In this document: piece by piece, positions 1 to 64,000 of the stretch | Layout: the number at the start of each line of letters is the position of its first letter | Position numbering within the stretch: the stretch's first letter is position 1 | Source of the DNA: Thermoprotei archaeon | GTDB taxonomy: Archaea > Thermoproteota > Thermoprotei > Gearchaeales > WAQG01 | NCBI GenBank assembly: GCA_038881895.1 | Contig: JAVZOV010000003.1 | Coordinates: forward strand, 318,916 to 382,915 | Length of the DNA: 64,000 nucleotides | Direction: 5' to 3' | Translations under genes and position numbers: made by a program | The notes under the pieces: model-generated | Databases searched by the model: none | What the model was told of the DNA's origin: nothing | Seen by the model: the letters and a program-made list of their open reading frames with translations, nothing else

Positions 1-138
1 TTCACCTGTAGACTTGAACAATTTCTGGGGAAGCATACTGATGATTGTGGCATTTCCTTACCAAACCAAAACGGTAAATGCGTCGTAATATACAACCACA
101 AAGGTGAAAAACTAACATTAAAAATAGTAGGCGCATAG
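1..138 (+). CDS. C-terminal end of an unrecognised protein (5' end outside window)
   Basis: The frame is open from the first base to a TAG at 136-138 and gives 45 residues. Cysteines fall at about residues 3, 14 and 27, and the tail ends in LKIVGA. I do not recognise the family. The gene body lies upstream of the window. Confidence 0.4.
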   Translation, partial: FTCRLEQFLGKHTDDCGISLPNQNGKCVVIYNHKGEKLTLKIVGA

Positions 139-232
139 TTTTGCTCTCTAAGTTAAACCCTTAGATATACATGAATTCTCATGATGATGAAGAAAGAAAC
201 CTTAAAGCTGAAGGTGTGTGGACGCCCCAATT

Positions 233-394
233 TTGCACTTGATTAAAGGCAAACTTGTTCGGGAAGTTGTGGGCCTAAACTGTTTAGGGAAAATGGAGAA
301 AGATGAACTACCAAGAATGGGAGAAGAAGACATGATTTACATTTTAGGCAGAAAAGAGCTATACAACGTTCTTAATGAGAAAACATCCTCATGA
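233..394 (+). pseudogene. Possible RCK_C (TrkA_C-like) fragment
   Basis: A short plus-strand reading frame with a possible TTG start at 233 and an ATG at 293 ends at TGA 392-394. The reading GKLVREV, then LPRMGEEDMIYILGRKEL, resembles the end of RCK_C/TrkA_C domains, where a basic or polar stretch is followed by a GD/EEDxIxxxGR signature. A stop lies in frame just upstream, so it is more likely a remnant than a gene. Only the motif-level similarity is seen. Confidence 0.3.
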
Positions 395-469
395 TTTAAG
401 CTTGAAATAGAGCCTATGGAAGAAAGAGAAAATCTGCAGACAACTATTTATGTTGGATGTGATCATGAT

Positions 470-1156
470 TTATCTTGATATTATAACGGTTCCAATGTCT
501 TCTCCTTTAGCAGCCCTTGTAATGTTTTCTGGTTCTGTGCCGTTTACTACTCTGACCGTTAGCTTGCTTCTTTTTATGATTTTTAGTGATGGTGGATCGA
601 AAAGCTTGTATGTCCCTGCCTCAGCTCTCTCTTCTTCCATGATACGTATCAGGTCATCTATTGTTACTGATTTCAATAATTCTGCATCGCTGTGTTTTTT
701 GGGATCTTTTGTGTATATTCCATCAACATCTGTTGCATAAATAAGTAATCTTGATCTTGTGAGTTCTGAGAGGAGCGTAGCGACAGCTGTAGTTGATTGG
801 CCAGGCATTAGACCACCAGCAATTATTATTCTATTATCATTAACAGCATCGATCATTTCCGAAAAAGTTTTTGTTAGTTTTGAGTGAACGCCTTTCATTG
901 AGAGAGCATATTGAAATAGTAAGGCGTTTAGCCATGTAACTTCGATTGCTAATTGATCAAGATGAGCCTCTGTTAAGCCTACTTTTCGTCCCTCTTGAAT
1001 GTATAACCTAGCTATGGGTCCTCCACCTATAACAAGGTGTGTAGGCTCACTCTGCATTAGATTATAAAGAATGTCAACATATTCCTGCACACATAACGTG
1101 TTGTCCTTATTTAAGAGGTGACCACCTAGTTTTACAACAAGAACCATTACTCTCAC
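470..1156 (-). CDS. pyrH: UMP kinase, archaeal type
   Basis: Amino acid kinase fold protein of 228 residues that phosphorylates UMP to UDP in cytosolic pyrimidine nucleotide synthesis. It starts with a glycine-rich VVKLGGHLL segment, then GGGPIARLYI near residue 45, the LDQLAIEVTWLNA segment that follows the hexameric archaeal and bacterial UMP kinase pattern, IAGGLMPGQSTTAVA near 112, and a C-terminal DVDGIYTKDPKK nucleotide-binding loop. Length fits archaeal PyrH. The start overlaps the aRF1 stop by 4 bases, so the two genes are probably co-transcribed and translationally coupled. An internal ATG at residue 4 is an alternative start. Confidence 0.9.
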   Translation of the reverse strand: MRVMVLVVKLGGHLLNKDNTLCVQEYVDILYNLMQSEPTHLVIGGGPIARLYIQEGRKVGLTEAHLDQLAIEVTWLNALLFQYALSMKGVHSKLTKTFSEMIDAVNDNRIIIAGGLMPGQSTTAVATLLSELTRSRLLIYATDVDGIYTKDPKKHSDAELLKSVTIDDLIRIMEEERAEAGTYKLFDPPSLKIIKRSKLTVRVVNGTEPENITRAAKGEDIGTVIISR

Positions 1157-2385
1157 CTCAGAATCGCGGCAATACCTCCAAAAGCATTCCTTAGCATTGC
1201 GGCCTCATCTAAACCTCCAGATATCATGTGTATTGTGGCTCCTTGGTTCTTGGCATTAAGTATAATATCATCAGTTACATCATTCTCAGTAACACTAATG
1301 TTTGGTGAGCCACAGGATTCACATTTAAGATTAAGCTTGAAGAGGTAAACATCGTTAGCGTCAATGATTGAGAAACCTGAATGACCACAGTTATTACATG
1401 TGTAAGAAATCTTAATAAAAACGTTTTCTTTCGACATAACCAACTCCTTCACATTACCATTTTCAAGGTTCTTCATGACCTCCTTTATCCCTATTGCAAC
1501 CTTTTCAGGATTGTTTGATACAAGATCTAGCACAGTTTTAACAACCTCTCGCTCTTTAACAAGTTCAGATTCCTTAATATACTCCTTACCCTTCTCGATG
1601 AGCTCTCTAATACCACTCTCATCAGTATACCCTATATCAACAACACCTAAGATTCTGTTTTTTAACTCATAGGGTATATATTCCCCATCCAAAAAATCAT
1701 TTTTCGTGGGCCCCGGTCCACCAATCAACACACCTTCAACCTGGTTTTCATCAACGAAATATCTTTTCATGCGTTCCCCAACCCTATGGAAGAACTCATT
1801 AGTAAGAACCTCTATTATGCGCTCAAACCTTCTAGCGGATTGCCCACCAGACTTGTGCTTACCCGGAACACCAGACGTGATAGATTCTAATATTTCAATA
1901 TCACCACCCATCACGATAGCAAAAGTGGCCTCCTCCTTATCCATAGCAACCAATCCATACACATGACCCTTCTCTAACATTCTCTCTAATATTTCAACAT
2001 GAAACCTGGAATCACACCTATACAGATATTGACTTAATGGTTTTGGTGGTTCTAATAAGTGCACCTCCAAAACCTCGTCACCAGGCTTATCACCCGCAAC
2101 ATACCCACAAAAAACAATAAGACCATTAGAAGGAGCAACCCTAAAAAGCTTCAAACGCTGCATTATAGTAGTAAGCGCCTCAAGAACATGATGCCTCGTA
2201 GTCCTATCCTTAATATTTGATGCCGTAGAATACTCCTCCCTAAGCAACGTTGTAATGTCAGAGATCTGCCTACCAGCAGGTATATAAAGCGACACAAGTT
2301 CAGTGCCCCGCCCACTCTTCCTCTTTAGCTCCTTCACTAGCCTTTCCAATTTATATTCATCAAGTTTTTCAGTCGTGCCCTCCAC
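1153..2385 (-). CDS. prf1: Peptide chain release factor 1, archaeal aRF1
   Basis: Class I translation termination factor of 410 residues that reads all three stop codons and triggers peptidyl-tRNA hydrolysis. The N domain carries NIKD (the family usually has NIKS) in ASNIKDRTTRH near residue 57, and YRCDSRF, the YxCxxxF stop-decoding motif, near 122. The GGQ catalytic loop is present as GKHKSGGQSARRFE near residue 180. Domain 3 has two CxxC pairs (CNNCGHSG and CESCGSPN), suggesting a zinc-binding minidomain. The start is GTG. It is the upstream gene of a pair with pyrH. The Asp in place of Ser in the NIKS box is the only departure noted. Confidence 0.95.
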   Translation of the reverse strand: MEGTTEKLDEYKLERLVKELKRKSGRGTELVSLYIPAGRQISDITTLLREEYSTASNIKDRTTRHHVLEALTTIMQRLKLFRVAPSNGLIVFCGYVAGDKPGDEVLEVHLLEPPKPLSQYLYRCDSRFHVEILERMLEKGHVYGLVAMDKEEATFAIVMGGDIEILESITSGVPGKHKSGGQSARRFERIIEVLTNEFFHRVGERMKRYFVDENQVEGVLIGGPGPTKNDFLDGEYIPYELKNRILGVVDIGYTDESGIRELIEKGKEYIKESELVKEREVVKTVLDLVSNNPEKVAIGIKEVMKNLENGNVKELVMSKENVFIKISYTCNNCGHSGFSIIDANDVYLFKLNLKCESCGSPNISVTENDVTDDIILNAKNQGATIHMISGGLDEAAMLRNAFGGIAAILR

Positions 2386-2502
2386 TACTCAACCCCTTCC
2401 CAAATAAAAATAACCTTTCTACAAATAAACATATTCGCAGCATTTATCAGAGTTAATTAAGATATTATCTTATAAACGTATAGCAAATCACAAAACGAGA
2501 AT

Positions 2503-4167
2503 TTAAATGAAACTAATATATTTTAGAACTGCACCCTCGCTTGCATCACTTACTAACATAGAATATCTCCTTAATACTCCCTTAAACTCCCTTTTAGGAG
2601 GTGTCCAACTCTCTATCCTGTATTTTAACTCTTTTTCATCAACTTTTAACATTATTTTTTTAGATTCAACATCTATGTAAATTTTATCATCATATTCTAC
2701 GACAGCAATAGGACCACCAACAGCAGCCTCTGGAGACACGTGCCCAACCATAATACCCCTCGTCGCACCACTAAACCTACCGTCAGTAACCAACGCTACA
2801 CTCTCCCCTAAACCTAAACCAACCAACGCAGAAGTCACCTGAAGCATTTCGGGCATACCTGGTGCGCCAGCAGGACCTACATACCTAATAACTACTACAT
2901 CGCCAGGCCTAACCTCATCCCTTTCAATATACTTAAGGGCTTCCTCTTCGCTATTGAAGGGTCTAGCATTACCCTCAAATTTTTTAACAGAAACTCCTGC
3001 AATCTTTACAACAGAACCATTCGGCGCAAGATTCCCCTTTAACACCATCAGCGCGCCACGAGATGATAAAGCCTTCTCCACAGACCTTATTATTACATTA
3101 TCCGGATTAGGAGCACTTGCTATGATCTCCTTCCAAGTAACACCTAATATTGTTAACGCATCAGGATTAATAACACCAACCTTTGACAGCTCTTTCATCA
3201 ACACCGGCACCCCACCCACTGCGTGAAAGTTAATCACGTAATACTTTCCTCCAGGGGCCAAATCAGCTATGTAAGGCACTTTAGAACTCATACTATCAAA
3301 ATCATCGAGAGTTAAGCTTACACCAGCCTCCCTCGCAATAGCGAGCAAATGCAACACGGCGTTCGTTGATCCCCCCATGGCTAAATCTACAGCGATAGCG
3401 TTAAGTAATGATTCACGTGTTATTAGATTACGAGGGAGAAGGTTCTCTCTTACTAACTTTACTATTAATTTGCCAGAATCCTTAGCAGCTCTGATCCTAT
3501 GTGCATTTACTGCGGGTATTGTTGATGTACCAGGCATTGATAAACCTAACACCTCAGATAATATCGACATCGTATTAGCCGTATATAATCCAGCACAGCT
3601 TCCTGGACCAGGACAAGCGTTTCTTTCTATCTCATAAAGCTCTTCAACAGTTATACTACCTTTTAAGTATGCACCTACAGCTTCAAAAACATTACCTAAT
3701 GCAATCGGTTTTCCTTTATAATAACCTGGTTCCATTGGACCACCATTGAGAAAGATTGATGGAATGTTTAATCGAACAGCCGCCATTATCATGCCGGGCA
3801 CTATTTTATCACAACTCGCCATCAAAACTAACCCATCCACCTGGTGAGCTTGAGCCATTATTTCAACACTGTCCGCAATTATTTCCCTACTCACTAATGA
3901 ATATTTCATCCCCTCATGACCCATAGCGATGCCATCGTCAACAGCAATGGTGTTAAATTCTAACGGTACCCCACCAGCCTCCCTGACTCCCTCTTTAATA
4001 GCATTAACAAGATTTCTTAGATTCAAATGACCAGGAACAAATTCACTGTAAGAATTTGCAATACCGATGATTGGTTTATTAAAATCATTCTCAGTGAATC
4101 CAACAGCTCTTAATAAAGCCCTATGAGGAGCTCTCTCTACACCTTGAGTTACCGTAGAACTGCGCAT
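2503..4167 (-). CDS. ilvD: Dihydroxy-acid dehydratase
   Basis: Iron-sulfur enzyme that dehydrates 2,3-dihydroxy acids to 2-oxo acids in valine, isoleucine and leucine synthesis. The cysteines expected to bind the cluster are seen in [12 protein letters not shown] and in [16 protein letters not shown], and the C-terminal domain has the [11 protein letters not shown] signature. The start was set at ATG 4167 ([16 protein letters not shown]), which matches family N-termini, lies one base after the ilvC stop and has a GGAAGGG Shine-Dalgarno-like sequence upstream. A TTG 21 bases further upstream would overlap ilvC. It is the last gene of the ilvBNCD operon. Confidence 0.95.
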
Positions 4168-4168
4168 A

Positions 4169-5155
4169 CTAATCCCTTCCACTCGCAAGTGATCTAATGT
4201 ACTTGCCTGTTACTTCCACTTGATGTTTTTCGATTTCCTTAATAAGCTGGGTAAGCGTGGACATTCCTTCCTTATATTCTTTAACCCATAATCGTGCAAA
4301 CTCATTATTCCTAACCTTCTCTGCAGCTTTTTTCATGTTCTCCTTAACATGATCATCGATAACCTGAGACCCAACTGTTAAACCTCCAAACCTAGCCGTC
4401 TCAGAAACATTCATCAGCATTCCTGTAAATCCTTTTTCCCATATTAAATCCATTATCAACTTAGCCTCATTTATAGCTTCAAAATAGGCTACTTCAGGTT
4501 GATAACCTAACTCTACTAAAACCTCAAACCCCTTCTTTAAAAGCTCGATAAGACCACCCACAAGCACAGTCTGCTCACCTATTAGATCTGTTTCGGTCTC
4601 CTCAGCAAAAGTAGTTTCTAAAACACCCATCCGTGTAGCACCTATTCCTTTAGCAATCGCCAGAGCATACTCCATAGCAACACCGCTATAATTCTGGTGC
4701 ACCGCTACGAGAGCAGGAACACCACGTCCTCTAACATACTCATCCCTAACCAACTTTCCAGGTCCCTTAGGAGCAACCATCACCACATCTACAAAGTCAG
4801 GCAGTTTAATCAAACCAAACCTCACATTAAATCCATGAGCAAAATCTATTACAGTTCCAGGTCTTACATGCGGGGAAACATATTCACTCCACACACTTTG
4901 CTGAACCATATCAGGTATCAACATTAAAAGTACATCAGATCTTTTAGCAGCCTCATCAATTTCATACACCATAAAACCGTCTTTAGCAGCCTCACTCCAC
5001 GACTTACCCTTCCTCAAACCGATTATGACATTAAGGTCACTATCCCTTAAATTGAGCGCTTGCGCCCTTCCTTGACTACCATAACCTATGACACCGATAG
5101 TCTTATTCTTGAGAACATCTAATGAAACGCTCTCGTCAGTATAAACTTTAGACAC
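4169..5155 (-). CDS. ilvC: Ketol-acid reductoisomerase (NADP-dependent)
   Basis: Isomerises and reduces acetolactate or acetohydroxybutyrate in branched-chain amino acid synthesis. The Rossmann loop [19 protein letters not shown] lies near residue 23, and the C-terminal knotted domain carries [11 protein letters not shown] and [13 protein letters not shown], which supply the metal-binding acidic residues. The class I length (about 330 residues) fits. A TTG lies at 5161, but the GGAGGTGA Shine-Dalgarno ends against it. GTG at 5155 has a spacing of about 6 bases and is the more likely start. The gene start overlaps the 3' end of ilvN. Confidence 0.95.
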
Positions 5156-5387
5156 CCTCAATCACCTCCATCTTGTCAACATCCACAAGCCTAAATAACT
5201 TTTTAGACAACCAATCGATTTCATCCTCCGAACCATTAAGTTTAACATGCATCATCACACAATCATCCCTAAACCTTATCATGATCTCTTGTAAACTCAC
5301 CTTACTCCTCCGTACAACATTAATAATTCTACCCACGGAATCAACACCTATAGTAGCTTGCAGGACTATTACCTTCTTCATCATCAC
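5148..5387 (-). CDS. ilvN: Acetolactate synthase small (regulatory) subunit
   Basis: A 79-residue single ACT domain protein ([22 protein letters not shown], then a second strand around [20 protein letters not shown]). It should bind the IlvB catalytic subunit and confer feedback control by valine. It is shorter than bacterial IlvN or IlvH of about 160 residues, because only the ACT module is present, as in many small archaeal versions. It overlaps ilvB by 4 bases and ilvC by a few bases, so co-translation is likely. Three successive Met codons make the exact start uncertain by one or two residues. Confidence 0.88.
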
Positions 5388-7147
5388 TCCCTCCAGACAA
5401 GATCAACTTTCATCCCATCAGGAGGTATAGCATTAGTAAGCCAATCACCAGGTTTAATCCATGGAAGCACGATATCTTTCTCTCTATCAATAGGAACATC
5501 AATCAATACAGGCTCATTATTTCTCACAGCCCATTTTGCTATCCTTTCTATATCATCATAATTATTAGGCTTATAACCCTCAATATCGTATGCATCAGCC
5601 AATTTAATGAAATCCGGTCTCTGAGAAAACTCAGTCTCCACTATCCTCTTAGAATACATGTACATCTGCCACTGCTTTACTAACATTAAAGCCCTATTAT
5701 CAAAAATCACCATTATTATCGGTAGATTATAATCTCTAATCAAGGACAGATTATTCATCGTCATCTGAAATGAGCCATCACCATCAATCAACAACACTGG
5801 CCTATCCCTCACAGCTATTTTTGCACCCAAAGCTGCAGGTAACCCAAAACCCATCGTCCCAAGCCCTGCACTAGTTATGAAAGTCCCTGGAACATATACA
5901 TCCCAATGAAGCTCACACCACATCTGATGACTCCCTACACCAGTTACAGTTATACTATCTGCCGGCATAGAGCCCCTAATAGTTTTAAGAACCTTCCATG
6001 GAGCAAACTTTAATTCATTGCTTAACACCTCCAAAGCATTCTCGTAAGATTTCCTTATCGAGAATAACCAGTTCAGGAACTTTTCATTTTTCTTTACAAC
6101 ATTCGGAAGAACCTTCATCATTTCATTCAAGGCCACCTTTACATCAGAAACTATACCGACAGCCGATTTAACATTCTTATTAATTTCACTAGAATCAATA
6201 TCAATATGTATGACTTTCTTCTCATTCATCTCATTAAACCTACCCACAGTCCTATCACTAAACCGAGTGCCAAGTGCCAAGACTACATCAGCATTAGCAA
6301 GAGCTGCATCAGCCTCAAGCCTCCCATGCATACCAGCAGGACCCACATAAAGCACATGATTATTAGGCACGCAATTCTTACCAGGTAAAGTAGATACAAT
6401 AGGCGCCATCAACACCTCAGCAATCCTAATCACCTCACTCCACGCGCCACTCCAATACACACCACCACCAACAAGTATGACAGGTCTCTTAGAACCTAAA
6501 AGAAGCTCAACAGCCTTTTTAATGTCATACGAATTCGGCCTAAGTAAAACAAACTTACTCAACCTTAACTTCACACTGACATCCTCATCCCTAGTATAAG
6601 TAGCAGCTTGAACATCCTTAGGAACATCAATCAAAACCGGACCCGGCCTACCACTCACAGCAACTTTATACGCAACACGAAAAGCTGAAGGTAATTCATT
6701 AGGACTCCTTACCATGTAATTAAACTTCGTTATAGGAAACGTAACGCCCATAATATCAGTCTCCTGAAAACCATCCCTACCGAGCATCGCAGAAGACACT
6801 TGACCAGTAATCGCAATCATCGGAGAACTATCCATGTACGCATTAGCCAACCCAGTCACCAAATTAGTCGCACCAGGACCACTAGTAACCATCACAACAC
6901 CAGGTCTCTTTAACACCCTTGCATAAGCATCTGCAGCATGAATTGCACCCTGCTCATGCTTGAAAGTAAACAGCTTTACGTCATCAACATTATAGAAGGC
7001 ATCATATATTATCATTATACTTCCGCCCTGAATCCCGAAAACGTGCTTAACGTTTAATTCACGAACTGCTTTAACTAAGACATCAGCCCCACGCAAAACG
7101 GTAGCGGTTAATTGATTTCCATGGAGGTCACCAACCTCACAAGACAA
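5384..7147 (-). CDS. ilvB: Acetolactate synthase large subunit
   Basis: Thiamine diphosphate enzyme of 587 residues that condenses pyruvate with pyruvate or 2-oxobutyrate, the first common step of branched-chain amino acid synthesis. The catalytic glutamate lies in HEQGAIHAADAYAR near residue 83, and the TPP-Mg motif is GDGSFQMTMNN near 452, with the usual three-domain length. It reads from a TTG at 7147. A TTTAAAAG TATA-like box about 30 bases upstream suggests a leaderless or nearly leaderless mRNA. It heads the operon ilvB-ilvN-ilvC-ilvD with overlaps at every junction. Confidence 0.95.
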   Translation of the reverse strand: MSCEVGDLHGNQLTATVLRGADVLVKAVRELNVKHVFGIQGGSIMIIYDAFYNVDDVKLFTFKHEQGAIHAADAYARVLKRPGVVMVTSGPGATNLVTGLANAYMDSSPMIAITGQVSSAMLGRDGFQETDIMGVTFPITKFNYMVRSPNELPSAFRVAYKVAVSGRPGPVLIDVPKDVQAATYTRDEDVSVKLRLSKFVLLRPNSYDIKKAVELLLGSKRPVILVGGGVYWSGAWSEVIRIAEVLMAPIVSTLPGKNCVPNNHVLYVGPAGMHGRLEADAALANADVVLALGTRFSDRTVGRFNEMNEKKVIHIDIDSSEINKNVKSAVGIVSDVKVALNEMMKVLPNVVKKNEKFLNWLFSIRKSYENALEVLSNELKFAPWKVLKTIRGSMPADSITVTGVGSHQMWCELHWDVYVPGTFITSAGLGTMGFGLPAALGAKIAVRDRPVLLIDGDGSFQMTMNNLSLIRDYNLPIIMVIFDNRALMLVKQWQMYMYSKRIVETEFSQRPDFIKLADAYDIEGYKPNNYDDIERIAKWAVRNNEPVLIDVPIDREKDIVLPWIKPGDWLTNAIPPDGMKVDLVWRE

Positions 7148-7172
7148 CTAACTCATATATATCTATTATGCA

Positions 7173-7181
7173 CTTTTAAAC
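7173..7181 (-). promoter_or_regulatory. TATA box of the ilv operon
   Basis: Read on the minus strand this is GTTTAAAAG, centred about 30 bases before the ilvB TTG. That places transcription start within a few bases of the start codon, a leaderless arrangement common in archaea. No T-box, riboswitch or attenuator structure was seen in front of ilvB. Confidence 0.5.
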
Positions 7182-7189
7182 ATTACGCA

Positions 7190-7530
7190 CTCATAATCAG
7201 ACTAACACTTATAAGCAAAAACTAACAGAAAACATGACGAAAAATAAATAAATTTGTTCACGTAGAATAAGAACCTTCAACACAATATTACGAGACGGTG
7301 AACAAACACCAGGAACCACATTAAAACCTTTAACAAATAACAAATTAAATTAAAATTGCACAAACATTAGATGAATGAGTGTTAACGTCATAGAAGCCAG
7401 TTTTTCTTCATCAAAAAAGTGAAGTGAAATCATCAAATTAATAAAAAAGAACATCAACACAAAAACAACCAAAAATATAACATGCACTACAAAACCAACT
7501 ATCACACAGCACATCAACCAGTAATATCAA
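7190..7530. other. AT-rich intergenic stretch, no gene seen
   Basis: The space between the ilv operon and tRNA-Ala is very A+T-rich, with scattered poly-A and poly-T runs and no convincing reading frame, repeat array or RNA gene. It contains the divergent promoters of the two flanking units. Confidence 0.5.
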
Positions 7531-7540
7531 CTTTATATTT
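7531..7540 (+). promoter_or_regulatory. TATA box of tRNA-Ala
   Basis: CTTTATATTT is centred about 28 bases upstream of the first tRNA base, the expected distance for an archaeal TBP site. Confidence 0.5.
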
Positions 7541-7563
7541 TTCCTACACTTGACCTTAATTGT

Positions 7564-7639
7564 GGGCCGGTAGTTCAGCTGGGAGAATGCCCGCCTTGCA
7601 CGCGGGAGGTCGCGGGTTCAAATCCCGCCCGGTCCACCA
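7564..7639 (+). tRNA. tRNA-Ala (anticodon TGC), CCA encoded
   Basis: A 76-base cloverleaf without intron. The acceptor stem GGGCCGG pairs with CCGGTCC and contains the G3:U70 wobble that defines alanine identity. The D arm, an anticodon stem CCCGC/GCGGG with loop CTTGCAC (anticodon TGC), and a T arm with GTTCAAATC are all present. The 3' end reads ACCA, so discriminator A and the CCA tail are encoded in the gene. Confidence 0.97.
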
Positions 7640-7706
7640 AAATTTTTAATCAAACCCTACCTCGAACTTTTAGAAGGAAATTCTACAATAAAAACAATAG
7701 AAAAAC

Positions 7707-7732
7707 CTAGAACTTCAGTTCTAGATGAATTG
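7707..7732 (+). repeat. Insertion sequence end relic: hairpin followed by GATGAATTG
   Basis: CTAGAAC-TTCA-GTTCTAG forms a perfect 7-bp stem with a tetraloop, followed by GATGAATTG. The same hairpin-plus-ATGAATTG layout occurs at the left end of the TnpB element near 51.56 kb. This is probably a leftover end of an IS200/IS605-type element. Confidence 0.45.
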
Positions 7733-7786
7733 TCAATAAATTAAACATTTGATTGTTGTATCAATGTTTGAGCGAAGATGAGACTA

Positions 7787-7895
7787 TATGTTCCATTCAA
7801 GAGGCTAGTTTGACCAGCCCTTAACTCGGTACGATGAAGCACGAAACTGAAAAACCGAGAATCTCCCGACTTTAGTTGATGAGAGTGTCAAAAAT
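7787..7895 (+). mobile_element. IS200/IS605-type right-end (omega-RNA-like) relic
   Basis: The stretch contains CCCTTAACTCGGTA, then AACCGAGAATCTCCCG, then a final small hairpin ending GAGAGTGTCAA. A second copy with the same blocks lies at about 46911-47131. CTCGGT can pair with ACCGAG. The final stem GACT-TT-AGTT here is GGCT-TT-AGCT in the other copy, a compensated change. The order of blocks resembles the tnpB 3' end where the guide RNA of IS605 elements is encoded. No tnpB remains here. Confidence 0.5.
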
Positions 7896-7978
7896 AAGCA
7901 ATAAAGCAAAATAAATCTAAATCCAAACCTCTCAAATATAATAAATCTTAAACAAAATAATTTGTTTACTAAATAGTT

Positions 7979-7988
7979 AAATTTATAC
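7979..7988 (+). promoter_or_regulatory. Putative TATA box of the 8020 gene
   Basis: AAATTTATAC lies 32-41 bases upstream of the ATG at 8020 in an AT-rich leader. Spacing fits an archaeal promoter with a short leader. Confidence 0.35.
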
Positions 7989-8019
7989 GTCTCTATTCCC
8001 CAATATTTAGTGAGTTGAT

Positions 8020-8316
8020 ATGAGCAAAGATCAAATCATAGGCGGACTATTACTCGCAATATCCATAATAGTAATAATAGTCTATGGATGGATCGTCTTC
8101 CTCACATCGTGGTCATTATTCCTCCTACAATTAACAGCCTTCATCGCTATAGCCGGCATCTTCGGAATATTAGCATGGATAGGCTACACTCTAGCAACAA
8201 CACCACCACCAAAACCAATAGAAGAAATCGAAAAAGAAATAGAAAGCGAAACAAAAAAACTTGAAACCACAGAACAAAAACCCCCAGAAGAACAAACCGA
8301 AAAGAAAAACCCATGA
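8020..8316 (+). CDS. Small two-helix membrane protein with charged C-terminal tail
   Basis: A 98-residue protein. Two hydrophobic segments lie at about residues 6-29 and 32-58 (ISIIVIIVYGWIVFL and LLQLTAFIAIAGIFGILAWIGYT, read in part), followed by a TTPPPKP hinge and a highly charged Glu/Lys tail of about 35 residues that probably faces the cytoplasm. Similar short proteins are known in archaea as conserved hypotheticals, but I assign no function. It stands alone with its own promoter-like sequence and no close operon partner. Confidence 0.75.
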   Translation: MSKDQIIGGLLLAISIIVIIVYGWIVFLTSWSLFLLQLTAFIAIAGIFGILAWIGYTLATTPPPKPIEEIEKEIESETKKLETTEQKPPEEQTEKKNP

Positions 8317-8446
8317 CAACAAACCATACCAAAACCACTCACACAACAAATATTTTCCTCCTATAGTTAATAATTTTTATCTTTTATATGATACAATAAA
8401 AATTTTAAATACATCTTCAATTTTATTTATAAGTTTATTTATTAGC

Positions 8447-8480
8447 AAAGCTTATAAACTCAGTAAAGTTTATAAACTTT
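8447..8480 (+). promoter_or_regulatory. Tandem TTATAAACT repeat with perfect palindrome, possible operator
   Basis: AAAGCTTATAAACT at 8447-8460 is followed 18 bases later by the perfect 16-base palindrome AAAGTTTATAAACTTT at 8465-8480. A weaker relative (TTTATAAGTTTATTTA) lies just upstream. The pair sits about 55-90 bases before the ATG at 8536, so it could be a repressor operator or overlapping TATA elements. Confidence 0.35.
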
Positions 8481-8535
8481 TAACACCACATACTTTTGAT
8501 GTCGGGTGTATACCTATATTGAACTATTTAATTAT

Positions 8536-8832
8536 ATGAAGCGTGGTTTGAGGAATGGCGCATGGTTTAAACTCAAAAGGTTGGAGAAAAGCTTGTATAG
8601 AGCAACATTACTCTATGCGAAGTTTAAAAAGAGGATAATTAACAGCGAGCTCATCTCACAACTCAACACGATAATCGAAAAGCTCCTCACACCAGGCTTA
8701 AAAATCCTTAAAAGAGGCTTCGAAAGAGCAAAGAAACTGGTGGAAGCCTACAAGAAAGGTTATTTATCATGGTGCCCAGAACTCATAGAATGGCTCCAAG
8801 ACCCAAAATACATCTTCTGGCTAGGACTATAA
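8536..8832 (+). CDS. Conserved hypothetical basic protein
   Basis: A 98-residue, lysine- and arginine-rich, largely helical protein beginning MKRGLRNGAWFKLKRLEKSL. The ATG at 8536 is preferred over the one at 8506, because the first ten codons (YTYIELFNY) look non-coding and a TTAATTATATG box abuts the start. It contains no cysteine pair, catalytic motif or membrane segment that I can name. The helix-rich basic composition is consistent with nucleic acid binding, which is inference. It stands alone on the plus strand. Confidence 0.65.
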   Translation: MKRGLRNGAWFKLKRLEKSLYRATLLYAKFKKRIINSELISQLNTIIEKLLTPGLKILKRGFERAKKLVEAYKKGYLSWCPELIEWLQDPKYIFWLGL

Positions 8833-9049
8833 CAAACAGAAAGGAGTCACACAAAAGTTAGCAAACGAATAACGCACAAAATATTAAGCACTCAAATGTA
8901 TAGATAGGTGTCATGCTAAACCAGAAACTTCTATTAAGAAAGCGCGGAACAACATCAAAATTTCAAAAGACTTCCAATGAAAGATCATAGCAGTTCATTC
9001 CTCAGCAGCATAAAAGATATTGGTCAGATTCAAATAGATAGATAGTATT

Positions 9050-10210
9050 ATGCGTATAGCTCTGGTTACGGAGACTTTTCCACCATTCAATGGTGGTTCG
9101 TCTAGACGTTATTTCGAAGTCTTTAGGAGGTTAGTCAAGAAGGGTCACGAAGTCGATGTTTTCACCGTTAGGTTGAATGAGAGTTGGAGTAAGTTCGAGG
9201 AGATCGATGGATTGAGAGTTTTTAGGACAGACATGGTTTTAAGAAATTTCATTACTTCTGATGGTTTTAGGTCTATTTCCCAAGTCCTTTTGTACACTTC
9301 TTGGGCATGGAAGCGTTTAGGAAATGAACGTTACGATATCATCGAAGCCAATCACTGCCCCATCTTCCCCACGTTCTCCTCTTGGTACCACTCTAGGGTT
9401 AATCACATACCCCTATCCGTAACTTTTCATGAAGTTTGGTTCGATCATTGGTACCACTATGTACCATCGAGCATCTATGCACCGCTGGGGATGATCATGG
9501 AGAAGGCCATGAGCCGCCTTCCATCTCTTTATATCGCTGTGAGCAGATTTACAGCCGATAAACTAGAAAAGTTGTTACATATAGATAATAGGAAGATCGT
9601 TATCATTCCCAATGGTGTTAATTTGGATATGTTCAATGGTGTCGATGTAAAGAAGGATAGAAATAAGATCATATATTTCGGTCGTTTAAATCCTCATAAG
9701 AGAGTTGACCTCCTTTTGGAAGCAATGAAGATCGTTATAGAGGATTACCCAGATGTGAAGTTAGAGATCGTTGGTGATGGTCCCATGAGAAGGTTTTATG
9801 AAGAGTATACATTGAAGAATGGATTAAAAGACCATGTGTCTTATATAGGTAATGTTAGCGATTTGGAGTTGGTGATAAAATTGAAGAGTTCGTACATATA
9901 CGTTCTACCTTCCATTAGAGAGGGACAGAGTATAACGACTCTGGAGGCCATGGCCGCTGGAACTCCTCAGGTCGTCGTCATGAGCGATGATAGTGGAGCT
10001 TCTCAATTGTTACATGAGAGTAAGAGTGGCATCATCGTTCGAGCATCTGCCCTTTCCATAGCTGAGGGTATCAAGATGCTGTTGGACGATAGGAATTCAT
10101 GGTTAAAGTTTCGAGATAATGGCTTGAAGTACGTGAAAAATTATACGTGGGATTTCGCCGCCGAAGAGTATAATAGGGCATATACAAGTTTGGTTAATTA
10201 TATGGCATGA
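9050..10210 (+). CDS. Glycosyltransferase, GT4 family
   Basis: A 386-residue GT-B fold retaining glycosyltransferase. The N-terminal acceptor domain opens with IALVTETFPPFNGG. The C-terminal donor domain shows IIYFGRLNPHKRVD near residue 204, VGDGP near 242 and the EX7E motif in REGQSITTLEAMAAG near residue 290. It should transfer a sugar from a nucleotide donor to a growing lipid-linked glycan on the cytoplasmic face. Its stop overlaps the next start by 4 bases (ATGA), opening a chain of five co-oriented genes with several large membrane proteins. Confidence 0.88.
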   Translation: MRIALVTETFPPFNGGSSRRYFEVFRRLVKKGHEVDVFTVRLNESWSKFEEIDGLRVFRTDMVLRNFITSDGFRSISQVLLYTSWAWKRLGNERYDIIEANHCPIFPTFSSWYHSRVNHIPLSVTFHEVWFDHWYHYVPSSIYAPLGMIMEKAMSRLPSLYIAVSRFTADKLEKLLHIDNRKIVIIPNGVNLDMFNGVDVKKDRNKIIYFGRLNPHKRVDLLLEAMKIVIEDYPDVKLEIVGDGPMRRFYEEYTLKNGLKDHVSYIGNVSDLELVIKLKSSYIYVLPSIREGQSITTLEAMAAGTPQVVVMSDDSGASQLLHESKSGIIVRASALSIAEGIKMLLDDRNSWLKFRDNGLKYVKNYTWDFAAEEYNRAYTSLVNYMA

Positions 10211-12252
10211 ATATTCGTAGACCACTGTACAAGTTAATGCCCATTGTGAGTTTGATCGTAGTTTACATCATCGTTTATTACCTACTAATTTCTAACGTCC
10301 TCTTTACCAAAACTGGAGACATCGTATGGTTAAGCGCTATGAATGATTTGTGGGGAAGTTATTACAGGTACAATTCCTTCGCTATCGTAACTTTTGCATT
10401 GAATTCTCTCACATTATCACCTATGTTAAGTATGAACACAATCATTTTACTGTTCTTCATTACTCTTTTTATTCCTGGATACTTATTCATTACGAGAATT
10501 GCTAAAAATGCGTTTTTAGGATTTTTGGCCGGTATACTTTTCTTAGCATATCCAATTAACATTCAGCTTATTGAAGAATCTAAGTACGATATCTTCTCCA
10601 GCATCGTAGTATTGGGCATCACCATGTACGTTTTTTACTCGATCTGTGATAGGCACGATGTTCGTGCTTTGCTCATTCTATTCACTTCATCTTTAGTAGT
10701 TAGTCTATTTTCTCCATACAGTGGCATGGTATACTTCCTTTCCATTTTTGTGTATTATGTTAGAGACCTTATTAAGGGTAATACTAAGTTTTTGGGCAAC
10801 GTCCTCTCCGTTTCTCCATCCCTTCTATTATATTTTCTGCTACATAGAGAACCCATCGGTAGTGAGTTTATTAGTCTAGAACTCCTCCCTCTGTTCTTCT
10901 TAGTCTCCTCCGGTATCATAGGAATGTTGTACATGCACGCTCACCTTATTAATGGGAAGGGCAACATTGTACTGCTATCATGGTTCATCGGCATCATCCT
11001 TGCGTCTTTACTGAGCTTTGACGCTGGTGTGTTTTTAATTTACGGTCAATACCCTCTGGTAATTTATGCCATATTTTTACTTGGCTTTGGCGCTCGTAAT
11101 CTCTACAGCATAGTTAAGAGGGAGGGCGAAGAACTCACAGTTGAGATAGATGTGCTTAAGTTGGGTGCCATCCTATTGACCACACTTCTCTTCATTTCTA
11201 GCGTAGTAGCATCCATAAACGTCTATGGTACTTCCATCAATTCGAGCAGATTATTCCTCGATATATATGGAAATAATGATCTGATCGAAGCACTCAATTG
11301 GATTTCAAAAAACACAGATAGAAATGCCGTGATAGTTTCAGAGTATCCGTTGGGTTCTTGGATAAATCTCTACACTGGCAGACCAACTCTTGAGAACAAA
11401 CCCAGTAGTTTAAACATCAGCATGAAGGATTTCTTGTCCAGCTACGATGCCGATAGTATTTTGAATTCCAACTTTGAGATTAGGAACAGGTACATCCGCG
11501 TTAGAGATTGGAGTCCCGTAGCTCCACAACGAGATCCAGTTATTGGCTCTAGTGATGGTTATAATTATGTGGATTTCCTATACATTGACGAAAATCATGC
11601 CAAGGTGAAGTACGTCTTAGATGGAAAAACAGTCGAACCCGATTTCTACAATTACAAGAGTACACATTCTGAGTGGATCTATAGAAATGATAGTAGTGCA
11701 ATGCTCCACCATGTTTATCTGTTGGATGGCGTTAGGATCGATAAGTATCTGACAGTTAGTAGAAGTTCAGAAGTGAAAATAGTATACAATGTGACCGGAG
11801 GAAGTGATGTAAGGATCTTAGGTTTCAGTTTAAAGTTGTGGATTCCTTGGGAGAGAAAGTTGGGATTCACTCAAGTAAAGAACAATACTTTCAGTGTATC
11901 GATGGATTCAGGCGATTACCAGGTTATCGTGAGTAGCAGGTTAATGAATATGAGCTTTGGTCCAGACGAGAAGTGGACTCAGTATAGATTGTTGTGCAAT
12001 TATGAACCTATCGGGAACAACATTTACACCGAAATCATCGTGAAAGCTCTAAATGCAAAGAGTGTATCATGGATGGATGATAAGATCGTAGCAATTTCTG
12101 CCGACGAGTTGATGGCTAAGTATAGAGTCGCATACTTGGTTGTTCCTACGATCATCAAGAAGGAGTTCATGGATAGATTTGGGTTAGACTACAGTAGGTT
12201 CAAATCTCAATTCGAGAATGAGAAGATAACCATCTATAAGGTAACACTATGA
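10207..12252 (+). CDS. GT-C-like polytopic membrane protein with large extracytoplasmic domain
   Basis: A 681-residue protein. The first half (to about residue 335) is a run of roughly ten hydrophobic helices. The second half is soluble and presumably outside the membrane. It begins with ALNWISKNTDRNAVIVSEYP near 355, a segment aligned with the WIRYNTEPNS block of the next two genes, and contains many N-X-S/T sequons. Overall layout resembles lipid-linked-sugar-dependent GT-C enzymes of the GT39/AglB type, but the acidic first-loop motif is weak here (GDIVWLSAMNDL). The function is inferred from topology and context. It overlaps its neighbours by 4 bases on each side. Confidence 0.6.
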   Translation: MNIRRPLYKLMPIVSLIVVYIIVYYLLISNVLFTKTGDIVWLSAMNDLWGSYYRYNSFAIVTFALNSLTLSPMLSMNTIILLFFITLFIPGYLFITRIAKNAFLGFLAGILFLAYPINIQLIEESKYDIFSSIVVLGITMYVFYSICDRHDVRALLILFTSSLVVSLFSPYSGMVYFLSIFVYYVRDLIKGNTKFLGNVLSVSPSLLLYFLLHREPIGSEFISLELLPLFFLVSSGIIGMLYMHAHLINGKGNIVLLSWFIGIILASLLSFDAGVFLIYGQYPLVIYAIFLLGFGARNLYSIVKREGEELTVEIDVLKLGAILLTTLLFISSVVASINVYGTSINSSRLFLDIYGNNDLIEALNWISKNTDRNAVIVSEYPLGSWINLYTGRPTLENKPSSLNISMKDFLSSYDADSILNSNFEIRNRYIRVRDWSPVAPQRDPVIGSSDGYNYVDFLYIDENHAKVKYVLDGKTVEPDFYNYKSTHSEWIYRNDSSAMLHHVYLLDGVRIDKYLTVSRSSEVKIVYNVTGGSDVRILGFSLKLWIPWERKLGFTQVKNNTFSVSMDSGDYQVIVSSRLMNMSFGPDEKWTQYRLLCNYEPIGNNIYTEIIVKALNAKSVSWMDDKIVAISADELMAKYRVAYLVVPTIIKKEFMDRFGLDYSRFKSQFENEKITIYKVTL

Positions 12253-14384
12253 AGCTCAGGACCTTCGTAGGGATCGTCGCTCCCATTCTGATAAATTCTA
12301 TAATATATTACAACGTTTTCTGGAAAGATGCATTTCCTCCCATAAACGATCCTGCAATATGGTTAAAGTATGCGAATGCATTGCTGGGGAACACTTATCC
12401 GTTGTGGAATCAAACCGTTCTTCAATATCCACCATTCTTTAACATGCTACTAGCATTGCTCATCATGCTAACTAATGATCCTCTGCTATCCGTGAAGTTC
12501 CTCGGTATACTCTTGATCATCGTTCTACCCCTAGCTTCTTATCCCATGGCCAAGGAGCTATCTGGGAGTGAATTTGGTGGCATAGCATCAGTATGGCTCT
12601 TCAGCTTCCATCCTTCCCTTGCTGAGATGTACGGTTGGGGTGGCTATCCAAACCTACTCGCTATCATGTTTTTGCTATTATCAGTTTATTTTCTCTATAG
12701 AACGTACGTGCACAATGATAAAAAATCGATGATCTGTGGCTTGATTACCGCTTCTCTCTTAGTTCTAACCCACCATCTGACCACAATCGTATATGATGCT
12801 TTAGCTTTTGCGTGGTCGTTCATAGTTTTATATAGATACCTGGTCGGTAAGCCTTTCCCTGGAAGTAGAAGAATCATTTTCATCTTTTTTGTATCCGGCG
12901 TAGTTTTCGTTACGTGGAGAATCATTGCTGGACCCTTTCAATACATACTCTTCAATTATTCTTCCCTTTTCATTAGACCCTTCAATCTGGATGCATTCTG
13001 GTGGATATTCAAGGATCCGATCGTAACTACTCTATTGTTCATCATGAGCACCATAGGTTTCACATCCTTGTACCTTACTGATGTAAATATGAGGGATTTC
13101 CTAATGATCTTACTCGTCTGGATCATCTCCCCCTTTCTCTTCACTCAATCGTACATAGTTGGTATAGCCTTAGATTACAGGAGATTTCCAATGTTTTCCG
13201 TTCCTCCCCTATTGTTATTGAGTTCTTCCGTTGTAAGATTATTATCCCCTTTAGATTGGATCAAGAAGTTCGATGGATCAGTTCATATCGATGCCAGTAA
13301 GGCTCTACTGATTGGATTGCTAATTACACTAATTACTATGAATTTTATCAGTGGTGTTGTAATGCCTGGTAAGGTCTACGATTATTTTCACTACCTCAGC
13401 GATTATGCCTATGGTGTCAATGAAAAGTTGGATGCTCTGAATTGGATACGTTACAATACCGAACCCAACAGCACCTTTGTAGCAGATGAATTCATCGGAA
13501 GATGGATTGAAGGTTATGCAGATAGGAGAGTCCTCATGACCCTTTCCCCCTATCAGATATTCATAGTTGGAGAGTACGAGAGGTACGAGGCATCTAAGCT
13601 GGTGATGGATGGTAACATAGAATTGAGGAACGAATATCTGAGGATCCTAGACACATCTAAACACGATGGTAACGAAATTTTATGGATAAGTACATCCGAT
13701 GGTTTGGATTACAATGGAATCGTGTATTTGATAGATGGAACGTTCGACGTCATCTTCACGTATTCTGGAAATGTATGGGTCGAATCTCCATACAGAGCAA
13801 ACATAACTAGTGTGAATTGGCTCGTGAGGAACAATACTGAGGCTAGCATAGAAGTAAAGTATAGATCTAAATCTTTAGAGATCGTTAGGATCATCGATTT
13901 AAAGGCCAATTCAAAAGTCGTCGTGGTTAGGTACATTGTCAAACCCATCATAGGTGCCACGCTGTTGAAGGCACATCTTCCCATATGGATACCCTACAGT
14001 AGTAAATTAGACGATGTATTGTTCTACAACGGCACATTGCATGCATACGTTAACGGTGTTCCCTTTTATGTAAGAATATTGAACGGGAATAGTAGTTATG
14101 AAGTCGGTCCCGATAATAAGTGGGGACAGACAAGAATTCAATACACGTTCAATGCCTCCAACAATATGATCGATTACAGAGTTGAATTGACATTTCCCAA
14201 CGCTAAGAAGAGTGTATGGGGCTACGACCTTTACGCTTCCACATTCGATGAAGTAGTGAATAAGTACAATGTTAGCTACATAGTTTTATCCAAAGTGAAA
14301 GATGATTTCATCAGGTTTCTGAAAGATCCTAGGATGGTCGTTGCATATGAGAATGATAAGATAATCATATTCAAGGTGAAATAG
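12249..14384 (+). CDS. GT-C-like polytopic membrane protein (paralogue)
   Basis: A 711-residue protein with about a dozen hydrophobic helices before residue 380 and an extracytoplasmic C-terminal domain. The first loop has PPINDPAIWLKYANAL, an acidic residue at the position where GT-C enzymes carry catalytic acids, and later YGWGGYPNLLAI, which the next gene repeats. Residues about 398-427 are encoded by an 86-bp stretch identical to one in the next gene. It is probably a dolichyl-phosphate-sugar-dependent glycosyltransferase, from topology. The ATGA overlap with the upstream gene suggests translational coupling. Confidence 0.62.
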   Translation: MKLRTFVGIVAPILINSIIYYNVFWKDAFPPINDPAIWLKYANALLGNTYPLWNQTVLQYPPFFNMLLALLIMLTNDPLLSVKFLGILLIIVLPLASYPMAKELSGSEFGGIASVWLFSFHPSLAEMYGWGGYPNLLAIMFLLLSVYFLYRTYVHNDKKSMICGLITASLLVLTHHLTTIVYDALAFAWSFIVLYRYLVGKPFPGSRRIIFIFFVSGVVFVTWRIIAGPFQYILFNYSSLFIRPFNLDAFWWIFKDPIVTTLLFIMSTIGFTSLYLTDVNMRDFLMILLVWIISPFLFTQSYIVGIALDYRRFPMFSVPPLLLLSSSVVRLLSPLDWIKKFDGSVHIDASKALLIGLLITLITMNFISGVVMPGKVYDYFHYLSDYAYGVNEKLDALNWIRYNTEPNSTFVADEFIGRWIEGYADRRVLMTLSPYQIFIVGEYERYEASKLVMDGNIELRNEYLRILDTSKHDGNEILWISTSDGLDYNGIVYLIDGTFDVIFTYSGNVWVESPYRANITSVNWLVRNNTEASIEVKYRSKSLEIVRIIDLKANSKVVVVRYIVKPIIGATLLKAHLPIWIPYSSKLDDVLFYNGTLHAYVNGVPFYVRILNGNSSYEVGPDNKWGQTRIQYTFNASNNMIDYRVELTFPNAKKSVWGYDLYASTFDEVVNKYNVSYIVLSKVKDDFIRFLKDPRMVVAYENDKIIIFKVK
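13443..13528 (+). repeat. 86-bp perfect repeat, copy 1
   Basis: From TGGATACG to GATAGGAG this stretch is identical, base for base, to 15633-15718 in the neighbouring paralogue, while the DNA on both sides differs. It encodes WIRYNTEPNS onwards to GYADRR. Confidence 0.9.
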
Positions 14385-16571
14385 ATGCAATTTCATCGCA
14401 AACAGCGGGATTGGACCGTTAGGACCCTCCTATTCCTATCTTTCCTCATACCATTCGCCTATTCGTGGTACTACCTGTCCAGTAGAACAATGCCCATGTG
14501 GAGCGACCCAGGCGAGTGGCTCAAGTATTCGAACGCCATAGAAGCCCATTTAGCTTTAACGATCGGATTAAATGAGGATGTTTACAAATATATGCTGTAT
14601 CCCATGTGGAATCAGGGAGTCTGGCAGTATCCACCCCTCTTCTTCATAATCCTAATCCCATTGATAAAACTGCTCAATCCATTCTTAGCTCTAAAGTTGA
14701 TGGGTAGCCTCCTCTTGTCCCTGCAACCCATACCAACATACTTCATATCCAAGAGGATCACAAAATCTAGGATTGGAGGTTTATTGGCAGCTTACATATC
14801 TTCTTTGATGCCTTTATACCTTGAAATGTACGGCTGGGGTGGTTATCCGAACCTAATGGGTTTTCTCTTACTGGCCACGAACATCTACTTCACTCTAGCC
14901 GCCATCGAGGAAGGAGGAAAGAAGTATTTTTCTTTGATGCTCTTAACGAGTATGCTGATACCCCTGACCCATCACCTGACCACCGGTATACACCTGGGCG
15001 TTCTTGGATTATGGATGATCATGATGAACATGATGAAGAAGCTTAGTGAGATCAGGTATTTAGCGTACAATTTTTGCACTAGCTCGGCAACGTTGTTTTT
15101 ATATAGGATCATCCTCGCATATCCATCTCAGTTCGTTACATTCAACGAGGCTGCCTACTACAGCTTACGAGTAGATTTTTTGAACACCATAGTTTGGCTC
15201 TTCAAATCTCCTATCCTTATGAGTATAGTAATCATCATAGCTATCTACCTATTCCTAAAGAGAAATATCCTAGATAGAAGATACCAAGCATTACTGCTAA
15301 GCTGGACACTCTTCCCCGTGCTTGCTACACAAGGTTACTTATTCAATTTTACAATAGATTACAATAGAGTGTTCTTCTTTGCGGTTCAACCTATACCCTT
15401 GATAGTGGCGTCGCCCTTCACCTCCATCAACTCATTGGATTTGAACGGCATGTTTGGATCGATAAATTACAGTTCCATCAAGAAGTATACCGTGGCAATT
15501 GCAATTATAGTGATCGTTGTGCTATCTCCATTTCTGTTCCTCCTCGCAGGTTTTGAGACCATGAGGAATGTAGTAGGATGGTATAGTTCTCAAGATCCTT
15601 ACGGTGATATCGACAAGGCTGCGGCATTAAAATGGATACGTTACAATACCGAACCCAACAGCACCTTTGTAGCAGATGAATTCATCGGAAGATGGATTGA
15701 AGGTTATGCAGATAGGAGGACACTCCTCTACATGGAACCAAGGTTCCTCTTCATAGAGGGACAGTTAGATAGATATTACATAGCTTCGTCCATCCTACTT
15801 TCCAATCATGAGATAAGAAATAAATACTTTAGAGTCATGGACCAAACTCCGTATAGTACCAGTTTTAGCCCATCATTATTTGTTTGGTCGAAAGGAGAGT
15901 ACAAAGAGACCCTGTTCGTCAACGATACTAGACTAAACCTAGAAACCTCCAATAAGACTTATTCAGTAGGCGAGAACAAAACTAAAGCAGAAGTCTCTGT
16001 CAAAAGCGATCGGGATTCTTCGAAGATAATAACAACTTATAACATTATGAACAGGACTTCAATGATAACCTCAATAGTAAAGACCATTGAGGTTTACGAG
16101 AAACCTCAAGCAACCTTGAAGTACGACGTGCATAATGTGAGTGGAAATATGACGATAGAACTCAACGTATTCCCTTCGAGAAAGGTGAGCTTGGTCGAAA
16201 TTACTCCTAGACTAATAACATTACATTTGGACATTGGAGTAGTGAGAATAAGCATCAACACGCCATCTCGAATAGAGAATCCTACTGAGCATACTCTATT
16301 GATAACATCCAAGATGAATGATAGTTTTCCATTAATCATAACAGTGAGCACCTCCGGTGATGAGTATAATAAAAATTTAAATGACATAATACTAATTAGA
16401 AGTAACGAACTGATAAACGATTATGGCATCGATTACATAGTTGTTCCCAGAGTTAAGAATATGAGATTGTCAACTTGGGATGTTTACCAGTTTTTACTAA
16501 AGAAGTACGAAGTTAGCTACGTAAATGATAGAGTCATAATCCTATCGTCAGGTAGGAATACTTCAGCATGA
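14385..16571 (+). CDS. GT-C-like polytopic membrane protein (paralogue)
   Basis: A 728-residue protein of the same design as the preceding gene: DPGEWLKYSNAI in the first loop, YGWGGYPNLMG, a hydrophobic half to about residue 390, then an extracytoplasmic half with many sequons. It begins directly after the preceding stop. Residues about 416-445 are encoded by the shared 86-bp block. Downstream of that block the two soluble domains differ strongly, suggesting different acceptor or substrate specificity. Assignment as a lipid-linked-sugar glycosyltransferase rests on topology and neighbours. Confidence 0.62.
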   Translation: MQFHRKQRDWTVRTLLFLSFLIPFAYSWYYLSSRTMPMWSDPGEWLKYSNAIEAHLALTIGLNEDVYKYMLYPMWNQGVWQYPPLFFIILIPLIKLLNPFLALKLMGSLLLSLQPIPTYFISKRITKSRIGGLLAAYISSLMPLYLEMYGWGGYPNLMGFLLLATNIYFTLAAIEEGGKKYFSLMLLTSMLIPLTHHLTTGIHLGVLGLWMIMMNMMKKLSEIRYLAYNFCTSSATLFLYRIILAYPSQFVTFNEAAYYSLRVDFLNTIVWLFKSPILMSIVIIIAIYLFLKRNILDRRYQALLLSWTLFPVLATQGYLFNFTIDYNRVFFFAVQPIPLIVASPFTSINSLDLNGMFGSINYSSIKKYTVAIAIIVIVVLSPFLFLLAGFETMRNVVGWYSSQDPYGDIDKAAALKWIRYNTEPNSTFVADEFIGRWIEGYADRRTLLYMEPRFLFIEGQLDRYYIASSILLSNHEIRNKYFRVMDQTPYSTSFSPSLFVWSKGEYKETLFVNDTRLNLETSNKTYSVGENKTKAEVSVKSDRDSSKIITTYNIMNRTSMITSIVKTIEVYEKPQATLKYDVHNVSGNMTIELNVFPSRKVSLVEITPRLITLHLDIGVVRISINTPSRIENPTEHTLLITSKMNDSFPLIITVSTSGDEYNKNLNDIILIRSNELINDYGIDYIVVPRVKNMRLSTWDVYQFLLKKYEVSYVNDRVIILSSGRNTSA
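15633..15718 (+). repeat. 86-bp perfect repeat, copy 2
   Basis: Second copy of the block at 13443-13528, in the same reading frame of the paralogous gene. Perfect identity at synonymous positions points to recent gene conversion. Confidence 0.9.
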
Positions 16572-17986
16572 ATTCAAGTAAAAAACTGAACATTGTTATA
16601 AACGATAAGTTATTCATGCTAACAGCATTCGCCGTTGGAGTGGTGATTAGAGTCATACCTGAGATTCAATTTCCATATCCGATAGGGTTCGATACACCGC
16701 TATACCTCGCTATGGGAAAATATTACGCGCATCATTTACTACCATTTCCACTATTCTATACTCTACTTGGGGTATTATACCTAATGGGGATGGATCTATT
16801 GTATGCAATAAAGATCTTACCAACGTTGGTATACGGTCTGTTAGCTTTCTCCGTATTCAGGTTCGCTAAGAATTATCTAACATGGAGCAATGAAAAGTCC
16901 CTCCTAACAACCATTAACGCAGCATTGTCAGTTGCACTGTTGAGGATGTCGTGGGATATGCACAAGCTAACTTTGGGGATTGCATTGATACTCCTCACAT
17001 TATCATACTTGAAAGAGGTAAAGGATGAGAAGAAGCTCCTTCCATTCTTCATCCTATCAGTATTGACAATCTTTTCACATGAATTGATCACAGTAACATA
17101 TCTTGCAATCCTATCAGTCTTACTAATACATGGTAATTTTAAAGATAAGATGCCCTTTCTAACAACATTGATATTTGGTTTACTCGCGTTTCTGGGAGTA
17201 TGGTATATAAATGATTTGAATAGAGTGTTTAGATGGATATTTGATGCCTTTAAATCAGTGCCATTCTCCAATTCAATTCCGGAACTTTATTTCAACGGAG
17301 GACTGATTGCAAAATTATACCTTCTATCGATCCCCCTGTGTGCTGTGGGATTCTTCAAGGATAAGATCTTGAGTACATGGTTGACGTTTACGTTTCTTGG
17401 TTCCATTTCAACGATACTATCACCAACTTTCTTATTGGGCGGAATACTCCCATGGAGATATATTCTTCTATTAACCATTCCAATTTCCATGTATGCTAGC
17501 AATGGTATTGCAAAAGTGAGTAACGGAATTAAAAAGATATCCAATAAGTTGAAAGGTAAATCCGTACCATTTGCCTTCATTCTTATAATATTAATCAACA
17601 TACCTACCGTCTCATTTCTTGGAGTTACAAATTGGCCACAGATCTATACATCCGAAAGCATAATACCCTCTAACATGATTCAGACATCTATACCGATCTA
17701 CGACATTGAGCCAACCATAAACCTTCTAAAGAGAATAAATGGTAATACAACTCTATTGATTTATGGAGATTTCGTAGGATGGGCATCGTATTATAGTAAT
17801 GCCAACATAATTACCTTCGGAGGAACTTATGGAATTAAACCAACATTAAAGGATGCATTAAGCCTGATAAAAGACAAGACCGATGTATACTTGCTTTATT
17901 GGGATGATGAGTCAGCTGGAAAGTTAGGGTTTAGAGTAATAGCTACGGATAATCATCTAAAATTATACAAATATTTTGGTGAATAA
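16568..17986 (+). CDS. Polytopic membrane protein, GT39/PMT-like
   Basis: A 472-residue protein made almost wholly of hydrophobic helices, with a short C-terminal soluble tail. The first loop reads FPYPIGFDTPLYLAMGKYY, placing an Asp where GT-C enzymes have a catalytic acid. It lacks the long extracytoplasmic domain of the three genes before it. A 4-base overlap with the upstream gene makes it the last member of the five-gene chain. It is probably a glycosyltransferase using a lipid-phosphate-sugar donor, but this is inferred. Confidence 0.58.
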   Translation: MNSSKKLNIVINDKLFMLTAFAVGVVIRVIPEIQFPYPIGFDTPLYLAMGKYYAHHLLPFPLFYTLLGVLYLMGMDLLYAIKILPTLVYGLLAFSVFRFAKNYLTWSNEKSLLTTINAALSVALLRMSWDMHKLTLGIALILLTLSYLKEVKDEKKLLPFFILSVLTIFSHELITVTYLAILSVLLIHGNFKDKMPFLTTLIFGLLAFLGVWYINDLNRVFRWIFDAFKSVPFSNSIPELYFNGGLIAKLYLLSIPLCAVGFFKDKILSTWLTFTFLGSISTILSPTFLLGGILPWRYILLLTIPISMYASNGIAKVSNGIKKISNKLKGKSVPFAFILIILINIPTVSFLGVTNWPQIYTSESIIPSNMIQTSIPIYDIEPTINLLKRINGNTTLLIYGDFVGWASYYSNANIITFGGTYGIKPTLKDALSLIKDKTDVYLLYWDDESAGKLGFRVIATDNHLKLYKYFGE

Positions 17987-17989
17987 ATC

Positions 17990-18235
17990 ATTAGAAAGAT
18001 CAGGCTTAGACTTTCCCCTTCGAAAATCAAAAGGTATTTCAAGGAGAATCTTGGAACTCCATTCATCATCGGCTTTCAAGCTCTCCTGCTAGCTTGTGCA
18101 AGCCTACTAGCTCTTGGAAATTCGAGTTTAGCGAATGATGTTGCAGTGTATGCTTACTACCTACTGGTCATCGGAGTCGTTCTGCAACTAATCTCATTTG
18201 TAAAGCATGGAAAGGAGCATGAGAATGAAAGGTAA
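17990..18235 (+). CDS. Small two-helix membrane protein without a canonical start codon
   Basis: The frame after the previous TAA stays open for 82 codons (IRKIRLRLSPSKIKRYF, then two hydrophobic segments separated by NSSLAND) and ends at TAA 18233-18235, overlapping the next gene. No ATG, GTG or TTG occurs in frame before about residue 55. Either an ATT at 17990 is used, or this is a truncated gene. Arg/Lys-rich N-terminus plus paired helices looks like a genuine protein. The function is unknown. The location just before a GT2 gene suggests a partner of it. Confidence 0.45.
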   Translation: MRKIRLRLSPSKIKRYFKENLGTPFIIGFQALLLACASLLALGNSSLANDVAVYAYYLLVIGVVLQLISFVKHGKEHENER

Positions 18236-18947
18236 TCCAAAGCTTTCAGTAATCCTACCGGCTTACAATGAGGGAGATACCATTCAAGAGGCAATTGGGA
18301 AGATCGATCGTATCCTCAAGAATGTAAAGCTCGATTACGAGCTCATCGTGGTGGACGATGGAAGCTTGGACGATACTCGAATGAAAGCAGTTAACTATGC
18401 TAATAACAATGCTCACGTGAGGGTGATCGGCTATGGAAGGAACATGGGAAAGGGGTATGCCATGAAGACCGGGTTCGAGCATGCGAAGGGTGACTCGGTC
18501 ATCTTTCTGGATAGCGATCTAGACATTGATCCGAGGCAGATCGTCCGTTATGTTGAGGCTTTGAGATTTGGGGATGTGGTTGTAGCCTCCAAGTGGCATC
18601 CCCAGTCAAGGGTGGAGATGCCGTTGATGCGGAAGTTTCTAAGTTTCGGTTTTAATGCTTTGGTTAAGCTTTTAACTGGGATTAAGCTGAGGGACACTCA
18701 GACTGGACTTAAAGCGGTTAGAAGGAAAAGCCTAGAGAGGGTGTTTTCAAGGCTGGCAGTTAAGCGTTTCGCGTTCGATGTGGAGTTGCTGGCCCTTGCG
18801 AACCTTTATGGCTTAAAGGTTGTCGAGTTGCCGGTTGAAATTCGGCTTACACGTAAGCTCTTCAGCCTTAGGGAGGTATGGAGGATGTTCATAGACCTGC
18901 TTGGGATAGCGTACAGGCTAAGGGTTCTCAAATGGTATCAGCGTTAG
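18225..18947 (+). CDS. Glycosyltransferase GT2, dolichol-phosphate mannosyltransferase-like
   Basis: A 240-residue GT-A fold protein with LSVILPAYNEGDTIQEAI at the start, VVDDGSLDDT near residue 45, the metal-binding FLDSDLDID segment near 93 and the QTGLKAVRR signature near 160 that is typical of Dpm1-like enzymes. It has no C-terminal membrane helices, so it is the soluble short form. It likely makes the lipid-phosphate sugar used by the GT-C membrane enzymes upstream. An AAAGGAG sequence favours the ATG at 18225 over 18207 or 18219. A shift to higher G+C begins here. Confidence 0.85.
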   Translation: MKGNPKLSVILPAYNEGDTIQEAIGKIDRILKNVKLDYELIVVDDGSLDDTRMKAVNYANNNAHVRVIGYGRNMGKGYAMKTGFEHAKGDSVIFLDSDLDIDPRQIVRYVEALRFGDVVVASKWHPQSRVEMPLMRKFLSFGFNALVKLLTGIKLRDTQTGLKAVRRKSLERVFSRLAVKRFAFDVELLALANLYGLKVVELPVEIRLTRKLFSLREVWRMFIDLLGIAYRLRVLKWYQR

Positions 18948-18995
18948 GGGCAGCTTCTTTGGCCAGTGTTGATGCGAGTGAGCAGTTATGACTGA

Positions 18996-20219
18996 GCGCT
19001 GGCCGCGGCGTTTGCAGTTGTCCTGTCTGGAGACTTTTTTCAGCTTGAGGTGTGGAAGGTTTACGCCGTTCTCTGTATGATCTCCGTTGGGTTTGTGTTG
19101 GACCTGACTAATTATTACGGAGCTTTAATGTTCGGGTTAGGAATGTACTCGACTGTAATGGCGCAGAACGTGATATTCTCATGTTCAAGCCGTGTCTTGG
19201 GTTTGTTGTTCGCTTACTTAGGGCATGGTTTGGTTGGGGTTTCAGCAGGCTTCCTAGCTGGGGCTCTTCTCTGCCTTTCCTACTCCATGAGCATTGTGAA
19301 GGGTAAGTTAAAGGAGCCTTATGGCGTTTTCCCCTACGGGAAACTGCTTTCTTACAGCTTGCCCCTCTACGCTTATGGGCTTATCGGGCTTGGCTTAACA
19401 TGGGCTGACCTGCTGGTTCTACAGTTGATGGCCGGAAGCCTTCCCCTCACCGGGGTTTACTACCTCGTCACAGCCAGCACCAATGTTCTAAGCGTCCTTT
19501 GGAGCCCCATAGCTTCAGCCCTCTTCCCAGCCATGTCGGCGCATGGAAGCGCCAATTCTCTGGGGTTGAAGGAGGCTGTTGAGCAATCCCTGAGGGTGAT
19601 CACGGCGCTGGTAATGCCAATTAGCATGGCTTTGGTCTCGGCATCTGCAACGGCTATAGCAATCGCATATGGAGAGGACTATCTGCCGGGCGCCCTACCA
19701 TTTTCCCTTGTGGCTGCAGTTGCCGTTTTTGCGGCTTACTCATCAATTTTCACAACGCTACTTCAATCTGTTGGAAAAACTCTGGAGGTAGCCTATATTG
19801 GAGGCCTTTCCATGCTGTCAGGCATCAGCCTAGCCTTAATCCTCGTAAAATACTTTAACTTGATTGGAGTAGCCCTAGGCAGAATACTGATGACCCTGAC
19901 GGCATTCGCGTTGAGCTACAGGTTTGCAAGGAAAATTGTAAACTTCACGTTTGACGGGTATTCCATTAAGCGATCTCTAATGGTTACGCTGTGTACAGCG
20001 CCAATCTTGCTTGGAATGGACGCCTTAATGAGGGTTCAACATCTACAATTGGTTTACACAGCCATTGTGGATGTAGCATTATTCGTAACGTTAGGAGTGG
20101 CAAGCTTGCTCTTTTGGAAACCACTAACCCTCAGTGATGTTGAGGTCATCGAAAAGGCTATGCCGCCAAGCCTGGGCAAGGTGCTCTCTTTACTGAGGTG
20201 CGGCGCTAAGCAGGGATGA
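18996..20219 (+). pseudogene. Flippase (Wzx-like), N-terminally truncated
   Basis: From 18996, just after an in-frame TGA, to 20219 the sequence encodes about 407 residues of a MATE/MOP-superfamily polysaccharide flippase. It aligns with the intact 485-residue homologue at 48956-50413 from about its residue 120 onwards: NYYGALMFGLGMY versus SYYGALMYGYSMF, then TGVYYLVTAS and SPIASALFP. The first four or so helices are missing. ATG 19077 and GTG 19050 are only internal starts. A truncated protein may be made, but a full translocation pore is unlikely. Confidence 0.75.
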
Positions 20220-20222
20220 AAA

Positions 20223-21320
20223 GTGGAAACTTTAAAAATTCTTATATTTAATTGGCGCTGCTGGCTTAACCCCGAGGCTGGCGGGGCTGAGGTTTTCACC
20301 TACGAAGTTGCTAAAAGGTGGGTTGAGGCCGGGCACGACGTTACGCTGTTTACCTCCGAGTTCCCGAACTGCGTGAAGGAGGAGGTCATGGATGGGGTTA
20401 GAGTTGTTAGGGACGGTGGAAAGTACTCGGTTTACTGGAAAGCTAAAAAGTACTACAAGAAGCGCTTCTCGAAGGAGGGTTACCACGTCGTAGTCGACGA
20501 GATTAATACTAGGCCCTTCCTTACGCCTAAGTTCGTGAATAATGGGGAGAAAGTCGTCGCCTTAATTCACCAGCTGGCCAAGGAGTACTGGTTTTACGAG
20601 GCCCCTTTCCCGATAAGTTACATTGGTTGCCATTTCCTTGAGAAAGGATGGTTGAGAAGTTATGTCGACGTGCCGACGGTTACCGTCTCTGAAAGCACAA
20701 GGCGGGATTTGCTAGATTTAGGGTTTAAGGAAGTTTTTGTTGTTCCTGAAGGAGTAAACTTCAAGCCTTTAAGCGAAGTTCCAGAGAAGGAGAGCCATCC
20801 CGCTGTTGTTTACGTTGGACGTTTGAAGAAGGCTAAGCGTCCAGACCATGCCATTAAGGCTTTTAAAATCGTTAAGGAGAAAATGCCAGAAGCCGAATTG
20901 TGGGTTGTAGGTGATGGCTACTTTAGGAGGGCTTTAGAGAGGATGGCTTCTGATGGTGTCAGGTTCTTTGGTTTTGTTAGCGATGTTGTTAAGCGTGACT
21001 TGGTTAGGCGGGCTTGGGTTTTGGTTAATCCAAGTATCCGTGAAGGTTGGGGCTTAAATGTTGTTGAGGCTAATGCGCTTGGAACACCTTGTGTGGCTTA
21101 TGATGTGGCTGGCTTAAGGGACAGCGTTAAAAATGGCAAAACAGGGTTACTGGCTAAGGACGGCGACATTAAAGATTTAGCAGAAAAAATCACTAATATT
21201 TTAGAGGATGACGAGTTAAGGAAGACGCTGAGCAAGAACGCATTAGAATATGCGAAGCAGTTCAGCTGGGACAAAACAGCGGAAGAGTTCATGAAAATTA
21301 TTGAGGAGGCAAGATCTTAA
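20223..21320 (+). CDS. Glycosyltransferase, GT4 family
   Basis: A 365-residue GT-B enzyme starting at GTG. The N-terminus has ILIFNWRCWLNPEAGGAE, a form seen in many archaeal surface-glycan enzymes. The donor domain shows VYVGRLKKAKRPDHAIKAF near residue 198, VVGDGYF near 230, and the EX7E motif in REGWGLNVVEANALG near residue 273. It starts a few bases after the flippase remnant and overlaps the next gene by one base (TAATG). It belongs to the higher-G+C segment. Confidence 0.87.
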   Translation: METLKILIFNWRCWLNPEAGGAEVFTYEVAKRWVEAGHDVTLFTSEFPNCVKEEVMDGVRVVRDGGKYSVYWKAKKYYKKRFSKEGYHVVVDEINTRPFLTPKFVNNGEKVVALIHQLAKEYWFYEAPFPISYIGCHFLEKGWLRSYVDVPTVTVSESTRRDLLDLGFKEVFVVPEGVNFKPLSEVPEKESHPAVVYVGRLKKAKRPDHAIKAFKIVKEKMPEAELWVVGDGYFRRALERMASDGVRFFGFVSDVVKRDLVRRAWVLVNPSIREGWGLNVVEANALGTPCVAYDVAGLRDSVKNGKTGLLAKDGDIKDLAEKITNILEDDELRKTLSKNALEYAKQFSWDKTAEEFMKIIEEARS

Positions 21321-22366
21321 TGAAAATACTTGTCACCGGCGGAGCAGGCTTCATAGGATCCCATGTAGCGGAGCACTACGCAAAAGAAGGGAACGAAGTT
21401 GTAGTCTTTGATAACCTCTCCAGAGCCAGAGTTCTCGGGAAAAGCGTAGGAGATCCACTTTACAATTGGAATTACTTGAAAAAGAGCTACACCAACGTCA
21501 CCTTGGTTAGGGGGGACGTAAGGAACTTTGAGGAAGTTAGGGCCAACTCGAAGGGTGTGGATGTAATAGTACACGCGGCAGCTCAGGTGGCGGTTACCAC
21601 TTCCCTAAGCGATCCTAGGACGGATTTTGAGGTCAACGCCTTGGGCACGTTTAACGTCCTTGAGGCTGCCCGCCTAAACAACGCTTCCATGGTCTTTCTC
21701 AGCACGAACAAGGTTTACGGGGAAAACGTTAACAAGATTCCGGTAAAAGAGGAGGGGAAACGTTATTGCTTTGCTGATGAGAGGTATAGAAACGGCCTAC
21801 CTGAAACTTTCCCAGTGGACCTGTGCGGGCATAGCCCTTACGGTTGCTCAAAGTTATCCGCTGACATCTACGTTCAAGACTATGCCCATACATACGGGCT
21901 GAAGACAGGAGTGTTCCGCCTATCCTGCATTTACGGTGAAAGGCAGTTCGGCGTAGAAGACCAAGGTTGGCTATCTTGGTTTGTGATAGCGACCTTGACG
22001 GATAGGCCCATAACAATATACGGCGATGGTAAACAGGTAAGGGACGTGCTTTACGTAGGCGATTTAATCGAGGCGTTCGACAAGTTCCTAAATTCAAACC
22101 TTAAGCATGAGGTGTTTAACGTTGGCGGAGGCCCGAAGAACACCGTTTCGTTGCTTGAACTCCTCGACCTTCTTAAGGACTTAACGGGTAAGCATCCTAA
22201 GGTATCCTTCGCTGATTGGAGGCCGGCGGATCAGAAAGTCTACGTATCGGATATATCTAAGGCTGAAAGGCTTCTTAAGTGGTCACCTAAAGTAGATCCA
22301 AGGATAGGTATTAAGCGAATGATAAAATGGATTTCGGGGAATTTGGCACTTTTTAGGCAGAGATAA
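21320..22366 (+). CDS. NAD-dependent sugar epimerase, CDP-tyvelose/paratose 2-epimerase-like
   Basis: Extended short-chain dehydrogenase of 348 residues. The NAD site is VTGGAGFIGSHVAEHYAKEG, and catalytic Tyr and Lys lie in HSPYGCSKLSADIY near residue 175. STNKVYGENVN, RLSCIYGERQFG and VEDQGWLSWF are strong hallmarks of the CDP-paratose/tyvelose 2-epimerase branch, although related enzymes act on other nucleotide sugars. No CDP-3,6-dideoxyhexose pathway is seen in the window, so the substrate is open. Start overlaps the preceding stop by one base. Confidence 0.8.
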   Translation: MKILVTGGAGFIGSHVAEHYAKEGNEVVVFDNLSRARVLGKSVGDPLYNWNYLKKSYTNVTLVRGDVRNFEEVRANSKGVDVIVHAAAQVAVTTSLSDPRTDFEVNALGTFNVLEAARLNNASMVFLSTNKVYGENVNKIPVKEEGKRYCFADERYRNGLPETFPVDLCGHSPYGCSKLSADIYVQDYAHTYGLKTGVFRLSCIYGERQFGVEDQGWLSWFVIATLTDRPITIYGDGKQVRDVLYVGDLIEAFDKFLNSNLKHEVFNVGGGPKNTVSLLELLDLLKDLTGKHPKVSFADWRPADQKVYVSDISKAERLLKWSPKVDPRIGIKRMIKWISGNLALFRQR

Positions 22367-22384
22367 TTTAGAGGCGAATTTGAG

Positions 22385-23323
22385 ATGAAAGTTTTAGTCA
22401 CAGGCGGTGCCGGATTCATAGGTAGTCATATAGTTGACCTCTTACTCAAAAAAGGATATGAAGTATATATCATCGATGATCTCTCCACAGGAAGGAGATC
22501 CAATGTACCTAACGGAGCTCACCTTGAAGTTAAATCCATAACTGAAATATCAGGTGACGATGTGAAGGGCTTTGATGCAGTCATACACTGTGCAGCCCAG
22601 GTTTCAACATTTAAGTCGATAGACTATCCTGAGGAGGACTTCAAGAGGAATGCATTGGGAACATTTAGGGTTCTTGAAGCCTTGCGAAAGCACAATACCA
22701 ATGCCCTTTTCATTTACACAAGCAGTCGGAGCGTTCATGGTAATATACCCGCACCATATATAGCCGATGAATCCTGGCCGTATAACCCTTCAACCTTCTA
22801 TAATGTTCACAAGATATACGGGGAGATGCTTTGCAAAATATACGGTGAGCTTTATGGAATCAATTACGTGATACTTAGACCTAGCAATGTATATGGGCCC
22901 AGACAGCCATACTGGGTGGGAGGCTGGTATAATTTCATAGCGTTTTGGATAAAGCTTGCCCTTGAGGGAAAGCCTATTCCTATTTACGGAACAGGAGAGC
23001 AGATTCGAGACTACACGTACGTTGAAGATACTGCCAGAGCCTATCTTCTCGCCTTAGAGAATCGAGATGCTGCGCGAGAAACTTTCCTCTTGCCAACAGG
23101 AAGAGGAGTAAGCTTAAATCAATTAGCTGACCTAGTTCTTTACTTTACTAAAGCTAATGCTGGTAAGGAATATCTTTCACCTCGCAAGGGGGACATAGCC
23201 CGTTTCGTGGGAAGTTACAGGAAAGCTAAGGATATATTGGGATGGGAGCCAAAAGTAAGTCTTGAAGAAGGACTAAAAAAAGAAATTGAATGGGTAAAAA
23301 ATGAGCTTGCTGACACGTTATAG
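22385..23323 (+). CDS. NAD-dependent epimerase/dehydratase, UDP-glucose 4-epimerase-like
   Basis: Extended short-chain dehydrogenase of 312 residues with VTGGAGFIGSHIVDLLLKKG, DDLSTGRRSN near residue 33, catalytic Tyr and Lys in TFYNVHKIYGEM near 140 and the RPSNVYGPRQPYW specificity loop. It resembles archaeal GalE-type 4-epimerases (UDP-glucose/galactose or N-acetyl forms). The substrate cannot be fixed from sequence. Its TAG stop is embedded in a TAGCGCGC palindromic octamer. Confidence 0.82.
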   Translation: MKVLVTGGAGFIGSHIVDLLLKKGYEVYIIDDLSTGRRSNVPNGAHLEVKSITEISGDDVKGFDAVIHCAAQVSTFKSIDYPEEDFKRNALGTFRVLEALRKHNTNALFIYTSSRSVHGNIPAPYIADESWPYNPSTFYNVHKIYGEMLCKIYGELYGINYVILRPSNVYGPRQPYWVGGWYNFIAFWIKLALEGKPIPIYGTGEQIRDYTYVEDTARAYLLALENRDAARETFLLPTGRGVSLNQLADLVLYFTKANAGKEYLSPRKGDIARFVGSYRKAKDILGWEPKVSLEEGLKKEIEWVKNELADTL

Positions 23324-23328
23324 CGCGC
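23321..23328. repeat. TAGCGCGC junction octamer (1 of 6)
   Basis: Octamer overlapping the stop of the preceding epimerase gene. The same word or its complement occurs at five other gene junctions of this locus. Confidence 0.6.
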
Positions 23329-23419
23329 GGAAATGGTGCTGAATTGGACGCCCTAAAGTAAGCCCTGTCAAAGTGTAAAAAGTTCATCAAAACTAGGTCT
23401 CGAATAAATCTCTCCAGCG

Positions 23420-24427
23420 ATGAAAGTATTACTTCTGGGCTCACACATGAACTATAATTTAGAGCATTACGTTTACATGAACCTAGTTAGGCTTGGCCAT
23501 GACGTGAGGTTTTACGGCTACAAGGAGAAGCTGAGAAGGTTGGCAAACCCCGTTAGAATGACAATCACGAGATCAAAGATGGCTCGAGATATAGCAAACA
23601 TGCTTTGGCTTAATAAGGTAAATGAGGATATAAAAGAGGTAGCTGAGAAATTTCGCCCGGATCTTGTTTTGTCGATAAAGGGGGAGGTAGTAAAACCTAG
23701 CACTGTAGAGTGGATTAAAAGAGAGCTTAACGCAAAGACTGCCTTATGGTACCCTGATGATCCAAGATTCTTTAACAGCTTAGTCAGATACATTGCATCA
23801 ACCTACGATTACGTTTTCACAGCATCCGAGAGAATTATTCCGGCGTATAAGGAATTTGGATGTAGAAATGTCCATTTCCTTCCATTTGCATGCGAGCCAA
23901 CAGTGCACAAAAAGGTGAAACTCAACGAGGAAGAAAGGAGGAAGTATGAAGCTGATATTGTCTTCGTTGGAACATATACACGAAGAAGGGCTAAGCTCAT
24001 TAATGCGCTAGAAAATGCCGGCATAATGGTTAAGGTTTACGGGCCCTACTGGAAGTATTTCAAGTGCGGAGATAACGTAGATGATGGGATCTACGGCCCT
24101 GAGATGGTAAAGGCCTTTAATGCAGCTAAGATTGTGCTTAATGTACACGTAAAGGACGATGTACCTTATAAAGTCAACATGAGAGCATTTGAGGCTACTG
24201 GTAGCGGTTCCTTTCTCTTAACTGACAAAACCGATGGAATTGAGAAAATGTTTGATTTGAATGAAGAAGTTGCAGCGTATGAAGGTGGGAAAGATCTTGT
24301 CGAGCTGGCTAAGTATTACATAGACTCTAATGATGAAAGGGAAGAAATCGCATATAAAGCACAGGAGAAAGCTTACAGAAAACACACTTACGGGAACCGC
24401 GTTAATAGGATTTTGGAGGTAATCTGA
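23420..24427 (+). CDS. Glycosyltransferase, CgeB-like
   Basis: A 335-residue GT-B protein resembling the spore maturation CgeB/DUF3880-type group: VLLLGSHMNYNLEHYVY at the N-terminus, RPDLVLSIKGEVV near residue 75, ALWYPDDPRFF near 110, DYVFTASERIIPAY near 130, FVGTYTRRRAKLINAL near 185 and a final donor domain with VNMRAFEATGSGSFLLTD near 255, where the second conserved glutamate is kept. It is probably a cytosolic retaining glycosyltransferase of the glycan pathway. TAGCGCGC-type octamers lie on both sides of this gene. Confidence 0.72.
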   Translation: MKVLLLGSHMNYNLEHYVYMNLVRLGHDVRFYGYKEKLRRLANPVRMTITRSKMARDIANMLWLNKVNEDIKEVAEKFRPDLVLSIKGEVVKPSTVEWIKRELNAKTALWYPDDPRFFNSLVRYIASTYDYVFTASERIIPAYKEFGCRNVHFLPFACEPTVHKKVKLNEEERRKYEADIVFVGTYTRRRAKLINALENAGIMVKVYGPYWKYFKCGDNVDDGIYGPEMVKAFNAAKIVLNVHVKDDVPYKVNMRAFEATGSGSFLLTDKTDGIEKMFDLNEEVAAYEGGKDLVELAKYYIDSNDEREEIAYKAQEKAYRKHTYGNRVNRILEVI

Positions 24428-24430
24428 TGG

Positions 24431-24438
24431 GCGCGCTA
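24431..24438. repeat. GCGCGCTA junction octamer (2 of 6)
   Basis: Four bases after the stop of the CgeB-like gene; reverse complement of TAGCGCGC. Confidence 0.6.
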
Positions 24439-24529
24439 TATATTAGGTATACTAATCACGAAACTCATTGAAGCCGTAGGCTTAGCGATTGGATCATGCA
24501 TGCGAATTAAAAGTTCATCCTGAAACATT

Positions 24530-25693
24530 ATGAAAGTAGCCTTACTCGTTGATGAGCTTCCAACCAGTAGCGCTCCTAAGATAGTAGGTGAAGAAGCATA
24601 CCACCTAGAGAGGCTTGGCGTTAAGTGTGACGTATATGTGCTTAAGTACAAGGTCTCGGAGATCCCTCCAGTTCATGCTGAGAGCATCAATCTTAAACAT
24701 CTGGATGAGAATCTAGGCCTCCTACGGAAGATATGTGAATGGAGAGTTCCTTCCTTTTCCTTCTTTTCGCTGTATCACATTGCTTACCCCTGCATACTTT
24801 CCGGAAAAGCAAGCAAAGTACTGGCTAAATATGATGTAGTTATATCACACTTTGGTTCAACTTTACTTACATCTAGGCTATCTCTTAAAAGAACGATGAA
24901 GGCTTTCTATTGTTGGGATCCACTCTCATATATTTTTGAGAAAGCATATATGGAGAGTTGGTCGAAAGTTAAACGAAAAGTGCTGTCATCTATAGGCTCT
25001 CACCTTGACAAGTGGTTACTTTCAAAATTTGATATGATAATTCTTCCATCAAAATTCCACCTTCAAAGAATTATGAACTTTAACATCAATAAACCCATTA
25101 GAGTAGTATATCCTGGAACAGATGTTACAAGAAGCATACCCAAGGAAAGAGGAGATTACCTCTTAGCAGTGGCACGTTGGGAGAGAGGTAAAAATCCATT
25201 TTTCTTTATCAAGATAGCTATTAAGCTCAAGAGGGACTTCAGTAAAAATTTCAAAATTATTATGGTTGGACCATGGAGTTCGCATATTACTCTAGAGGAA
25301 TTTCGAAAAAGTGCTAAGAAAGCAGATGTTTTTGATGTCTTCAAAATTGTAGGGCCGAAATATGGGTCAGAACTTAAGGAACTTTACATCAAAGCCAGAT
25401 GTTTGATACATGCTAAGACCGAAGCATTTGGCTTTACTGGTTTAGAAGCAGCTGCTCATGGATGTCCCATAATATTTCCTAAAGGATCGGGGGTTACAGA
25501 ATTGTTCATACATGGCGAACATGGATACTTTCCTAAAGAAGGAGTCACGGAAGAATATGCCGAATACATAAGTAGGCTCCTAGATGATGAAAGACTTGCT
25601 TGGAAAATGGGATATGAGGCTTGGAATGTGGCCAAGAATTACACATGGGAAAATCACGCTAGGCAGTTAGAAGATGTAATTAAGCGATACTGA
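24530..25693 (+). CDS. Glycosyltransferase, GT4 family
   Basis: A 387-residue GT-B enzyme. KVALLVDELPTSSAPKIVGE opens the acceptor domain. The donor domain shows VARWERGKNPFFFI near residue 215, VGPWSS near 245 and EX7E in KTEAFGFTGLEAAAHG near residue 302. The start has no strong Shine-Dalgarno sequence. An in-cluster gene of ordinary architecture, with no broken motif. Likely adds one sugar to the lipid-linked glycan, with donor unknown. Confidence 0.85.
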   Translation: MKVALLVDELPTSSAPKIVGEEAYHLERLGVKCDVYVLKYKVSEIPPVHAESINLKHLDENLGLLRKICEWRVPSFSFFSLYHIAYPCILSGKASKVLAKYDVVISHFGSTLLTSRLSLKRTMKAFYCWDPLSYIFEKAYMESWSKVKRKVLSSIGSHLDKWLLSKFDMIILPSKFHLQRIMNFNINKPIRVVYPGTDVTRSIPKERGDYLLAVARWERGKNPFFFIKIAIKLKRDFSKNFKIIMVGPWSSHITLEEFRKSAKKADVFDVFKIVGPKYGSELKELYIKARCLIHAKTEAFGFTGLEAAAHGCPIIFPKGSGVTELFIHGEHGYFPKEGVTEEYAEYISRLLDDERLAWKMGYEAWNVAKNYTWENHARQLEDVIKRY

Positions 25694-25704
25694 GAGCATC
25701 AACA

Positions 25705-25712
25705 GCGCGCTA
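25705..25712. repeat. GCGCGCTA junction octamer (3 of 6)
   Basis: Directly abuts the ATG of the FkbM fragment, whose first base is the last base of the octamer. Confidence 0.6.
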
Positions 25713-26059
25713 TGAAGACGACATTAAAGTTTAAGGGACTGAAGTTTGTAGTCCCAATAGAGACTGAAAGTTTCTGGCCTTACTACGGAATATGTTTTGT
25801 AGGCGAATACGCCCCGATCCTAAGCAACATTAAAAGGTCGGACATTGTCTTGGACGCTGGAGCGAACGCCGGCATATTTACTTTACTTGCAAGCAAAAAG
25901 GCGAAGAAGATCATCGCCGTAGAGCCAGACCCTGAGAATTTCAGTTATCTCGTTAAGATCATCTATTTGAACGGTGTCAAAAACGTTGTTTCTATAAGGG
26001 AGGCATTATCAGACTACGTTGGAAAAGGTTATCTTTCTGGGAAAGGGCTTTCAGCCTAG
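25712..26059 (+). pseudogene. FkbM-type methyltransferase, N-terminal fragment
   Basis: 116 codons begin MKTTLKFKGLKFVV and include SAM motif I (IVLDAGANAGIFTLLA near residue 45) and IIAVEPDPENFSYLVK near 68, as in FkbM O-methyltransferases. The frame stops at TAG soon after ALSDYVGKGYLSGKG, where the family should continue for about 100 residues. What follows (from about 26070) is the C-terminus of a different methyltransferase, so this gene has been truncated by a deletion or recombination. Confidence 0.7.
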
Positions 26060-26069
26060 AAATGTCGAA

Positions 26070-26327
26070 ATATCGAGGGAAAAGGTATTTGGTGTGCCAA
26101 AGATATATCATGCACATCCTACAACACACATACATACCGCAACGTGCAGAGCTCTTACAGAGCTACTAAAGTATTATGGTTTCAATATACTCTCAATTAG
26201 GGGCTCCACGAAAATCGTAGGACCATGGGTGGTCTAACTGTCAAGATTTTGAGAGCCATGTATAAGGTAGTTTCCTATAGTTGTCCTACGATGGCTATCA
26301 GGCTATTCATTTTAGCTCAAAAAGATT
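26070..26327 (+). pseudogene. SAM methyltransferase C-terminal remnant, frameshifted
   Basis: Reading YHAHPTTHIHTATCRALTEL then LLKYYGFNILSIRG matches the end of a class I methyltransferase (helix, then GF-x-I/V-x(4)-G strand). A stop at 26235-26237 is followed, in another frame, by LTVKILRAMYKVV to RLFILAQKD, which continues the same C-terminus to TAG near 26327. The N-terminal SAM-binding half is missing and was probably lost at the junction with the FkbM fragment. Confidence 0.5.
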
Positions 26328-26332
26328 AGCCT

Positions 26333-27010
26333 ATGTTAAGGCTCATTAAGAGATGGCTTTTTAGAATCATCTATAGGACTTATTTATGGGCATCTGAAGC
26401 CTCTAATGAGAGCTATTTGGGATCGCGCTCAGTTGAATATCCATTCATAATTGAAGAATTGAGGAAAAGCCTGATACCTGAAGGTTCAAAAATATTATTA
26501 GTTGGCTGTGCTGGCGATCCGTTATCAACGATTTTGCCTGCTCTTGGCTATGAGACTTACGGATTAGATGTAAAACATGTAGCAATTAGATATCCAAATT
26601 TTCACTTTGTTAAGGGGGACATTAGAAGGACCGACTTTCTTAACAATTATTTTGACGTAGTAATAGCAGTTTCGACAATAGAGCATGTTGGAGTATTAGA
26701 AGACGATTTTGAGGGGGATCATAAAGCTGTAAAGGAAATCGCAAGAATTCTAAAATCGGGAGGCTTATTGCTCGTGACTTGTCCAGTTGCATTCAAAGCT
26801 AAGGTAACTCCGTACGAAAGAATTTATAATCCTTATACCCTTAAAGCCCTCTTCAGCGAGTTTGCGATAAAATCGGAAAAGTTCTTCAAAAAAAGAAATG
26901 GATACTGGCTAGAATGCGCAATTTCGGAGCTTTCTAATGGCGAGGAAGCTGTTTGCTGTATAAGCGCATTAAAACCGAGGGGAACATATGCAAATCTTAC
27001 TCATATGTGA
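26333..27010 (+). CDS. SAM-dependent methyltransferase (class I)
   Basis: A 225-residue protein with motif I as ILLVGCAGDPLS near residue 51, YGLDVKH as the acidic ribose-binding strand near 75, DVVIAVSTIEHVG near 107 and LKSGGLLLVTCPV near 140, all in the usual Rossmann-fold order. It is probably an O-methyltransferase of a sugar or lipid-linked glycan, because it sits between glycosyltransferases. It overlaps the next glycosyltransferase gene by 23 bases. Confidence 0.8.
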   Translation: MLRLIKRWLFRIIYRTYLWASEASNESYLGSRSVEYPFIIEELRKSLIPEGSKILLVGCAGDPLSTILPALGYETYGLDVKHVAIRYPNFHFVKGDIRRTDFLNNYFDVVIAVSTIEHVGVLEDDFEGDHKAVKEIARILKSGGLLLVTCPVAFKAKVTPYERIYNPYTLKALFSEFAIKSEKFFKKRNGYWLECAISELSNGEEAVCCISALKPRGTYANLTHM

Positions 27011-28085
27011 TTTACCTCCTAGTTCTGGTGTGGGACGTTACACATCGTCTATTTTTCTCGAAATGAGAAAAAACAGTGTACATGCGGATTTACTATGGTT
27101 ATATAGCAAAACGATCACCACCTTATTCTCTCCATTAAGGAGACACGCACTTATGCCTATTCTTCACGAAATATTAAACGCCATATGGAAATATTGGCAC
27201 ACCCATTTAGCATCAATTAAGCTCAATAACTATACTACTTATCATTTGACAAATCCAAGCATAAGCATTTTATCTAAACGATTGAGACCTTCAATTATTA
27301 CAGTTCACGATCTCATATCTTTCTTGCCTCAAGTAAGGGGATCGCCTACAGATACATTGCTAAGATTAGGCATGAGAGATATCAAGCATGCAAATCTTAT
27401 AATTTGCGTATCTGAAAGCACTAAAAATGATTTGCTTCGCTTCATTAACATTGATCCTAGGAAGCTCAAGGTCGTCTACTATGGTGTTGATCACGACCTG
27501 TTTAAGCCTAGAGATAAACTTGAAGCTAAGAGAAGGCTTAGATTACCATTGGATAAACCAATAATTTTAAACGTTGGTAGCGAGGAGCCTAGGAAGAACG
27601 TTCCCACTTTACTTAAGGCGTTTAAGAAATTACTAAGCGATATTCCAAACGCCTTACTTGTAAGGGTTGGAGAGAGAACGGCAGGGGTAGAGAGATTAGT
27701 AAGAGCACTAGAGCTAAGCGATAAAGTGCTTTATCGAAGAGCATCGCCCAGCGAAGTGGCTTTCTACTACAATGCGGCAGACCTCTTAGTCCATACATCT
27801 TATTATGAAGGATTTGGAAACCCGCCTTTAGAAGCCATGTCCTCAGGCTGCCCCGTTATAGCTGGCAACAGGACTTCCATTCCTGAGGTTGTTGGTGATG
27901 CTGGCATACTGCTGGGTCCGTTCGACGTTGAAGGTTTCGCCTACTGGATGCGTGAAGTGCTTACGAACGAAGACTTAAGGTTTAAACTGAGCCAGAAAGG
28001 TTTAGAAAGGAGCATGAACTTCAGCTGGGAGAAGTGTGCTAGAGAAACGTTGGAGGTCTATAGGGAGGTCTTGAATGAAGTTTAG
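26988..28085 (+). CDS. Glycosyltransferase, GT4 family
   Basis: A 365-residue GT-B enzyme. The start region [19 protein letters not shown] carries the glycine-rich acceptor loop. [13 protein letters not shown] near residue 165, [19 protein letters not shown] near 190 and EX7E in [16 protein letters not shown] near residue 282 mark the donor site. It is a clear paralogue of the gene at 31042-32148, which has the same motifs in the same order. It overlaps the methyltransferase gene upstream, suggesting coupled translation. Confidence 0.88.
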
Positions 28086-28302
28086 GATACTGACAAGCTC
28101 ATTGAGAAAATTGCAAAGCGTTTTTGATATGATGGGACTACTTAAGATGTCGCACAAACGTTCCAGATACGTGGAAAAGACGCGTCGTAGGTATAGTATT
28201 CCGTCTCAGAGGCGTCTCGGACACGATATTATCAGGGGAGTGGGGCATCTCTGTCAGGTGTTAACGGCGTTTCCAATATGTTCCGTCGCGTGTCAGAGAC
28301 AC

Positions 28303-28310
28303 ATTTAAAG
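28303..28310 (+). promoter_or_regulatory. TATA box of the 28345 gene
   Basis: ATTTAAAG lies about 35-42 bases before the ATG at 28345. It follows a G+C-richer stretch (28150-28300) with a GTGTC-AGA-GACAC hairpin and repeated TTCCGTC words, so this leader may hold control sites. Confidence 0.4.
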
Positions 28311-28344
28311 TATACTTTGCGACGTATGTTTTAGGTGTTAAAAT

Positions 28345-28932
28345 ATGCTCATTTATCACGATAAGGAATTAGTTAAAAAGGTTTGGGAAGTTAAGAGGAA
28401 GCATCCTGATTGGGGCATTAGGAGGATAGGTGAAGTCTTAGGCGTAACTAAGGATAAGATGCACAGGATTCTGAAGCGCATCGAGAGGGGGGATATAGAG
28501 GTTACGGAGAAGGGAGAGGTAATAGATAGGTCTGAACCTAAGGGTATAATCGCAAAGCAGCGTGTATCTGCTCAGAGACCGTCAGTGCAGCAACTCCGAG
28601 AGCCTGAAGCCGTCGAAGCGTCAAGCAAGCCACAATCAGAAGCTCTAATAGACGTTACACAGTCCCCTCAACAAGACCCGCTGGAAGCTTTGCTGAAGGG
28701 CTCTTGGAAAGTAGAGTATGACTGGTGCGGGAGGCTTTTAGATCCTAACTGGAACGTTTATAACCTAATAGATTCTGACTACGATTACGTCACCTGCCTT
28801 AAGTGTGTAGTGCATCCACTGAGCATTCCTGGGATATTCTCCTATAACCATAAGGTTTTCATACGTTTGGCAGACGTATTCCGAGCATACCTTCAAGGCT
28901 CGAGAATTGTTAGAACAAAGACTCGAACATAA
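28345..28932 (+). CDS. Helix-turn-helix protein of unknown family
   Basis: A 195-residue protein. Residues 1-50 (LVKKVWEVKRKHPDWGIRRI then GEVLGVTKDKMHRILKRIE) form a recognisable helix-turn-helix. Residues 55-115 are a Gln/Ser/Pro/Glu-rich linker. Residues 118-185 are a compact C-terminal domain with WCGRLLDP, CLKCVVHP and a helical tail, where three Cys and a His could bind zinc. I do not recognise the family. It is unlike the sugar enzymes around it and has its own promoter, so it may be a regulator of the locus or a passenger from a mobile element. Confidence 0.6.
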   Translation: MLIYHDKELVKKVWEVKRKHPDWGIRRIGEVLGVTKDKMHRILKRIERGDIEVTEKGEVIDRSEPKGIIAKQRVSAQRPSVQQLREPEAVEASSKPQSEALIDVTQSPQQDPLEALLKGSWKVEYDWCGRLLDPNWNVYNLIDSDYDYVTCLKCVVHPLSIPGIFSYNHKVFIRLADVFRAYLQGSRIVRTKTRT

Positions 28933-29005
28933 ATACTCTTGAAGTGAGAAAGTCTTTAACTGTTAGAGATCTCATACATTAGATGAGCTTAAACCGCTAT
29001 ATTTT

Positions 29006-29135
29006 ATGTTCTCAGCTGGACCAGTAAAGCTGAAGTATAAGTTTGTGGCAGAGAAGCATAGTCTACATGCTAAGATCATTATATGTCGGTAGAAGTAAGT
29101 GCATTTTAGATGTTGGATGCGCGATAGCTATTTAG
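29006..29135 (+). pseudogene. Decayed methyltransferase N-terminus in a 311-base gap
   Basis: The gap 28933-29243 has no intact gene. One frame reads FVAEKHSLHAKI, and a shifted frame continues LYVGRSKCILDVGCA before stopping at TAG 29133-29135. HAKI...ILDVGCA is the standard start of SAM motif I in Methyltransf_11/23 proteins, so this is a frameshifted stub. The rest of the gap shows nothing recognisable. Confidence 0.4.
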
Positions 29136-29243
29136 CACAGAAGTTTTAAATGAACATTAAAGTAAGGAGTTTCAGGAATGTACACTAAGCATGACTATAA
29201 AAAAGCGTTTCTTCTAAATTCTTCCTTTTTGTAGTGGAAAAAA

Positions 29244-30332
29244 ATGGAAATTATTTTCTTAAGACCATATATGTTAGGAGGAAGCGCAAAAAGGGTACTT
29301 TATTGTTGGTGTAAGGGTTTGCTTCAAGAAGGTTGTGAAGTCACCGTGCTTACACTCTTTGGAAATAAGTATTTAGAGCTTGATCTTCCAGAAGGTACTA
29401 GACTGATTTATGAGAAAGTCGCTGAAGGTACAAAAGTATTTCCAACATTTCGTGATTTAGTTATTGAAGATACATTGCGTGGCAATATTAGCAGTAAAAT
29501 GGCCAGATTTGCGCATAAGTATAAGGAGCCAGACTTTTACATTCTCATGGATGACTATGCTCTTTCTATATCAAAGTGGAGTTTTAAGGCTCTGTTAGGC
29601 TATTACTGTCAAGGTCTACCTCAAACATTGGGATTTACGCTATTGCCCTCGTTTTTACAGGGATTTCCCAAGCTCCTTCAATTATCTTTGAGAACTTTCT
29701 CGGCACCGTTATTCCTAAAAGTGTTAGAAAACATTAGGAAGTTTGACTTCGTACTTGCGAACAGCAAGTATACTGCTGAAATCTTACATTATTTTACGGG
29801 AATTTACCCGAAAATAATTCACCAACCCATCGACACTGAGTTATTTAAACCTGAGAGGAGTAAGGGCATTGCCGAGAAATATCTACTTGCTTATGGTGAT
29901 GGATCAGATAAGAAGATCTTGGAAGAAATCGCAACTAATTATCCAGTGAAAAATATGGGCAAGTCACATATCCGTCATGCCGAGAACGTAGGTTGGGTAT
30001 CTTCAATCGAGGTTTTAAGACAATTATACTCTAATGCCTTCATGACAGTGTTCCCGCAACTGGAAGAACCTTTTGGTTTCATTCCTGTTGAAAGTATGGC
30101 TTGTGGCACTCCAGTACTCGCGTATAACTCTCAAGGCCCCTCTGAAACTATTCGTAATAAAGTGACGGGGTGGCTCGCTGATACACCAGATGAATTTAGA
30201 GAATTACTGAAAGATGTATGGGTAAATGGCTATCCCCAAAAGATGCGCTCCCTTTGCAGGGAACACGTAGTAAGCAAATTCTCAACAAGAGTTTCAGCTA
30301 AGGCTTTATTGGGTTATCTAAATCGCGTATGA
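29244..30332 (+). CDS. Glycosyltransferase, GT4 family
   Basis: A 362-residue GT-B protein. It has an acceptor domain starting IIFLRPYMLGGSAKRVLYCW, FVLANSKYTAEIL near residue 170, a shortened donor domain and EX7E as LEEPFGFIPVESMACG near residue 275. The strand usually written VGRL is degenerate here (LLAYGDGSDKKILEEIA). It is still likely an active glycosyltransferase. Three bases separate it from the methyltransferase downstream, indicating a transcription unit. Confidence 0.82.
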   Translation: MEIIFLRPYMLGGSAKRVLYCWCKGLLQEGCEVTVLTLFGNKYLELDLPEGTRLIYEKVAEGTKVFPTFRDLVIEDTLRGNISSKMARFAHKYKEPDFYILMDDYALSISKWSFKALLGYYCQGLPQTLGFTLLPSFLQGFPKLLQLSLRTFSAPLFLKVLENIRKFDFVLANSKYTAEILHYFTGIYPKIIHQPIDTELFKPERSKGIAEKYLLAYGDGSDKKILEEIATNYPVKNMGKSHIRHAENVGWVSSIEVLRQLYSNAFMTVFPQLEEPFGFIPVESMACGTPVLAYNSQGPSETIRNKVTGWLADTPDEFRELLKDVWVNGYPQKMRSLCREHVVSKFSTRVSAKALLGYLNRV

Positions 30333-30335
30333 GTC

Positions 30336-30980
30336 ATGAACATTCCTATGTTTGAAGATAAAGGACACGAGGCTACAGGATTTCAATTCGACCTATCTCC
30401 TCATGGGGTTCATATGAAAATCTTAAAGTATATTGATAGAAACAAGAGGGTTCTAGAGGTAGGGTGTGCAAGTGGACACTTTTCCAAGAAGCTCAAGGAA
30501 AAAGGATGTTTTGTCGTTGGCATAGAGATAGACCCTGTTGCTGCTAAGTTAGCTAGAAAAATAGCAGATGATGTCATTATTGGGGATGTGGAAGAAATAT
30601 CACTATTACCTTATCCAGAAGGATCATTTGACATCATAATATTTGCCGATGTGTTAGAGCATTTAAGAAGACCAGATAAAGTTATAAAAGAATTCAAAAG
30701 GTGGTTAAGCCCTCCTGGTTATGTTATCGCAAGTATTCCAAACGCGGTACGCATTGAGTTCAGGCTAAAATACTTAATGGGCAAATTTGAATATGGAAGA
30801 GGTTTGGGTCAACATCCAGTCACTCACCTCCGTTTTTTTACCTTAGAAACAAGTAGACGGCTATTCGAAGAAGCAGGTTACAAGATCATCAAAATTGAAC
30901 CCACCGGTCTCGGCTCCAGATTGAAAATTCTCTACAACCTTTTTTCATGGAGTTTCATCATAATAGCTAAACCTGCTTGA
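30336..30980 (+). CDS. SAM-dependent methyltransferase (class I, UbiG/Methyltransf_23-like)
   Basis: A 214-residue protein with VLEVGCASGHFSKKLKEKG near residue 38, VGIEIDPVAAKLARK near 60, FDIIIFADVLEHLRRPD near 97, WLSPPGYVIASIPNAV near 120 and a C-terminal HLRFFTLETSRRLFEEAGY. All motifs expected for SAM binding are intact. It follows a glycosyltransferase by 3 bases. Substrate is inferred to be a sugar of the surface glycan. Confidence 0.85.
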   Translation: MNIPMFEDKGHEATGFQFDLSPHGVHMKILKYIDRNKRVLEVGCASGHFSKKLKEKGCFVVGIEIDPVAAKLARKIADDVIIGDVEEISLLPYPEGSFDIIIFADVLEHLRRPDKVIKEFKRWLSPPGYVIASIPNAVRIEFRLKYLMGKFEYGRGLGQHPVTHLRFFTLETSRRLFEEAGYKIIKIEPTGLGSRLKILYNLFSWSFIIIAKPA

Positions 30981-31041
30981 ACCGAAAAGGGGAAAATTAC
31001 TTTAGCTTGAGAGCGTTTCACAAAGCTCGCGAGACGATCAA

Positions 31042-32148
31042 ATGAAGTCTCTTCGCGTAGCACTCTTTAATCTCTATCCGAGGTCATCTGGTATAGGCAG
31101 ATATAGTTTTTCCCTTTTTGAGGAACTTAAAAAGTACAACATCAGCATTTCCATGATTCACTTCGAAAAGTCTAGTGCGATGAAACTCATTGTAGGAATG
31201 AATTACCCAAAGCATGTAGAGGGCATTTATGATTTGTATCATATAGCTAATTCAGAACTTGGCATGTGGTCAAAAGTTAATCGACCTTGTGTATTTACCC
31301 TGCATGACATAATCACTTATGGAAGAGATATTAAACGCGAGCCTACGCTAACTCCACTATACCCTAAACCATTCTCATTACATCCCGAAGAGACATACTT
31401 TTGGAATAGGTGGATGAGGAAAAGTATTGAAGCCGCTATAGTTAATTCAGAGAAAATTATTTGCACATCACATTATGTTGAAAAGAAGCTAAAAGAGCTG
31501 ATCAAAGTTCCTGAACATAAGCTACGCGTTATTTACTATGGATTAAATCATGATCTGTTCAGACCGAGGGATAAACTTAAGGCTAGAAATAGGTTAAACC
31601 TTCCAAGGAATAGACTCATCATTCTTCATGTGGGCGGTGATGGAGCCAACAAGAATATTCGAACCCTGCTAAAAGCTGTAAAAGTATTACAACGCTATAC
31701 AGACAGATTTCTCCTTATAAGGATAGGTAAACATAGAAAGGATACTAGGAAATTAATGCAAAAGTTGGGTATAGCAAGATGCGTTTTACCAATTGAGTAT
31801 GTTTCCAGCAGTGATATAGCTCTCTTCTATAACGCTGCAGACCTATATGTACACCCTTCCATTTATGAGGGCTTCGGTTTTCCTCCTCTAGAGGCAATAG
31901 CATCGGGTTGTCCTGTATTATCTTCCAACTCGGCAGCTCTCCCTGAGATCCTTGGAAATGCTGCTCTGTACTTTGAACCTTATTCGGTGGACGATTTAGT
32001 GGAACTAATAATACAAGTTCTTAATGATGCCACTTTGAGGGAAAGACTTATTAACATGGGCCTTTCTAGGGCAAAGATCTTTTCATGGAGGAGAGCGGCT
32101 GAAGAGACCATGAAAGTCTACGAATCAGTAGTTAGCACTTTGATATGA
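31042..32148 (+). CDS. Glycosyltransferase, GT4 family
   Basis: A 368-residue GT-B enzyme with YPRSSGIGRYSFSLFEEL at the N-terminus, CVFTLHDIITYG near residue 90, IYYGLNHDLFRPRDK near 172, LHVGGDGANKNIRTLLKAV near 198 and EX7E in YEGFGFPPLEAIASG near residue 276. It is a paralogue of 26988-28085. Motif-by-motif the two share wording, but long identical DNA runs were not noticed. Probably adds a related sugar. Confidence 0.88.
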   Translation: MKSLRVALFNLYPRSSGIGRYSFSLFEELKKYNISISMIHFEKSSAMKLIVGMNYPKHVEGIYDLYHIANSELGMWSKVNRPCVFTLHDIITYGRDIKREPTLTPLYPKPFSLHPEETYFWNRWMRKSIEAAIVNSEKIICTSHYVEKKLKELIKVPEHKLRVIYYGLNHDLFRPRDKLKARNRLNLPRNRLIILHVGGDGANKNIRTLLKAVKVLQRYTDRFLLIRIGKHRKDTRKLMQKLGIARCVLPIEYVSSSDIALFYNAADLYVHPSIYEGFGFPPLEAIASGCPVLSSNSAALPEILGNAALYFEPYSVDDLVELIIQVLNDATLRERLINMGLSRAKIFSWRRAAEETMKVYESVVSTLI

Positions 32149-32166
32149 CTAGAAGATTAGTGTGAA

Positions 32167-33333
32167 ATGTTTATCGGTCATATCGTAGAAGAATTCTTTT
32201 ACGGATATGGAGGTCTGCCATCTAAACAGATTAGCGATTTTTCCGAAGTGCTTATGAAAAAGGGCTTTAAGTTTGTAATATTCACAAACAAGTTCCACGC
32301 AAAGGAAGGCCACAATCCCCCATTTTTAGTTAAGGAGTTTAAGTGGAAGTTTCCTCTTTTACTTAATCCAAAGCTAATTAAGGAGATAAACTCGCTGGAA
32401 TTAGACATTTTACACGTGCACATGGGAAGCCCCAAAGCTCTACCTTTCTTAAGACGTTTTGCCATAAAGTATAAACGACCCTTCATCTTGAGCATATACA
32501 AAAGACTACTATTTTCAGAACTTTTGCATGACGCCAAAGTAAGAGGGAATATTATATCTTTCATAGAAAATCCTCTCTATCCTAACTTTTTAACCAAATA
32601 TTTCATCGGCATCCCCAATCTGGCTCAAGTAATTGTACCGAGTTATCGCATGAAAAGATACTTTCAACGGATTATTCCTAAAGTGATCGTAAAGAGAATA
32701 CCCCCTGGCGTGAACCTAGAAGAATGGAGACCAGTTATTAACCCTGAATTTAAAGAAAGTCTTGGTCTAAGCAGTAGAATACTATTGTATCTTGGCCATG
32801 GAACAACGCCGCGAGTAAGAGGTTTAGATACGTTAGGCCAAGCTTTCATCTTACTTAAAGAGAGGTTTTCAGAACTTAAACTCCTATTTTTACTTTTTCC
32901 AGGGTTTTACGGGAAAGATCGATTGTTTGTTGAAAAATTAAGACTGAGGCTGGGTAAGTACATCAAATACATAGAAGGAATTGTTGCTCATCCCGAGAAC
33001 TTTGTTAATATAAGTGATATTGTGGTTTTCCCATTTAAAAGTTCCGTAGGTATACCTGAATATCCTTTATCAATGCTTGAGGCAATGGCATCAGGAAAAG
33101 TTGTAATCACAACTAACGTCGGCGCTTTACCAGAGATTGTTAAGCATAATATAAATGGGTTGGTTGTAGAGCCAAACAATCCTAAGAATCTAGCTAATGA
33201 AATCGATAAGGTACTGCGAGATGAACTTTTTGCAAGAAAATTAGGAGAAGAAGCGAGAAGATTTGTTCAAAGGAATTTTGATCTGAATGAATTGAGTAAG
33301 CTAATGGCAAAAGTATATGAAAGCGTGCGCTAA
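32167..33333 (+). CDS. Glycosyltransferase, GT4-like
   Basis: A 388-residue GT-B protein. FYGYGGLPSKQISDFSEVL opens the acceptor domain, LDILHVHMGSP lies near residue 80 and VPSYRMKRYFQ near 158. The donor domain has LYLGHGTTPRVRGLDTL near 202 and ends with IPEYPLSMLEAMASGKVV near 295. The usual EX7E pair is compressed here to E-X6-E, a variant of the EGxPLSxLEAM form. Likely a functional transferase. Confidence 0.82.
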   Translation: MFIGHIVEEFFYGYGGLPSKQISDFSEVLMKKGFKFVIFTNKFHAKEGHNPPFLVKEFKWKFPLLLNPKLIKEINSLELDILHVHMGSPKALPFLRRFAIKYKRPFILSIYKRLLFSELLHDAKVRGNIISFIENPLYPNFLTKYFIGIPNLAQVIVPSYRMKRYFQRIIPKVIVKRIPPGVNLEEWRPVINPEFKESLGLSSRILLYLGHGTTPRVRGLDTLGQAFILLKERFSELKLLFLLFPGFYGKDRLFVEKLRLRLGKYIKYIEGIVAHPENFVNISDIVVFPFKSSVGIPEYPLSMLEAMASGKVVITTNVGALPEIVKHNINGLVVEPNNPKNLANEIDKVLRDELFARKLGEEARRFVQRNFDLNELSKLMAKVYESVR

Positions 33334-33392
33334 CTATGCGTGTATTCTTAGTAGCCATTTCGTGATAGTGGAAATAATTCAGCACGCATCGA

Positions 33393-34094
33393 ATGAATTT
33401 GAACATGGATAAAGGCACACTTATCAAGTTATACAATTTACAAGCCAGCAATTACGATAAGTCTAGGTTTGGAATCATTACAGGTAACTATATTGATTTT
33501 CTTGAAAAGTGGTACATTATCGTGCATATTAGAGGCACTAAAGTTCTTGATGTAGGATGTGGAACTGGAAGGTTTATTCCCATACTCAATAAACTGGGTA
33601 TCAATTATTATGGTATAGATCTCGCCGAAAATATGGTGAAAGTAGCAAAAAGGAGAGGGTCCCGCTTTTGTAATCTTTTAATTATGGATGGGGAGAAGAT
33701 GGGATTCTTGCCGAATACTTTTGACAGCGTTTTTCTCGTTCGAACCTTTAAGTTTTTTTCAGAGCCTCTTAATTTTCTGGGGGAAGTCCATAGAATTTTA
33801 AAACCGAAAGGTAGGTTGATATGCATATACGAAAACAGAGATGCTTTTTGGAGGAAAAATAAGAAGTTTATTTCCGCTTCTGGTGGGAGGTACTATACGA
33901 AAAGAGAAATGGAGTTAATGTTTAGATCAAGCAACTTTAATGTCATTTTATCCAAGAAAGCTTTCCTCACGCCCTATGTCTTTCCAAAATTCATTCCGCC
34001 TCATTTGGTTTATTTGTTCTTGAAACTTAGTCAATCAATGCCGATAAGTAAACCGTTATATACTGACAACATCATTATTGGAGAAAAAGTTTGA
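33393..34094 (+). CDS. SAM-dependent methyltransferase (class I)
   Basis: A 233-residue protein with KVLDVGCGTGRFIPILNKLG near residue 50, YYGIDLAENMVKVAKRRG near 72, MDGEKMGFLPNTFDSVFLVR near 95 and ILKPKGRLICIYE near 135. This is the standard Methyltransf_11 order. ATG at 33405 is an alternative start. The gene stands between two glycosylation genes and likely methylates a glycan sugar or lipid. Confidence 0.82.
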   Translation: MNLNMDKGTLIKLYNLQASNYDKSRFGIITGNYIDFLEKWYIIVHIRGTKVLDVGCGTGRFIPILNKLGINYYGIDLAENMVKVAKRRGSRFCNLLIMDGEKMGFLPNTFDSVFLVRTFKFFSEPLNFLGEVHRILKPKGRLICIYENRDAFWRKNKKFISASGGRYYTKREMELMFRSSNFNVILSKKAFLTPYVFPKFIPPHLVYLFLKLSQSMPISKPLYTDNIIIGEKV

Positions 34095-34149
34095 ATAGCA
34101 AAGTTTCAAGTGTAACTTCAACAATAGAGGATTTATAGGGAAGTCTTTA

Positions 34150-37100
34150 ATGCACGACCAACTTTTGAAAAAGATAAATATTGAAAAGCTTCACCTGATT
34201 TTCTTGCTCTCTTCATTAACCATAATCTTCGGTTTAGCTTACAGGAACATTTTCTTTACTCGATCCATGCTCTCCATAGGTGATCTTATGCCTTTTTTCA
34301 TTACTGATAAAGACCTTCTAATCTCGTTGCTTTCATCTTGGACTCCTTATGGCCTGGGAGGTTATTCCGCTGATGTTCCAGGTATATTCATTCTGCAAAT
34401 AATTACAAGGTTACTGGCATTCAATAATATAGTAGTGGCTCAACAACTTTATTACCTTTCTCTCATGCCAATATCCTCAGTAACCATGTACTTGTTTCTT
34501 AACTATTTTATGAAGTCTAACGTTGGGAAGTTTGCCATCTCTATAGCATATGGTGTGAACTCAATAACCATTCCGCAATTTTTGGAAGGCGGAGCTCCCT
34601 TACTAGGAGTCCATGCTACTTTTCCTCTTCTCCTTCTGTTCCTCCTTAAGGCGTTAAATGAGAATTGCGGTAGGAAAAGAATACGCAATATACTTTTAGC
34701 ATCAATATTCCTTGGATGGCTAAATCCCCAAGCAGTATTTTACTCGATGCCGTTCATATTCGCTCTATACTTAGCTGAAGTTATTTACAGAGGTAGCCGA
34801 AAGTATGCCACCAAATCTTTCTTATTGGTTACATGTTTGATTGCAATAAACTTCCTTCTTCTTCTACCAGCATATATTCTTCCAATCTCTCAAACCTTGC
34901 AATATCCAACTTTTACAACCAAAACTTTCGGTAGCTATGCTATTAAGGGGAATTTTACAAAATACGTTCAACAAATAATAGATTTCTTTTCAAGCCACCC
35001 ATACTCAACAAACAACTTCATAAGGGCTACATATGCCCTAGGAATTTTAGCCTCTTTCACATTATTAATTAGGGACAGAAGAAGGGCAACATACTTCTTA
35101 TGCTTTCTACTGGCTGGCATTTCAATAATGCTTTTCTGGAGACTTAATATGAGCCAATGGGCCGTAGGCTTCTACCGGGTCTTCCCATTTATGATCCTCT
35201 TTAAGGACTTAGTAAAAATACACTACATGTTAATATGGGATTTCCTAATACTGGTTGCCATAGCGGTAGATGAAGTACACAAGAGGATATCCTCCAGCGA
35301 ATTGCTAAGCAAAAAGCGCCTAGGGAGTAGGGCATTACACGTCATTAGTCATGTAGCTAACTTATCAATTTTGAGCGTAATAATCCTATCACCATTCCTT
35401 ACGCTCTTTACCTACGATGTAAATCCTCCCTTAAGAGATCCAAGCAATAATTTGGCCACCTTTCTTAATGGAGTGAGCTTCTCAGGTATGGAAGTACCTA
35501 AAGTTCTTCAGGATGCAAATCGATGGTTATCAGGCCATAGAGCAAGTGAAGATTTTTTCAGAACCCTTTGGCTACCTCAACATCCAAAATTTATCAGCGA
35601 CCTCAGAGTTTATGATCCGCATACATTCTCCACAACCCCAGAGCTGACGAGGTTGGTGCTTGAGCCTCTGGTCTATAGATGGACAGAACAAATAGGGGCT
35701 AGTCTAGCTCAGTTCAACATCAAATATGTAATTGTTAATTTAGAGATGGAAGGATTGAAGGAATGGGGGGAAGGGGATCCAAAGCTTAGAGGATGGGGTT
35801 TTAATTATTACGTGGTTGGAAGTCCAAAGAAGATCGTCGAAATTCTTAACACGCAAAAGGATCTTAAGCTTATAGCCAACGAGACTAACTTCTTAGTTTA
35901 TGAAAATTTAGAGTTTAGTCCACATGTATCCGTATACGATGAAGTCTTACTAGTTGCGCCACTTTCATATATTAATGCCACTAAAAGCCCTATTATATAT
36001 AACTATACAGGCAACCTCATTTTAAATCCGAGTTTTGAGGAGGGGGTGAACAACTGGGGTTTACCGCTTGAGGAAAAGATAGTTATCGACAATTCCACCA
36101 GCATTTCAGGTAACTCTTCCTTAAGGATTGAGAGGGTTAAGAGGGGTTGGGTGGCCGTGAGCCAGGTCGTGAATGTAAAGGGAGGTACTTCATATTATGT
36201 ATCTGGCTGGATGAAAATTCAAAACGTGAGAGGGGCACATCTTAAAGTAGTCTTCTATGATGATGGACTCAGAAGTTTAGGCGGGAATATAATACAAACC
36301 GGAATCGATGGAACGAGAGATTGGTGGCGTACCTCAGGAGTTTGTATCAGCCCTCAAAATGCTACGAAAGCCGTTATATATCTCATGGGTGGATGGAGCT
36401 ATGACAACACTAACCCTGGCGTGACATGGTTTGATGACATTTCCTTCATGGAGGCCTATTATCCCTTGCTCAGCCCTATTCAAAACTGGTGGTACGTTGG
36501 CGACCCAACCACGCGTGGGCCAATGCTAGCGAATGGCCCAAGCCTATTCCTCTACGTCCCTGGATTTGATAAGAGCCGACAACTTCTAATATTTGGAGAT
36601 CTTATGCCATCCGAGGGAGTATTTGAGGAGTATTTGAAAATTTCAAACCTCCTATTCTTGGGAGATCCCTTGATATCCAATAAAACTAGAAGTTGGGTTG
36701 CATCAGCACAATCCTACCTCCTTATCTATGAGGGAGAAGCTACACTCGTTCCGAGAAGTGGATATTGGAAGCACATGAGTGGAGAATCGTTAAGTTATGG
36801 ATATGCGGCGTTAGTTCTTAGGGAGGGGGAGGCCACAAAGCGTTTCCCCATCCTGAAAAACGGATATTATACAATTTATGTACGGGCCAAGATAAATGGA
36901 GGGGCTACAATTAAGGTTGATGGCAAAATGTTAGCTGTTATGCAAGGTGGAGAAACGGAAAACTTCAGATGGCATGAAGTCTCTCCTTTCTACCTGGAAA
37001 GTGGCTATCACGATTTATCCATAAGCTTTACAGGAGAATCTATGGCTATAGACCAGATCTTAATATCCTCGGTTAATGGTAAAAACGTGGGTGTTGAAGG

Positions 37101-37485
37101 GATTCCTTCTTCCAAGCGACCTAACATCTACTCAGTTAAGGTTAGTGAAACCGAGTACCAAGTATCCGTAGACTCAGAGAAACCCGTCTTCATCACATTA
37201 GGCGAATCTTACCATCCAAGTTGGGAGGCATATACCAATAGCAAAAAACTTGAACATCTACCCACATACGCACTCGGATGGGCTAACGGCTTTTACCTTG
37301 ATAAAGGCGGAAAGAATGAAATAAAAATAATTTTCACTGAACAGAAAATAAGGAATATAACAATACTTATATGGGTCATATCCTGGCTCTCCCTTCTAGC
37401 TACGATAGTTTGCACATCCAATAAAGTTCTAACAGTCTTGAAACATGCAAACATCATTAAAATGTCTGATCATGAAAAAATCTAA
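34150..37485 (+). CDS. Giant GT-C-like membrane protein with carbohydrate-binding C-terminal modules
   Basis: A 1111-residue protein. Residues 1 to about 430 hold roughly a dozen membrane helices, with IGDLMPFFITDKDLL in the first outer loop. Residues about 435-610 form an extracytoplasmic domain. Residues about 620-770 read NLILNPSFEEGVNNW, GNSSLRIERV and TWFDDISFMEA, the pattern of a CBM4/9-like beta-sandwich. Residues about 850-980 (GYYTIYVRAKI, GYHDLSISFTG, AIDQILISS) resemble a CBM6/35-like module. A final helix lies near residue 1080. It resembles large lipid-linked-sugar transferases with YfhO- or AftD-like architecture and probably modifies a surface polymer outside the cell. Confidence 0.7.
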   Translation: MHDQLLKKINIEKLHLIFLLSSLTIIFGLAYRNIFFTRSMLSIGDLMPFFITDKDLLISLLSSWTPYGLGGYSADVPGIFILQIITRLLAFNNIVVAQQLYYLSLMPISSVTMYLFLNYFMKSNVGKFAISIAYGVNSITIPQFLEGGAPLLGVHATFPLLLLFLLKALNENCGRKRIRNILLASIFLGWLNPQAVFYSMPFIFALYLAEVIYRGSRKYATKSFLLVTCLIAINFLLLLPAYILPISQTLQYPTFTTKTFGSYAIKGNFTKYVQQIIDFFSSHPYSTNNFIRATYALGILASFTLLIRDRRRATYFLCFLLAGISIMLFWRLNMSQWAVGFYRVFPFMILFKDLVKIHYMLIWDFLILVAIAVDEVHKRISSSELLSKKRLGSRALHVISHVANLSILSVIILSPFLTLFTYDVNPPLRDPSNNLATFLNGVSFSGMEVPKVLQDANRWLSGHRASEDFFRTLWLPQHPKFISDLRVYDPHTFSTTPELTRLVLEPLVYRWTEQIGASLAQFNIKYVIVNLEMEGLKEWGEGDPKLRGWGFNYYVVGSPKKIVEILNTQKDLKLIANETNFLVYENLEFSPHVSVYDEVLLVAPLSYINATKSPIIYNYTGNLILNPSFEEGVNNWGLPLEEKIVIDNSTSISGNSSLRIERVKRGWVAVSQVVNVKGGTSYYVSGWMKIQNVRGAHLKVVFYDDGLRSLGGNIIQTGIDGTRDWWRTSGVCISPQNATKAVIYLMGGWSYDNTNPGVTWFDDISFMEAYYPLLSPIQNWWYVGDPTTRGPMLANGPSLFLYVPGFDKSRQLLIFGDLMPSEGVFEEYLKISNLLFLGDPLISNKTRSWVASAQSYLLIYEGEATLVPRSGYWKHMSGESLSYGYAALVLREGEATKRFPILKNGYYTIYVRAKINGGATIKVDGKMLAVMQGGETENFRWHEVSPFYLESGYHDLSISFTGESMAIDQILISSVNGKNVGVEGIPSSKRPNIYSVKVSETEYQVSVDSEKPVFITLGESYHPSWEAYTNSKKLEHLPTYALGWANGFYLDKGGKNEIKIIFTEQKIRNITILIWVISWLSLLATIVCTSNKVLTVLKHANIIKMSDHEKI

Positions 37486-38182
37486 ACGAATAATACGCGC
37501 ATTCGGCTCTAAAATCCAAAAACTATCGTTCATGCATCCTATCTTTTTGCCTCACGTAAACGTGCTGTGGTGAGAATTGGACAAGTGTTCAAACACATTG
37601 TTAGATGTAGGTTGTGGAGAGGGAGGCGTAATTGTATCTCTCAAAAAAATTGAGAAGAACTCTACCTTTATGTCAAATTGTTATAAGATTGGCCTTGATC
37701 TCTTCAGACCCGCCTTGAACATTGCAAAGCATTGGGGGATATACGATAGTTATATTCTTGCCGATGCCCGACACCTTCCGCTCAAAAACGAATCCATAGA
37801 CATTGTGTTAGCCTTTGACTTAATAGAACACCTAAATAAAAACGAAGGAGAAGATCTAATCAAATCGCTTGAGGAAATTGCATGTAAACAAGTGATAATA
37901 TTTACACCTGTTGGCTTCTTACCTCAATATACATCCAAGGACAATCCTCACCAAATACATAAGTCAGGCTGGCTTCCCAAAGAGTTTAAAATAAGAGGTT
38001 ACCGTGTTTACGGTATTCGAGGCTTTGCATTTATTACCCAAGTAGCCCATTTCACTTGGATGAAAAGCATTTTAGGCGTGATAGTCCTACTACTAGGCCT
38101 CCTTACACAACCTATCGTTTACCTAATTCCAAGATTAGCATTTCAAATGATATGTATCAAAAATCTTAGAGAACATAAGTAG
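37472..38182 (+). pseudogene. SAM methyltransferase interrupted by an in-frame TGA
   Basis: An ATG at 37472 (overlapping the previous stop region) starts MKKSKRIIRAFGSKIQKLSF and runs in frame into TGA 37571-37573, then continues ELDKCSNTLLDVGCGEGG, SAM motif I. Motif II (KIGLDLFRPALNIA) and IVLAFDLIEHLNKNEGE follow, and the C-terminus ends in a hydrophobic helix. The segment before the TGA reads like the normal lead-in of this methyltransferase type, so a TGG or CGA has probably mutated to TGA. A TTG at 37577 could still restart a shortened enzyme of 201 residues. Confidence 0.6.
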
Positions 38183-38215
38183 GTTCTGGTTGCTGATGAA
38201 ATATGAAAATTTCGT

Positions 38216-38223
38216 TAGCGCGC
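38216..38223. repeat. TAGCGCGC junction octamer (4 of 6)
   Basis: In the 98-base space between the methyltransferase and the GT2 gene. Confidence 0.6.
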
Positions 38224-38280
38224 AAGACTTTAATGAAGAAAAAAGAGTTAGTATAAAAAAACGATTAAGATGCAACAAGA

Positions 38281-39312
38281 ATGTTAACATCTGATAAGAT
38301 AAGTGAGAGGTTTCCTCTAGTCTCTATAGTGATCATAAATCATAACGGAATAGAGCATATACAAAAATGCCTAGAATCTGTCTTTAGTACAAGTTACCCC
38401 AATTTTGAAGTCATCCTCATCGATAATGCATCCACTGATGGTAGTTTAGCTTTAGTGAAGAAGTTATTCGGCCAACATTCACTATTGAGCATCATTCACA
38501 ATCAAAGGAATTTAGGCCTTGCTGAAGGACGCAATATTGGGGTAAGACATGCCAAAGGAAAGTACGTTGCCTTCTTAGATCACGATACCAAAGTTACTCC
38601 AGAGTGGCTAAGTGAACTGGTAAAGGTTATGGAATCGAATGTGGGCATAGGAGTAGCTCAATGCAAGTTCCTGCTTATGGATGACCCGACCTGCTTTGAC
38701 TCCGCTGGCCACTACATAGATCTCTTCGGCATAGGCACTATCATCGGATACTTAGAGCGTGATAGAGGGCAGTACGACCACGTTTATGAGATTTTTGGGG
38801 CTCAAGGAGGGGCATTCGCCATCAAACGCAAATTATTTAACGAAATAGGCGGAACCGACTCGGACTTCTTTTACCTTTTCGAGGAAACCGACCTATGCTG
38901 GAGAGTCTGGCTAGCTGGATACACGGTAGTATTTGCACCAAGAGCCATCGTATATCATAAGGGAGGGGGAACCGCCCGAAAAATAGGTAACGAAAGGATA
39001 GTCTATCTCTTTGTGAGGAATCGGATCACATCTATCTTAAAGAACTATGAACTAATGAGCCTGCTGAAATATCTGCCGATCCACCTCATACTTATGCTTG
39101 GATTCTCCCTAGTCAAAATTAGAAAACGTCGCCTCAAAGAAGCTAAAGCTATCGTGAAGGCGATTACGTGGAATCTTTTCAATTTACGGAAAATATGGCA
39201 GAAACGGAGGAGAGTACAAAGGATGAGAAAAATTTCAGATAGATTCCTAATAAAGCGAGGGATCATCAGGAAGCCAAACATTTGTGAAATATGGAAACGT
39301 GCCCAAGGTTAA
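38281..39312 (+). CDS. Glycosyltransferase GT2, rhamnosyltransferase-like
   Basis: A 343-residue GT-A enzyme with PLVSIVIINHNGIEHIQKCL at the start, LIDNASTDGS near residue 52, NLGLAEGRNIGVRHAKG near 80, the metal-binding FLDHDTKVTPEWL near 101 and the acceptor helix FEETDLCWRVWLAGY near 200. A hydrophobic stretch and a very basic tail follow residue 255, suggesting membrane association. It is close to WbbL/RfbF-type rhamnosyltransferases. With a rhamnose pathway in the same window, a rhamnosyl donor is plausible but not proven. Confidence 0.85.
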   Translation: MLTSDKISERFPLVSIVIINHNGIEHIQKCLESVFSTSYPNFEVILIDNASTDGSLALVKKLFGQHSLLSIIHNQRNLGLAEGRNIGVRHAKGKYVAFLDHDTKVTPEWLSELVKVMESNVGIGVAQCKFLLMDDPTCFDSAGHYIDLFGIGTIIGYLERDRGQYDHVYEIFGAQGGAFAIKRKLFNEIGGTDSDFFYLFEETDLCWRVWLAGYTVVFAPRAIVYHKGGGTARKIGNERIVYLFVRNRITSILKNYELMSLLKYLPIHLILMLGFSLVKIRKRRLKEAKAIVKAITWNLFNLRKIWQKRRRVQRMRKISDRFLIKRGIIRKPNICEIWKRAQG

Positions 39313-39329
39313 AAATATGGAGAAAGTAT

Positions 39330-39337
39330 TAGCGCGC
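39330..39337. repeat. TAGCGCGC junction octamer (5 of 6)
   Basis: 18 bases after the stop of the GT2 gene, in a non-coding stretch. Confidence 0.6.
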
Positions 39338-39413
39338 GTGGCATCCACCTTCCAGAGGATAAGCCGATCGGTTTCCTTGTACCTGAAGATTTGAGGGAGA
39401 GTGGACGCTTATA

Positions 39414-39425
39414 CTAGCGCGCTAG
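39414..39425. repeat. CTAGCGCGCTAG palindrome (6 of 6)
   Basis: A perfect 12-base palindrome that contains both orientations of the octamer, 69 bases before the protease-like gene. The 160-base gap around it (39313-39472) holds a short decayed reading frame (LPEDKPIGFLVPEDLRES) that I cannot assign. Confidence 0.6.
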
Positions 39426-39493
39426 AAAATGCTACCGAGCCATAAGGGAAGGGTTAAAATATCCTCCAAACATTGTATACGTTAGGAGATATC

Positions 39494-39883
39494 ATGAAGC
39501 CCGAGCAAGCTAATGCGGATGTTAAGCTAAGGTACGGGGATAAGTCCATTGAGCTTAAGGCCATTGTAGATACTGGTGCCAGCAAAAGCGTTATCTCTAA
39601 AAAGCTTGCGGATGAGCTCGGCGCATTCATACCCATAAAGGAGCCTTACGAGCTCAGAACAGCAGACGAAAGTGGAAGATTAAAGATCATAGGAAGGTGT
39701 ATGGTGGACGTTGTATTTCAAGGAGTTAAAGTGCCCGGCGGAGCCGTATTTGAAGTCGCTGAAAACCTTAGAAAAGACATGGAGCTCATCATAGGCATGT
39801 CGGAAATAGATTCATGGGGCATAATATTTACACCGGAAGGGCCGAAGCCTAGAAAGACACCCATAGAGTTCGGAATAATATAG
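39494..39883 (+). CDS. Retropepsin-like aspartyl protease domain protein
   Basis: A 129-residue single-domain protein. AIVDTGASKSVISKKLADEL near residue 27 is the clan AA aspartic protease active-site loop (Asp-Thr-Gly-Ala), and LIIGMSEIDSWG near residue 100 is the second conserved psi-loop element. Such single-domain proteins probably work as dimers. TTAGGAGAT directly upstream favours ATG 39494 over 39473. The target protein is unknown. A broken relative lies at 45074-45327, so this family recurs next to mobile or rearranged DNA in this window. Confidence 0.75.
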   Translation: MKPEQANADVKLRYGDKSIELKAIVDTGASKSVISKKLADELGAFIPIKEPYELRTADESGRLKIIGRCMVDVVFQGVKVPGGAVFEVAENLRKDMELIIGMSEIDSWGIIFTPEGPKPRKTPIEFGII

Positions 39884-39950
39884 CTATAGTGAATAAATGG
39901 ACTGAGCTCTGAGAAAGCTGAAGCCGTACATAACCCTTTGTTGAAAGAAT

Positions 39951-40225
39951 TTGAGGAAAGGCGTCTTGCAGCCCGAAACGATTAAAAAGGTGGTCATTCC
40001 AGCCGTCGGCTTAGACACTAGGCTGCTTTCCGCAACTAAGGAACAGCCCAAGGAAATGATGCCCATCTTCGCCAAAGATAAGTCCAACAACTTATGTGTA
40101 AAACCCTTCCTCCAACTCCTTTTGAGCAGCTTTATGGCTTGGGATTTAGGGAATTCTGCTTCATTGTCGGCCGTGGTAAAAGGGCCATTGAGGACCACTT
40201 CACCCCAGACTACAGGTTTATAGTC
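39951..40225 (+). pseudogene. galU stub, frameshifted and truncated
   Basis: ETIKKVVIPAVGLDTRLLSA then KEQPKEMMPIFA, and after a frameshift near 40110 FEQLYGLGFREFCFIVGRG then KRAIEDHFTPDYRF, match the first about 80 residues of the intact GalU at 61381-62280 (AAGLGTRLLPMSKEFPKEML, VVGRGKRAIEDHFTPDW). The nucleotide-binding GLGTR has become GLDTR. The remainder of the gene is gone and flippase sequence follows within 50 bases. Confidence 0.75.
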
Positions 40226-40268
40226 CCAGCTGTAACGCACTCGCCTTTATTTTTCCCTCCCTCTTCTA

Positions 40269-41092
40269 GGTATCGGGCTAATCAGCACTCTTTTGGATTG
40301 GATAGATAATGTCTTCATTTGGACCAAGCTCCCTTTCAGACTTAGGAATATACCAAACTGCAACTATTGTCTATGGCTTTCTGTTATTGCCTTTACAGGC
40401 TCTGTTGACTCCTCTTTATCCTCAAGTCTCAGAGCTTTACGGTAAATATAGAAAAGACTCTCTTAGTGACATATTCAAGATTACTTCTCGATATATTTTC
40501 CTCACCTACATTCCCTTAATATTCGCAGCCATATTGTTCTCAAAATATATCATAGCGTTCTTAACCGGGCCTGAATATTCAGGAGCGATCCTTCCGTTTA
40601 TGATAATGTCCTTTGGCGCTTTCGCTACAGGGTTCACTTTAATCCTTAACTTAAACTTTATGATATTAGGAAAGACAAAGCAATTCCTTGGCTTGCAGGC
40701 CATATCTTTTATGGCTTATCTAATTACCCTTTCTTTTCTCGTTCCTTCGTTGAGTATAAGAGGTGCGGCCATAGCTAAGGCAATTATAGCATTCTTTACA
40801 TTGCTGATAACTTTACTTGCCCTAAAAAGATGCATATCAACACGCTTTGATGCTGAGGGGTGTTTAATCCATAATATCTTCATTCATTGCATCGTTTGTT
40901 GTTTTACCATTTATGGCGCTTTCTTCTTCGACTGTACTATTCCCGCTTTACCCATTGCTTTTCGCCACAGTTTACTTCCTTGCTTTAGTAGCCTTGAAGA
41001 CCATACACGAAGAGGATCTAGTACGCATAAAAGCGTTCCTTCCTATGAGAATGCAGTTTGTAGCTAGCTTCCTCAGTAAGTTTGTGACTTAA
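40269..41092 (+). pseudogene. Flippase (Wzx-like), N-truncated with two frameshifts
   Basis: GIGLISTLLDWIDNVFI starts in one frame at 40269. A shift near 40335 leads to SDLGIYQTATIVYGFLLLP and LYPQVSELYGKYRKDSLSD in the frame that opens with ATG 40309. A second shift near 40865 leads to SSFIASFVVLPFMAL and a normal hydrophilic tail ending at TAA 41090-41092. The N-terminal half is missing. These are MOP-superfamily polysaccharide transporter signatures. It is a dead gene joined to a galU stub. Confidence 0.7.
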
Positions 41093-41114
41093 CTAAAGCG
41101 CATGTAGAATTCTA

Positions 41115-42135
41115 ATGGAACGAAAAACTGACAAAAAATTTCCACTTGTATCGGTAATTATCTTAAATTACAACGGGTTAAAGTATATTGATAAATGCTT
41201 AAAGTCTGTTCTTTGCACAGATTACCCTAACTTTGAGGTAATATTTGTCGATAATGCTTCTACAGATGAAAGTTGCGAATATCTAGAGCGGAGATATAGC
41301 TTTAATCCACGCACTAAGATTGTTAAAAATCCTGAGAATTATGGCTTTGCTAAGGGCAATGATGTGGGGGCTAACCATGCTAGTGGTAAGTATATCGTCT
41401 TCCTTAACGTGGATACCAAAGTTGATCCAGCGTGGCTTACTAAACTAGTGAGTACCTTAGAATTGGATACAAGTATTGGAGCTGCACAAGCTAAACTGCT
41501 TAGGATGGATGACCCCGGTAGGCTCGACACGTGCGGCCATAAGCTAACACCTTACGGCTTCACCTATGAAATAGATTAAATAAGGAGGCAAACCGCTACA
41601 ATAAGCCCCTCACCACTCTGGCTGGTAAGGGGCTGCCCTCATTGTTAGGAGGGATGTGTTTGAAGAAGTCGGAGGGTTTGATGAGGATTACTTCCTTCTA
41701 AGGGAGGAAACGGACCTTTGCTGGAGAATGTGGCTTCAAGGCTATAAAGTAATATTCATCCCAAACTCAGTAGTTTATCATGCCATTGGAGGGGCATTTA
41801 AAGAAAGCAATATTCAATCACTTTACTTTTTCCAAAGGAACATGATAGTAACGCTGATCAAGAACCTTGAGTTCAAAAACTTGCTAAAGATTCTCCCCGT
41901 ACATTTACTCCTCCTTTTCATCGATTCACTTTTCTCAAGCTTAAAAAATAAAAGTCCTGAAAGGTTACGCATCACGCTGAAATCTATTAACTATGCCATA
42001 AGAAATCTTAAGCAAATATGGAATAAGAGGCTTAACGTTCAAAGCAGGCGTAAAGTAAGCGATAAAAAGCTTTTCAAATATTTAATGGCTAAAATTACAC
42101 TATTGGATAAGCTTCGTGAAAGGTTAAGAACATGA
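41115..42135 (+). pseudogene. Glycosyltransferase GT2 broken by two frameshifts
   Basis: The first part (41115-41579) has LVSVIILNYNGLKYIDKCL, VDNASTDESCEY, FLNVDTKVDPAWL and ends prematurely after TPYGFTYEID. Frame 2 reads NKEANRYNKPLTTLAGKG across 41583-41632. The third part continues ALIVRRDVFEEVGGFDEDYF and REETDLCWRMWLQGY to 42135. The G-run at 41629-41632 is one base short for the frames to join. It is a paralogue of the intact gene at 38281-39312 and would have the same kind of function if repaired. Confidence 0.75.
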
Positions 42136-42511
42136 TTAGATTACTTGCTTCAATGGATAGCCTTTACGTTATCCTCCACAGCCTTTTAGCTTTACTGCCC
42201 TCAAAATTGCTAGGGTGAGCTGGAAAGAGGATGTTACTCGTTAAATATTTAGCGGAACTGCTTTTAACTCGCCTTCAACCTGTTTATACAGCAGCCTGCA
42301 AAATTTACGCTCTCTTCCACCATGCCACCCTAAATCAAGGAAGCTTATACTAAAACTTACGGGTTCTAAAGCGCATTAGGTGATGCAGAAAGCGTTAACG
42401 TATGTTTTTATAAAAACGCGCAGATTTTGAAAAGCTTTATACTCAGAATGACGAAACTTTTACAATATCGGCATACTTCCAGCATGAGCAAAATAAAGGA
42501 CATGCTGGGGT
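42136..42511 (+). other. Intergenic stretch of 376 bases without an assignable gene
   Basis: Contains short open stretches such as MLLVKYLAELLLTRLQPVY (from about 42230) that look like decayed coding DNA but match no family I know. No RNA gene or repeat was seen. Confidence 0.35.
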
Positions 42512-43593
42512 GTGGGTAAACTGAAGGGCATAATACTACATGGGGGGAGGGGCACAAGACTTAGGCCATTAACCCATACTGGACCAAAGCAGTTAATACC
42601 CGTCGCCAACAAGCCGATAAGCCAATATGTCTTGGAAAGCCTGCTTGAATGCGGGATAAGCGAGATAGCCATAGTGTTAGGGGATATTCACCCTGAAAAG
42701 GTGAAAGAATATTATGGTGATGGGAGCTCTTTCGGGGCAAAATTGAGCTACATCCATCAAGGTAAGCCTAAAGGCATAGCCCACGCCATATGGCTGTGCA
42801 AGGAATATGTAGGCGATGAGCCCTTTGTCGTCTACTTGGGAGACAACCCACTGAAAGGTGGCATAGTGAAATTCGCTGAAGACTTCGAAGGCTCGAACTA
42901 CGATGCTATGATCCTACTATGCGAAGTGAAGAACCCCCAACGCTTCGGGGTAGCGAAATTCGATGAGAATGGGAAATTGATAGGCCTGATAGAGAAGCCA
43001 AAGCAGCCCCCGAGCAGGTATGTCCTAACGGGCATTTACTTTCTAAGGCCTATGATCTTCAACATGATTGGGAGATTAAAGCCGTCGTGGAGGGGTGAGC
43101 TTGAGATAACGGAGGCCATTCAACTTCTGATAGAGAATGGATACAACGTGGGCTATCGATTCGTTAATGGGTGGTGGAAGGATACTGGAACACCTGAGGA
43201 CGTACTTGAGGCCAACAGGCTGGTCCTCGACGAGCTGAAACCGGAGGTGAAAGGGGAGGTTGAAGATGGCAGCTCCATACAGGGGAGGGTTTCCATAGGG
43301 AGGGGCAGCGTAATCAAAAAGGGGGCGTTAATCCGCGGCCCAGCCATCATAGGAGAAAAAACAACCATAAAGGCCAACGTATACATTGGTCCTTACACGA
43401 GTATAGGGAACAACACCGTCATAGAGAGGGGAGAGGTGGAGAACTCCATAATAATGGACAACTGCCTGATCGACGCAAACGAAAGGATAACCACAGCCTA
43501 ATCGCATCCCACTCCAGAATCGTTTCAAACGATAAGAGGAGGCCGTTTGGAAGGAGGTTCATACTGGGCGAGATGTCGCAGGTCGAGCTGTGA
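42512..43593 (+). pseudogene. rmlA: Glucose-1-phosphate thymidylyltransferase, frameshifted near the C-terminus
   Basis: GTG start, then KGIILHGGRGTRLRPLTHTG and KQLIPVANKPISQYVLESL: the nucleotidyltransferase core, with a left-handed beta-helix tail as in the long archaeal RmlA type. The frame ends at TAA 43499-43501 after NERITTA. In the -1 frame the tail continues DNHSLIASHSRIVSN and RRPFGRRFILGEMSQVEL to TGA 43591-43593, which overlaps the rmlC start by 4 bases as an operon junction should. A single-base indel near 43480 therefore breaks the gene. The catalytic part is untouched, so some activity is possible. Confidence 0.7.
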
Positions 43594-44101
43594 CCCTCAT
43601 GCTTGAAGGAATCCAGATTAAAACACTTAAGCGAAGGTCTGATGAAAGGGGCTTCTTCCTAGAGCTCATGAGGAAGGACTGGAAAGAACTCCTCAGGGAG
43701 GACGAAATAGTCCAGGTAAACATGTCCATAAGCTATCCCGGTATCATTAGGGCCTGGCACAGACACCTAAGGGGACAAATCGACTACTTCGTGGTCCTTC
43801 AGGGAGCCATAAAAATATGCGTCTACGACGAAGAGTCGGGCGAGCTGGACGAAATCATATCCACGTGGAGCGATCCACAAGACTCAGCAGACATGAATTC
43901 GCACTAAAGCTGGCTAAGGTATTTTACCTAAACATCAACTTAATCAAGCCAGCTAGAATAAATGAAATATCGTGGAAAGCCCGAAGACCTAAGGACTCCT
44001 CAATGAACGTAGGTAAAGCTGAAGTCTTACTGAACGCGAAACCTCTAGAAATTGACCAAGCTTTAAGGATTATGAAGGAGGCGCGCACTGCTTTTAGCTG
44101 A
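43590..44101 (+). pseudogene. rmlC'-'rmlD deletion fusion
   Basis: From 43590 the sequence encodes the first about 90 residues of dTDP-4-dehydrorhamnose 3,5-epimerase (SDERGFFLELMRKDWKELL, SYPGIIRAWHRHLRGQIDYF, KICVYDEESGELDEI). Near 43870-43880 it switches to the C-terminal 70 residues of dTDP-4-dehydrorhamnose reductase (EFALKLAKVFYLN, SWKARRPKDSSMN, ending TAFS at 44101) in another frame. The missing middle corresponds to rmlC 3' half, all of rmlB and rmlD 5' half in the intact cassette at 55440-57868. A deletion explains it. Confidence 0.78.
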
Positions 44102-44110
44102 ATTTCCTTT

Positions 44111-44332
44111 TTAATGGAGTTCTGTCTCGTCGAGGTCTTCTGGCCATTTCGTTATCTTGAAGGCTCCAAAGTATTTCTCGGCTATAGGCTCAAGAGGTTC
44201 TATCACAATGCCTTTCTCGTCCGCCCTTATTTTAACGTAGCTTCCCTCCTTCACTCCAGCCTTTTCCCTCATGCTTTTAGGAATGATAATCCTGCCTTTT
44301 TCGTCCACTTTCACGGTTTCCATAATCTTCAT
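44111..44332 (-). CDS. AbrB/MazE-type antitoxin-like transcription factor
   Basis: A 73-residue swapped-hairpin DNA-binding protein: METVKVDEKGRIIIPKSMRE, then AGVKEGSYVKIRADEKGIV, the SpoVT-AbrB signature. Start MKIMETV is preferred, because the upstream residues of the longer frame look non-coding and GGTGGG precedes the ATG. In archaea this fold usually forms a toxin-antitoxin pair with a VapC (PIN) toxin encoded just downstream. Here the downstream DNA is the convergent rmlD fragment, so the toxin appears lost and the gene may be an orphan. Confidence 0.7.
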   Translation of the reverse strand: MKIMETVKVDEKGRIIIPKSMREKAGVKEGSYVKIRADEKGIVIEPLEPIAEKYFGAFKITKWPEDLDETELH

Positions 44333-44643
44333 CCCACCAAAAATATTTCTCACATATTTAAATTCTCCTTCCCACCACATGCAAAGTGGGAGACTTCTAG
44401 CAGTTTTATGAAAATATGTATTCTGAAAGGTTTTAGTCTAAATGTTGTTGGAACTAAATTTTTCAACAACACAAAAGCAAAGGACTTTTAGCTGAGCGCT
44501 TAATTTCTCTCTTTGTTTCAGTATGTGCCTGTGACTGGCCCTTGGTTTGATGGTCTTTCTGTTAGCATTTTACGTGTTCGGATTCTTTTGGAGCCTTCCA
44601 GAATTTACTCCGTTATCGGATTGGTTAAGGGCTGGATAACGCT

Positions 44644-44865
44644 CTACATTGCTGAATCAACGTAGTGTTTGGAGTATCTCCACTCTCGTAGCAATTCATC
44701 CCTAAGCTCTCTCCTATCCTCTCTATCGAATTCAAGGTGAGCCTTCTTAGAAATCTTAACGTGTGAGAAGATTGCGTCTAAAGCCTTCCGCTTAACTTTG
44801 AAGTATTCTTCGATTAAATCCTTCGGAGCTTCTACTGGGACCCTGTAGCTTTTAACTGCTTCCAT
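44644..44865 (-). pseudogene. tnpB: TnpB N-terminal fragment (HTH-tnpB unit, copy A)
   Basis: 73 residues, MEAVKSYRVPVEAPKDLIEE to WRYSKHYVDSAM. They match the first about 95 residues of the complete TnpB at 52658-53875 (GWVYSKHYVDSAIKQAYS) and are interrupted right after that YSKHYVDSA motif. The RuvC nuclease and zinc finger are absent. It overlaps the HTH gene by 34 bases. Copy B at 48591-48830 is similar in sequence and breaks within a few bases of the same place. Confidence 0.75.
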
Positions 44866-45017
44866 AACCTCTCAACCTCGCTCCTCGGGTAGCGGAGCTT
44901 GCCAGTTGGGAGTTTAACAGCTCTAATAATACCCCTCTTCTGCCACTTCCAGAGCGTTTTAACTGAGATACCGAACTTCTTAGCGACATCCTTTGGTCTA
45001 AGCAGTTCTTCTTCCAT
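44832..45017 (-). CDS. MerR-like helix-turn-helix protein of IS607-type element (copy A)
   Basis: 61 residues: MEEELLRPKDVAKKFGISV, KTLWKWQKRGIIRAVK, LPTGKLRYPRSEVERLW, then ATGSQ. This is the DNA-binding domain found at the N-terminus of IS607 serine recombinases, but the catalytic domain (with its Ser and Arg motifs) is absent and the protein ends where tnpB begins. The ATG at 45017 lies about 30 bases after a TTTAAATATT box inside the left-end sequence. It may act as an element-specific binding protein or be a decayed transposase. Confidence 0.65.
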   Translation of the reverse strand: MEEELLRPKDVAKKFGISVKTLWKWQKRGIIRAVKLPTGKLRYPRSEVERLWKQLKATGSQ

Positions 45018-45040
45018 CAAAGAGTTAATAGAGTTAAACA

Positions 45041-45070
45041 AATATTTAAACCTATCTATTCCAAAACTGT
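45041..45070 (-). repeat. IS607-type left-end sequence (copy A)
   Basis: On the minus strand this reads CAGTTTTGGAATAGATAGG then TTTAAATATTT. The same word with few changes occurs at 48386-48415, 54102-54130 and 51611-51638. It holds a TATA-like box for the HTH gene. Confidence 0.6.
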
Positions 45071-45073
45071 TGA

Positions 45074-45327
45074 CCACGGCGGTTTGGAAGAAGATAGGAC
45101 TAATCCCGATGAGGGAGCACGAGTTCACGTTGGCGGACGGTACGATGGTGAAGAGGAAAGTTTCGGAGTGTTATATATTCTTACCACAAGGAGAAGGACA
45201 TACACCCGTCGTACTAGGTGAGGCTGACGATCATGCCCTACTAGGTGTTGTAACGTTGGAGATCCTAGGTTTGGTCTTCAACCCCTTCAAACGTACTCTG
45301 CAACCGATGAGAATGCTACTCGTCTAG
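45074..45327 (+). pseudogene. Aspartyl protease-like protein, C-terminal fragment
   Basis: Reads TTAVWKKIGLIPMREHEF, TLADGTMVKRKVSECYI, VVLGEADDHALLGVVTLEIL, GLVFNPFKRTLQP. This matches the C-terminal two thirds of single-domain clan AA aspartic proteases: the LADG strand and ALLGVVTLE psi-loop are intact. The N-terminal DTGA active-site strand is missing and is replaced by the truncated HTH-tnpB unit running antisense. The open frame that extends leftwards to 44899 is antisense insertion sequence DNA and not part of this protein. Confidence 0.65.
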
Positions 45328-45426
45328 ATCGTTAACCTTACGTTCACCAAATTTGTGCGTTTTCATCTCGATGGATGTTCCTAAGCAGAATATCAGATCA
45401 ACTCATTTAATATCTTCTTTTCTGTT

Positions 45427-46818
45427 CTAGGATTCAGAGAAATCTTTCCTATGGGCTGGCGATTCTATTCTTGTTCTCACTTGTTTCTCGTATATACTCC
45501 ATCTCCATGTAAGAGCATAAGCTATGGCTGTAGAAATCATTAAAGGTGCTAACAAGCTATAACTCCCTGTCATTTCTGTTACCATTATCATAGATGCAAG
45601 AGGTACGTTTGCTATACCTCCAAAGAAAGCAGCCATTCCGACAAGAGCAAAGGCTGATGGTTGAGTTATTATTGTAGGGAAAAATAAATGAAATATACCT
45701 CCGAAAAATCCACCAAACATAGCTCCTATTACTAGAGAAGGTGCAAATAATCCTCCACTACCTCCTGAGCCAACCGTGAAGGAAGTGGAAAATATTTTTA
45801 AAATAGCTATGAGGAGAAGAACAAAGAGAGGTAATTGTTCATATATTGTTAACTGTACTACTCCATATCCCATACCAAGTACTCCATCCAATACCTTCTC
45901 TTTTGGTAAAAAGTAACCAATGAGAAATGCGATACAACCAACTATTGCACCACCTATTGCTGGTTTTATGTGTCTTGGTATCCTCAAATACCTGAAAAGG
46001 TTCCTTGTTCCATAGAATATCCTTACATAGAAAATACCAAAGATAGCAGATGCAATACCCAATAGGGCATAAAAAATCAGTTCATAAGGATTGAAATTGT
46101 ATTCATGAGTTTCAAATATAGGTCTCCAGCCTATGTTAGGAAAAGAGCTAAATACTGCATAGGAAACTACTGAGGATATAGTTGCTGGAATCATTGCTTC
46201 TATCTCAAAATCCCTCCTATACAGGACTTCCATAGCAAATATAGCTCCTCCAAGTGGTGCTTTAAATATAGCCCCTAATCCTGCTGCAGCTCCACAAATC
46301 ATCATCTCCCTTCTCTCCCTCTCACCTAGCTTTATGTGAGAAGCAAGAAAAGAAGCAATCCCACCACCTATCTGCATGATAGGTCCCTCTCTCCCCGCAC
46401 TCCCTCCTGATCCAATGGTTATAGCAGATGCAATAGCCTTTATAATTGGTACTCTTCCCTTTATCTCTCCTCCCTTATTGTGAAAGGCATCTATTACTGC
46501 ATCTGTTCCATCCCCCTCTACCTCTGGATCTAAGGAATAAACAATAAATCCTACAATAAGTCCTCCAATAGCTGGAATAAGCACAAGGACCCATAAGCGA
46601 AAAGGAGTTGAAGGGAAAGAGAAGAGGGGATGTTCTCCAGCTGGTGATACGGGATGGAATCCTGCAAAATAACCAAGGAAGAAAGCCTTTGTTAATTGTA
46701 ACAAGGAATAAAAAATGAAAGTTCCGATTCCAACTACTATACCTATTATTATGCTATAAATTGACCATCTCTCTATATATTGGACTCTCATCTCCTCTAT
46801 CTCTCTTTTTAACCTCAT
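45427..46818 (-). CDS. ClC family chloride channel or H+/Cl- antiporter
   Basis: A 463-residue integral membrane protein of about 18 helix segments in the usual antiparallel repeat. The gating-glutamate motif is GREGPIMQIGGG at residues 142-153, preceded by GSGGSA. The third anion-coordinating motif is GSGGSGGLFAPSLVIGAMFG in the second half. At the first motif, usually GSGIP, it reads GDGTDAVIDAF, as in a recognised prokaryotic ClC branch. No CBS domains. It stands alone between two damaged HTH-tnpB units. Transport of chloride or fluoride cannot be separated by eye. Confidence 0.88.
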   Translation of the reverse strand: MRLKREIEEMRVQYIERWSIYSIIIGIVVGIGTFIFYSLLQLTKAFFLGYFAGFHPVSPAGEHPLFSFPSTPFRLWVLVLIPAIGGLIVGFIVYSLDPEVEGDGTDAVIDAFHNKGGEIKGRVPIIKAIASAITIGSGGSAGREGPIMQIGGGIASFLASHIKLGERERREMMICGAAAGLGAIFKAPLGGAIFAMEVLYRRDFEIEAMIPATISSVVSYAVFSSFPNIGWRPIFETHEYNFNPYELIFYALLGIASAIFGIFYVRIFYGTRNLFRYLRIPRHIKPAIGGAIVGCIAFLIGYFLPKEKVLDGVLGMGYGVVQLTIYEQLPLFVLLLIAILKIFSTSFTVGSGGSGGLFAPSLVIGAMFGGFFGGIFHLFFPTIITQPSAFALVGMAAFFGGIANVPLASMIMVTEMTGSYSLLAPLMISTAIAYALTWRWSIYEKQVRTRIESPAHRKDFSES

Positions 46819-46910
46819 TTTTCCTGCCCTCTGTTTTGTTTTTCATCATCTCCTTTATATTTTTCACGGTTAGTCGTGGAGATGAATCGCCGTTAAGTTT
46901 ATATTCCTCC

Positions 46911-47131
46911 AATTCCACCATCTCCTTGAGCGGGTCGCTCGGATGTGGATGGGACGTCCGAAAGCTGGAATAATGCTCCCATCCAAGACGGGTAGGGATG
47001 GTTCCAGCGAGCGGGCCATGGGCTATACGTCCATGGCAGGGGCTGGTTTGACACAGCCCTTAACTCGGTAGAATGAGTGGAGGCCCCACGACAAACCGAG
47101 AATCTCCCGGCTTTAGCTGTGGAGAGTGTCA
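46911..47131 (+). mobile_element. IS200/IS605-type tnpB 3' end and right-end (omega-RNA-like) relic
   Basis: The frame through GYTSMAGAGLTQPLTR looks like a tnpB C-terminus. It is followed by CCCTTAACTCGGTA, CAAACCGAGAATCTCCCG and TCTCC...GGAGA enclosing GGCT-TT-AGCT, ending GTGTCAATG. The same blocks occur at 7787-7895. G+C-rich, strongly self-complementary DNA (46911-47040) precedes it. The arrangement fits the guide RNA and right end of a TnpB element whose body is lost. Confidence 0.5.
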
Positions 47132-47147
47132 ATGTTAGAATTCGGAT

Positions 47148-47297
47148 ATGAAAAATGATAGAGATGTGATAGCATGTCTAAACCTATTGAAAAGAAATCC
47201 AGGATGTAAGAATTTCCCGTTAATCCCGAATGCCATCCATGAAGCTTTGACAGAGGTGGAACGGATAGTTAAAGTTAGCTATCCGACAATGGTTTAA
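47148..47297 (+). pseudogene. TnpB C-terminal fragment
   Basis: Open frame of 49 residues: NDRDVIACLNLLKRNPGC, then PLIPNAIHEALTEVERIVKV. DRDV-x-ACLNLL is the last RuvC motif of TnpB, and HEAL-x(3)-VERIV is a known tail of an archaeal TnpB subfamily. The rest of the gene is absent. It is a second, different tnpB relic placed end to end with the preceding one. Confidence 0.5.
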
Positions 47298-47332
47298 AGT
47301 GATTATAAGTTCTATGCTGAAAGAAAGATTTA

Positions 47333-47364
47333 TTAGTTACTTAGGTAATTAGTTACCTGGGTAA
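47333..47364 (+). promoter_or_regulatory. Tandem 16-bp operator-like repeat in front of the ATPase gene
   Basis: TTAGTTACTTAGGTAA at 47333-47348 is followed without a gap by TTAGTTACCTGGGTAA at 47349-47364. The two units differ at two bases, each has TTAC-N4-GTAA dyad symmetry, and the ATG starts two bases later. This is the layout of an autoregulatory operator. Confidence 0.55.
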
Positions 47365-47366
47365 TC

Positions 47367-48341
47367 ATGCTCTTCAGTTTAAGACCTAAAGAATCGCTCA
47401 AAGAACTGTACAATAGAAGTGAAGAGTATCGAGAGCTTTTACGCTTGACAAACTCAGGGCTTTGGGTTGTAGTATTAGGTAAAAGGATGACTGGGAAAAC
47501 AAGTTTAATAAAGACGTTCGCAAACGAAAATAAAGGTATATACGTTAACCTTCTTGGAGCAAAGGGTGTTGAAGATATTGCAAAAAATCTTCTTGTAGAA
47601 TCGGGGCTAAAATTTGATGAACTAACAATTAACTTAAAATTCTTACAAATAAAATGGAGTAAAATTTTAGATGAGGCATTTCAACGTGTAAAGGATAAAA
47701 TAATAGTCTTCGATGAAGTTCAGGAAGTATCTTCACCATACTTCCTTAAAATCTTAAAGAGTGTTTGGGACAAATACAGTAAAATAAGAATAGTTTTTTC
47801 AGGTTCCTATATTAGAATCCTAAGAAGACTACTTGAGCCAAGCCCAACCTCACCCCTGTATGGAAGGAAGCCTGCTATAATCACGCTAAAACCATTCAAT
47901 CACGAAGTATCAAAAAACTTTCTTATATCAGGTTTCCGAGAATATCCTCAAGTACATTTTAAAGAAGAGGAGATAGTTGATGCAGTTGAAAGATTAAACG
48001 GATATGTTGGATGGCTAACGTACTATGGAAACTTCAGATGTGAGAGGAGACTTTCGCATGAGGAAGCCTTAAAAGAGACAGTAAGTGAAGGTTCGAAGAT
48101 CATACAAAGTGAATTAAACCATTTCCTCAAAAACAGGAGAAGAGAGCTATACATAAAAGTGCTAAGAATCGTTAGAACGGGAGCAAGGTGGAGTGAAATA
48201 AAAAGAGAACTCGACATAAACAGTAAAGTTCTAAACGGCATCCTAAAAAATCTAACATCAGCAATGATAGTAGAAGGAAATGAAGGATACTATTGGATAG
48301 AAGACCCGATAACAAGAGAGGCAATAAAAAAACTAAGATAA
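47367..48341 (+). CDS. Archaeal AAA-type ATPase (ATPase_2 / archaeal ATPase family)
   Basis: A 324-residue protein. Walker A is VLGKRMTGKTSLIKTF near residue 36, and Walker B is KIIVFDEVQEVSSPYFLKIL near 111. FSGSYIRILRRLLEPSPTSP near 151 includes the sensor segment and PLYGRK box of the archaeal ATPase clan. The C-terminal region (about residues 250-320) has a winged-helix-like domain (IKRELDINSKVLNGILKNL). These lineage-expanded STAND/MNS-type ATPases are often next to mobile DNA, and their role is unknown. The promoter-proximal tandem repeat suggests self-regulation. Confidence 0.82.
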   Translation: MLFSLRPKESLKELYNRSEEYRELLRLTNSGLWVVVLGKRMTGKTSLIKTFANENKGIYVNLLGAKGVEDIAKNLLVESGLKFDELTINLKFLQIKWSKILDEAFQRVKDKIIVFDEVQEVSSPYFLKILKSVWDKYSKIRIVFSGSYIRILRRLLEPSPTSPLYGRKPAIITLKPFNHEVSKNFLISGFREYPQVHFKEEEIVDAVERLNGYVGWLTYYGNFRCERRLSHEEALKETVSEGSKIIQSELNHFLKNRRRELYIKVLRIVRTGARWSEIKRELDINSKVLNGILKNLTSAMIVEGNEGYYWIEDPITREAIKKLR

Positions 48342-48385
48342 TCTTTAAAATTGAATAAACCTGATTACGTAGAATGCCGTGGTCA

Positions 48386-48415
48386 ACAGTTTTGGAATAG
48401 ATAGGTTTAAATATT
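48386..48415 (+). repeat. IS607-type left-end sequence (copy B)
   Basis: CAGTTTTGGAATAGATAGG then TTTAAATATTT, the same as copy A near 45.05 kb but in the opposite orientation. A shared GCCGTGGTCAA precedes it in both copies. Confidence 0.6.
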
Positions 48416-48438
48416 TGTTTAACTCTATTAACTCTTTG

Positions 48439-48624
48439 ATGGAAGAAGAACTACTTAGACCAAAGGATGTTGCAAAGATATTCAACATCTCAGTTAAGAC
48501 TCTTTGGAAGTGGCAGAAGAAAGGCATTATTAGGACTGTTAAACTCCCAACTGGCAAGCTGAGATATCCCAAGAGCGAGGTTGAGAGGTTATGGAGGCAG
48601 TTAAGAGCTACAGGGTCCCAGTAG
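48439..48624 (+). CDS. MerR-like helix-turn-helix protein of IS607-type element (copy B)
   Basis: 61 residues: MEEELLRPKDVAKIFNISV, KTLWKWQKKGIIRTVK, LPTGKLRYPKSEVERLW, then RATGSQ. It differs from copy A at several residues, so the two copies are not a recent duplication. The serine recombinase catalytic domain is missing in both. The 3' end overlaps the tnpB fragment by 34 bases in another frame. Confidence 0.65.
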   Translation: MEEELLRPKDVAKIFNISVKTLWKWQKKGIIRTVKLPTGKLRYPKSEVERLWRQLRATGSQ

Positions 48625-48830
48625 ATGTTCCAAAAGATTTAATCGAAGAATACTTCAAAGTTAAGCGGAAGGCTTTAGACGCAATCTTCTCACACGTTAA
48701 AATTTCTAAGAAGGCCCACCTTAACTTGAAAGCTGAGGATAGGAGAGAGCTTAGGGATGAACTGCTACGAGAGTGGAGATACTCAAAGCATTACGTTGAC
48801 TCAGCAATAAAATGGCAAGCTGATGTCTGA
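48591..48830 (+). pseudogene. tnpB: TnpB N-terminal fragment (HTH-tnpB unit, copy B)
   Basis: 79 residues from MEAVKSYRVPVDVPKDLIEE to WRYSKHYVDSAIKWQADV. Similarity to complete TnpB ends after YVDSAIK. Nuclease domains are absent. With copy A it forms inverted repeats of about 450 bp that bracket the ClC gene and the ATPase gene. Confidence 0.75.
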
Positions 48831-48955
48831 AGGAAAAGGTCTGATGTTTTCATCAAGATCAGTTAAAGAGAAATGTTATTCTGTTTTTGGTTCTTATTTT
48901 ATGTTGGAAAATAATTATTTATACGATTAGCTTTATTCATAAGGGGAGTAAGAAA

Positions 48956-50413
48956 ATGTCGAAGGAAGCTAAGAAGCTGTTTTCAGGAACGTTGTATTTA
49001 ACTGTTATGCAGGTTTCTTTCTATATAGTGGCATTTGTGTTCTATGTTGTAGTTGCGAGGGTCTTGGATCCTAAGGAGGTTGGACGTTTTTCTTTGCTCC
49101 TCATGGTTTTGACGGTTTTCAATACGATTTCTTTGCTTGGGTTGAATAATGCAGTTATAAAGTATGTTTCGGAGAATTTAGGTAAGGGTGATGAGGAGTA
49201 TGCTTTAGCTTCGGCGAGGGAGGCGTTTAAGGTTTTGTTATTTGTATCTATAGTAGCGTTAGCTGTTGGATTTTCGTTTTCGCCTGTTATAGGATCTTAC
49301 ATAGGGGTGGGGGTGATTGAGGTTTTGATCATCTTGACTACAGCTTTCATATTGAACATTACTAGCTATTATGGTGCTTTAATGTATGGTTATAGTATGT
49401 TTAAGGAGGTTAGTGTACAAAATATACTCTATACAACCGTTGGAAGGTTTTCGGGGATTCTCTTCACTCTTTTTTGTTTAAGTGTACTTGGGTTAATTTT
49501 GGGATTGCTGGTGGGTTCTATTGTGACGTTGTTTTACTCAATATTAATCTTAAAGGGTAAGGTGAGGAGGACGAATAAGCGATTTCCGGCGGTGAAGTTA
49601 CTTGCTTTTAGTATGCCAGTCTATGGTGCGAATATAATTGGGTTGTCTCAAAATTGGCTTGATATAGCTGTGCTTTCTGGTATAGCTGGTTTAAGTGTGA
49701 CTGGAGTTTATTTTATAGCTGTATCAAGTGTTGGTGTTCTGTCCATACTTTGGACGCCGTTATCTTCTGCTCTTTTTCCTACGTTTTCATGGATAAATGG
49801 TACGGGGAATAAAGAGGGAATAAGTGTGATGCATATAAGGATAATTAGGTTAGCTACTGCTGTAATTTTGCCGTTAAGTGTATCGTTAGCTGCTGTATCG
49901 CGGACGGCAATAAGCGTGGTTTATGGCGAAAAATACTTGGATGCGAGCGTACCTTTTATGATACTTTCGGTGTTGGTAATTTTAAGTGCATATTCAGGGA
50001 TATATTCTGCAGAATTGCAGGCGGCGGGCAGGACAAAACCAATATTTATTGCGGGGTTAATTTCAGCGATGGTATACTTAATGCTGTTGCTAAGTTTAAC
50101 GATGTGGCTAAAACAAATAGGTGCTGCGATAGCAAGGGCATTGATGGTAATAACGGCGTTTGTGATTTTGTATAATAGCATAAAAATGAAGATGCCTGAT
50201 AATATTATGAAGAGTATAATTATGTCAATTGTGATGGCATTTATTTTATCGTTGGTTGAAAGTTTTTTAAATGTAAGTCTATATGCTAAAGCATTGATAG
50301 AAGCTCTAATTTTTGTAATAGCGTTGCCAGTCTTTTATAAAATTGTAAAACCGTTAAACAAGGAGGATATTAGTCTACTGAAAGCAATAATACCAAAGCT
50401 GGATAATCGCTAA
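48956..50413 (+). CDS. Polysaccharide flippase, Wzx-like (MOP superfamily)
   Basis: A 485-residue protein with about 14 hydrophobic helices. KKLFSGTLYLTVMQVSFYIV opens helix 1, VVARVLDPKEVGRFSLLL follows, and the second half has SMPVYGANIIGLSQNWLDIA and TPLSSALFPTF. This is the intact form of the damaged copy at 18996-20219. It should flip lipid-linked oligosaccharides across the membrane. The ATG at 48956 is chosen because of the AAGGGGAG Shine-Dalgarno, rather than the ATG at 48887. It is apparently the only complete flippase gene in the window. Confidence 0.85.
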   Translation: MSKEAKKLFSGTLYLTVMQVSFYIVAFVFYVVVARVLDPKEVGRFSLLLMVLTVFNTISLLGLNNAVIKYVSENLGKGDEEYALASAREAFKVLLFVSIVALAVGFSFSPVIGSYIGVGVIEVLIILTTAFILNITSYYGALMYGYSMFKEVSVQNILYTTVGRFSGILFTLFCLSVLGLILGLLVGSIVTLFYSILILKGKVRRTNKRFPAVKLLAFSMPVYGANIIGLSQNWLDIAVLSGIAGLSVTGVYFIAVSSVGVLSILWTPLSSALFPTFSWINGTGNKEGISVMHIRIIRLATAVILPLSVSLAAVSRTAISVVYGEKYLDASVPFMILSVLVILSAYSGIYSAELQAAGRTKPIFIAGLISAMVYLMLLLSLTMWLKQIGAAIARALMVITAFVILYNSIKMKMPDNIMKSIIMSIVMAFILSLVESFLNVSLYAKALIEALIFVIALPVFYKIVKPLNKEDISLLKAIIPKLDNR

Positions 50414-50457
50414 ATATTAAATAGTACATGCTTCTTTTCATTTAGTGCATAAGTGAA

Positions 50458-51510
50458 CTACCCCACCCTTACGGATGGGGCTTCCAGCTTAGGCTGGTTA
50501 TGGGCTGGTTCACTTGCAGCCCCGTGGATGGGCATATAGCTCATCCACCTCTCAAATTTTTTAGCGATGTTGATGGCTCCGTTTAGGTCTGCGTTGTATT
50601 CTCCGCAGTGAGCGCAGACAAACAAGCCCTGAGTTTTGCGCTTTCCTTCACACCCGCAGATATGGCACGTTATTGAAGTGTAGGCTTCGCTTGTGGTTAT
50701 TACTGGTATGCCTACGAGCATAGCTTTATACTCTATCATTTTCGTTAAGCGATAATATGGCATGTTGCTGACTATTCTGTTTAAGCGTTTGCCTTTGCCC
50801 TTGACTCGCTTTCTTATTCCCTTTAGGTCTCCCAAAACTATGTAAGAGTTGGTTGCAAGGGCGAGGCTGACTATCCTTTTGCTGACTCGGTGAAGGATGG
50901 TGTTAACCACCCTTCTCTCCTTGCTTCCAACTCTCTTCACGACTTTGGTTAGACCTCTCTCTTGAAGCCTTCTGCGGAGCCATGCGTAATGCCTTCTAAC
51001 TCCTCTAATCTCCCTACCGTAGAATTGGGCTTTCATCACGTTTTCATTCTGCCAAAGCACCGCAGTGGCAGCGAAACGCTCGCCCAAATCCACAGCAAGG
51101 ATGGAGGAACATTCTCGCATGGGCGGGGCTGGAAACTCGAAGGTGAGCATGGCAATGTAGCGGTCTTTTCGCTTTACGATTTTGCTTTCGCATAGTTTAG
51201 CGTTTTCTGGAAACTTCCTGTGAGGTTTAACTGGAACCTTTATTCCTCCCCTTACGCCATAGACTGGAATCTTCAAAAACCAAAATGCCTTAGCCCTTCT
51301 AAGGTTAATTAAGTCGTTTCTCAAGCTAAGCGGATACTCTTTATGCTTAACTCTTTGATAGTATCTAAGAGCTTGTTGCTTATTCGCCGAATACAACGGA
51401 ACAGTCTTGTCCCCCCTAAGAAACTTCTGAAGGTTAAAATATTCCCTATCCAACAAGTCTTTTTTCCTTCGAGTCAGTCCAACAACGCCCGCTTGGATAG
51501 TCAGCTTCAT
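50458..51510 (-). CDS. tnpB: TnpB RNA-guided nuclease-like protein (IS200/IS605 type, IS1341-like)
   Basis: A 350-residue protein. RuvC-I is SSILAVDLGERFAATAVLW near residue 140. RuvC-II is IVLGDLKGIRKR near 225, with Gly where most TnpB have the catalytic Glu. A four-Cys zinc finger CHICG...CAHCG spans about 282-308, and RuvC-III is EYNADLNGAINIA near 312. The element has no tnpA. Hairpins with CCCCAT-x-C-GTAA lie at both ends (50461-50480 and 51559-51578). The right hairpin lies inside the last codons, where guide RNA is encoded in this family. Confidence 0.85.
   Translation of the reverse strand: MKLTIQAGVVGLTRRKKDLLDREYFNLQKFLRGDKTVPLYSANKQQALRYYQRVKHKEYPLSLRNDLINLRRAKAFWFLKIPVYGVRGGIKVPVKPHRKFPENAKLCESKIVKRKDRYIAMLTFEFPAPPMRECSSILAVDLGERFAATAVLWQNENVMKAQFYGREIRGVRRHYAWLRRRLQERGLTKVVKRVGSKERRVVNTILHRVSKRIVSLALATNSYIVLGDLKGIRKRVKGKGKRLNRIVSNMPYYRLTKMIEYKAMLVGIPVITTSEAYTSITCHICGCEGKRKTQGLFVCAHCGEYNADLNGAINIAKKFERWMSYMPIHGAASEPAHNQPKLEAPSVRVG
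50461..50480 (-). repeat. Right-end hairpin of the TnpB-only element
   Basis: Minus strand CCCCATCC-GTAA-GGGTGGGG, an 8-bp stem with GTAA loop, overlapping the last tnpB codons. Confidence 0.7.
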
Positions 51511-51558
51511 ATCAAACTTTAATTACTCAAAGCTGTTTAAAAGTCTATCGCAATTCAT

Positions 51559-51578
51559 CCCCACGCTTACGCATGGGG
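51559..51578 (-). repeat. Left-end hairpin of the TnpB-only element
   Basis: Minus strand CCCCATGC-GTAA-GCGTGGGG, followed by ATGAATTGCGA. Compared with the right end, one stem base pair is swapped (G-C for C-G), keeping the fold. About 49 bases separate it from the tnpB start. Confidence 0.65.
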
Positions 51579-51610
51579 TCTTCTTGCGAGATTAGATAAA
51601 GGGTTGGTGA

Positions 51611-51638
51611 GCAGTTTTTGAATAGATAGATTTTTATA
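51611..51638 (+). repeat. Solo IS607-type left-end sequence
   Basis: GCAGTTTTTGAATAGATAG then ATTTTTATA resembles the left ends of the three HTH-tnpB units, but no HTH gene follows. Confidence 0.4.
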
Positions 51639-51660
51639 GGCGTTTTGAGTTGATTTTTTA

Positions 51661-51797
51661 TGCCGATATGGGTCCTGCTTCCAATGCGAATAGGACGACA
51701 GGCAGGCGGGGGAACTTCCAATGTGCCGTCCTTCACCGTTGGCGGCGAAGGCCCTCGAAAGCGTTTGCCGATAGAGGGAAGGGACGAAAATCTATGA
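51661..51797 (+). pseudogene. TnpB C-terminal tail relic
   Basis: The frame reads RIGRQAGGGTSNVPSFTV, GGEGPRKRLPIEGRDENL and stops at TGA 51795-51797. This resembles the Gly/Pro/Arg-rich tails of some archaeal TnpB proteins, where the guide RNA overlaps the gene end. No nuclease part is present. The assignment rests on a remembered tail pattern only. Confidence 0.35.
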
Positions 51798-51935
51798 ATC
51801 CCACAACGGTATGAGATACTGCAGGTTATAGTAAAGAAGGAGCATCTAGAGATAGCAAAGAGAGCGGCCAAGGTAGCTTCATCTAAGATCCCCATACCAT
51901 CCAAGATAGAGATTGAGGAAATAGAAAAGAATTGA
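51798..51935 (+). pseudogene. Ribosomal protein L10e, C-terminal fragment
   Basis: The frame just after the previous stop reads EILQVIVKKEHLEIAKRAAK then ASSKIPIPSKIEIEEI and ends at TGA 51933-51935. This is the helix-strand end of archaeal L10e (KxEHxExAKxAxxxAxxKxPxPxxIxIE). Only about 40 residues remain of an essential protein of about 170, so the working gene must be elsewhere and this piece was probably captured or left by rearrangement. Confidence 0.6.
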
Positions 51936-52041
51936 GCTCCTGTTTTCTTCTGCTCAAGAAGCTAGAAGACTGGTCTAGAGTGCTTATGTTTTCTCTTCTG
52001 GTTTATGATTAGAATTGTCACTTTCTGGTAAAAGCATGAAG

Positions 52042-52656
52042 CTAGAACAAGGTTATGAAAAGCAAATATACTACGAGGTTAACCGCTGTAACCAATGCTC
52101 CTACTCTAAGGAACGTTGTGAATTTTATAGTTGTGTTGAACTTGCTTTCAACAACTTCAAGTATTATTATGTTAGATGCTGCTCCAAAGAGAGTTAAATT
52201 TCCAGCAATAGTTGAGGACATTGCCAGGGATATCCAAGCCTTAACATCCTCTCCAGTAAATCCAAGAGTGTTCATATAATTTATGAAGAGCTTGACAAAA
52301 GGCACGTTGCTTAATAGCTGGCTAAGTATTATTGATGTAGTGGAAATTTCAATGAGCTCGAATAGACTGTTTGGCTTGCTTTTCATGAAAAGGGATATCA
52401 TGTCGCTTGAAACTCCGCTGTTCCATATCCCCTGCATTGCTATGAACATTGTTATGAAGAACATTATTGTCCCCCAGTCAATTTCCTTGATTACTTTTCT
52501 GGGCTCCTCCACAAAGAAGTACATGGCTGAAGCTACGAGAAAAGGTATGAATCCTATTTCCTCGATATGAGGGCCTCCGCTCAACCTAAGTATGTCGTTG
52601 GCAAGCATGAGAGATATAACTGAAATGAGGGAAAGGGAAGCAATTAGGGGTTCTGA
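52042..52656 (-). pseudogene. ArsB/NhaD-like permease, 3' half (interrupted)
   Basis: About 204 residues: SEPLIASLSLISVISLM, then MLANDILRLSGGPHIEEIGF, WGTIMFFITMFIAMQGIW, SQLLSNVPFVKLFINYM, TIAGNLTLFGAASNIIILE. The SNxPxV and GNLTLxGAxSN signatures are those of the ion transporter superfamily (arsenite or Na+/H+). Coding continues upstream of the ATG to the very edge of the inserted element, and its N-terminal half lies beyond that element at 54131-54807. Confidence 0.8.
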
Positions 52657-52691
52657 ACTAAGTATGGATATGTGTGGAATCCATACTTAGT
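52657..52691 (-). repeat. Right-end hairpin of the HTH-TnpB element
   Basis: ACTAAGTATGGA at 52657-52668 and TCCATACTTAGT at 52680-52691 form a perfect 12-bp inverted repeat with an 11-base loop. It overlaps the tnpB stop codon. It could be an RNA stem or a terminal recognition structure. Confidence 0.65.
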
Positions 52692-53875
52692 CCTTGAGCC
52701 TCATCCCTCTTGTCCTCCTCAGGGTTCATCGGAGGACTCATCGAGGTTAGCTCCTTTCGGGGTGAACCCATGAATCCCCACATCCTAAGGAATGTTTTCC
52801 AAATGTTTATTGATGCATTCTTCTGCCTATCGATTACAAGTCCGCATTTTGGGCACTCGAAGACTGCTCCTCTTAGGTCTTTATTATAGTACCCGCATTT
52901 GGAGCAGGTCTTTGAGGTGCCCTTCGCCTTCACATACATGGTAGCATAACCATTCCACGCAGATTTGTATTCTACGTACTTTTGTAGTTTGATGTAATTG
53001 TGCTTGCTGTTCTGCCTGTTCATGCTCCTACTCTTCGTCCTAGCAATCCTCTCCTTGAAGTTCGTCAGGTCCTCGAAGACGTTTGTCCTGCCTGAGAGCT
53101 GCCTGGCCAGCTTGTGCAGCGCGTCGTCAACCCTGTTCCTCTCCCTCGAGCGGTACTTCTTCAGGAGCCTCTTCCTCGTTTTCTCTGGAAGCTTTTGGAT
53201 GACTCTTCTCTTCAGCTCGTAGATCCTGTGGATGGTGTAGATCTCTTTCAGGTCTATGGAACAGTGATCCCGGCCGTCGAAGCCGTCCAGGGATAGGAGG
53301 TTCGTGTCCCAGGCAATCGGTTTCTCGACCTTCAGCCCCACCCTCTTCCTGACCGTCACCAGGAGCCTGTCCCGCTTGAGTATGAGTTCGCCGAGCTCTA
53401 AACCCCTTATCCTATCCCAGCACCACGCCTTCCTCAAATCTACGGTCACGCTTTCTTCATAGGGTTTAATCGAAATCCTGAGCACGCCGTCCCTGTGACT
53501 GTAGAGGGTTTCCTTGACCCTCACGAACTTCCTCTTCAGTTCAGGCCTACTTCTTCCTGCCCGCCCATGAAGGTATCTCTTCCTCCAGGACTCGAGCACG
53601 GAATAAGCCTGTTTTATCGCTGAGTCCACGTAATGCTTGGAGTAAACCCATCCTCTGAGGTGCTTATCTCTAAGCCCTTTCCTAAAAGCCTTGTCTTTCC
53701 TCAAAAACGGTATAAGCCTCTTCTCATTCCTATTCCATGCAATGTTCCTCCATAAATCATCCAAGATAGAGTTTAAGATGCGCATGTAGTCCTCTATAAG
53801 CTCACTTACCTCAAGGTTATATGGTATCGAGTACGCTTTAACCAACAAGCTTCTTGACACCTTCAACAACCTCAT
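52658..53875 (-). CDS. tnpB: TnpB RNA-guided nuclease-like protein (IS607 type)
   Basis: A 405-residue protein. RuvC-I is AWDTNLLSLDGFDG near residue 178, RuvC-II is TNVFEDLTNFKERI near 275 with the Glu kept, and the zinc finger CSKCG...CPKCG lies near 333-353. RuvC-III reads LVIDRQKNASINIW near 357, with Gln where most TnpB have the catalytic Asp (DRDxNA). The tail is Pro/Ser/Met-rich. It overlaps the HTH gene by 38 bases. It is the only complete representative of the three HTH-tnpB units here. Whether it cleaves DNA is uncertain. Confidence 0.82.
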   Translation of the reverse strand: MRLLKVSRSLLVKAYSIPYNLEVSELIEDYMRILNSILDDLWRNIAWNRNEKRLIPFLRKDKAFRKGLRDKHLRGWVYSKHYVDSAIKQAYSVLESWRKRYLHGRAGRSRPELKRKFVRVKETLYSHRDGVLRISIKPYEESVTVDLRKAWCWDRIRGLELGELILKRDRLLVTVRKRVGLKVEKPIAWDTNLLSLDGFDGRDHCSIDLKEIYTIHRIYELKRRVIQKLPEKTRKRLLKKYRSRERNRVDDALHKLARQLSGRTNVFEDLTNFKERIARTKSRSMNRQNSKHNYIKLQKYVEYKSAWNGYATMYVKAKGTSKTCSKCGYYNKDLRGAVFECPKCGLVIDRQKNASINIWKTFLRMWGFMGSPRKELTSMSPPMNPEEDKRDEAQGLSMDSTHIHT

Positions 53876-54080
53876 TATACTTACGGCTTCTCATGCCTAC
53901 AATAATTCTTTCCTCTCTTAAACTAAGAACACGTTTTATTTCACTTTCAGGGATCCTCCTACGTCCTCCAACAGTCCTAACACACCTTATTTTACCCTGT
54001 TTATCCCATTGCTGAATAGTCCATGTGGTGACTCCAAGAAGCTTCCTCGCCTCCTTGATTGTATAGAGCTTTTCGGACAT
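53838..54080 (-). CDS. MerR-like helix-turn-helix protein of IS607-type element (complete unit)
   Basis: 80 residues: MSEKLYTIKEARKLLGVTT, WTIQQWDKQGKIRCVRT, VGGRRRIPESEIKRVLSL, then a basic tail VGMRSRKYNEVVEGVKKLVG. The first 60 residues are the DNA-binding domain of IS607 TnpA. The recombinase domain, which should follow SEIKR..., is absent. An ATG at 54086 is an alternative start. TTTAAATATT lies about 30 bases upstream as a promoter element. Confidence 0.68.
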   Translation of the reverse strand: MSEKLYTIKEARKLLGVTTWTIQQWDKQGKIRCVRTVGGRRRIPESEIKRVLSLREERIIVGMRSRKYNEVVEGVKKLVG

Positions 54081-54101
54081 CAACATTCTCCTATATCTAC
54101 C

Positions 54102-54130
54102 AATATTTAAACACATCTATTTTGAAACTG
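54102..54130 (-). repeat. IS607-type left-end sequence (complete unit)
   Basis: Minus strand CAGTTTCAAAATAGATGTG then TTTAAATATT, marking the upstream boundary of the insertion in the permease gene. Confidence 0.6.
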
Positions 54131-54807
54131 CTGAAAAAGGCATCTCTTTTGTTTTTCAGGCTCTCCTCTGCTATGAGGCCAAGTTCAATCCCTTTCCTTG
54201 GAACCTTGAGAAGGAATGAAATGATCACAGGGGTGATGATTAGATTGATGAGTGTTGGAACGAATAAGTAAAATATGAAAGATATGAAAGGTGCCTTCAT
54301 GCCGGAGCTCACAGAGATCAGAACGTTCTGTGGATTTCCCATTGGCGTTGTAACTGAGCCTATGGTTATGGAGAATGCTAGAACAAGGAGGAGTGCCTCA
54401 AGAGAAATGCCAGTGGCTCTTGATATCATGTATATTATGGGAGGGCCCATCACAGCTATAGTATCATTGACAGCAAATGCTGCCATGAGACCGAATATGA
54501 TGGAAGCGACAATCATTATGCTATACGTCGATTTGAGCTTGGTTATGAACCAATATGATAGGAGGCTCAAAAGGCCAGAGGATTCAGCAAGTGAAACAAT
54601 ACTGAACATGCCAATGAGAAAGAATATTACATTGAGATCTATCACTGTTGGTAGCTCCTCTATGCTGACCAGTCTACCAATGATGCTGAGAAAGGCAAGA
54701 AATGACATGAAGGCCCACACGGGCATTTTTGGATTCCTAGATCTGAGCATGAGGAAGGATATCAGCATTATTAACATCAGCCAGCCCAGAAGATACTGGA
54801 ATGTCAA
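54131..54807 (-). pseudogene. ArsB/NhaD-like permease, 5' half (interrupted)
   Basis: About 225 residues from MTFQYLLGWLMLIMLISFLM, with NPKMPVWAFMSFLAFLS, FFLIGMFSIVSLAESSGLL, AVNDTIAVMGPPIIYM and SITIGSVTTPMGNPQNVL. The ND-T-x(3)-GP and GSxxTPMGNPQN motifs are the first-half transport signatures of the ArsB/NhaD clan. The last codons before the element are IAEESLKNKRDAFFSS. Joined to the 3' half, it would make a protein of about 430 residues, the normal family size. Confidence 0.82.
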
Positions 54808-54858
54808 GAGTGCTCACCAGCAATGAATCAGAAAAAGAGCTTATAAACTCTTTTTCTA

Positions 54859-55102
54859 TTAATGGTTCATGTGCGACAAAAAGCAGAGTGTCATCCGAAT
54901 ATCTCTGATTTCTTTCCACATCTTGGTTTGCTCTTCTCCTAATTTTCTAATTTCTTTCCATATTTTGTTTTGTGCTTCTGTTAGTGTGTCTAGTTTTTTT
55001 TAGTATTTCTGATAGTCCTAGATAGCCTGCTACTGTGTAGCGGAATTCCACATCCTTCTCAAGCAGACTCAAGAACTCCTTCTTTAAATTTACACTCATC
55101 AT
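54859..55102 (-). pseudogene. Small coiled-coil archaeal protein with A8-run frameshift (DUF3782-like)
   Basis: Starts MMSVNLKKEFLSLLEKDVEF, RYTVAGYLGLSEILKK. At an A8 run (about 55001-55008) the frame is lost. With one A fewer it continues LDTLTEAQNKIWKEIRKL, GEEQTKMWKEIRDIRM and stops at TAA near 54859. The repeated EEQ-x(3)-WKEIR heptads form a coiled coil. This is the N-terminal half of an archaeal protein family often carrying a PD-(D/E)XK-type C-terminus, which is missing here. It is either a sequencing slip in the A run or a real pseudogene. Confidence 0.55.
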
Positions 55103-55199
55103 GCAAGTATTACATAAAACAATATATAAATCCATTGCAGCGCTCAAAATATTACAATCATGAATGCCTCTAAATTTAATATAATAACAATATTTGTGT

Positions 55200-55330
55200 C
55201 ATGGGTTCTAAGTTACGTGGTCTTTGACGTGCATAGTTTTTCACTCTCGATTTTGAGGGCTTTTCGGGTGAACCCATGGATCCCCGCACCTCGTTAACCT
55301 GCCCCCATAGGAAGCCGTGCTTCCGGAGCG
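55200..55330 (-). pseudogene. TnpB C-terminal relic
   Basis: Minus strand reading VRGSMGSPEKPSKSRVKN resembles the tail of the complete IS607-type TnpB (WGFMGSPRKELTS). The upstream part (towards 55400) is G+C-rich and without a clean frame. It is the only thing recognised in the 293-base gap before rmlD. Confidence 0.4.
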
Positions 55331-55439
55331 GAGGGTGCGCTAGAGCTGTTCCTTAGATTTACGTATCTCGCATCCACGCTTATCCATTTGAGCCCTTCCA
55401 TCGCGGAACTGCTAACTGCGGTACAAGTTTTTCATGGTC

Positions 55440-56345
55440 TTAAGTTAGAACAAAAGTATGGTTTGTTTCTTCTTTCATTTTTTTAAGTGCGTGTTCGAGC
55501 TCTAGGGGTTTTTGGTTTAAAATTTTTAATGCCTTTTTTATATCTAATGAGGAGTCTTTTGGTCTTTTTGCTTTCCATGACATTTCGTTTATTTTTGCTT
55601 GTTTGATTAAATCGGGGTTTAAGTCGAATATTTCAGCTAACTTTTTGGCGAAGTTGTATCGACTTGTTCTGGTTGCTCCTGCTGTGTGGAGAATGCCTGT
55701 TATTTCTCTCTCAGCGATTTCTAAAAGCATTTCCGCAAGGTTAGTGTTCAATGTGGGTGAAACGTATTGATCTGTTATTATTTTTATTTCTTTTCCTTGT
55801 TTTAGATTGTTTATTATCCATGTTGCAAAATTCTGTTTATGTGTGTAGGCCCAACCATAAATGACGCTCGCTCGGGCAATACAATATTTTGTGTTGCTCT
55901 CTTTAGTAAACTCTTCACCCTTAAGTTTGGTGTAACCGTAATAGTTAATTGGGTTTGGTGCGTCTTCCTCTGAATATAGTCCTTTTTCCCCATCGAAAAC
56001 GTAGTCTGTTGATACGTAAATCATGTGTGAGTCGATGTTGGCCGATGCTTTTGCGATGTTTTTTGTTGCTTCAGCATTTATTTTCCAAGCTAGTTCTTTA
56101 TTTATTTCGCTTCCTTCAACATCTGTGTATGCGGCTGCGTGTATTATGGTGTCAGGTTTAAGTTGGAAGATCTTTTCAAATAGTTTATCTCTGTTGGTTA
56201 TGTCAAGTTGGATGGATATTCCGATATCGACCTTGTGTTCATTATAAATTGCGTAAACTTCGTGTCCTTTTTTCAGGGCGATTTGAACTATTTTGTGACC
56301 CAATAGCCCGCTGGCGCCTGTCACGAGAATTTTCATAATTACCAC
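55440..56345 (-). CDS. rmlD: dTDP-4-dehydrorhamnose reductase
   Basis: A 301-residue short-chain dehydrogenase that reduces dTDP-4-dehydro-L-rhamnose to dTDP-L-rhamnose, the last step. VTGASGLLGHKIVQIALKKG is the NAD(P) site, AAYTDVEGSEINKELAWKIN lies near residue 72, VSTDYVFDGEKG near 108 carries the catalytic Thr/Asp region, and YYGYTKLKGEE near 134 has the Tyr and Lys. The C-terminal SWKAKRPKDSSLD is typical for archaeal RmlD. It overlaps rmlB by 7 bases. Confidence 0.92.
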   Translation of the reverse strand: MVIMKILVTGASGLLGHKIVQIALKKGHEVYAIYNEHKVDIGISIQLDITNRDKLFEKIFQLKPDTIIHAAAYTDVEGSEINKELAWKINAEATKNIAKASANIDSHMIYVSTDYVFDGEKGLYSEEDAPNPINYYGYTKLKGEEFTKESNTKYCIARASVIYGWAYTHKQNFATWIINNLKQGKEIKIITDQYVSPTLNTNLAEMLLEIAEREITGILHTAGATRTSRYNFAKKLAEIFDLNPDLIKQAKINEMSWKAKRPKDSSLDIKKALKILNQKPLELEHALKKMKEETNHTFVLT

Positions 56346-57334
56346 TTAATCTTCCATGGTGTTGGATGAAGAACTTCTTGGGTTGCTATGGGTTTCCACC
56401 ACCACTCATTATTCATGTACCAGTCAATTGTGGCTTTTAGGGCTTCCTGAAAATTGTGTTCTGGTTTCCATCCGAGTTCGTTTCTGATTTTTGATGAGTC
56501 AAGGCTATATCTGATGTCATGACCAGGTCTATCTTCTACGAATGTAATTAAGTTTAATGGTTTGTTCATGAGGCTTAGAATTTGTGTTACTAATTCAATG
56601 TTTTGGAGTTCGTTTCCTGCTGAAACATTGTAAATTTCTCCGCCTTTACCTTTAGTGAGGAGGAGTGTAAGTGCTGTAGAAAAATCTTTTACATATATCC
56701 AATCTCTTACGTTTTGTCCTTTGCCATAAATTGGTATGGGAAGATTTGAGTGTGCTCTAATGATGGTTTTGGGGATTAATTTCTCAGGAAACTGATATGG
56801 ACCGAAGTTATTAGTGCTTCTAACTATAACGACGTCTAAGTCGTAGGTTCTGTGGTAGGCTAACGCAAACATGTCTGCTGCAGCTTTGCTAGCTGAGTAA
56901 GGTGAAGAGGGTTTAAGCCTATCCTCCTCTTGAAAAGATCCCTGAAGAATATCTCCATACACTTCGTCTGTTGATACGTGCACCACTCTTTTTTTAAGCT
57001 TTACGCATGCTTCAAAAATGGTTAATGCGCCTATGACATTACTCTTTATGAAGGGCCATGGGTTTGCTATGCTTCTGTCTACATGTGTCTCAGCAGCAAT
57101 GTTAACGACGATATCTACTTGATTTATGATTTTATTAACGAGACGCTTGTTAGCAATATCCCCCTTTATGAAACTATATCTTATATCCTTTTCAATATCC
57201 TTCAAGTTAGCAATATTAGAACCAGAGGAAAGACTATCCAGATTTATCACTCTAACATCCCTGAATTCATGCAGAATGTAACGTATGAAGTTGCTTCCTA
57301 TGAAGCCAAGACCACCTGTCACGAGAATTTTCAT
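56339..57334 (-). CDS. rmlB: dTDP-glucose 4,6-dehydratase
   Basis: A 331-residue extended SDR, second step of dTDP-rhamnose synthesis. VTGGLGFIGSNFIRYILHEF binds NAD, AAETHVDRSIANPWPFIKSN near residue 80 and VSTDEVYGDILQGSFQEEDR near 118 are family hallmarks with the catalytic Asp-Glu pair, SPYSASKAAADM near 143 has the Tyr and Lys, and RSTNNFGPYQFPEKLIP follows. Nothing unusual. It lies 9 bases after rmlC. Confidence 0.95.
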   Translation of the reverse strand: MKILVTGGLGFIGSNFIRYILHEFRDVRVINLDSLSSGSNIANLKDIEKDIRYSFIKGDIANKRLVNKIINQVDIVVNIAAETHVDRSIANPWPFIKSNVIGALTIFEACVKLKKRVVHVSTDEVYGDILQGSFQEEDRLKPSSPYSASKAAADMFALAYHRTYDLDVVIVRSTNNFGPYQFPEKLIPKTIIRAHSNLPIPIYGKGQNVRDWIYVKDFSTALTLLLTKGKGGEIYNVSAGNELQNIELVTQILSLMNKPLNLITFVEDRPGHDIRYSLDSSKIRNELGWKPEHNFQEALKATIDWYMNNEWWWKPIATQEVLHPTPWKIKW

Positions 57335-57343
57335 GACAAAACC

Positions 57344-57868
57344 CTACTTATAGGGTGGATAAAACCAATCCCAAGGCTTATTGCATCTCGAATCATCTTC
57401 TTTCCCGTTAATCTCCTTAGGAATTATTAAAGGGTCGTTCCAAGGTCTTCTTAACTCATCAGGATTTCCATAATCATATAATCTGTTAGTGAAGTAAATT
57501 GTTAGGGATGGTGTATTACTAACTGTTTTCGTGCCGTGCCAGTATTTTCCTGGTATGCGGATTATGCTCGGCTTTCTTTCATCAGCAATTATCTCTACTA
57601 GCTTTCTGCTTTCTTCATCATAAGCACATATTTTCATAGCTCCTTTCAAAACAAGGAAGTAATCTATCTGTCCCCTCTCATGCTTATGCCAAGCTCTTAC
57701 GATGCCAGGGTAACTGTAACTTATGTTAGCTTGGGCTATCCATTCCTCACCTAGAAGGTGTTTCCAATCGATCCTCAAAGCCTCGGCAAAGAATCCTCTT
57801 TCATCTGGGAGTACTTTAAGCTCGTAAGCCTTAACACCTTCTAAGGGGTATTCTTTGACTTCGCTCAT
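57344..57868 (-). CDS. rmlC: dTDP-4-dehydrorhamnose 3,5-epimerase-like (RmlC)
   Basis: A 174-residue cupin. DERGFFAEALRIDWKHLL, NISYSYPGIVRAWHKHERGQ, DYFLVLKGAMKICAYDEES, and IRIPGKYWHGTKTVSNTPSL carry the catalytic His and cupin core. The RAWH-x-H form differs from the RGLHYQ of classical RmlC, as in archaeal relatives. It is placed between rmlA and rmlB, and its ATG overlaps the rmlA stop by 4 bases. Epimerase function is inferred from context and similarity. Confidence 0.88.
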   Translation of the reverse strand: MSEVKEYPLEGVKAYELKVLPDERGFFAEALRIDWKHLLGEEWIAQANISYSYPGIVRAWHKHERGQIDYFLVLKGAMKICAYDEESRKLVEIIADERKPSIIRIPGKYWHGTKTVSNTPSLTIYFTNRLYDYGNPDELRRPWNDPLIIPKEINGKEDDSRCNKPWDWFYPPYK

Positions 57869-58926
57869 AATATCACCTCCGAATAATCTGCTACATTAAA
57901 CTTATGTGCATTTGCAAATCCCTTCTTGATTATTTTTGCGTTTCTCCCAATTAGGCTTTCCTCAATCCTATTAACATCCTCGATAACAGCATTATTTAAG
58001 ACTATGGAGTATTCTATGCTACTGTTTATTATCCTGACATTATCACCTATGCTTGTATAAGGACCTATGAGCGAGTTCTCGATATGGCAGTATTCACCTA
58101 TTACAGCAGGCCCTCTAACAGTACACTTTACTATTTTTGTGCCTTTTCCAATAGAAACTCTTCCATCAACCTTTGAATCTATGATCTCTCCTTCTATTTT
58201 TCTATTAATCCTTTCGTCTAAGATCAGAGAATTAGCATAAAGGACATCATCTTTCTTTCCTGTATCAAGCCACCATCCTTTGACAAATTCATAGTTAACT
58301 TTGTGACCATTATCGATCAGCATTTGAATGGCTTCAGTGATCTCATACTCTCCACGCCAACTCGGTTTAAGTTTCTTAATCATTTTAAATATTATCGGGG
58401 TGAAGAAATAAACTCCAACTATAGCATAGTTGCTTGGAGGTTCTTTTGGCTTCTCTACTAATCCAACAAGCTTCCCGCTCTTGTCAAACTTTGCCACTCC
58501 AAATCTGGTGGGATCTTCAACCTCTTTTAAAAGGATCATAGCGTCATAATCACTCTCAACGAACTTATCCAAGTATTCCTTTATACCGTTTTGAAGCATA
58601 TTATCTCCAAGGTAAACAACAAACCTATCATTACCAACAAACTCTTCACAGAGGCTGATTGCATGTGCTATACCTTTTGGAAATCCTTGGTAAATATAAG
58701 TTATGCGTGCGCCAAACTTAGATCCATCAGCATAATACTCACGTACAAGTTCAGGGAAAGTCTCGCCTAAGATTATTGCTACCTCCTTTATGCCAGAGGA
58801 GATTAAGTCTTCAAGCACATACTGACTTATGGGCTTGTTAGCGACCGGTATGAGTTGTTTAGGTCCTGTATAAGTAAGTGGTCTAAGTCTAGTTCCAGCA
58901 CCGCCATGGAGAATTATTCCTTTCAA
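57865..58926 (-). CDS. rmlA: Glucose-1-phosphate thymidylyltransferase (long form)
   Basis: A 353-residue protein making dTDP-glucose from dTTP and glucose 1-phosphate. KGIILHGGAGTRLRPLTYTG and KQLIPVANKPISQYVLEDL form the nucleotide site, and VYLGDNMLQNGIKEYL near residue 107 has the catalytic Asp. The C-terminus (after about 240) is a left-handed beta-helix with GRVSIGKGTKIVK and IGPYTSIGDNV hexapeptide turns. Start is TTG with AGGTGG eight bases before. It is the first gene of the rmlACBD operon. Confidence 0.92.
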   Translation of the reverse strand: MKGIILHGGAGTRLRPLTYTGPKQLIPVANKPISQYVLEDLISSGIKEVAIILGETFPELVREYYADGSKFGARITYIYQGFPKGIAHAISLCEEFVGNDRFVVYLGDNMLQNGIKEYLDKFVESDYDAMILLKEVEDPTRFGVAKFDKSGKLVGLVEKPKEPPSNYAIVGVYFFTPIIFKMIKKLKPSWRGEYEITEAIQMLIDNGHKVNYEFVKGWWLDTGKKDDVLYANSLILDERINRKIEGEIIDSKVDGRVSIGKGTKIVKCTVRGPAVIGEYCHIENSLIGPYTSIGDNVRIINSSIEYSIVLNNAVIEDVNRIEESLIGRNAKIIKKGFANAHKFNVADYSEVIL

Positions 58927-58960
58927 ATGAAAACCACCTAATATCTTCTTTGTAGCAAAA

Positions 58961-58970
58961 TTATATAAGT
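58961..58970 (-). promoter_or_regulatory. TATA box of the rmlACBD operon
   Basis: Minus strand ACTTATATAA lies about 35-44 bases before the rmlA TTG, leaving room for a short leader with the AGGTGG ribosome site. Confidence 0.45.
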
Positions 58971-59056
58971 ATTCTCTGCAAAATGCAACAAGTTCAGATT
59001 AAAGTTCTCATTTCCTGTTAAATTCTTTTGTAATTGAGAGTTGCGATTTTGGATCT

Positions 59057-60379
59057 TCATTTTCCAAGTCCAATGGCTGAGAATGTGAGTTTTTGGCTGA
59101 ATAATTTTGGATCATAAATTCTTCTACCGTCAATCACAATTGGTTGTTTCATGTTTTTTATGAAATCCTCTGGTTTGAGATGTTTGAACTCATTCCACTC
59201 AGTAACGATGATAGCACAATCAGCATCTTTAATGCAATCAGTTAATGAAGGAGCATAAATGATTCTGTTGCCAAATATATGCCTTGCATTATCTATTGCG
59301 GCTGGGTCATAAACTGTAACATTAGCACCCAGTTCTAAAAACTTGTTAATAATCTTAATAGAAACTGCTTCTCTCATATCATCAGTATTGGGCTTAAACG
59401 ATAATCCAAGAATGGCAATTTTCTTGCCATGAAAGTCACCAATAAGATCTTTAGATAGCTCGATGGCTTTATAAGGTTGATCATTGTTCACATCAATAAT
59501 GCTTTCTAAAAGTCTAGGTTCATAACCTAGGTTTTTAGTAAAGTTTATTAAAGCTCTTAGGTCTTTTGGGAAGCAACTTCCACCAAAACCAAGGCCAGCT
59601 TTAAGAAAAAGTGGTCCAATGCGTTTATCTAAACCAATACCTTTAGCAATAACTTCAACATCAGCACCAGGAATTTTCTGAGCGATGTTGGCAATTTCAT
59701 TAATGAAGCTTACTTTCATAGCAAGAAAGGCATTGTTGGAATACTTAATAAACTCAGCATTAACAAGATTAGTCCTGATTAAAGGAGGCATCTTCTCATC
59801 ATAAAATATTCTCCATAGACTTTCTAAAACATCACCAGACTTTTCATCGAAACAACCAATCACGATTCTATCAGGGTTAAAAGTATCCTCAACGGCACTA
59901 CCTTCCTTTAAAAACTCAGGATTAACACAGATACCAAATTCACTTCCAACGATCTTTCCAGATTCTTCTTTAATAATTCTTATAATAACGTTCTCAGTGG
60001 TGCCGGGAACAACAGTGCTCTTCACAACGATTAAATGATAACTATTCTTTTCTTTAAGCATTTTTCCTATTAATCTACTTGCAGATTCAATATAAGACAG
60101 ATCAATAGAACCATCAGATTTTGAGGGTGTTCCGACTGTTATGAATGTAATATCACTATTTAATACAGCCTCTTTTGGATCAGTAACTGGTATGAAATTC
60201 TCTTTAGCCTTTTTAAAAAGTTCTTTAAGACCAGGTTCATAAATGTAAAGCTTACTATTTTTAAGCATCTTAATCTTATTTTCATCAACGTCGTAACCGT
60301 AAACTCTAAAATTTTTAGATGCTAATGCCAGTGCCGTTGAAAGGCCAACGTAACCTAAACCGAAGAAAGAAATTTTCAT
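59057..60379 (-). CDS. ugd: UDP-glucose 6-dehydrogenase
   Basis: A 440-residue NAD-dependent enzyme that oxidises UDP-glucose twice to UDP-glucuronate. FFGLGYVGLSTALALASKNF is the NAD-binding loop, VKSTVVPGTTENVI lies near residue 122, NPEFLKEGSAVEDTFNPDRI near 155, and the catalytic cysteine lies in GLGFGGSCFPKDLRALI near residue 256. A C-terminal UDP-binding domain (ILGLSFKPNTDDMREAVS) completes it. The order galU, decarboxylase, ugd with 4-base overlaps makes a UDP-glucose to UDP-xylose operon. GDP-mannose dehydrogenase is less likely in that context. Confidence 0.9.
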   Translation of the reverse strand: MKISFFGLGYVGLSTALALASKNFRVYGYDVDENKIKMLKNSKLYIYEPGLKELFKKAKENFIPVTDPKEAVLNSDITFITVGTPSKSDGSIDLSYIESASRLIGKMLKEKNSYHLIVVKSTVVPGTTENVIIRIIKEESGKIVGSEFGICVNPEFLKEGSAVEDTFNPDRIVIGCFDEKSGDVLESLWRIFYDEKMPPLIRTNLVNAEFIKYSNNAFLAMKVSFINEIANIAQKIPGADVEVIAKGIGLDKRIGPLFLKAGLGFGGSCFPKDLRALINFTKNLGYEPRLLESIIDVNNDQPYKAIELSKDLIGDFHGKKIAILGLSFKPNTDDMREAVSIKIINKFLELGANVTVYDPAAIDNARHIFGNRIIYAPSLTDCIKDADCAIIVTEWNEFKHLKPEDFIKNMKQPIVIDGRRIYDPKLFSQKLTFSAIGLGK

Positions 60380-61377
60380 CGTTTCATCATCTCCTTAAAC
60401 CACTCTATGGTATAACTTAAACCATTATTCAATGATACTTTAGGTTCCCAATTTAAAAGCTTTCTAGCCTTAGAAATATCAGGGCTTCTCCTTCTAGGAT
60501 CATCAGGCCTAGAATGAAGAAAAATAATCTCAGATTGTGAATTCGTTAACTTCTTTATGAGATGGGCTAATTCTAAGATTGTTATTTCATGCGGATTCCC
60601 AAAATTCATTACCTCACCCCTACATTCTTCACAGATCATAAACTTTAACAATCCAACAACCATGTCAGAGACATAGCAGAAACTCCTTGTTTGTTTCCCA
60701 TCACCATGAACAGTTATTGGTTCATACCTCAATGCCTGTATAATAAACTTCGGAATCACTCTTGCATATTCTACGTTGATGTCAAGTCTTGGACCAAACG
60801 TATTGAAAATACGCGCAATTCTTACATCAACGTTATACTGTCTAAAATAAGCCATGCATAACGCCTCACCAAACCTCTTTGATTCATCATAACAACTTCT
60901 TAAACTAATTGGATTCACTTTACCCCAATAAGCCTCAGGTGTTGGAATTACCTCAGCATCACCATAAACTTCAGAAGTTGATAAATAAAGCAGGACAGAA
61001 TGATCCTTTCTAGCATTCTCAAGACACTTTAACAATCCAAGACTGTTTGGAAGCATCGCTTCAACAGGCCTTCTCATATAATCATCTGGTGACGGTAAAC
61101 TAGCACCATGTATTATGTAATCAAAACCATCAGGGCAAAACTCTGCAACATCAGCCTTTACAAAGGAGAAATTCTCAAAAGTCCCTAAATGTTTTATGTT
61201 TTCAATTTTACCAGTTGATAAATTATCAAGACATGTAACACGAGCGCCCAACCAAATTAAAGTCTCGCATAACCAACTACCTAAAAAACCTGCACCACCA
61301 GTTACGAGAACTTTCTTATCTTTTAATAACTTATGTGAAAGTTGACTTGTTATAAGTTTGGTTGTAACATCCATCAA
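60376..61377 (-). CDS. UDP-glucuronate decarboxylase (UDP-xylose synthase)-like
   Basis: A 333-residue extended SDR. KKVLVTGGAGFLGSWLCETL binds NAD, LPSPDDYMRRPVEAM near residue 92 is the S/A-P-x-Y segment of this group, YLSTSEVYGDAEVIP near 126, and RSCYDESKRFGEALCMAYFR near 155 with Tyr and Lys. These phrases match UXS more closely than 4,6-dehydratases. Together with ugd and galU it would yield UDP-xylose from UDP-glucose. It overlaps ugd by 4 bases and is 3 bases from galU. Confidence 0.85.
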   Translation of the reverse strand: MMDVTTKLITSQLSHKLLKDKKVLVTGGAGFLGSWLCETLIWLGARVTCLDNLSTGKIENIKHLGTFENFSFVKADVAEFCPDGFDYIIHGASLPSPDDYMRRPVEAMLPNSLGLLKCLENARKDHSVLLYLSTSEVYGDAEVIPTPEAYWGKVNPISLRSCYDESKRFGEALCMAYFRQYNVDVRIARIFNTFGPRLDINVEYARVIPKFIIQALRYEPITVHGDGKQTRSFCYVSDMVVGLLKFMICEECRGEVMNFGNPHEITILELAHLIKKLTNSQSEIIFLHSRPDDPRRRSPDISKARKLLNWEPKVSLNNGLSYTIEWFKEMMKR

Positions 61378-61380
61378 AAT

Positions 61381-62280
61381 TCACCTAAAAAACTTTGGTT
61401 CGCTCATGGGATTATGATTTTCTATCTTTTGCATATATTCATAGGATGATTTCATAGCCTCCCAATAAGTTTCTGGAGTACCAACATCAAGTCTAAGTTC
61501 CTCATCCTCCAATAAGGTCGCCACAACTTTCTTACCATTACTTATAAGTTTTTGTATTCCATCAGTAAGTTGTATCTCACCATTAATGTCAGGTTTTATG
61601 TTTTCTAACGAATCCATTATTGTTAAATTAAAAACGTAAAAGGGCATTATTGCAAAATTTGACGGGGACTCTCTCGGTTTTTCTATCACTTTTAACACCT
61701 TATACGTATCTTTTTTTAAATACTCCGTTATTGCAACACCATATTGTCTTGGGTCGCTAACTTTCTGTAACAAGAGTGTTGCATCAGCACTTTCCTCAAA
61801 GTGTATTTTTATCATTCTTTTAAGAAAATTATTATCCTTGGATATTATATAAGTATCACCCGCACAAACAATAAACGATTCATTACCTACGAATGGTTTT
61901 GCCATTAAGACTGCATGACCAAAACCTCTCGGCTCTGGTTGATTAACCCAAAGTATTGTTGAATTCTCTATCATATTATAAAAATTTATTAATTCTACTG
62001 TAAGGTTCGTTTTACCCTTATTGTTTAACTTTGTTATATAATCCCAGTCTGGTGTAAAATGATCTTCGATCGCTCTCTTACCTCTACCTACTACAAAGCA
62101 GAAATCCCTTATACCAATTTCATAAAGTTGTTCAAAGATTGCTTGTAACAAAGGTTTTAAAGTAAGACCTCTTGCACTTTTTACATAAACAGGTAACATT
62201 TCTTTTGGAAACTCCTTACTCATTGGGAGTAAACGAGTACCAAGTCCAGCAGCTGTAATGACTACTTTTCTAATACTCAT
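61381..62280 (-). CDS. galU: UTP-glucose-1-phosphate uridylyltransferase
   Basis: A 299-residue nucleotidyltransferase that makes UDP-glucose. KVVITAAGLGTRLLPMSKEF and PKEMLPVYVKSARGLTLKPL form the nucleotide site, VVGRGKRAIEDHFTPDW lies near residue 62, FIVCAGDTYIISKDNNFL near 134, VIEKPRESPSNFAIMPFYVF near 195, and NGEIQLTDGIQKLI near 230. It heads the UDP-sugar operon. It is the intact counterpart of the galU stub at 39951-40225. Confidence 0.93.
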   Translation of the reverse strand: MSIRKVVITAAGLGTRLLPMSKEFPKEMLPVYVKSARGLTLKPLLQAIFEQLYEIGIRDFCFVVGRGKRAIEDHFTPDWDYITKLNNKGKTNLTVELINFYNMIENSTILWVNQPEPRGFGHAVLMAKPFVGNESFIVCAGDTYIISKDNNFLKRMIKIHFEESADATLLLQKVSDPRQYGVAITEYLKKDTYKVLKVIEKPRESPSNFAIMPFYVFNLTIMDSLENIKPDINGEIQLTDGIQKLISNGKKVVATLLEDEELRLDVGTPETYWEAMKSSYEYMQKIENHNPMSEPKFFR

Positions 62281-62635
62281 ATCACAATACTTTGGAAGTA
62301 CAAGAATATGAATTTTTTGTTTTAGAACTGTCTAAAATATTATGATTCATTGCTCAGGTTATTTATTGCATAACAGAAGAATAACAATCCTCACTTCAAA
62401 CAAAGAGGTCAGATTCGCATTATGTTTATCTTTTTTCAGATTCTTTAGTATATTACTGAAATAGTATCTTTAACTAAAGTAGTGCAAATATCAAGAGAGA
62501 ACTATATGACTATTATTTTCAAAAGAGTTCAGATTAACCTTAATAAAATTATTTAAAATAGGACTATGCAAATTTATATGAATAACATTAAAATACTAGT
62601 GTTAATATTACATAGTGAGAAAGGGATGATTATTC
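62281..62635. other. Divergent promoter region between galU and a glycosyltransferase gene
   Basis: 355 bases of very A+T-rich DNA with no gene-like frame. Candidate TATA sites occur toward both genes. No strong repeat or hairpin was seen. Confidence 0.45.
62571..62580 (+). promoter_or_regulatory. Putative TATA box of the 62636 glycosyltransferase gene
   Basis: AATTTATATG lies about 55-65 bases before the ATG. GAAAGGGATGAT just before the start could serve as ribosome site. Confidence 0.35.
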
Positions 62636-63784
62636 ATGAGAGTTTTGTTTATCAATTCATTAGAACCTAATCATAGTGATTTTTATTTTCTTGGATTAAA
62701 AAAATTACTTGGTGAAAAGAACGTTGTTGAGTACCCATATAAACCTTTATATCACTGTTACATAGATAATGGTATATTAGTTGCTAAAGATCTTCAAGGT
62801 AAAATAGTTATCAGAGAAGAACCTAACTACGGTACTGTAAAATATGATTATGCGAAGGATTGGCAGGTACCTAAAATCTACTGTTTACTAGATTCTGGAA
62901 GATATGTTATTTCAGATTTCCCCGAGGTGACTGATTATGATTTAATTATTTGTAATTTTTTGAGAGGTAGTACACCACTAATTTTAAAGAAAATTCTTTT
63001 TCATGCGAATACTAAAATACCACCAATAATTTTTATTGATGGCGAAGATGATTTCTATGTAAGGAGTGTATACAAAGAAAAACGTATAGTTAGGTATTTT
63101 AAACGCGAAATACTTATTAGGACTCCTGAAATTTTTCACATGTATCTAGCATATTCCGCGAGACGCTATTTTTCAAAGATTATGCATAATTTGCCTAATT
63201 TCTATAATCCAAATTTATATTTCGATAAGCTTATTTATATTGCTTATAATGATCATCTCGTTAAAATGAATCCTTTAAATATGACAATTCCTGATTATGG
63301 ATTTAATCCAAATTATAATGATAAGATTTATGATATAAGTTTTGTTGCAAATTTAACAAGTCCATTAAGAATAAAAGTATACTATAAGTTACTAGAAATT
63401 TCAAGAAAGTATAAATTAAACTCTTTCCTTTATCTCGGAAGAAAATTTGCTACAGGAATCCCGTGGTCTAAATATGTAAAGATTATTGCCAAATCTAAAC
63501 TGTCCGTTTCAGTACCGGGTGGTAGTTTTGATACTGCTCGTTACTGGGAGATACCATATCATGGTACTGCTTTAATTTCATGGGAACCATGGATAAAGAT
63601 TCCTAACAACTTCATTGATGGAGAAAGTGCCATATTTTTTAGAAAAATTAATGAATTAGAGAAAAAGATATTAGATTACTTAAAATCTGACAAATGGGAA
63701 ACATTAGCAAGAAATGGAAGAAAACACTTTCTGCAAAATCATACACCTGAGAAAAGAGCGGAGTATATTTTATCAACAATTTAA
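62636..63784 (+). CDS. CgeB-like glycosyltransferase
   Basis: A 382-residue protein. RVLFINSLEPNHSDFYFLGL at the start, FPEVTDYDLIICNFLRG near residue 99, IIFIDGEDDFYVRSVYKE near 130 and a C-terminal donor-like half with VSVPGGSFDTARYWEIPYHG near residue 296, then GESAIFFRKINELEKKIL. The last motif, an acidic residue after a D-T-x-R-x-W/F-E pattern, is typical of the Glyco_trans_1_2/CgeB end. It is divergent from the nucleotide-sugar operon. Donor and acceptor are unknown. Confidence 0.65.
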   Translation: MRVLFINSLEPNHSDFYFLGLKKLLGEKNVVEYPYKPLYHCYIDNGILVAKDLQGKIVIREEPNYGTVKYDYAKDWQVPKIYCLLDSGRYVISDFPEVTDYDLIICNFLRGSTPLILKKILFHANTKIPPIIFIDGEDDFYVRSVYKEKRIVRYFKREILIRTPEIFHMYLAYSARRYFSKIMHNLPNFYNPNLYFDKLIYIAYNDHLVKMNPLNMTIPDYGFNPNYNDKIYDISFVANLTSPLRIKVYYKLLEISRKYKLNSFLYLGRKFATGIPWSKYVKIIAKSKLSVSVPGGSFDTARYWEIPYHGTALISWEPWIKIPNNFIDGESAIFFRKINELEKKILDYLKSDKWETLARNGRKHFLQNHTPEKRAEYILSTI

Positions 63785-63894
63785 AACTTAGTAAATTACA
63801 GAAAGATCGAGAAGAAAGTTTTGAAACCTAAGTTTTTAGTAAAATTTAAATTGGAATATTGAAAATAATGATGTAAGGAAAGAGTGGATCAGAA

Positions 63895-64000
63895 GTGTTA
63901 AATATCGCGAAGGAACCTTTAGTATCAATATTGTGGGTGAATTATAACAGCAAACGTATAATTAATATCGTTAAGAAATCGTTGAAAAGCATCAAGGATT
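63895..64000 (+). CDS. Glycosyltransferase GT2, N-terminal part (runs off window)
   Basis: A GTG start at 63895 gives LNIAKEPLVSILWVNYNSKR then IINIVKKSLKSIKD to the edge. EPLVSI-x-WVNYNS is the first strand of GT2 GT-A enzymes, as in the intact GT2 at 38281. Only 35 residues are visible. Confidence 0.65.
   Translation, partial: MLNIAKEPLVSILWVNYNSKRIINIVKKSLKSIKD

Follow-up and report, generated by a model that had tools for sequence, protein, structure and literature searches.

Why should two adjacent, anciently duplicated genes, whose proteins are 30% identical, share 86 bp that are the same at every base? The genes lie in the window, the whole 64-kb stretch of Thermoprotei DNA that was analysed. 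The original prediction attributed the match either to recent gene conversion or to strong constraint on both protein and nucleic acid. We conclude that the identity is very probably the footprint of recent non-reciprocal copying (ectopic gene conversion) between neighbouring STT3/AglB-like GT-C genes, most likely seeded at a conserved segment.

The host genes

The first copy of the tract lies in gene B (12249..14384, + strand; 711 aa) and the second in its paralogue, gene C (14385..16571, + strand; 728 aa). These reading frames are tightly packed: the ATG of B overlaps the end of gene A (10207..12252, + strand; 681 aa), and C begins at the base right after the B stop codon. A is a third, more distant paralogue without the tract, with 26% protein identity to B and 22% to C. 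It retains 11 of the 29 tract residues, as loose a resemblance as had been described for it. Upstream of A is a GT4 glycosyltransferase gene recognized by Pfam (9050..10210, + strand), and C is followed by gene D (16568..17986, + strand), an open reading frame for a 472-aa membrane protein. In G005, another genome of the same class, a 388-aa protein that by eye resembles the GT4 protein adjoins C5b, one of that genome's paralogues.

Structural modelling indicates that these proteins have an STT3/AglB-like fold, with a GT-C membrane fold and an OST-type C-terminal globular domain. The model of B, which has a mean pLDDT of 71.3 and falls below 60 across much of residues 229-384, matched PglB in Foldseek (E 5.7e-8), human STT3A (VIA Z 22.3, rmsd 5.1, 457 aligned) and A. 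fulgidus AglB (VIA Z 21.5, rmsd 4.1, 417 aligned). These oligosaccharyltransferases, the best structural matches and the closest protein family, have their overall fold in common with the host genes. The host genes differ in lacking the WWDYG motif (the aligned segment is ADEFIG, versus SWWDYG in the AglB of the same genome), in going undetected by Pfam as STT3 (PF02516 is missing from the matches of all three paralogues at E <= 0.01), and in belonging to a genome that encodes a separate AglB elsewhere, its single PF02516 match at E <= 0.001. Pfam and NCBIfam assigned no confident family to A-D, and a profile search of PDB sequences found none. In a profile alignment that covers the membrane part and the tract, the tract pairs with the WWDYG segment of AglB, and this segment is among the most conserved parts of the family. 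A candidate for the acidic (DXD-like) motif of the first loop, Asp34 of B, is invariant in the seven sequences compared.

An exact tract in diverged genes

The predicted identity between differing flanks was borne out: positions 13443..13528 and 15633..15718, both on the + strand, agree at 86 of 86 bases, and the exact match extends 0 bp further at either end. Beyond the tract, identity in 60-bp windows slid at the same offset is about 20-55%. The reading frame is 0 in both genes, and the tract comprises 28 full codons plus the first two bases of an Arg codon; these are codons 399-426 and two bases of codon 427 in B (WIRYNTEPNSTFVADEFIGRWIEGYADR/R), and codons 417-444 and two bases in C. A repeat search reported 124 nt at 86% for the pair, and the additional upstream 38 nt (13405..13442 and 15595..15632, + strand) are only partly similar. 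It is the sole direct repeat of at least 40 nt in the window, and the whole genome holds two copies of the tract.

Outside the tract, B and C have 30.6% amino-acid identity and are equal at 24 of 65 fourfold sites. Across 2000 codon-column permutations the longest exact run was 23 bp, against the 86 observed. Given the same amino acids, and based on codon usage in 11 genes of the window, the probability that all 28 codons would be equal is ~5e-12.

The flanks follow orthologues, the tract does not

The orthologous operon L030 is syntenic, with the order A-B-C-D. Its B and C orthologues, B2 (L030:1860-4004) and C2 (L030:4001-6151), have 47-49% protein identity to their counterparts, and its D orthologue likewise comes after C. 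B2 and C2 have no common tract; their longest exact run is 21 bp, at another place. Since L030 has both genes in synteny without the tract, the B/C duplication is older than the tract.

In a codon alignment with L030, residues on both sides of the tract follow the orthologues. Over the 30 residues on the right-hand side, B matches B2 at 20/30 and C matches C2 at 26/30, whereas B and C match each other at 8/30. The final Arg codon reads AGA in B, as in B2, and AGG in C, as in C2, which places the breakpoint inside it. On the left, 13405..13442 lies outside the converted patch, because its residues are orthologue-like, as are those of 15595..15632. Within the tract, only 50/87 bases match B2 and 56/87 match C2. 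Flanks that follow orthologues and a tract tied to its own genome both support recent gene conversion. The original prediction expected conversion to give identity within a genome and difference between genomes; this is what we find, both in L030 and in G005, which has a tract of its own.

Conversion in a second genome

The homologue search matched 38 of 398 genomes, with at most two candidates scored per genome. We compared 75 genes from 33 genomes (32 of the 38 plus the L030 genome; G085, G090, G144, G156, G231 and G358 were left out, and two duplicate G005 gene entries were dropped). By hand count, 32 of the 33 have at least one paralogue pair. Exact runs longer than 21 bp occurred in 2 of the 53 within-genome pairs from these 32 genomes, at 118 and 86 bp; the next longest was 21. 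Between genomes, the longest run was <=26 in a random sample of 300 of 2722 pairs, with genes trimmed to the profile-matched region. In all 2722 pairs, untrimmed, the longest runs (2008 and 315) came from two pairs of the near-identical G187/G309, and all others were <=74. Within-genome matches of 49, 41, 34, 31, 28 and 25, and several smaller ones, were overlaps of neighbouring stop-to-stop reading frames; they were rejected because one stretch of DNA had been counted twice, and trimming to the profile-matched region removed them.

The 118-bp run belongs to G005, where the paralogues C5a and C5b share an exact tract (permutation maximum, 33) that overlaps the same protein site. It shows an independent conversion event at this site. 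A second G005 patch of 110 bp, made up of 53 + 56 bp with one synonymous mismatch, lies at the first extracytoplasmic motif, and the DNA between the two patches is diverged. The 118-bp tract at the same protein site and the second patch are the new findings here. By hand arithmetic, an 86-bp and a 118-bp tract placed at random in genes of ~2150 bp overlap in roughly 9% of cases, and since only 2 of the 32 genomes with paralogue pairs carry tracts, recurrence rests on two lineages.

In the class, 2 of 81 genomes have homologues (this genome and G005), no other genome of its own family, order or genus was found to have them, and 1 of 44 genomes in the class of G171 has one at E <= 1e-60. Had distant relatives carried this stretch of DNA unchanged, that would have spoken against conversion; among the 398 genomes of the phylum, the full 86 bp are present in this genome only, and five others match 21-27 bp. 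The tract was absent from the plasmids searched and its 51-nt core from the viral contigs searched, in which a protein-based scan found no relative. We therefore rejected the idea that it is a widespread mobile piece.

Position of the patches

What determines where conversion occurs? Strand exchange would most likely have been seeded at the sole stretch with enough remaining DNA similarity, that is the conserved segment that opens the extracytoplasmic domain and is the counterpart of the AglB WWDYG segment. Repair synthesis would then have copied about 86 bp and halted where the paralogues cease to match. The patches lie where such seeding would place them: the 86-bp tract and the two G005 patches fall at the 95.9, 95.7 and 89.0 percentiles of paralogue DNA similarity, taken from unconverted paralogues, each time excluding the genome being tested. 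In the unconverted L030 pair, the stretch equivalent to the tract ranks at percentile 98.4. Neither MutS_V nor MutL has a match in this genome (G000), in G005 or in the genome of L030. Tract-free genomes lack MutS/MutL too, which makes this absence permissive at most. We infer that residual homology seeded the event, that it proceeded by strand exchange, and that the absent MutS/MutL barrier helped.

These data suggest that conserved enzyme motifs are repeated landing sites for gene conversion. A more speculative extension, which we consider possible but doubtful, is that in archaea without MutS/MutL, recombination seeds that renew themselves are provided by the conserved catalytic-site motifs of STT3-like enzymes encoded in ancient tandem arrays. 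Repeated short-patch conversion would then make the active-site segments of paralogues co-evolve within each genome, with the remainder diverging freely.

A variant compatible with conversion is that patch location was set by selection for a common active-site patch, and not by neutral, homology-seeded copying. The patches in G000 and G005 sit on the WWDYG-like segment and the first extracytoplasmic motif, and selection has been argued for archaeal mtrA-1/mtrA-2 (PMC4632066). However, DNA similarity alone predicts the same positions, which can thus be accounted for without selection, and we regard this variant as somewhat unlikely.

Alternative explanations

We lean slightly towards C as donor; tree tests of direction gave AU p values of 0.118 to 0.821 and rejected no tree. 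This flat placement, and the near-equidistance of the tract from B2 (17/29 residues) and C2 (19/29), would also fit a third source, a lost paralogue or incoming DNA, that overwrote both copies. However, this requires two events, and no source was found: there is no third copy in the genome, no other full-length match in the phylum genomes, and none in the plasmids or, for the 51-nt core, the viral contigs. We consider a third source improbable.

An assembly artefact, a chimera or wrongly polished copy, is slightly less probable still. The genome is a 7-contig assembly, but ordinary sequencing reads are longer than the 86 bp of the repeat, each copy is bordered by flanks that resemble those of its own orthologue, with the genes in the A-B-C-D order seen in L030, and a collapse would remove a gene rather than yield two full ones. 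L030 synteny and the independent tract in G005, which shows the same phenomenon, argue against misassembly.

The other half of the original prediction, joint selection on protein and nucleic acid that holds the copies identical with no copying, did not survive and is very improbable. The segment is highly conserved in the family, and GRWIEG is common to the B and C orthologues in L030. However, the orthologous DNA has diverged, tract residues not conserved in orthologues are still identical in B and C, neither tract region folds unusually as RNA (z 0.57 and -1.43), and the 28 equal codons are not expected from shared amino acids. A recent, larger duplication whose flanks diverged afterwards, favoured by nothing beyond the shared tract, is refuted by saturated silent sites in the flanks against 0/86 differences in the tract and by the separate syntenic L030 orthologues of B and C.

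Significance and relation to known systems

Recombination normally requires far higher similarity than that between such diverged paralogues, and conversion between genes with saturated silent sites is unexpected for this reason. The locus is a clean example, with breakpoints placed within a few bases. With the independent G005 patches, one at the same site and the other at the first-loop motif, the idea of a conserved motif as recombination seed becomes testable. They also carry a warning: short motif identity between paralogues may reflect copying and not functional convergence. The findings bear on the diversification of archaeal surface-glycan enzymes.

On the best reading, the conversion is real and recurrent, yet of an already known type, ordinary ectopic gene conversion. 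The mtrA-1/mtrA-2 genes of methanogenic archaea undergo recurrent conversion, and are likewise ancient archaeal paralogues in one operon, converted in independent lineages, with one functional part homogenised per genome and another diverging (PMC4632066). There, an entire domain is 92.4-99.7% identical, whereas here only short patches of 86-118 bp lie in genes that elsewhere are ~31-42% identical in protein. In bacteria, the anciently diverged paralogues RF1 and RF2 underwent conversion twice independently, each time in a region of shared function (PMC4530459); those conversions cover a near-whole domain and were detected by phylogeny, whereas ours are recent, DNA-exact and much shorter. A further parallel is short-patch gene conversion in Sulfolobus acidocaldarius, where the tracts are localised and sometimes discontinuous; MutSL homologues are likewise missing there, as reported for hyperthermophilic archaea (PMC4471258). 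That work used laboratory recombination, with donor DNA carrying silent-substitution markers; the tracts described here are short, localised and in one case discontinuous too, but arose between paralogues with saturated silent sites.

Two diverged genes with an identical tract

Genes B (12249-14384; 711 aa) and C (14385-16571; 728 aa) are adjoining STT3/AglB-like GT-C paralogues, with a third, more distant paralogue, gene A (10207-12252), upstream and a further membrane protein gene, D (16568-17986), downstream. The original prediction of an 86-base identity between 13443-13528, in B, and 15633-15718, in C, is correct: every base is equal, and the match extends not one base further on either side. 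Both copies are on the forward strand and in frame; they form the sole direct repeat of at least 40 nt in the 64-kb window, and are the only two copies in the genome. Outside the tract, 30.6% of aligned B and C residues are equal, and third positions agree at 24 of 65 fourfold-degenerate codons for the same amino acid, about the expectation from independent codon choice. The longest identical run in 2000 codon-column shuffles was 23 bp, as against 86 observed, and the probability of 28 consecutive equal codons, conditional on the encoded residues and on codon usage in 11 window genes, is ~5e-12. By the rule of three, an 86-base comparison without a mismatch puts the divergence of the copies below ~3.5%; hence, the event is recent compared with the age of the genes.

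When 398 genomes of the phylum were searched for the 86 bases, no genome but the tract's own had the full length, and five others matched over 21-27 bases. Plasmids had no match to 186 bases around the tract, and viral contigs none to its 51-base core.

Comparison with an orthologous operon

L030, a locus on a Bathyarchaeota-labelled contig (record JAGTQD010000054.1), has an A-B-C-D operon of identical gene order, whose junctions are about as tight. B and C each have a counterpart there, B2 and C2 (48.7% and 47.5% protein identity, respectively); hence, the duplication that gave B and C is older than the split from L030. In the 30 residues right of the tract, B matches B2 at 20 and C matches C2 at 26, whereas B and C share only 8; on the left, the corresponding values are 15/28, 18/26 and 6/26. 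Within the tract B equals C, yet matches B2 at only 17 of 29 residues (50/87 bases) and C2 at 19 of 29 (56/87 bases). The right breakpoint is inside an Arg codon at the tract edge, which is AGA in B and B2 and AGG in C and C2. This is the pattern that the original prediction expected of conversion, namely identity within a genome and difference between genomes.

B2 and C2 have no common tract: they are identical over 21 bp at most, at another motif, which is within the permutation range (maximum 22). The DNA for that GWGGYPN motif (L030 2247-2275 and 4439-4467) is nearly identical in the two genes (29 nt, 93%, 21 exact). The match is not significant by permutation; the stretch may be a third seed, or an older patch of very small size.

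A second case in the same class

Among 81 genomes of the class, homologues at E <= 1e-20 occur in the window's genome and one other, G005, which has A-type and B-type genes as well as two C-like genes, spread over two contigs. Between the C-like genes, a 118-bp tract is exactly identical and overlaps the protein position of the window tract (EEPMARWIEGLAGRRVMMHLHPMYLFMTGELERERIARA). At the first extracytoplasmic motif (RALPWWSDGGNWLKHMNAILGNTYPMWEEGTYQYPPL) they share a second patch, in which a single synonymous difference divides 53 from 56 exact bases. With the longest tract set aside but the N-terminal patch still counted, 36 of 93 fourfold sites agree; thus, the remainder of the pair is saturated. 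Since the tract DNA of G005 differs from that of the window, the two events are separate. One C-like gene, C5b, is cut off by the end of contig C47, and contig C15 opens with a C-terminal fragment that matches it (L004; G005:C15:51-365); the two contigs may join within C5b, next to the B-type gene.

How common are such tracts? Our homologue set comprised 75 genes in 33 genomes (32 of 38 matching phylum genomes, plus L030). In 53 within-genome pairs from 32 genomes, with overlaps of neighbouring reading frames trimmed off first, the exact runs of 118 in G005 and 86 in the window's genome stand out; the next are 21, 21 and 15, and the maximum between genomes is 26 (300 sampled pairs). Tracts are therefore present in two of 32 genomes, both from the subfamily nearest to the genes of the window. 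In a separate locus, L066 (G171:C3:12000-22000), a homologue of 935 aa has two matches to profile positions 497-649, a repeated stretch in the C-terminal domain.

The proteins and their neighbourhood

A structure model of B (6 sequences; mean pLDDT 71.3, ~86-91 in the tract) has oligosaccharyltransferase catalytic subunits as its best matches with Foldseek and VIA-align: PglB (Foldseek, E 5.7e-8), human STT3A (VIA-align, Z 22.3, rmsd 5.1, 457 aligned) and A. fulgidus AglB (VIA-align, Z 21.5, rmsd 4.1, 417 aligned). Profile comparison with 16 AglB sequences from related genomes (probability 96.2, E 2.7e-9) places B's ALNWIRYNTEPNSTFVADEFIGRWIEGYADRR opposite ALAWMKANLPRNSVIASWWDYGYWITVNTG in the AglB of the same genome. 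The tract thus spans the equivalent of the WWDYG segment, a segment that helps oligosaccharyltransferases bind the Ser/Thr of the acceptor sequon (PMC8342417). Because the WWDYG letters are absent from the aligned segment of B, Pfam gives no STT3 assignment for these proteins, and a separate AglB is encoded elsewhere in the genome, we call them STT3-like rather than oligosaccharyltransferases.

Residues 456-652 of B, the C-terminal domain of the model, resemble beta-sandwich domains of GH97, GH129-type, glucoamylase and PL33 enzymes (Z ~14-15); as modelled, it would be unusual to find such a domain joined to an STT3-like membrane part. Neighbouring genes for GT4, GT2, a polysaccharide-biosynthesis membrane protein and sugar-nucleotide epimerases suggest a surface-glycan cluster. 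Further along the window, an inverted repeat (44648-45080 and 48376-48808; 433-nt arms, 90% complementary, 3295 nt apart) flanks a chloride-channel-like and an ATPase-like ORF, both named by eye; its arms are possibly a pair of mobile-element remnants.

Position, mechanism and precedent

What determines where the patches lie? We scored local DNA similarity of unexchanged paralogue pairs in windows of about tract length, omitting pairs of the genome under test. The window tract is at percentile 95.9, and the C-terminal tract and N-terminal patch of G005 at 95.7 and 89.0. When L030 is taken by itself, the tract window reaches percentile 98.4; the highest-scoring window begins at residue 395, four residues off. 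The patches lie where the genes are still alike enough to pair. This supports seeding by residual homology. Selection for a shared function would act at the same place, however, and the position data fit both readings; we consider selection, which is compatible with such seeding, the less likely factor in deciding where the patches are seen.

The likeliest route is repair of a break or stalled fork in one of the genes with its neighbour as template, which would involve pairing at the conserved motif followed by short-patch synthesis. PMC4471258 describes short, discontinuous conversion patches in Sulfolobus, and a lack of MutSL homologues in hyperthermophilic archaea. MutS_V was found in one of 12 genomes tested (G256) and MutL in none, with controls positive for both in 11 of 14; neither was found in the window's genome, G005 or the L030 genome. 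Lack of this barrier to imperfect pairing fits the proposed route, but genomes without tracts lack it too. In a tree test of donor and recipient, likelihood differences were at most 4.2 units and no placement was rejected.

Together, our data bear out gene conversion, and add that it recurs in G005, falls on the WWDYG-like and first-loop segments, and is linked to residual DNA similarity. Literature searches on gene conversion in glycosyltransferases or oligosaccharyltransferases listed no report of conversion in this family. The kind of event is already known: in archaeal mtrA (PMC4632066) and bacterial RF1/RF2 (PMC4530459), old paralogues have been converted in one functional part.
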